17,723 bases of DNA from positions 1 to 17,723 of the forward strand of contig JANYAA010000035.1 of NCBI GenBank assembly GCA_025355255.1. Reading direction: 5' to 3'. The notes under the pieces were generated by a model, which had not been told where the DNA came from, made no database searches, and saw only the letters and a program-made list of their open reading frames with translations. This DNA is from Chloroflexota bacterium. GTDB taxonomy: Bacteria; Chloroflexota; Limnocylindria; Limnocylindrales; CSP1-4. Positions 1-17,723 of this stretch are shown here, piece by piece; positions within the stretch are counted from its first letter, which is position 1; the number at the start of each line of letters is the position of its first letter. Both the position numbers and the translations under genes were made by a program.

Positions 1-673
1 CGTTCTGGATGGTGCCCTCGAGCGCCGCCCGCGGGACACCCCGCTTCTCGGCCGCCACGATATACATCGCCCAGACAGGCGCGGCTGGCGCGTTGATCGT
101 CATCGAAGTGCTCACGCGATCCAGCGGCAGCCCCTCCAGCAGGACCTCCATGTCGGCGAGGCTGCTGACCGCCACGCCGCAGGTGCCGAATTCGCCCTCA
201 GCCTCCTCGTCGTCGGTGTCGAAGCCGTAGAGGGTGGGCATGTCGTAGGCGACGGACAGCCCGGTCTGGCCCGCGGCCAGCAACTGGCGGAACCGCGCGT
301 TTGTGTCCTCCGCGCTGCCGAACCCCGCAAACATGCGCATGGTCCACGGGCGGCCCCGGTAGCCGGTCGGGTGGACGCCGCGGGTAAACGGCGGGTCGCC
401 TGGCAGGCCGACGTCGCGCGATGCGTCAAACGCGCCGTACGGCCCGTCGCCGTCGCGGAGCGGGACGCCGTGGTGGTCCACGGCGGTGGGGCCGCCGGGT
501 CCAGCCGCTCCCCCGCCCGCGTCCGCGGCGAGATCCCAAGGGCCGTACAGGCCCTCGATCGGGATGTCGCCCATCGTGGAGAAGCGTTCGCGTCGCTCGG
601 GGAGCCGATCGAGGGCTGGCTTGAGGCGGTCGATGCGCCAGCGGCGGTGCAGCTCGTCCCAGGCGTCGGTCAT
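1..673 (-). CDS. Acyl-CoA mutase large subunit (methylmalonyl/isobutyryl-CoA mutase type), partial
   Basis: N-terminal 224 residues of a coenzyme B12-dependent acyl-CoA mutase; the gene runs off the left edge. This family rearranges the carbon skeleton of acyl-CoA esters, such as methylmalonyl-CoA to succinyl-CoA or isobutyryl-CoA to butyryl-CoA. Family motifs seen: [14 protein letters not shown] near residues 106-119, [36 protein letters not shown] and EGTIQN at the edge. The residue matching the substrate-contacting Tyr of methylmalonyl-CoA mutase (in RQYAGF) is Phe115 here, as in isobutyryl-CoA mutases. The second diagnostic residue (Arg in methylmalonyl-CoA, Gln in isobutyryl-CoA mutase) lies just outside the window. 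No B12-binding domain is visible; it would be further downstream or on a separate subunit. The ATG at 671-673 lies 6 nt after a TAGAGT hexamer. The family is certain; the substrate is not. Confidence 0.93.
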
Positions 674-679
674 GGGCGG

Positions 680-685
680 ACTCTA
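680..685 (-). promoter_or_regulatory. Probable leaderless promoter (-10) of the acyl-CoA mutase gene
   Basis: On the minus strand TAGAGT (TAnnnT class) is followed by exactly six bases and then the ATG at 671-673. Transcription would therefore start at or next to the start codon. No Shine-Dalgarno sequence precedes this ATG and no convincing -35 is visible. The hexamer overlaps one end of a 20-bp palindrome. Confidence 0.5.
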
Positions 686-703
686 CACCGCGGCCGCGGT
701 GTA
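684..703. repeat. Perfect 20-bp palindrome in the mutase promoter, candidate operator
   Basis: TACACCGCGGCCGCGGTGTA is identical to its own reverse complement over all 20 bases. It lies in the 41-bp gap between the lipoprotein stop (715) and the mutase start (673). It overlaps the putative -10 element and fills the region back toward -35. No T-run follows on either strand, so a repressor operator fits better than an intrinsic terminator. The cognate regulator is not evident in the window. Confidence 0.6.
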
Positions 704-714
704 CCTCACACAGG

Positions 715-1311
715 TCAAGGTGCGGCGAATCCTTCCAGCGCTGCAGCCACCTTCGCATCGCCCACGTCGGACGCGAGCAGCACGCGCACGCGGCCGTCGG
801 CCCCGCCGGGCCAGACGACGATCGTGTTGGTGGTCTCGTCCTTGTTGAGGACCTCCAGCCGCTTGGCGGGCTGGCCGCCCACGGTGATGTCGAGCGTGCG
901 ATAGGTGTCGGTGTGGCTCGCGGTTCGGGCCGGCACGGCGTAGAAGTCCAGCATCTTGGCCGCGTCCAGCCCAGCCCCGTCAAACACAGCGATGGTCAGC
1001 CCGCTGCTGGAGCCCAGCGACCAGGTCGCGCCGGCAAATCGCACGCCCTTCACGCCTGCGTCCGCAAGCGTGCCGAGCGCAGCGCGAGTGCAGCTCCTGC
1101 CCGAGTCCACACTCGTGGGCGTCTTGCCGTCGTACGTTGTTGGCAGCAGCGCCTCCAGTTCCGGGTAGGCGCCGGCCATCCGGCCGTCTGCGGTGCACGG
1201 CGTCGCAGGGTCAAAGCTGGCCGTGAGGACGCGGCTGCCGCCGCACGCCCCGAGGGTGAGCGCGGCGGCAATCGCCAACAGCGTCATCAGCAGGCGGCGT
1301 GCGTTCGTCAT
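715..1311 (-). CDS. Small secreted lipoprotein of unknown function
   Basis: Predicted lipoprotein of 198 residues. A short basic n-region (NARR) and a hydrophobic stretch (residues 7-20) end in a lipobox, L20-G21-A22-C23, so Cys23 would be lipidated after signal peptidase II cleavage. The mature part starts with GGS and has two further Cys (in TPCTADGR and GRSCTRAA) that could form a disulfide outside the membrane. I recognise no catalytic motif. The GTG at 1320 is an alternative in-frame start that adds three residues; neither start has well-spaced ribosome-binding sequence. The upstream J-domain gene stops at 1324, so the two are probably co-transcribed and perhaps translationally coupled. 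Lipoprotein status is well supported; function is unknown. Confidence 0.8.
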   Translation of the reverse strand: MTNARRLLMTLLAIAAALTLGACGGSRVLTASFDPATPCTADGRMAGAYPELEALLPTTYDGKTPTSVDSGRSCTRAALGTLADAGVKGVRFAGATWSLGSSSGLTIAVFDGAGLDAAKMLDFYAVPARTASHTDTYRTLDITVGGQPAKRLEVLNKDETTNTIVVWPGGADGRVRVLLASDVGDAKVAAALEGFAAP

Positions 1312-1323
1312 GGCCTCCACAGC

Positions 1324-2058
1324 CTACCGGAAGGGGCTTGTCTGCCAGCCCGGGCGCATCGGGCGCTCGGCACGCAGGATCCCGCGACGGTCCAGTTCGC
1401 CCACCAGCACGCGGGCAGCCGCGCTGATCTCCGGATCACGGTTGTAGGTCCCGGCGAGCCAGTCGATGTAGCTTGGCTCAAACCCCAAGACCTCGCCCAG
1501 GCTGTGGCCGTGAAACTTGCCAAAGGTGAGGAGTGTGTCCAGCGCATCGTCAAGGCTCGGCGTGCCAGGGGGCACGTAGTCGGGGTCGATGTCGCGCTCC
1601 AGGGGCCCAGATGGCTGCGATGCCCGCAGATCGGGCGAATTGCGGTCCCGCTCCTGCGGCGCCTGTCCGCCGAGTGGGTGGCGCGTCCCCAAGGGCGTGG
1701 TGCGCTGGTTGAGGGCGACAAACGTGGCCGAGGTGTCGAGGCGCGCCTTGACGGGGGACACGGGCGGGGCCGGGGGCGGGCCGGCGTGGCGGCCGGAGCG
1801 GGGTCCTGCGCGGCGCGGGCGGGTACCGGCGTCCGGGTCTCGGCGGCGGCTCTCGGGCGTCTCGCCAGAGCGCGTGAGGCTGGCGTACGCCGCGTTGATC
1901 TCGGCCATCCGGCGGGTCGCCTGGCGGGCAGATTCCGGGTCGTCGGCAGTCAAGTCGGGGTGGTGGCGCCGCGCAAGGGCCCGCCAGGCGGCCTTGATCT
2001 CGTCGGGCCCTACGCCGGGCTCAACGCCCAGGACGTCATGCGGATCTCTCGCGGGCAC
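1324..2058 (-). CDS. J-domain protein with an ExoX-C-like C-terminal module
   Basis: 244-residue protein starting directly with a DnaJ-type J-domain (about residues 6-65): DPHDVLGVEP, a basic helix II, the HPD tripeptide at 33-35 and a closing helix (INAAYASL). A J-domain stimulates the ATPase of an Hsp70 partner. A low-complexity Arg/Pro-rich linker (about 66-165) follows, then LTFGKFHGHSLGEVLG and the WLAG segment at about 177-203. This last part resembles the small domain found at the C-terminus of exodeoxyribonuclease X-like proteins (DUF3820-like). The G/F and zinc-finger regions of full DnaJ are absent. The start is set at the GTG at 2056-2058, which lies 7 nt after TACACT and places the J-domain at the N-terminus. 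The frame stays open upstream to 2181, including an ATG at 2133, but that would overlap the divergent hydrolase start. Confidence 0.75.
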   Translation of the reverse strand: MPARDPHDVLGVEPGVGPDEIKAAWRALARRHHPDLTADDPESARQATRRMAEINAAYASLTRSGETPESRRRDPDAGTRPRRAGPRSGRHAGPPPAPPVSPVKARLDTSATFVALNQRTTPLGTRHPLGGQAPQERDRNSPDLRASQPSGPLERDIDPDYVPPGTPSLDDALDTLLTFGKFHGHSLGEVLGFEPSYIDWLAGTYNRDPEISAAARVLVGELDRRGILRAERPMRPGWQTSPFR

Positions 2059-2065
2059 GTTGCTG

Positions 2066-2071
2066 AGTGTA
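2066..2071 (-). promoter_or_regulatory. Probable leaderless promoter (-10) of the J-domain gene
   Basis: Minus-strand TACACT, seven bases, then GTG (2056-2058). No Shine-Dalgarno sequence is present. The spacing matches the pattern at the mutase, hydrolase, methyltransferase and aminotransferase genes. Confidence 0.45.
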
Positions 2072-2096
2072 CCGGGAGCGCCCGGAGGGGCCGCGT

Positions 2097-2125
2097 TTGA
2101 CAGGTTCGCTGCGGCGCGGTCCGAT
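2097..2125 (+). promoter_or_regulatory. Sigma70-like promoter of the alpha/beta hydrolase gene, leaderless
   Basis: A perfect -35 TTGACA (2097-2102), a 17-bp spacer and a -10-like TCCGAT (2120-2125). The ATG follows after six bases at 2132. Ideal -35/-10 spacing plus ATG at the expected +1 makes this the best-formed leaderless promoter in the window. It faces away from the J-domain promoter in the same 73-bp gap. Confidence 0.6.
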
Positions 2126-2131
2126 AGGGGC

Positions 2132-3235
2132 ATGCTTCCGACGTCCCGTGCGGTGCGAGCTGCCCTCGCTGCCGCGCTCACCGCTATCCCCGCCGCGCTG
2201 GCGATGCGCTTTGCGTTCGTCTATCGGACGCGGGCGGGCATCCCGAAGCGCAACGCGCCCGCCACCACCCCTGCCGATCTGGGCTTGCCGTTCGAAGCGG
2301 TTCAGGTGCCCACCTCGGGCGGTCTGCGTCTTGCGGCCTGGCGTATACCTGCGCCGGATTCCGGCGCCGCCACGCCCGGCGTTGTGCTCCTCCATGGCTG
2401 GGATTCGGCGCGAGACCGGACGCTCCCCCACGCACAGGTGCTGCACGCCGCTGGCTACCATGTGCTGACGTTGGACGTCCGCGGCCACGGAGCCAACGCG
2501 CCCGAAACGCTGCCGATGTCAGCCGGAGAGTTCGCCGCCGATGCGCGCGCCGGCGTCGCCTGGCTGCGCGAGCGGCCGGAGGTGACGAAGGTGGCGCTTG
2601 TGGGCCACTCGATTGGCGGGGTGGGCGCACTCGTCGCGGCCGCGGCGGGCGGCGACGGCGCCGTGGACGCGGTGATTGCCCTGGCGCCGCCGGCAGGGCC
2701 GTATCGGCTCACCCGGCTCACGTTCCAGTTGGCCGATCTGCCGTTTCCCGGGCTCCTCGCTTGGCCGCTGGCCTGGCTGACCACGCATGTGTTCCTCTGG
2801 CCGCGCCGGCATCGGGTTGCCGACGTGAGCGCTGTCGAGGCCGTCCGCCGCTTCGACGCGCCCCTCCTGCTGATCCACGGCACGGATGACCACGTTGTGC
2901 CGCCCGACCATATGGCCCGCTTGGCCGCCGCCCGACGCGCCGCGTTGCCGGGCGCCGTGACCGAGACCCTGCTTGTTCTCGGCGGCCACCACAGCTGGAT
3001 CTACGAGTTCCCGGAAGTGCGCGCCGCGATGGCCCGCTTCCTGGCAGCCTCGCTGGGCGGTCCGCTGGAGCCCGACGTGGCCGCTGCTCGCGCCATGGCA
3101 GTTGACGCTCGCCGCCCGCCAGAACCGGAGCGCCTGTCGGCCGTTGACGCGGAGCCCGGCGGCGCCCAATCCGTGATCGGCCTGTTCACCCAGCCACCGC
3201 GACTCCGTATCGAGGACCCTGATGAACGTACGTGA
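2132..3235 (+). CDS. Alpha/beta hydrolase, membrane-anchored or secreted
   Basis: 367-residue serine hydrolase of the alpha/beta-hydrolase fold, similar to the acyl-esterase/lysophospholipase-like group. A hydrophobic Ala-rich N-terminus (about residues 8-30) looks like a signal anchor. Visible landmarks are the oxyanion motif LLHGWDS (86-92), the nucleophile elbow GHSIGG with Ser160, the acid in HGTDDHVVPP (probably Asp253) and the base in GGHHSW (probably His287). The substrate cannot be read from sequence. A Pro/Glu-rich tail of about 55 residues follows the catalytic domain. The frame is open far upstream of 2132, but that region lies opposite the J-domain gene. The ATG at 2132 is preferred because the domain begins there and TTGACA/TCCGAT stands at leaderless spacing. 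The 3' end overlaps the nitroreductase start by 14 bp. Confidence 0.85.
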   Translation: MLPTSRAVRAALAAALTAIPAALAMRFAFVYRTRAGIPKRNAPATTPADLGLPFEAVQVPTSGGLRLAAWRIPAPDSGAATPGVVLLHGWDSARDRTLPHAQVLHAAGYHVLTLDVRGHGANAPETLPMSAGEFAADARAGVAWLRERPEVTKVALVGHSIGGVGALVAAAAGGDGAVDAVIALAPPAGPYRLTRLTFQLADLPFPGLLAWPLAWLTTHVFLWPRRHRVADVSAVEAVRRFDAPLLLIHGTDDHVVPPDHMARLAAARRAALPGAVTETLLVLGGHHSWIYEFPEVRAAMARFLAASLGGPLEPDVAAARAMAVDARRPPEPERLSAVDAEPGGAQSVIGLFTQPPRLRIEDPDERT

Positions 3236-3755
3236 CGCTGTCCAGGCCAAGCGGGCCATCCGCGCGTTCGCGCCGATCCCGCTGCGAGACGACGACCTCG
3301 CCGCAATCCTCAAAGCCGCACGCCGCGCCCACTCGGCCAAGAACTTCCAGCGCTGGGGGTTTGTCGTGGTGCGGGACCGCGAGCGGCTGGCCGATCTGAG
3401 CACGCTTGGCCCGTGGTGTGGCCACGTGGCCGGGGCCGCAGTCGCGGTTGCACTTGTCACACCAGACCCGCACGCCGAGGGCGCGTCGCTGTCTATCACG
3501 TGGGACCTCGGTGGCGCCGCTGCCCAGATGATGCTGGTGGCGTGGGAGCTTGGCGTGGGCAGCTGCCCCGCCACTGTGTACCAGCAGGAGCGCGCCCGCG
3601 AGCTGCTTGGCTACCCCGAGGACATGCACTGCGACGTCATGCTCTCATTTGGCTATCCCGCAGACCCAGATGCGCTCACTCGGCCAAACGCCGTCGGCGG
3701 CCGCAGGCCACTGGAGGAGCTCGTCCACTACGAGACCTGGAAGGCGGGGGCCTAG
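3222..3755 (+). CDS. Nitroreductase family protein (FMN-dependent oxidoreductase)
   Basis: 177 residues, a usual length for the small nitroreductase family. These enzymes are generally FMN-binding homodimers that use NAD(P)H to reduce nitro groups, quinones or other acceptors. Motifs seen: KRAIRAF near the N-terminus (the R-S-[IV]-R-x-[FY]-type FMN phosphate site), the SAKNFQRW loop (as in SxxNxQPW), and the helix with GGAAAQMMLVAWELGVGSCP (about 97-116). The C-terminal GGRRPLEELVHYE corresponds to the usual KxRKPLEE-type ending. The start overlaps the end of the hydrolase gene, so translational coupling is likely. Its TAG stop shares the bases CTAG with the TAG stop of the convergent DUF4032 gene. 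The true substrate is unknown. Confidence 0.9.
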   Translation: MNVRDAVQAKRAIRAFAPIPLRDDDLAAILKAARRAHSAKNFQRWGFVVVRDRERLADLSTLGPWCGHVAGAAVAVALVTPDPHAEGASLSITWDLGGAAAQMMLVAWELGVGSCPATVYQQERARELLGYPEDMHCDVMLSFGYPADPDALTRPNAVGGRRPLEELVHYETWKAGA

Positions 3756-5038
3756 CTCGCGCTCGCCGCGTCCATTTCGTCGGGATCAGAGTCCAGATCG
3801 AGCGCCGACAGCGGGTCAAGCTGCTCGGCCGCATCGTGGACGGGCGCCTCGGGTGCCGGCGCTCCGGCGGCCAGATAGGAGTTCACGGCCGCCGCAAGGC
3901 CCACATCGCTAGTCGCCCGCTCTGACAGCAGCCACTTGTGCTCCAAGACGTCGCAGTACGCCTGGACGAGGTCCCGGTCAGGGCCGACCTCGCGAGCGAT
4001 CTTGGCCTGCGTGGGCCGGTACACCTCACGAAGCCACCGGTCGGCGGCCTCATCGGCCTCCACGCGGCGCCCCTCCGCGTACTCCAGCCAGGCGCCGTAC
4101 TCAGCAAGGTCGTTGAGCAGCATCCGCGCCTGCCCCTCAAGCGTGCGCAGTCGCGTCCGCCGCTCCAGCTCGTTGGCGTGGTACCGGCGCGTGGTGACCC
4201 ATGTCCGCAGGCGCACCGTGTCGCGGGTGCCAACCGGGTCCACCTCAAGATCCACGGAGAAGCCGAGGTCGTTGAGCCTCCGCAGCCGCGCGCGGATGGC
4301 CTGGCGGTCGCCGCGGATCAGATCGGGCTGGTTGTACAACTCCGACCAGACCGCCTCATAGCGGGCGCGCACGGACTCGGCGGCATCGACCGCTTGGTCC
4401 ATCTCCTCGGGCTTACCCTGGTAGGCCGCAAGGTCGGCCAGACCAAAGGCCACGTTCTCCACCAGGATGTCCAGGTCGTACCGGCGCTGGCCGTCCGAGA
4501 GCGATGTGTGGATCTCGGAGGTCTCGGCGTCCACGAGGTACGCCTGGATGCGGTCCCCGTCGCGCCGGAACAGCGTGTTGGCCAGCGAGCAGTCGCCCCA
4601 GTAGACGCCGCTGCGATGCAGGTCCACCAGCAGCAGCGCCATGGCGTCCAGCAGTCGATCCCGATAGGCAGACGTGACCGCGCGCAGCCGCATCAGCAGC
4701 CGGCGGTACTGCATGGAGTGGCGCAGGAACTCCGTGACGAGGATCGCGTCACCTGTCTCCGGCCGCACGGCAAGACCCACCGCGCGGACGCTGGGCAGAC
4801 GCGCGTCCTCAAGCTTGCGCAGCGCAGCGAACTCCCGCTGAGCCACGCCCTGCGGGAGCTCCTTGAGCGCGTACGCCATGCCCGCGTGGACGAGGAAGCG
4901 GACAAGGTGGCGCGACGGGCCAACCGGCAGTTCTCGGAAGCGGTGGGCACCAGAATCCCACTCGGCGAGCGGCGCCTCCCACGGGAGGTCCAAGAGCGAC
5001 GCGACCTCGTCGCGCAGGATGAGGTGCGGCAGCGTCAT
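3752..5038 (-). CDS. DUF4032 protein with a lipopolysaccharide-kinase-like fold
   Basis: 428-residue protein matching the DUF4032 family of high-GC Gram-positive-type bacteria. The N-terminal half is protein-kinase/LPS-kinase-like. It has a candidate ATP-binding Lys59 (YALKELP), Glu70 in REFAAL, a catalytic-loop-like HRSGVYWGDCSLANTLF with His141, Asp149 and Asn154, and Asp170 in YLVDAETSE at the metal-binding DFG position. The pattern suggests an active small-molecule or protein kinase rather than a dead fold, but no substrate is known to me. The C-terminal half (about 190-400) is charged and helical and holds the DUF4032 portion; the extreme C-terminus is acidic (SALDLDSDPDEMDAAS). It is the last gene of a five-gene minus-strand run, 46 bp after the GNAT gene. 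The ATG at 5036-5038 gives the family-like start MTLPHLILRDE, although no strong ribosome-binding site precedes it. Confidence 0.85.
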   Translation of the reverse strand: MTLPHLILRDEVASLLDLPWEAPLAEWDSGAHRFRELPVGPSRHLVRFLVHAGMAYALKELPQGVAQREFAALRKLEDARLPSVRAVGLAVRPETGDAILVTEFLRHSMQYRRLLMRLRAVTSAYRDRLLDAMALLLVDLHRSGVYWGDCSLANTLFRRDGDRIQAYLVDAETSEIHTSLSDGQRRYDLDILVENVAFGLADLAAYQGKPEEMDQAVDAAESVRARYEAVWSELYNQPDLIRGDRQAIRARLRRLNDLGFSVDLEVDPVGTRDTVRLRTWVTTRRYHANELERRTRLRTLEGQARMLLNDLAEYGAWLEYAEGRRVEADEAADRWLREVYRPTQAKIAREVGPDRDLVQAYCDVLEHKWLLSERATSDVGLAAAVNSYLAAGAPAPEAPVHDAAEQLDPLSALDLDSDPDEMDAASAS

Positions 5039-5084
5039 GGAAGGAGCCCTACGGGTGCACGGTGCCTTGCGGGCTGGAGATGCG

Positions 5085-5522
5085 TCAGGGCCGCTTGCGC
5101 AGGTACGTGGCGACGCTCGCGTCGTAGCCGAGCGACTCGAACAGCCGCCGGGCGTCAGGCCGATGGTGGCCAGCGGTGACCTCGAGGAACGACGCGCCCG
5201 TCTCGGCTGCCGTCTTCTCAGCGGCCGCCATGAGCAGCTTGCCGATTCCGCGCTCCCGCTCGCCGGCATCAACCACCAGCGTCACAATCCGGGCGAACGT
5301 CTCGGAAGACTCAAACCTGGGCAGCACCAGCATCGCCAGAAAGCCGACAGCCTCGCCGCCGGCCTCGGCCACCAGCACGTGGGAGCCGTGCGCAGCGAAG
5401 CGGGCGAGCCGGGCGGTGATGTCGCTGCCCCCGGCCGGGTAGCCCTCGTCGGTGAGAAGCGAGGCAAGCCGATCGGCATCGCCATCGGTGGCAGCGCGGA
5501 CGGTCACGCGGGCGTCATTCAT
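5085..5522 (-). CDS. GNAT family N-acetyltransferase
   Basis: 145-residue single-domain acetyltransferase of the GNAT superfamily, which uses acetyl-CoA to acetylate an amine. Seen: a RAATDGDADRLASLL first helix, beta-4 VTLVVDAGERERGIGKLLM holding the acetyl-CoA pyrophosphate loop (R89-E-R-G-I-G94), and a C-terminal ARRLFESLGYDASVATYLRK that is typical motif B. The length is normal. The acceptor substrate cannot be inferred. The ATG at 5520-5522 overlaps the TGA of the preceding gene (ATGA), indicating translational coupling. Confidence 0.9.
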   Translation of the reverse strand: MNDARVTVRAATDGDADRLASLLTDEGYPAGGSDITARLARFAAHGSHVLVAEAGGEAVGFLAMLVLPRFESSETFARIVTLVVDAGERERGIGKLLMAAAEKTAAETGASFLEVTAGHHRPDARRLFESLGYDASVATYLRKRP

Positions 5523-6187
5523 GTCTCGATAGTACCCGGCGCCAGCAAGAGGAGATGCGGCCCAGGGCGCTCAGCGGTACGCAGGCGAACGGCCGGACCG
5601 AAGGGACCAGTGAGGCGGCGAAGCCGCGCCGTAGGCGCGCCGCGGATGTACAGGCCGCAGGGCCCCTCGCCATCTCGGGCGAGCGAAGCGGCCAGCGCCC
5701 CCTCAGTGGAGGGCTCCAGCAGCACGAGTCGGCTGCCGGGGAGACCGCTCGTGGCCCTGATCCGGCCGTGGGCGCCTAGGTGTGGCTCGACGCACAAGGG
5801 CGCGCCGGCGGCCGGCGGCGCGAGCGGCTCGAGCCATGGGGCAAGCTCAGCTTCGGCGCGGTCCAGATCCACGGTGGCCCAGATGACGGCCACCAGGACA
5901 ACAGCCGGGCCGGCAGTTACAGGACCATGGGCGCCTGCGGCATCACCCGCCGGCTGGTCGCCCGGAAAGACCGGCTCAAACACGAGCCGCCCCTCGCCTA
6001 CCGGTTCATCGCCTGCCTGCTCGCGGCGCCAGGGGACCACCTCGAGCAGCTCCGGGCCCAGCCACAGATCCCACGCTCCAGCCGCCCGACGCGCCGGCGC
6101 CGGCAGCACACCGAGTCGGTCGCCGAGGAGGCGCGCCACCGCCTCCGGATCACCCGCCTGCCACGTCAGGCGCGCCCAGCGCTCCAC
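5519..6187 (-). CDS. Hypothetical protein, possibly a divergent VOC/glyoxalase-like fold
   Basis: 222-residue protein that I do not firmly recognise. The opening ERWARLTWQAGDPEAVARLLGDRLGV and the middle VVLVAVIWATVDLDRAEAEL both look like the first beta-alpha element of vicinal-oxygen-chelate (glyoxalase/bleomycin-resistance) modules, so a two-module VOC protein is possible. The usual metal-ligand His/Glu pattern is not convincing. Pro, Ala and Gly content is high. The GTG start at 6185-6187 has GGAG about 6 nt upstream, inside the end of the preceding GNAT gene, and only 2 bp separate the genes. The stop overlaps the next start as ATGA. Tight coupling on both sides and consistent codon use support a real gene; function is unknown. 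Confidence 0.7.
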   Translation of the reverse strand: MERWARLTWQAGDPEAVARLLGDRLGVLPAPARRAAGAWDLWLGPELLEVVPWRREQAGDEPVGEGRLVFEPVFPGDQPAGDAAGAHGPVTAGPAVVLVAVIWATVDLDRAEAELAPWLEPLAPPAAGAPLCVEPHLGAHGRIRATSGLPGSRLVLLEPSTEGALAASLARDGEGPCGLYIRGAPTARLRRLTGPFGPAVRLRTAERPGPHLLLLAPGTIET

Positions 6188-6189
6188 GC

Positions 6190-7020
6190 CTACTCCAGCA
6201 GCATGTCGGGCGACTCGCCAACCGAGGTGAACCCGAGCCGCTCGTATAGCCCGATGGCAGTCGCATTGCCGCTGAAGACACCCAAGTACGCGGAGCCCGG
6301 CGCGCGGACGCCAGCGGCAGCCAGTGCCTGGCGCGTCGTCAGGGCGCCCAGCCCGCGCCCCCGGAACCCGGGCAGCGTCCCGATGTTCGACAGGTAGGTG
6401 AGCCCGTCAAACGTGGTTGCCTTGGCCACCGCGGCCGCCGTCCCATGGACGCGGGCCAGCACCAGAGCGATCCGCGGATCGTCGAGCGTTGCCGCCAGAT
6501 CCGCCGCCAGCTCCGGTGCACGGGCAGCCGTGGCGCCAAAGGCAGCGGCCAGCACGGCGCCCGCATCGGCAACATCGCGGGGACCCGCATCTGATGCGCG
6601 GCGAATGACGCGCAGGCTCACACCTGCGGGGACTTCCTTCTCGGATACGCCGACCGCCGCCGGGTCAGCCAGCACCATGACGTGGCCACCGCCCACATCG
6701 GCAAACCCGTTGGCCTGGAGACGCATTGAGAGGTCAGCTGGGCGTCCATGAGCGGGCGACGGCCAGACATGCGGGGTGCGACCAAGGATGGCGAACAGCG
6801 TCATGACCTCAGTGAGCCGCCGGTCGAATGCCGCGGGGTCGTCCGGCCAGCGGACGGCCGCGAGCCGGTTCCAGAACGGGTCCGCATCGATGGGGTCGTG
6901 CAGCAGCACGGCGTCGCCAAGATCGCGCATCTGGCGGGCGGGGATGGCGTGCGAGGCGGTCTCGTGCCGTTCGACGGCGGTCATCGCCGCGGCGTCAAGC
7001 CCGAGCCGCCGAAGGCTCAA
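6190..7020 (-). CDS. GNAT family N-acetyltransferase, two-part protein
   Basis: 276-residue protein with a C-terminal GNAT domain (about 135-275). Motif A is LSNIGTLPGFRGRGLGALTT, with the acetyl-CoA loop R220-G-R-G-L-G225. Motif B includes SGNATAIGLYERLGF and a final VGESPDMLLE strand. The N-terminal part (about 25-120), with DPIDADPFWNRLAAVRWPDD, HVWPSP and GFADVGGGHVMVL, looks like a degenerate first GNAT half, as in tandem-GNAT proteins. The substrate is unknown. The TTG at 7018-7020 overlaps the TGA of the methyltransferase gene (TTGA), which favours a coupled start. The alternative is an ATG 36 nt downstream at 6982-6984; neither has a strong ribosome-binding site. Confidence 0.85.
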   Translation of the reverse strand: MSLRRLGLDAAAMTAVERHETASHAIPARQMRDLGDAVLLHDPIDADPFWNRLAAVRWPDDPAAFDRRLTEVMTLFAILGRTPHVWPSPAHGRPADLSMRLQANGFADVGGGHVMVLADPAAVGVSEKEVPAGVSLRVIRRASDAGPRDVADAGAVLAAAFGATAARAPELAADLAATLDDPRIALVLARVHGTAAAVAKATTFDGLTYLSNIGTLPGFRGRGLGALTTRQALAAAGVRAPGSAYLGVFSGNATAIGLYERLGFTSVGESPDMLLE

Positions 7021-8027
7021 GCGCGACGCACCACGATGGCGCTGGCCCCAGACGGCAGCTCAACGAGTTCCGGGATGGGCAGGCCGGCTTCGGCATACCA
7101 GCCGAGTGCCTCCGTTGACGAGACGAGACGCGTCCCCTGGACCAGCTCGTCCAGCTGGACGCCGGCGATCATCTCCGCGTGGCGGGTTCGCAGCAGGTCG
7201 GGGTCCGTTGGCAGGTACCAGTCCAGCGAAACCAGCCAGCCGCCCGGCTTCACCGCGGCCCAGGCCGACCACAGCGTGTCGGCGGGGTCCGGCAGCTGGT
7301 GCAGCGAGTACTGCAGGTAGACCAGCGTCGCCTCGCCCTGGTGGCCCACGTTGATCATGGAGCCCTGCTCGATGGCGATACGGGCCTGCAGGCCGGCCGC
7401 GGCGACGTTGGCACGAGCTCGCTGCACGGAGTCTGGCTCAAACTCCACGCCGGCCAGCTGGGTCCCGGCAAACCGGCGCGCCATGGCGATCAGCCAGCGG
7501 CCGCCGCCGCAGTGGACGTCGAGGATGCGCGAGCCGGCCCCGAGATCCGCCGCCAGCTGCGGAAAGGACCCGAGGACTTCCTCAAAGAAGACGGCGACAT
7601 CCTGGATGGTCAGGCGCTCGATTGAGACGCGGTACCGGTCCGGACGCGACCGCAACGGCGTGCCGCTGCGGAAGACGTCGGCGAGGGCGTGGTAGTCCAG
7701 GCTGCCGATGGACGCGTGCAGGAACTGCCCGCCGAGATACTCCGGGCGGTTGGGGTCAAGCAGGATCCGTGCGAGCTCTGCCGGCAGGTGGATCCGGTCA
7801 TCCACGATATCCACCAGCGCGTGCGCGTCCGCGCCCCAGGCCCAGCGCGACGCCAGCTCGGGCTGGATCGCGGCGGTTGTCGCAAGCTCCCCTGTGGTCA
7901 GGCCCTCTTCACCGGCGGCGCGGAGCTGCTCGAACAGGCCGAGCTCTAGACCGGCGTACACATACCAGGTCTTGTAGAAGCCGCCGAGGCTGGCCACCAG
8001 TTCGTCGAAGCGGTCGTCGAGGCGCAT
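7017..8027 (-). CDS. SAM-dependent methyltransferase with N-terminal winged-helix-like domain
   Basis: 336-residue class I methyltransferase. The N-terminal part (about 10-85: GFYKTWYVYAGLELGLFEQL, LTTGELATTA, HALVDIVDDRIHL) resembles the dimerisation/winged-helix region of O-methyltransferase family 2. The Rossmann domain begins with motif I, ILDVHCGGGRWLIAMA (168-183). It continues with an acidic strand end (AGVEFEPDSVQRARANV), VYLQYSLHQLPDP (motif IV region) and LKPGGxL-like VKPGGWLVSLDW. The acceptor is unknown. The start is the ATG at 8025-8027; the frame stays open further upstream, but the divergent sigma gene occupies that DNA. A CACAAT hexamer stands 6 nt before the ATG, suggesting a leaderless message that would serve the whole five-gene run to 3752. 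Confidence 0.88.
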   Translation of the reverse strand: MRLDDRFDELVASLGGFYKTWYVYAGLELGLFEQLRAAGEEGLTTGELATTAAIQPELASRWAWGADAHALVDIVDDRIHLPAELARILLDPNRPEYLGGQFLHASIGSLDYHALADVFRSGTPLRSRPDRYRVSIERLTIQDVAVFFEEVLGSFPQLAADLGAGSRILDVHCGGGRWLIAMARRFAGTQLAGVEFEPDSVQRARANVAAAGLQARIAIEQGSMINVGHQGEATLVYLQYSLHQLPDPADTLWSAWAAVKPGGWLVSLDWYLPTDPDLLRTRHAEMIAGVQLDELVQGTRLVSSTEALGWYAEAGLPIPELVELPSGASAIVVRRA

Positions 8028-8033
8028 GACCCG

Positions 8034-8039
8034 ATTGTG
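8034..8039 (-). promoter_or_regulatory. Probable leaderless promoter (-10) of the methyltransferase-led operon
   Basis: Minus-strand CACAAT matches four of six TATAAT positions and is followed by six bases and the ATG at 8025-8027. There is no ribosome-binding sequence and no recognisable -35. Confidence 0.4.
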
Positions 8040-8055
8040 CCACTTCCCGCTGCTA

Positions 8056-8114
8056 GCATCGCCCGGCGGCCCATTGGGGCGACCCGCAAGGCGATGCAAC
8101 CGGGTCGCCGCCGG
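8056..8114. repeat. Three interleaved inverted repeats upstream of the sigma factor gene
   Basis: Arm A GCATCGCC (8056-8063) is the exact complement of A' (8090-8097). Arm B GGCGACCCG (8078-8086) matches B' (8101-8109) over nine bases. Arm C CCGGCGGC (8063-8070) matches C' (8107-8114). The order A-B-A'-B' means A/A' and B/B' cross, so as RNA they give either a pseudoknot or mutually exclusive hairpins. C/C' would extend the B hairpin; its C' arm shares three bases with B'. A TAGCAT hexamer at 8054-8059 could be a plus-strand -10 and would then put arm A in the promoter instead of the transcript, making the repeats operator DNA. The sigma ATG lies 17 bp beyond C'. I match it to no known riboswitch class. 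Confidence 0.6.
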
Positions 8115-8131
8115 ACGTGTTGTAGGTGGTG

Positions 8132-8710
8132 ATGGACGACACAGCCCTGGCGAACCTCTTGGCTGACGACCTTGACGCTGCGTTCGAAGTGCTCGTCCGC
8201 GCCCACGTGGATCGCTGCCACGCGATTGCCCTGCGCGTGCTGGGCAGCCACCACGATGCCGAGGAGGTGGCGCAGGACGCGCTCGTCCGGGCGTACCGCG
8301 CGCTTGGCGCGTACCCGCCCGAACGGATCCGCGAGCTGCGTCTGCGCCCGTGGCTGGCAACCATCGTTGTGAACCTGTGCCGGAACCGGCGTCGCCGGAC
8401 TATCCCGCCCTCAACACCGCTGGCTGCACTGGTGGAGGCGGGGGCAGAACCGCGCGCCGCCGCCGCAGGCAGCCCCGACGCCACCGCTCAACGCCACGAC
8501 GCGCGCCACCGTCTCGGCGCGCTGCTCGCCGCTCTCCCCGAGCGGTATCGGGTCCCGGTAGTCCTGCGCCACGTCGACGACCTGTCGTATACCGAACTCG
8601 CCCTGGTCCTCGGCCGCCCCGAGGGGACGCTGAAGGCCCAAGTCCACCGGGGGCTCGCGATGCTGCGGGCTGCCGCGCAAGCCGAGGGTCTGGAGGAGCT
8701 GATCGCATGA
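8132..8710 (+). CDS. ECF-type sigma-70 family RNA polymerase sigma factor
   Basis: 192-residue sigma factor with only regions 2 and 4, the ECF layout. Region 2 spans about 15-85, with HDAEEVAQDALVRAYRALGAY (core polymerase and -10 binding) and RPWLATIVVNLCRNRRRR. A linker rich in Ala and Pro (about 90-120) follows. Region 4 spans about 125-185: LPERYRVPVVLRHVDDLSYTELA, then the -35-binding helix-turn-helix VLGRPEGTLKAQVHRGLAMLR. The ATG at 8132-8134 is preceded by two in-frame GTG codons (8126, 8129) and AGGTGG, so the exact start may shift by two residues. Its TGA overlaps the ATG of the next gene (ATGA). No anti-sigma factor follows; the coupled partner is a DNA alkyltransferase, which suggests a link to alkylation damage. 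Confidence 0.93.
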   Translation: MDDTALANLLADDLDAAFEVLVRAHVDRCHAIALRVLGSHHDAEEVAQDALVRAYRALGAYPPERIRELRLRPWLATIVVNLCRNRRRRTIPPSTPLAALVEAGAEPRAAAAGSPDATAQRHDARHRLGALLAALPERYRVPVVLRHVDDLSYTELALVLGRPEGTLKAQVHRGLAMLRAAAQAEGLEELIA

Positions 8711-9489
8711 ATGAGCGCCTGGCGCTCACATCCCTGGCGACCCCGGCGCCAGCGCATCTGGCGGACGACATCCTGGTCGAGGTTGGCCTCGCCGACCGCA
8801 TGGCCCCGCTTGAGACCGCGATCGGCACGCTCTGGGTGGCCTGGAACGGGTGCGGCGTGGCGGCTGTGGACCTGGCCGAGGACGGGCCTGCTGCGGCCGT
8901 GCGTCATACGGCAACCTGCGGCCGGCGCACGCTCGTGGCGGATGTCCTGCCCGCGGCGCTTGCGCGCCCGATCAGACGCCGTCTGGCGGGTGACCGTTCA
9001 GCGCGGATCCCGCTTGACCTCCGCGGCCACACGGACTTCGAGCTGGCGGTCTGGGCGAAGGCACTCGAAATCCCGTTTGGCGAAGTGCGCCCGTACGGTT
9101 GGATCGCAGCGGAGATCGGGCGGCCAAAGGCGGTCCGCGCGGTGGGGACGGCGCTGGGGCATAACCCGGTGCCGCTGGTGGTCCCCTGCCATCGGGTGGT
9201 CCGAACCGACGGCACCATTGGGCAGTACTCGCTCGGCGGCCCTGGCAACAAGCGCGCGATCCTCGTTGCTGAAGGGCTGGACCCAGACGGGCTGGAGTCC
9301 GCGGCGCGCCGGGGCGAGCGGCTGATCGGCTCGGACACCACGCGCATCGTCTGCTGGCCCACCTGTCGCCACGCTCGGCGTGTATCGGGCGCACACCGGG
9401 TACCGTTCCGTTCGCTGCGGGACGCCCAAACTCGCGGTTACCGCGCCTGCAGGGTCTGCAGGCCGTCCGCCGTGGAGTTGGCGGCCTGA
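8707..9489 (+). CDS. O6-alkylguanine-DNA alkyltransferase fused to a C-terminal Ada-type zinc-binding domain
   Basis: 260-residue repair protein. Residues about 35-195 form an Ogt/AdaB-type alkyltransferase that moves the alkyl group from O6-alkylguanine to its own cysteine. Seen: GEVRPYGWIAAEIGRPKAVRAVG (DNA-binding helices with the Arg finger at 144), NPVPLVVPCHRVV with acceptor Cys161, and the GGPGNKRAIL end. Residues about 205-254 match the Ada N-terminal methyl-phosphotriester domain: SDTTRIVCWPTC, then TRGYRACRVCRP. The four zinc cysteines are Cys216, Cys220, Cys248 and Cys251; Cys216 matches the methyl-accepting Cys38 of E. coli Ada. In Ada this domain is N-terminal and followed by an AraC-type helix-turn-helix; here the order is reversed and that helix-turn-helix is missing. 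The first ~33 residues are extra. The start overlaps the sigma factor stop (ATGA). Confidence 0.92.
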   Translation: MNERLALTSLATPAPAHLADDILVEVGLADRMAPLETAIGTLWVAWNGCGVAAVDLAEDGPAAAVRHTATCGRRTLVADVLPAALARPIRRRLAGDRSARIPLDLRGHTDFELAVWAKALEIPFGEVRPYGWIAAEIGRPKAVRAVGTALGHNPVPLVVPCHRVVRTDGTIGQYSLGGPGNKRAILVAEGLDPDGLESAARRGERLIGSDTTRIVCWPTCRHARRVSGAHRVPFRSLRDAQTRGYRACRVCRPSAVELAA

Positions 9490-9529
9490 GCGCAACGCGC
9501 CACCCACGCCAGCCGAGGACGACCCCAAC

Positions 9530-10486
9530 GTGACCAGCCAACCGAGCGCGCGCACCGCCAGCCCGCTCGCCATCTGGGCGGGCATCCTGGTGCTGTACCT
9601 CGTCTGGGGCTCCACCTATCTGGCGATCCGCGTTGCGGTGGCGACCATCCCGGCGATCCTGATGAGCGCCATGCGCTTCATGCCGGCGGGCGTGATCCTC
9701 ACCCTCGCCATGGTCGGGAGCCTGCGCGGGCGTCTCGTCCGGCCATCGCTCCGCGAGGTCCGAGACGCGTCCATCGTCGGGTTCTGCCTCATCGGCGGCG
9801 GCATGGGCCTGGTTGCCTGGTCGGAGCAGACCGTGTCATCCGGAATCGCCGCCCTCTTCGTGGGTCTTATGCCGATGTGGGTTGGCGTGCTCAACCGGAT
9901 CGCCTTCGGGGCGCGGATGCCGCGCCGTGCGGCAGCGGGCACGCTCATCGGCCTTGGCGGCGTCGCGCTGCTGGCGGGGCCCTCAATCGCGGCTGGCGGC
10001 AGGGAGGTTCCGGGGCTGCTAGCACTTCTGGTCTCGCCGATGTGCTGGGCCACGGGCTCGCTCTACTCCGCCAAGCGCGCCGTCCAGCCCAAGCCCGCGC
10101 TCCTCGCGACGGGGATCCAGATGCTGGCCGGCGGCACGCTGCTGCTGGCTGTGGCGGCGGTGACAGGGCAGGTGGCAGCATTCAACCCGGCGTCAGTGGC
10201 GCCCGAGGGCTGGCTGGGTCTGGGCTACCTGATCGGCGTCGGCAGCCTCATTGGCTACGTGACGTTTGCCTGGCTGGTAGGCGTGGCCCCGCTGGCGCAC
10301 GTGACGACGTACGCCTACGTCAATCCTGTCGTGGCGGTCGCGCTTGGCGCGCTGATCCTGGGTGAACCGCTGGAGCCTCGAACGCTGGCCGCGGCTGCCG
10401 TCATCGTGTTGGGCGTGATGCTCATCGTGTCCACCACGGGCCGCGCCCCGAGCCCAGCGCGCGAAGCGGTGGTTGCGCCGAACTGA
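9530..10486 (+). CDS. EamA/DMT family transporter (YedA-like)
   Basis: 318-residue inner-membrane protein of the drug/metabolite transporter superfamily, with two EamA repeats and about ten hydrophobic helices. The first repeat carries LVWGSTYLAIRVA (about 24-36) and MRFMPAGVI. The second carries MCWATGSLYSAKRA and the closing TYAYVNPVVAVALGALILGEPL, all typical of YedA/RhaT-like exporters. The substrate is unknown. The frame is open upstream to 9380, inside the alkyltransferase gene. I chose the GTG at 9530-9532 because GAGGA lies about 10 nt before it and the protein then begins shortly before the first helix. It begins 40 bp after the alkyltransferase stop in the same direction and could belong to the same operon. 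Its stop is one base from the stop of the convergent aldolase gene, leaving no room for a terminator. Confidence 0.88.
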   Translation: MTSQPSARTASPLAIWAGILVLYLVWGSTYLAIRVAVATIPAILMSAMRFMPAGVILTLAMVGSLRGRLVRPSLREVRDASIVGFCLIGGGMGLVAWSEQTVSSGIAALFVGLMPMWVGVLNRIAFGARMPRRAAAGTLIGLGGVALLAGPSIAAGGREVPGLLALLVSPMCWATGSLYSAKRAVQPKPALLATGIQMLAGGTLLLAVAAVTGQVAAFNPASVAPEGWLGLGYLIGVGSLIGYVTFAWLVGVAPLAHVTTYAYVNPVVAVALGALILGEPLEPRTLAAAAVIVLGVMLIVSTTGRAPSPAREAVVAPN

Positions 10487-10487
10487 G

Positions 10488-11138
10488 TCAGCCGGTCCGC
10501 ACCTGACGGACGATCGCTGCGGCCTCCGCAGCGGAGCGGGCGACACTGGCGAAGTCGCCTGCGGCAAGCCACTCCTTCTTGACAAACCATGAGCCGCCCA
10601 CAGCGATCACCGCAGGAACCTTGAGGTAGCCCGCAAGCAACGAGGCGTCGATGCCGCCGCTGGGCATGAACGCAACCTCGGGGAACGGACCTGTCAGCGC
10701 CTTGAGGTAGCCGACGCCGCCGAGGAGCTCCGCCGGGTACAGCTTCAGCGTGGTCACGCCAACCTCGAGGGCGTGCTGCACTTCTGACGAGGTTGCGATT
10801 CCGGGCACGATCGGGATATGGGCCGCCTGTGCGCCCGCCACGATCCTGTCGCTCCAGCCGGGCGTCACGATGTACTGAGCGCCGGCATCGAGCGCGGACC
10901 GCAGCTGGTCAGGCCAGCGGATGGTGCCCGCGCCGGCGAGCAGGTCGGGGCGCTCGCTGCGGATGGCGGCCAGCGCCTCAGCCGCGGCCGGCGATCGGAA
11001 GGTGATCTCGATGGTCCCGACACCCGCCTCCAGCAGCGCATCTGCCAGGGGAATGGCGGCCGTCGCGTCTGCGATCTCCACGACCGGCACGATGCCGATG
11101 CCGCGAAGGCGGCTGATGACGTCCACAGCCTTCGTCAT
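10488..11138 (-). CDS. eda: 2-dehydro-3-deoxy-phosphogluconate (KDPG) aldolase
   Basis: 216-residue class I aldolase of the KDPG/KHG family, which cleaves KDPG to pyruvate and glyceraldehyde-3-phosphate, the last Entner-Doudoroff step. Residues seen: Glu44 in GTIEITFRSP with Arg48 (general base and carboxylate binding), GAGTI (69-73), IVTPG, and the Schiff-base Lys132 in LKLYPAE. The phosphate-binding end has FMPSGGI and AVGGSWFV. The length is normal. The start is the ATG at 11136-11138, with GGGAG about 8 nt upstream, overlapping the stop of the GH88-like gene (ATGA). The position after a KDG kinase and a GH88-like enzyme points to uronate or 2-keto-3-deoxygluconate breakdown rather than glucose. 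Confidence 0.93.
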   Translation of the reverse strand: MTKAVDVISRLRGIGIVPVVEIADATAAIPLADALLEAGVGTIEITFRSPAAAEALAAIRSERPDLLAGAGTIRWPDQLRSALDAGAQYIVTPGWSDRIVAGAQAAHIPIVPGIATSSEVQHALEVGVTTLKLYPAELLGGVGYLKALTGPFPEVAFMPSGGIDASLLAGYLKVPAVIAVGGSWFVKKEWLAAGDFASVARSAAEAAAIVRQVRTG

Positions 11139-12526
11139 GCGCCTGCTCCCTTCACGGGGCCGAAGAACGTGTACTCGGGGCCGCCGTCAAGCATGCGCTG
11201 GACAAGAAGGGCAGCCTCAACGAGGTGGTAGTCGCCCCACATCACGGCCTCGCCGTACGGCACCCCGGTGTCTAACGGGTTGTGGTCCCAGCCGCGCGGG
11301 CGGTGGTAGACGCTGTGGAGGAGCAGGCCCTGGTGGACAGGGTCCGTGGAGAGGTACGGGGCTTCGAGGAGCCGGCTCAGCACGCCAAGCCCGGCGGCGG
11401 TGTAGCGCGCGCCTTCCGCGTCCCCCCGTCGAGTGAGCCATCGGCCCAGCCGCAGCAGCCCCTGCGCGCCGATGGCCGCGGACGACGAGTCAACCGGCTC
11501 ATGGGTGTTGAACGGCTCGGCCGGCCGCTCAAGGTAGTCCCCCATCTTGGCGAGACCCGGGGCGCCGGTGTCCCAATACGGGATCCCGTCCGTCGGCGTG
11601 TTGGCGATGAAGAAGTCGCAGGACGCCCGCGCTGGCCGCAGGAGCATGGCCGTGATCTCGTTACGCCCGCCAAAGGGCGCCAGCTCCTCGTCCGGCAGGA
11701 TGTCGATGAACTCGAGCTCCTCCGGGTAGCCCGCCATCACCCAGGCGAGGCCCCGCGTCCACGTGGTCCACGGCGAGTAGCCCTGCTGCGTGGACGAGGT
11801 CCGGAAGCGCCCGTCGTTGGCGTTGAACACGGACTCGTGGGCAACGCGACCCCAGACGTCGTAGATGTCGCGGCCCTCGCCATAGAAGACGTTCCAGCGC
11901 GCGGTACTCTGGGCATGCTCAAGGCCGCGGCCAAGCAGCGAGATCCTCTCGTCGTTCTCGCCCATCAGCTGGTGGCCCAGCAGGTGCGAGACGGACAGCG
12001 CCCGCACCGACCGGATGGTGTCGGCGAACAGCGACTGCGGGCCGTTGAAGCTGTAGATGTAGCCCGGGCCGTCACGGGTTGTACTCCAGCGCGCCGCCTG
12101 CACGGCGCCGGACACCTTGAGCGCAAGCTCGTAGAAGCCGAGCTGCCACGGATCCGCCGGGATTCGGCCCTCCAGCATCAGCCGCCGCAGGTTGCCGTAG
12201 GTGCTGACGTTGTTGAAGCCGTGGTCGTGGACGCCGACGTGCGACACATGCGACGCCATCACGTCCAGCGTGCCGCGTCGGCCGAGCTCCAGAAAGCGCG
12301 AGTCATCGGTGGCGTCGAACTGCAGGATGGCCCAGCCGTACTGGAAGCCCTGTGTCCACTCCGTCCAGCCCTGGCTGGTGTACTCGCCGCGCACAGTGAG
12401 GACGGGCGAGCCCTTGGCGGGGTCCCAGCCCTCGCAGAGGGCGGCGATCTTGGCGCCGCTGACGGGCCAGAACGCGGCCAGCCGATCGCGCAGGTGCTCG
12501 GGCGTGATGGCGGTGTCGATGCGCAC
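11135..12526 (-). CDS. GH88-like glycoside hydrolase (unsaturated glucuronyl hydrolase family), atypical active site
   Basis: 463-residue (alpha/alpha)6-barrel-type protein similar to GH88 enzymes, which cleave the unsaturated uronic acid left by polysaccharide lyases. Family-like segments: TEWTQGFQYGWAILQFDAT (56-73), HDHGF (100-104, with candidate catalytic Asp101 as in HD[IL]GF), TQQGYSPWTTWTRGLAW (246-262), TPTDGIPYWDTGAP (310-323), DSSSAAIGAQGLLRLGR (346-362) and GVPYGEAVMWGDYHLVEA (421-438). The second catalytic Asp of Bacillus unsaturated glucuronyl hydrolase (Asp149, in a DSMMN-type motif) is not evident: the matching stretch reads YIYSFNGPQSLF (156-167). Either the alignment shifts or this is a subgroup with different chemistry. 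No signal peptide is seen, so it is probably cytoplasmic. The GTG start at 12524-12526 has GAGGAG 8 nt upstream. The fold family is well supported; the substrate is inferred from the neighbours. Confidence 0.8.
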   Translation of the reverse strand: MRIDTAITPEHLRDRLAAFWPVSGAKIAALCEGWDPAKGSPVLTVRGEYTSQGWTEWTQGFQYGWAILQFDATDDSRFLELGRRGTLDVMASHVSHVGVHDHGFNNVSTYGNLRRLMLEGRIPADPWQLGFYELALKVSGAVQAARWSTTRDGPGYIYSFNGPQSLFADTIRSVRALSVSHLLGHQLMGENDERISLLGRGLEHAQSTARWNVFYGEGRDIYDVWGRVAHESVFNANDGRFRTSSTQQGYSPWTTWTRGLAWVMAGYPEELEFIDILPDEELAPFGGRNEITAMLLRPARASCDFFIANTPTDGIPYWDTGAPGLAKMGDYLERPAEPFNTHEPVDSSSAAIGAQGLLRLGRWLTRRGDAEGARYTAAGLGVLSRLLEAPYLSTDPVHQGLLLHSVYHRPRGWDHNPLDTGVPYGEAVMWGDYHLVEAALLVQRMLDGGPEYTFFGPVKGAGA

Positions 12527-12544
12527 GGCGTCGGCTCCTCGGCG

Positions 12545-13630
12545 TTAGCGGACGATGCGGGCGCCGCCGCCCGCGAGCATGTTCCTGAGCTCGCCCGCGT
12601 CCACCTGGCTCGTGTCGCCTCGGGTGGTCTGGAGCAGCGCCCCATGCGCGGTGCCGGCGTTGACCGCGGCCTGTGCGTCCGGGTTGCCCGACAGCAGCGA
12701 CCAGATGAAGCCGCTCGCGAAGCCATCGCCGCCGCCCACGCGGTCCTCCACCTCGAGGTCGTAGGTGGGGGCCTGGTGGATCTTGTCAGCCGCGACGTCA
12801 AAGAGGATCGCGGACCAGGCGTTGCGCGACGCCGAGGTCACCTCGCGGAGCGTCGTTCCCACCAGCGAAAGGTTCGGGAAATCGGCCACGACCCGCCGGA
12901 CCATGGCCGCGTACCCGTCAATCGGGAGCGTGGTCAGGTTGGCGTTCACGCCCTCGATCTTGTAGCTGAGGACCTTCTGGAAGTCCTCCTCGTTGCCGAT
13001 GAGCACGTCGATGAACGGCACCAGGGGACGGGTGGCCGCAATCGCCGTGGCGCTGGACCAGAGCCTGGAGCGGAAGTTGAGGTCATAAGACACGACCACG
13101 CCATGCCGCCGCGCGGCCGCGAGCGCCTCGGCCACCACCTGGCGCGACGACTCCGAGAGGCACGTGTAGATGCCGCCCGTGTGGAACCAGCGAACACCCC
13201 GGCGGCCAAACAGGTCGTCCCAGTCCACGTCGCCTCGCTTGATCTGGCTAGTGGCGCTGTGGCCGCGGTCGTACAAGGTGGCGGAGCCGCGCGGACCAGC
13301 CCCCACCTCAGTGAAGTTGAGGCCCATCCGGACCTTCCGGCCGACGCCGTCGAACGGAAACACGACCGTGGCGGAGATGTCGATGCCCATGGACCGGGCG
13401 TGGTTGCGAACCATCGCGCCGAGCGGGTTGTCCACGAGCCCGCCCACCCAGCCGGTGCGCAGCCCGAGGCGCGCCAACGCGTACGCCACGTTGTACTCGC
13501 CGCCGCCCACATAGACCTCAAACGTCGGGGCGAACTCGATCCGGTCATGCCCGGGGGGGCTCAGGCGGATCATGCACTCGCCGAGGCTGACGAGGTCCAG
13601 CGCCGCATCCTGCGCGGGCTTGAGCTGCAT
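12545..13630 (-). CDS. kdgK: 2-keto-3-deoxygluconate kinase, PfkB family
   Basis: 361-residue ribokinase/PfkB-type sugar kinase. It phosphorylates 2-keto-3-deoxygluconate to KDPG, the substrate of the aldolase two genes downstream. Seen: LGECMIRLSPPG at the start, GGGEYNVAYALARLG (PfkB signature 1 region, about 42-56), SYDLNFRSRLW (181-191), the NEEDF segment (213-217), and DRVGGGDGFASGF (296-308) with catalytic Asp302; this GGGD form is common in KDG kinases. The ATG at 13628-13630 has a strong GGAGGA 8 nt upstream. It is the first gene of a three-gene operon (18 bp, then a 4-bp overlap). 2-Dehydro-3-deoxygalactonokinase or another sugar kinase is possible, but the context favours KDG. Confidence 0.88.
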   Translation of the reverse strand: MQLKPAQDAALDLVSLGECMIRLSPPGHDRIEFAPTFEVYVGGGEYNVAYALARLGLRTGWVGGLVDNPLGAMVRNHARSMGIDISATVVFPFDGVGRKVRMGLNFTEVGAGPRGSATLYDRGHSATSQIKRGDVDWDDLFGRRGVRWFHTGGIYTCLSESSRQVVAEALAAARRHGVVVSYDLNFRSRLWSSATAIAATRPLVPFIDVLIGNEEDFQKVLSYKIEGVNANLTTLPIDGYAAMVRRVVADFPNLSLVGTTLREVTSASRNAWSAILFDVAADKIHQAPTYDLEVEDRVGGGDGFASGFIWSLLSGNPDAQAAVNAGTAHGALLQTTRGDTSQVDAGELRNMLAGGGARIVR

Positions 13631-13663
13631 GGTGCGGTCCTCCGGGTTGGACGCTGGCTGTGG

Positions 13664-13673
13664 GCGACGTCGC
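13664..13673. repeat. 10-bp palindrome in the leader of the KDG kinase operon
   Basis: GCGACGTCGC is self-complementary and lies between the putative TAAGAT -10 and the kdgK ribosome-binding site. It could be half of an operator for a uronate-responsive regulator. At ten bases in GC-rich DNA this could also be chance. Confidence 0.2.
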
Positions 13674-13693
13674 AGCGTCAGCCGTGGGCCCCC

Positions 13694-13699
13694 ATCTTA
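13694..13699 (-). promoter_or_regulatory. Candidate -10 element of the kdgK-GH88-eda operon
   Basis: Minus-strand TAAGAT (TAnnnT class) in the 97-bp gap upstream of kdgK. It would give a leader of about 55-60 nt ending in GGAGGA before the ATG. No clear TTGACA-like -35 is seen, so it may need an activator. Confidence 0.35.
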
Positions 13700-13727
13700 T
13701 GGCCGCGCAGCTCGCTCCCGTCTGCGA

Positions 13728-14039
13728 TCAGGCGGCGGGACCGGACGCCATCTCGGCCACATCGAGCCATCGCACCTCGGTGGGCGCCGCGAGGTGGCGA
13801 TCTCGCTCGGCCAGAAAGTGGCGCGTGTGCGTTTGGGCCTCGTGCGCCTCGAAGGCCGCCTTGTCCCGGTAGACCTCCAGCAGCGTCACCACCGAGGGCT
13901 CGGACCGGTCTGTGCCCACGGCGTAGACCAGCGTGCCAGGCTCATGCGCCCGGATGCCCGCCAGCTCGCTCGCGAGTAGCTCGTGAAAGGCAGTTGCCGT
14001 ATCTGGCCGCACGGTGAAGCGGACGACGAGGCCAATCAC
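13728..14039 (-). CDS. Antibiotic biosynthesis monooxygenase (ABM) domain protein, YgiN-like
   Basis: 103-residue single ABM domain. These small ferredoxin-like proteins include quinol monooxygenases such as YgiN and many of unknown role. Seen: an IGLVVRFTVRPDTATAFHELLASEL first strand and helix, EPGTLVYAVGTDRSEPSVVTLLEVYRDKAAFEAHEAQTHTRHFL, typical of the family, and a short C-terminal strand. The GTG at 14037-14039 overlaps the TGA of the upstream UPF0303 gene (GTGA) and starts the protein directly at the first strand. An open frame to 14135 is rejected because it lies inside the neighbour. The substrate is unknown. Confidence 0.85.
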   Translation of the reverse strand: MIGLVVRFTVRPDTATAFHELLASELAGIRAHEPGTLVYAVGTDRSEPSVVTLLEVYRDKAAFEAHEAQTHTRHFLAERDRHLAAPTEVRWLDVAEMASGPAA

Positions 14040-14524
14040 TTGGCGCTTCCCGCGATGTGCTCGCCCAGGATCCGCACGATGAAGGCGTGGTCTTCGGTCT
14101 GGGGCAGTCCCGACACCGCCATGCTCCCGACACACCCGGTCCCGGCAACGTTGAGCGGAAAGCAGCCGCCGCTGATCGAGTACTGGTCCGCCGGCAGCCG
14201 ATGCTTGGCGTCGAAGTCCGAGCCGTCACGCTGGTGCGTGAGCTGCACACGCATTGAGCTCTGCCCAAACAGGTTGACGGTCCGGGCCTTGCGCAACGCC
14301 CACACATCGTTGATGGCTGCGCTGCCAGGCGCCGCCGCCATGAACACGACGCGCTCGCCGAGACGGATCTGGATGACCACCCCGACGCCTTCGGCAATCG
14401 CCGCATCGGCCGCCCGGCGCCCCAGCGCGTACAGGTCCGCCGGTGACGCGGTGGGCAGGACGAGCGTCCGCTCTTGCTCGATCACCTCGTCAAGGCTTGG
14501 AAACACAACATCTGGTGATGCCAT
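14036..14524 (-). CDS. UPF0303 / heme-degrading-domain family protein (GlcG/HbpS-like)
   Basis: 162-residue protein of the UPF0303 group, often annotated as a heme-degrading domain protein because of its resemblance to GlcG/HbpS. Recognisable features are the early LDEVIEQERTLVLP, ADLYALGRRAADAAIAEG, VVIQIRLGERVVFMAAAPGSAAINDVWALRKARTVNLFGQSS, and the Gly-rich GGCFPLNVAGTGCVGSMAVSGLPQTEDHAFIV end. Whether it binds heme or a small organic acid cannot be told. The ATG at 14522-14524 has GGAG about 5-6 nt upstream; a TTG at 14548 is a weaker alternative. It lies 39 bp after the acyl-CoA dehydrogenase stop and overlaps the ABM gene by 4 bp. Confidence 0.82.
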   Translation of the reverse strand: MASPDVVFPSLDEVIEQERTLVLPTASPADLYALGRRAADAAIAEGVGVVIQIRLGERVVFMAAAPGSAAINDVWALRKARTVNLFGQSSMRVQLTHQRDGSDFDAKHRLPADQYSISGGCFPLNVAGTGCVGSMAVSGLPQTEDHAFIVRILGEHIAGSAK

Positions 14525-14563
14525 GGGGTCTCCGATGCTCCTGGTCAAACGGGCGCCAACGGC

Positions 14564-15766
14564 TCAGCCGCGCTCAAACCCCTGCGCCGGCCACGGCTCG
14601 CAGCGCAGCGGCCGGTCCTCGCGATAGCCCAGGGCGTAGTCCGCCTGGATCAGCGTGTGCAGCTGGCTGGTGCCTTCGTAGATCACCGCGGCCTTTGAGT
14701 TGCGCAGGTAGCGCTCCACGGGGAACTCGTTGGAGTAGCCGTTGGCGCCGTGGATCTGGATGGCGTCCAGTGCGGCCTGCACGGAGTGGTCCGTGGCGTG
14801 CCACTTGGCAAGCGACGTCTCGCGCGTGTTGCGCACGCCGCGGTTCTTCAGCGCGCCAGCCTGCCACACGAGCAGCCGGCCAATCTCGGTGCCCTTCGCC
14901 ATGTTCGCGATCATCTGCTTGACCAGCTGGTGCTGGCCGATCTCCTTGCCAAACGTCTCGCGCTCGTGGGCGTACTTGACCGACGCGTCCAGACACGCCT
15001 GCGCGAGACCCACAGCGCCCGCGGCGACGGTGTAGCGGCCCTGGTCGATGGCGCTCATGGCAACGAGGAAGCCTTCGCCCTCTTCGCCGATGCGATTCTC
15101 CACCGGGACGCGGACGTTCTCGAAGTCGATGAGGCCCGTGTTGCCGGCGCGGATGCCCAGCTTGCCGTGAAGGGTGCCCGTGGTGAGCCCGGGCATGCCG
15201 CGCTCCACCACAAACGCCGTGACGCCCTTGTGCTTCTTGGCGCGGTCCACCGTGGCGAACACGAGGAAGTGGTCCGCGATGTCGGCGAGGCTGATCCAGA
15301 TCTTGTGGCCATTGAGCACGTAACTGTCGCCGTCGCGGCGCGCGGTGGTGGCGAGGCTGCCGGCGTCGGTGCCCGCACCCGGCTCGGTGAGCGCAAACGT
15401 GGCGATCTTCTCGCCCTTCGCCTGCGGCACCAGCCAGCGCTGGCGCTGCTCCTCCGTCCCCCACTGGAGCAGCGTGAGCGAGTTCAGCCCCACATGGACG
15501 CTCTGGACAACGCGGAAGGCCGTGTCCGCCCGCTCCAGCTCCTCGCACAGGATGGCGAAGCTGATGTAGTCCATCCCGGCGCCGCCGTACTGCTCGGGGA
15601 TCGGCGCGCCGAGGAAGCCCATCGCGCCAAGCTTTCCAAAGATCTCACGGTGGACCTCGCCCTTGGCGTCCCACTCGCGGATGTTGGGCAGGATCTCGGC
15701 CTCAGCGAAGGCGCGCGCGGCGTCGCGGACGAGCTTCTGCTCGTCGGTCAGGCGGAAGTCGATCAC
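14564..15766 (-). CDS. Acyl-CoA dehydrogenase
   Basis: 400-residue FAD-dependent acyl-CoA dehydrogenase, which introduces the 2,3-double bond in acyl-CoA and passes electrons to ETF. Domains in order: N-terminal helical DFRLTDEQKLVRDAARAFA; the middle beta-domain with signature ALTEPGAGTDAGS (125-137) and GHKIWIS; and the C-terminal helical domain with GRYTVAAGAVGLAQACLDASV, RETFGKEIGQHQLVKQ and QIHGANGYSNEFPVERYLR. Catalytic Glu364 lies in YEGTSQLHTLI. The length is normal; chain-length specificity cannot be read. The GTG at 15764-15766 is preferred: it gives the usual [MV]-DFRLTDEQ start and has GAGG about 11 nt upstream. An ATG at 15820 would add 18 atypical residues and overlap the -10 element. 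First of three same-strand genes. Confidence 0.92.
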   Translation of the reverse strand: MIDFRLTDEQKLVRDAARAFAEAEILPNIREWDAKGEVHREIFGKLGAMGFLGAPIPEQYGGAGMDYISFAILCEELERADTAFRVVQSVHVGLNSLTLLQWGTEEQRQRWLVPQAKGEKIATFALTEPGAGTDAGSLATTARRDGDSYVLNGHKIWISLADIADHFLVFATVDRAKKHKGVTAFVVERGMPGLTTGTLHGKLGIRAGNTGLIDFENVRVPVENRIGEEGEGFLVAMSAIDQGRYTVAAGAVGLAQACLDASVKYAHERETFGKEIGQHQLVKQMIANMAKGTEIGRLLVWQAGALKNRGVRNTRETSLAKWHATDHSVQAALDAIQIHGANGYSNEFPVERYLRNSKAAVIYEGTSQLHTLIQADYALGYREDRPLRCEPWPAQGFERG

Positions 15767-15818
15767 GGCTGGGGCTGCCTCGAGGTGGTGCAGGGATCGT
15801 CCGGGGGTTTCTGATGCC

Positions 15819-15824
15819 ATCCTA
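15819..15824 (-). promoter_or_regulatory. Candidate -10 element of the acyl-CoA dehydrogenase operon
   Basis: Minus-strand TAGGAT. Transcription from about 15812 would give a leader of about 46 nt with a GAGG ribosome-binding site before the GTG at 15766. It stands back to back with the aminotransferase promoter, the two hexamers being 16 bp apart. Confidence 0.35.
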
Positions 15825-15840
15825 CGCTGGGCAGCCTCTC

Positions 15841-15846
15841 TATACT
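15841..15846 (+). promoter_or_regulatory. Leaderless promoter (-10) of the aminotransferase gene
   Basis: TATACT, one mismatch from TATAAT, is followed by six bases and the GTG at 15853-15855. No Shine-Dalgarno sequence and no clear -35 are present. Confidence 0.55.
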
Positions 15847-15852
15847 CCCCGG

Positions 15853-17154
15853 GTGGACACCTCTCACCGCTCCGACGCCCTCGACCTCGCCGCTCTCGGC
15901 GGCGCCTCCATCAGCCCGGTCCTTGGCCGCTATATGGACAAGAGCTGGTCCCACGGGATTGGACACCGCCTATACGACACGGACGGCCGCGGCTACCTGG
16001 ATTTCGCCAACGGCATTGCCGTCACGGCCCTGGGGCACACGCACCCGCGAGTGACCAAGGCCATCCACGACCAAGTGGACAAACTGATCGGCCCCGTGCA
16101 CGCACTGGGTTTTGCGGAGTCCACGGTCAAGCTCGCCGGGCTGCTCGCCGACACGTTCCCGGAGCCGCTGGACTCGGTCCTGTTCCTCAACTCGGGCTCC
16201 GAGACCATCGACGGCGCCATCAAGCTGGCCCGGCGCGCCACTGGCAGGCCCGCGATCATCTGCTTCCGGGGCGCCTTCCACGGCCGCACCGTCGGCGCCA
16301 CCAGCGTCACCAGCTCCTCGCTCAACTACCGCATCGGGTATGAGCCGCTGCTGCCCGCCGTCTACCAGACGGTCTTCCCCGCGGTCTACCGCTATTACGC
16401 GGGCGACGAGCAGAAGGCGGTCGCTGACTCACTCAAGCACCTTGACGGGCTGCTCATGACCACCGTTGCGCCTTCGGAAGTGGCGGCGATCATCATCGAG
16501 CCCGTCTTGGGCGAGGGCGGCTATTACCCGGCACCCGCGGCCTTCATGCAGGGCCTCCGCGAGCGCTGCGACACGCACGGCATCCTGCTGATCGCGGACG
16601 AGGTTCAGTCTGGCTACGGCCGGACCGGCCAGATGTGGTCGTTTGAGGAGTCGGGCATCGTTCCGGACGTTGTGTGCGTGGCCAAGGCCATCGCCAACGG
16701 GCTGCCGCTGTCCGGCATCGTGGCGTCCAAGGACCTCATGACGCGCTGGGGCAAGGGCGCCCACGGCAGCACGTACGGCGGCAACCCCGTAGCGTGCGCG
16801 GCCGGCGTCGCGGTGCTGGACACTATCCGCGACGAGAACTTGGTGGAGAACGCCCGCCTCCGCGGTACCGAGCTGCTTGGTGGCCTGCGCGAGCTGATGG
16901 CGGATCACCCGGGGATCGGCGACGTCCGGGGGCGGGGCCTCATGATCGGCGTGGAGTTTGTGAAGGACAGGGACAGCCGCACGCCCGATGGCACAACGGC
17001 GGAGGCCGTCGCCGCACGAGCGGTGGATGCGGGGCTGCTGCTGCTCAGCTGCGGCATCCAGCACCAGGTGATCCGCTGGATCCCGCCGCTCAACGTGACG
17101 GTGCCGGAAGTTGAGGAAGCACTCGGGATCTTCGAAGGGGCGCTCAAGGGCTGA
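15853..17154 (+). CDS. Class III aminotransferase (4-aminobutyrate aminotransferase type)
   Basis: 433-residue PLP enzyme of aminotransferase class III, the fold type I group of GABA, ornithine and acetylornithine aminotransferases. Seen: YDTDGRGYLDFANGIAV (41-57), GHTHPRV (61-67), FLNSGSETIDGAIKLAR (111-127, phosphate-binding), RGAFHGRTVGATS (139-151), IIEPVLGEGGY (214-224), IADEVQSGYGRTG (247-259, Asp249 contacting the PLP ring nitrogen) and VAKAIANGLPLSG (276-288, Schiff-base Lys278). This layout best fits GABA or a related omega-amino acid with 2-oxoglutarate or pyruvate, but specificity cannot be fixed. The GTG at 15853 is preferred over an in-frame ATG at 15814 because TATACT sits 6 nt before it and the ATG lies upstream of that promoter. 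No succinate-semialdehyde dehydrogenase is nearby. Confidence 0.92.
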   Translation: MDTSHRSDALDLAALGGASISPVLGRYMDKSWSHGIGHRLYDTDGRGYLDFANGIAVTALGHTHPRVTKAIHDQVDKLIGPVHALGFAESTVKLAGLLADTFPEPLDSVLFLNSGSETIDGAIKLARRATGRPAIICFRGAFHGRTVGATSVTSSSLNYRIGYEPLLPAVYQTVFPAVYRYYAGDEQKAVADSLKHLDGLLMTTVAPSEVAAIIIEPVLGEGGYYPAPAAFMQGLRERCDTHGILLIADEVQSGYGRTGQMWSFEESGIVPDVVCVAKAIANGLPLSGIVASKDLMTRWGKGAHGSTYGGNPVACAAGVAVLDTIRDENLVENARLRGTELLGGLRELMADHPGIGDVRGRGLMIGVEFVKDRDSRTPDGTTAEAVAARAVDAGLLLLSCGIQHQVIRWIPPLNVTVPEVEEALGIFEGALKG

Positions 17155-17210
17155 CGCCTGAGCACCCGGGGGGTGAGGCGGGGTCCGCGCTGGCGAACCC
17201 GCCGCAGACC
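17155..17210. other. Short gap between two convergent genes
   Basis: 56 bp between the aminotransferase stop and the stop of the DNA-binding protein gene. GGCGGG and CCCGCC arms could form a weak hairpin with a 15-nt loop. No T-run follows on either strand, so this is at best a poor terminator. Confidence 0.25.
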
Positions 17211-17405
17211 TCAGCGATTGCGGGTGAGGAAGTCCATCACGTCTTCCAGCCGGAAGCGGCGGTCGCCCCGCTTGCACACGCGGAAGAACGGGAGTTCGCC
17301 GCGGTCGCCGAGCCGCTTCACCGTGTTGACGTGGAGGTGGAGCATCTCGGCCACCTCGCTCGCGGTGAGCATCGGGCCGAGATCGTTCATCGTCATTGCT
17401 GCCAT
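17211..17405 (-). CDS. Excisionase/MerR-type helix-turn-helix DNA-binding protein
   Basis: 64-residue single-domain protein. LTASEVAEMLHLHVNTVKRLGDRGELPFFRV is a MerR/excisionase-type helix-turn-helix, followed by the wing RGDRRFRLEDVMDFL; the whole protein is one winged DNA-binding domain with no effector domain. Members include phage Xis-like factors and BldC-type developmental regulators. No integrase or other phage gene is near, so a cellular regulator is more likely. The ATG at 17403-17405 has AGGA about 7 nt upstream; ATGs at 17396 and 17390 are in frame and could also serve. The gene faces the aminotransferase gene end to end and its target is unknown. Confidence 0.85.
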   Translation of the reverse strand: MAAMTMNDLGPMLTASEVAEMLHLHVNTVKRLGDRGELPFFRVCKRGDRRFRLEDVMDFLTRNR

Positions 17406-17497
17406 CGTAGTCCTACCTTCTCCCCGGTTGACTCCGGCCTGCCGCCCTCGTGGGCACTTGTGTGCGGTCTGGCCTGCTGCTGTCCGGAGTGTCGGTC

Positions 17498-17526
17498 TTG
17501 GGATAGGTCTGGACAAGGGTTACTCT
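17498..17526 (+). promoter_or_regulatory. Sigma70-like promoter facing the right edge
   Basis: -35-like TTGGGA (17498-17503), a 17-bp spacer and -10-like TACTCT (17521-17526). It would start transcription near 17533, giving a leader of about 165 nt before the ATG at 17700. The -10 lies inside a GGGTTA/TAACCC inverted repeat, as a repressor site would. Confidence 0.45.
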
Positions 17527-17535
17527 CGTTAACCC
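17517..17535. repeat. Inverted repeat GGGTTA-N7-TAACCC over the right-hand promoter
   Basis: GGGTTA (17517-17522) and TAACCC (17530-17535) are exact complements with a seven-base centre. The repeat covers the putative -10 and start site, and TAGTACTA (8-bp palindrome) follows at 17538-17545. It is consistent with an operator. Confidence 0.4.
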
Positions 17536-17558
17536 GGTAGTACTAGGGGGCGGGATGG

Positions 17559-17695
17559 TGAGGTCTGGTGTAGTCGCACCGAGACCCACAGTGAAGAGCC
17601 AGAGGGGCCACAGGTGGGGGCGGCAAGACCTCAGGTGCCGAGTTCCCGTCGCCTTGCCGGAGGGCCGGCCCCGCGCGACGGGCGCTTGGGGGCAC
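17559..17695 (+). ncRNA. Strongly foldable 5' leader, candidate cis-regulatory RNA
   Basis: Between the putative promoter and the ATG at 17700, several exact complementary arms nest or stand side by side. TGAGGTCT (17559-17566) pairs with AGACCTCA (17626-17633) and encloses a GGTG/CACC hairpin. GTGCC (17635-17639) pairs with GGCAC (17691-17695). CCCGTCGC (17645-17652) pairs with GCGACGGG (17675-17682). GCCGG-AGGG-CCGGC (17656-17669) caps it. The G-run before the start codon (about 17688-17692), the only ribosome-binding candidate, is partly inside the GTGCC/GGCAC helix. I match it to no known riboswitch family. The whole 17406-17699 stretch otherwise shows no convincing gene. Confidence 0.4.
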
Positions 17696-17699
17696 ACCC

Positions 17700-17723
17700 A
17701 TGCGTCGATCGATCGCGACCACC
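17700..17723 (+). CDS. Possible start of a gene running off the right edge
   Basis: Eight codons (MRRSIATT) after a G-rich stretch, downstream of a plausible promoter and structured leader. A basic N-terminus like this could begin a signal peptide, but too little is present to call a product. The first codon may be wrong. Confidence 0.3.

Follow-up and report, generated by a model that had tools for sequence, protein, structure and literature searches.

A putative alkylation-response switch made of an ECF sigma factor and a suicide alkyltransferase with an Ada-type sensor domain

The Ada response of E. coli, with AlkA, AlkB and AidB, centres on one protein that carries two suicide methyl acceptors: an N-terminal Cys4 domain, which is followed by an AraC-type helix-turn-helix, and an alkyltransferase domain with the motif PCHRV. 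RsrA is a soluble zinc-binding anti-sigma factor of SigR, and a further cytoplasmic sensor paired with an ECF factor is ChrR, the partner of RpoE. Also close is the sigma factor group ECF122 of Casas-Pastor et al. (2021), for which a 2022 review (PMC8999054) gives a 6-O-methylguanine DNA methyltransferase as conserved neighbour. In its account of the group the review places ECF122 among the ECFs without a cognate anti-sigma factor and calls the mechanism uncharacterised; that account mentions neither an Ada domain nor a fusion to an anti-sigma domain. The pairing of an ECF gene with an alkyltransferase gene is itself already catalogued there, and so is not new. A full-text literature search, judged mostly by title, led to no recognised description of an alkyltransferase as an anti-sigma factor.

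The locus considered here lies on the forward strand of a window of 17,723 nucleotides, the whole stretch of DNA analysed (contig JANYAA010000035.1 of the Chloroflexota bacterium assembly GCA_025355255.1). Its sigma factor, like ECF122 as the review (PMC8999054) presents it, has a conserved methyltransferase neighbour, and is called ECF122-like by its neighbour gene rather than by a group profile. As in Ada, a Cys4 domain with an equivalent of Cys38 and a PCHRV alkyltransferase (AGT) domain are joined in one protein, the operon is predicted to be self-induced, and some relatives have AlkA encoded within the operon or downstream of the promoter. In contrast to Ada, the Cys4 domain is C-terminal (residues 203-253), the AraC-type helix-turn-helix is absent, and it is the ECF sigma factor that appears to supply promoter recognition. 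The protein's relatives contain the same kind of zinc finger as ChrR, but unlike the soluble zinc anti-sigma factors of the ChrR type, the window sensor is a once-reacting DNA-repair enzyme and lacks a zinc finger. Sequence comparison and structure models together make it likely that the pair forms an alkylation-response switch, with the suicide AGT-Ada protein both inhibiting the sigma factor and sensing damage; the alkyltransferase would then probably be the anti-sigma factor.

The paired genes and their promoter

The sigma factor gene (8132..8710, forward strand) encodes 192 amino acids in which regions 2 and 4 of sigma-70 are the only ones present (PF04542, Sigma70_r2, 54.9 bits; PF08281, Sigma70_r4_2, 52.4 bits), as expected of an ECF (group IV) factor of about 190 amino acids, and it scores 80.1 bits against TIGR02937 (sigma70-ECF; cut-off 42.9). 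Its TGA stop codon (8708-8710) and the ATG of the alkyltransferase gene (8707-8709) share the tetranucleotide ATGA at 8707..8710, forward strand, as had been noticed in the sequence-only reading. A Shine-Dalgarno-like GGAGGAG (8692..8698, forward strand) is found 8 nt upstream of the alkyltransferase start codon, in the 3′-terminal part of the sigma gene. The 4-nt overlap recurs in all 35 loci, window counted, where both genes were found (ATGA in 34 and GTGA in one, using the alkyltransferase start codon closest to the sigma stop), and would couple translation of the two genes. On the minus strand at 7017-8027 there is a divergent gene for a SAM-dependent methyltransferase, assigned by Pfam, and the intergenic region is common to it and to the sigma promoter.

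That promoter, a predicted ECF-type TGCAAC-N15-CGTGTT, occupies 8095..8121 of the forward strand (-35 at 8095-8100, -10 at 8116-8121) and ends 10 nt before the sigma start codon, so close that the sigma message would be nearly leaderless. A score of at least 10/12 is reached in 30 of 33 close loci (window counted), always 9-11 nt before the start, and in 18 of 6600 dinucleotide shuffles, none of them at that position, the consensus having been derived from the same loci on which it was scored. In the whole of the window's own genome the strict pattern has a single match, the window site; the reversed control has none. HR23, Rubrobacter and Nonomuraea also have promoters of at least 10/12 in front of the pair, as do 16 of 18 Actinomycetota loci, often with TGAAAC. 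Of the 81 AGT-Ada pairs placed in the sigma tree, 60 attain this score; among the 21 below it are family f21 and a deep clade of seven. Through this conserved, predicted self-promoter the sigma factor would transcribe its own operon.

The second gene (8707..9489, forward strand) encodes the 260 amino acid AGT-Ada protein, the proposed alkylation-sensing anti-sigma factor. Residues 110-190 match PF01035 (101.5 bits) and include the PCHRV active site (residues 160-164, 9184..9198, forward strand) with acceptor Cys161 at 9187-9189. The C-terminal Ada-type Cys4 domain (9313..9465, forward strand) matches Ada_Zn_binding, PF02805, at 31.5 bits (cut-off 23), and its Cys216 (9352-9354), 220, 248 and 251 align with Ada Cys38, 42, 69 and 72 in PDB entries 1adn, 1wpk and 1zgw (E 0.004-0.007). 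Pfam lists no helix-turn-helix family for the protein at E ≤0.1. The intact PCHRV motif, the displaced Ada sensor and the missing AraC-type helix-turn-helix, all described from the letters of the sequence beforehand, thus stand up to profile and alignment searches.

Cys161 and the four cysteines of the Ada domain are invariant across 91 aligned sequences, the window's among them. In a separate set of 35 loci, in which the L036 sequence is cut off, Tyr replaces Cys248 in L031 and the Ada domain of L034 is disrupted past Cys220. The AlphaFold2 model of the window protein has a mean pLDDT of 94.2; its top Foldseek match is 1sfe, the C-domain of Ada, and 51 columns align at 1.8 Å with 1u8b, the methylated form of N-Ada (E 0.034). 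Judged by its domains, conserved cysteines and these two structural matches, the protein appears competent for both methyl transfers. Loss of both arginines that read the A box cannot be claimed: HMMER aligns Ada Arg45 with Arg224, and only Arg71 is replaced (Val250).

Conservation of the pair and its neighbouring genes

The nearest relatives of the window are Chloroflexota genomes, and two proteins that match at 76% identity carry the name Candidatus Limnocylindrales. In a scan of species genomes a sigma homologue is directly upstream of the AGT gene in 34 of 41 loci. Five of the seven others (L029, L032, L037, L040 and L041) are matches that start no more than 27 nt from the end of a sequence, and the remaining two, L039 and L042, are less similar; a second AGT gene in L040 does follow an ECF gene. 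When 301 Chloroflexota genomes were searched, each of the 30 loci returned had the sigma gene, the 30 including the window and some repeats from the 41-locus scan.

After deduplication there are 96 AGTs with a C-terminal Ada domain, 93 of which have at least 400 nt of upstream sequence. An ECF gene precedes 82 of these 93 unique genes, or is fused in the case of Streptomyces, in a set that consists of best matches and is no random draw. The 11 without an ECF gene upstream comprise four genes of family f41, two in-operon second copies and five others. The f41 genes (L076, L085, L087 and L088) have a D-isomer-dehydrogenase-like gene upstream, judged by eye, and their products have no match to the N-terminal segment profile considered below. 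In Actinomycetota, the phylum of Lapillicoccus, 21 of 296 genomes have an AGT match at E ≤1e-25; the 18 matches that have an Ada domain all lie behind an ECF gene, and the three that lack the domain do not.

Among 20 genomes of the window's own family, eight have both genes, adjacent in each (AGT-Ada at E ≤1e-90, a close sigma homologue at E ≤6e-49), and 12 have neither, their AGT matches being weaker or absent and their best sigma match 3e-25. This joint presence and absence, 8/8 versus 0/12, has a Fisher p of 8e-6, with kinship ignored and several genomes incomplete. Of the two checks put forward in the sequence-only reading, conservation of the pair is found within the family and beyond, and co-occurrence within the family. 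As Rubrobacter radiotolerans RSPS-4 and Nonomuraea gerenzanensis, named organisms with deposited sequences, carry the pair, direct testing of the system should be possible.

The third gene of the probable operon (9530..10486, forward strand) encodes an EamA/DMT-family transporter (PF00892). Window counted, 26 of 32 close loci have a same-strand EamA match that starts within 200 nt of the AGT stop, and 28 have one within 1.4 kb. With the gene so regularly close behind, the earlier suggestion that the transporter is part of the response is plausible. Six loci of other lineages have an alkA gene no more than 1 kb downstream and in the same orientation; it adjoins the AGT gene in L053, L055, L131 and L133 and follows a second AGT gene in L089 and L090. 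These last two loci have an apparent operon of ECF, AGT-Ada, second AGT-Ada and AlkA genes.

In 39 further genomes the strict promoter pattern occurs 55 times, versus 27 for the reversed control. Inspection of 20 promoter regions outside the operon left five that are usable, 15 being located within genes or upstream of reading frames that are of another kind or unclear. The strict promoter precedes a gene for an AlkA-type glycosylase in two genomes (12 and 87 nt ahead of the start codon), one for an EamA-type transporter in two (47 and 80 nt; the identity is Pfam-confirmed in L207 only and the 80-nt case is named from sequence), and one AGT-like gene that has PCQR instead of PCHR. Among 30 alkA loci and L209, only G195 (L231) scores better than chance inside the 250 nt next to the AlkA match; in L209 the site is farther upstream. 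A strict site common to six f22 genomes was discarded, being inside a gene that by eye resembles one for a D-aminoacyl-tRNA deacylase. The alkA gene of the window's own genome lacks the promoter, so the target set of the sigma factor there may be this operon only, and with one mismatch allowed there are 15 sites versus 23 in the reversed control, so that further targets in that genome cannot be claimed.

Anti-sigma-type domains in relatives

In L038, a distant relative from HR23, the N terminus is extended by a stretch containing H-x3-C-x2-C, and a search with it gave the precomputed architecture zf-HC2, AGT and Ada for five of the 120 matches listed. Among ten candidates of the zf-HC2-AGT-Ada type, zf-HC2 is above the Pfam cut-off in six, which are known from protein sequence alone, sub-threshold in two and absent in two; P0134 exceeds the cut-off by 0.1 bit. 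When the zinc-finger part of P0226 is compared with PDB, the anti-sigma factor RsrA is the best match (E 0.0046), followed by DdvA (E 0.077). Among the fetched loci an ECF gene precedes zinc-finger (ZAS) AGT genes in L038, L114, L143, L146 and L307. In L307 zf-HC2 scores 34.7 bits (cut-off 22.2) and the AGT gene overlaps the ECF gene by 13 nt; the match is sub-threshold in L038, L114 and L146, and L143 is unmatched. The Ada domain is present in L038 and absent from the other four. The AGT behind the ECF gene of L146 (1486-2352) has two tandem N-terminal zinc-finger-like repeats, the second being the sub-threshold zf-HC2.

The model of P0226, a ZAS-AGT-Ada protein (pLDDT 93.5), has helices at 3-14, 20-32 and 34-52, a linker, and a fourth helix at 59-69 before the AGT fold. 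In its description of the class I anti-sigma domain, PMC7406223 gives three helices and a fourth that binds sigma region 2, and the arrangement in the P0226 model is this topology. Foldseek with the same model returned no anti-sigma structure among the best 50 matches listed.

The three-helix bundle with H-x3-C-x2-C that marks class I (ZAS) domains, present in these relatives, is absent from the window protein. The latter begins instead with a short segment (residues 1-31, 8707..8799, forward strand) that, from profile and model, is proposed to be a remnant of the anti-sigma domain including its fourth helix. Its modelled helices 3-9 and 18-25 lie directly before the matching strand of the AGT fold; by models and alignment, helix 18-25 has the place of the fourth helix of P0226. 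The segment aligns with the one that follows the zinc finger in ZAS-AGT-Ada proteins, and one Leu and one Pro of the aligned motif are kept in at least 90% of 62 sequences. This suggests that the window protein retains only the end of an anti-sigma-type domain. As AlphaFold2 predicts the segment to be well ordered, it may also simply belong to the AGT fold.

A profile of residues 6-31, applied at E ≤0.01, matches 76 of 98 ECF-linked AGT-Ada proteins, none of 12 AGT-Ada proteins without a separate upstream ECF gene (one being the sigma fusion), none of 37 unlinked AGTs without Ada (two of 37 at E ≤1), and five of 24 linked AGTs without Ada, namely L099-L102 and the cut-off L036, a comparison biased towards linked proteins, whose relatives supplied the sequences for the profile. 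The segment tracks ECF linkage rather than the Ada domain.

A plasmid of Streptomyces sp. NBC_00212 (NZ_CP108116.1, locus L159, 2428-3774) encodes a naturally fused protein of 448 amino acids that unites sigma region 4, AGT and Ada; sigma region 2 is unmatched in it. It is annotated 'MGMT family protein', and a second alkyltransferase gene follows. P0240, also with sigma region 4, AGT and Ada, was set aside as evidence, being a single-member cluster, as was P0241, another single-member cluster, apparently garbled by frameshifts.

The sequence-only reading had the alkyltransferase in the place of a conventional anti-sigma factor. In keeping with this, Pfam recognises no anti-sigma factor among 13 proteins of the window; in the whole of the window's own genome the zf-HC2 family has one sub-threshold match, in a 3.1-kb stretch with a different ECF gene. 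The companion proposal that the alkyltransferase is the sensor partner of the sigma factor is favoured by the zinc-finger fusions, the joint presence and absence, the self-promoter and the alkA links, all of them genomic comparisons.

A possible covalent switch and the alternatives

The sequence of events envisaged for the switch is binding, inhibition, and release by methylation. Using the promoter at 8095-8121, the ECF sigma factor would transcribe the operon to which it belongs, and the co-translated AGT-Ada protein would bind it, partly via the N-terminal helical segment, and keep it inactive. On DNA alkylation, O6-methylguanine would be repaired by irreversible transfer of the methyl group to Cys161, and zinc-bound Cys216 would probably accept methyl groups from phosphotriesters or free alkylating agents. 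Spent AGT-Ada may then release the sigma factor, through a change of shape or degradation, and the freed sigma factor would boost production of sigma factor, repair protein and transporter alike (AlkA too in some other genomes) until fresh, unreacted AGT-Ada accumulates and shuts it off again. The narrower proposal, that the suicide repair enzyme is itself the anti-sigma factor, with its unreacted pool as the signal and with the Ada sensor residing in an inhibitor that keeps the last anti-sigma helix, we hold to be only slightly better than an even bet. On that proposal each lesion repaired would remove one inhibitor molecule, so that lesions would be counted stoichiometrically, and the Ada sensor domain would have left a DNA-binding activator and become part of an inhibitor.

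The sign of the regulation could be the opposite, with methylated AGT-Ada activating the sigma factor or its holoenzyme much as methylated E. coli Ada does with RNA polymerase. Methylated Ada is indeed an activator of transcription with a requirement for sigma, as presented in the relevant part of PMC4437013, which also identifies as Ada's B box the GCAA that is found in the -35 element here, and the natural fusion of sigma and AGT-Ada is compatible with activation as well as inhibition. The domain fused in the relatives is of the anti-sigma type, however, and the B box is read by helix-turn-helix residues for which the window protein has no counterpart. Moreover, the Ada-less AGTs of the same sigma clade (L099-L101) keep the same promoter, so GCAAC fits recognition by the sigma factor better than by the Ada domain and its reading as a B box is judged less likely. 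Co-activation is regarded as quite unlikely. It is also unlikely, in our estimate, that AGT-Ada and the transporter are just the regulon of a sigma factor controlled elsewhere or by its own synthesis. Such an arrangement would explain the self-promoter and the operon without any binding, and no second target is shown in the window's own genome. Yet it leaves unexplained the anti-sigma-type domain fused to AGT, the ECF-linked N-terminal segment and the natural sigma fusion, and the neighbourhoods compared for EamA, AlkA, AGT and ECF genes contain no other conserved partner.

A variant whose probability overlaps that of the main switch has Cys161 as the sole trigger and leaves the Ada domain only the repair of phosphotriesters. 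Of 56 unique AGTs in which no Ada domain is detected, 23 have an ECF gene in front (L036 among them is merely cut off), and some of these belong to the same sigma clade; the invariance of the four Ada cysteines in the 91 aligned sequences tells against it, and it is considered possible though doubtful.

The switch in which AGT-Ada inhibits the sigma factor until methylated is supported at the genomic level. If correct, it would provide a mechanism for a catalogued but unexplained type of ECF system, the ECF122-like one, and a second way to build an Ada response without a DNA-binding Ada protein. Control of a sigma factor would in that case be driven by an irreversible and stoichiometric covalent sensor.

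There is also a second ECF-AGT lineage, without Ada but with the start/stop overlap kept (L109, L111, L112, L116-L118, L140 and L040). It is apart from the window lineage in the sigma tree (support 99/93) and could equally be ECF122. Several of its upstream regions, inspected by eye, show CTCACAT...CGTTCTA and not TGCAAC...CGTGTT.
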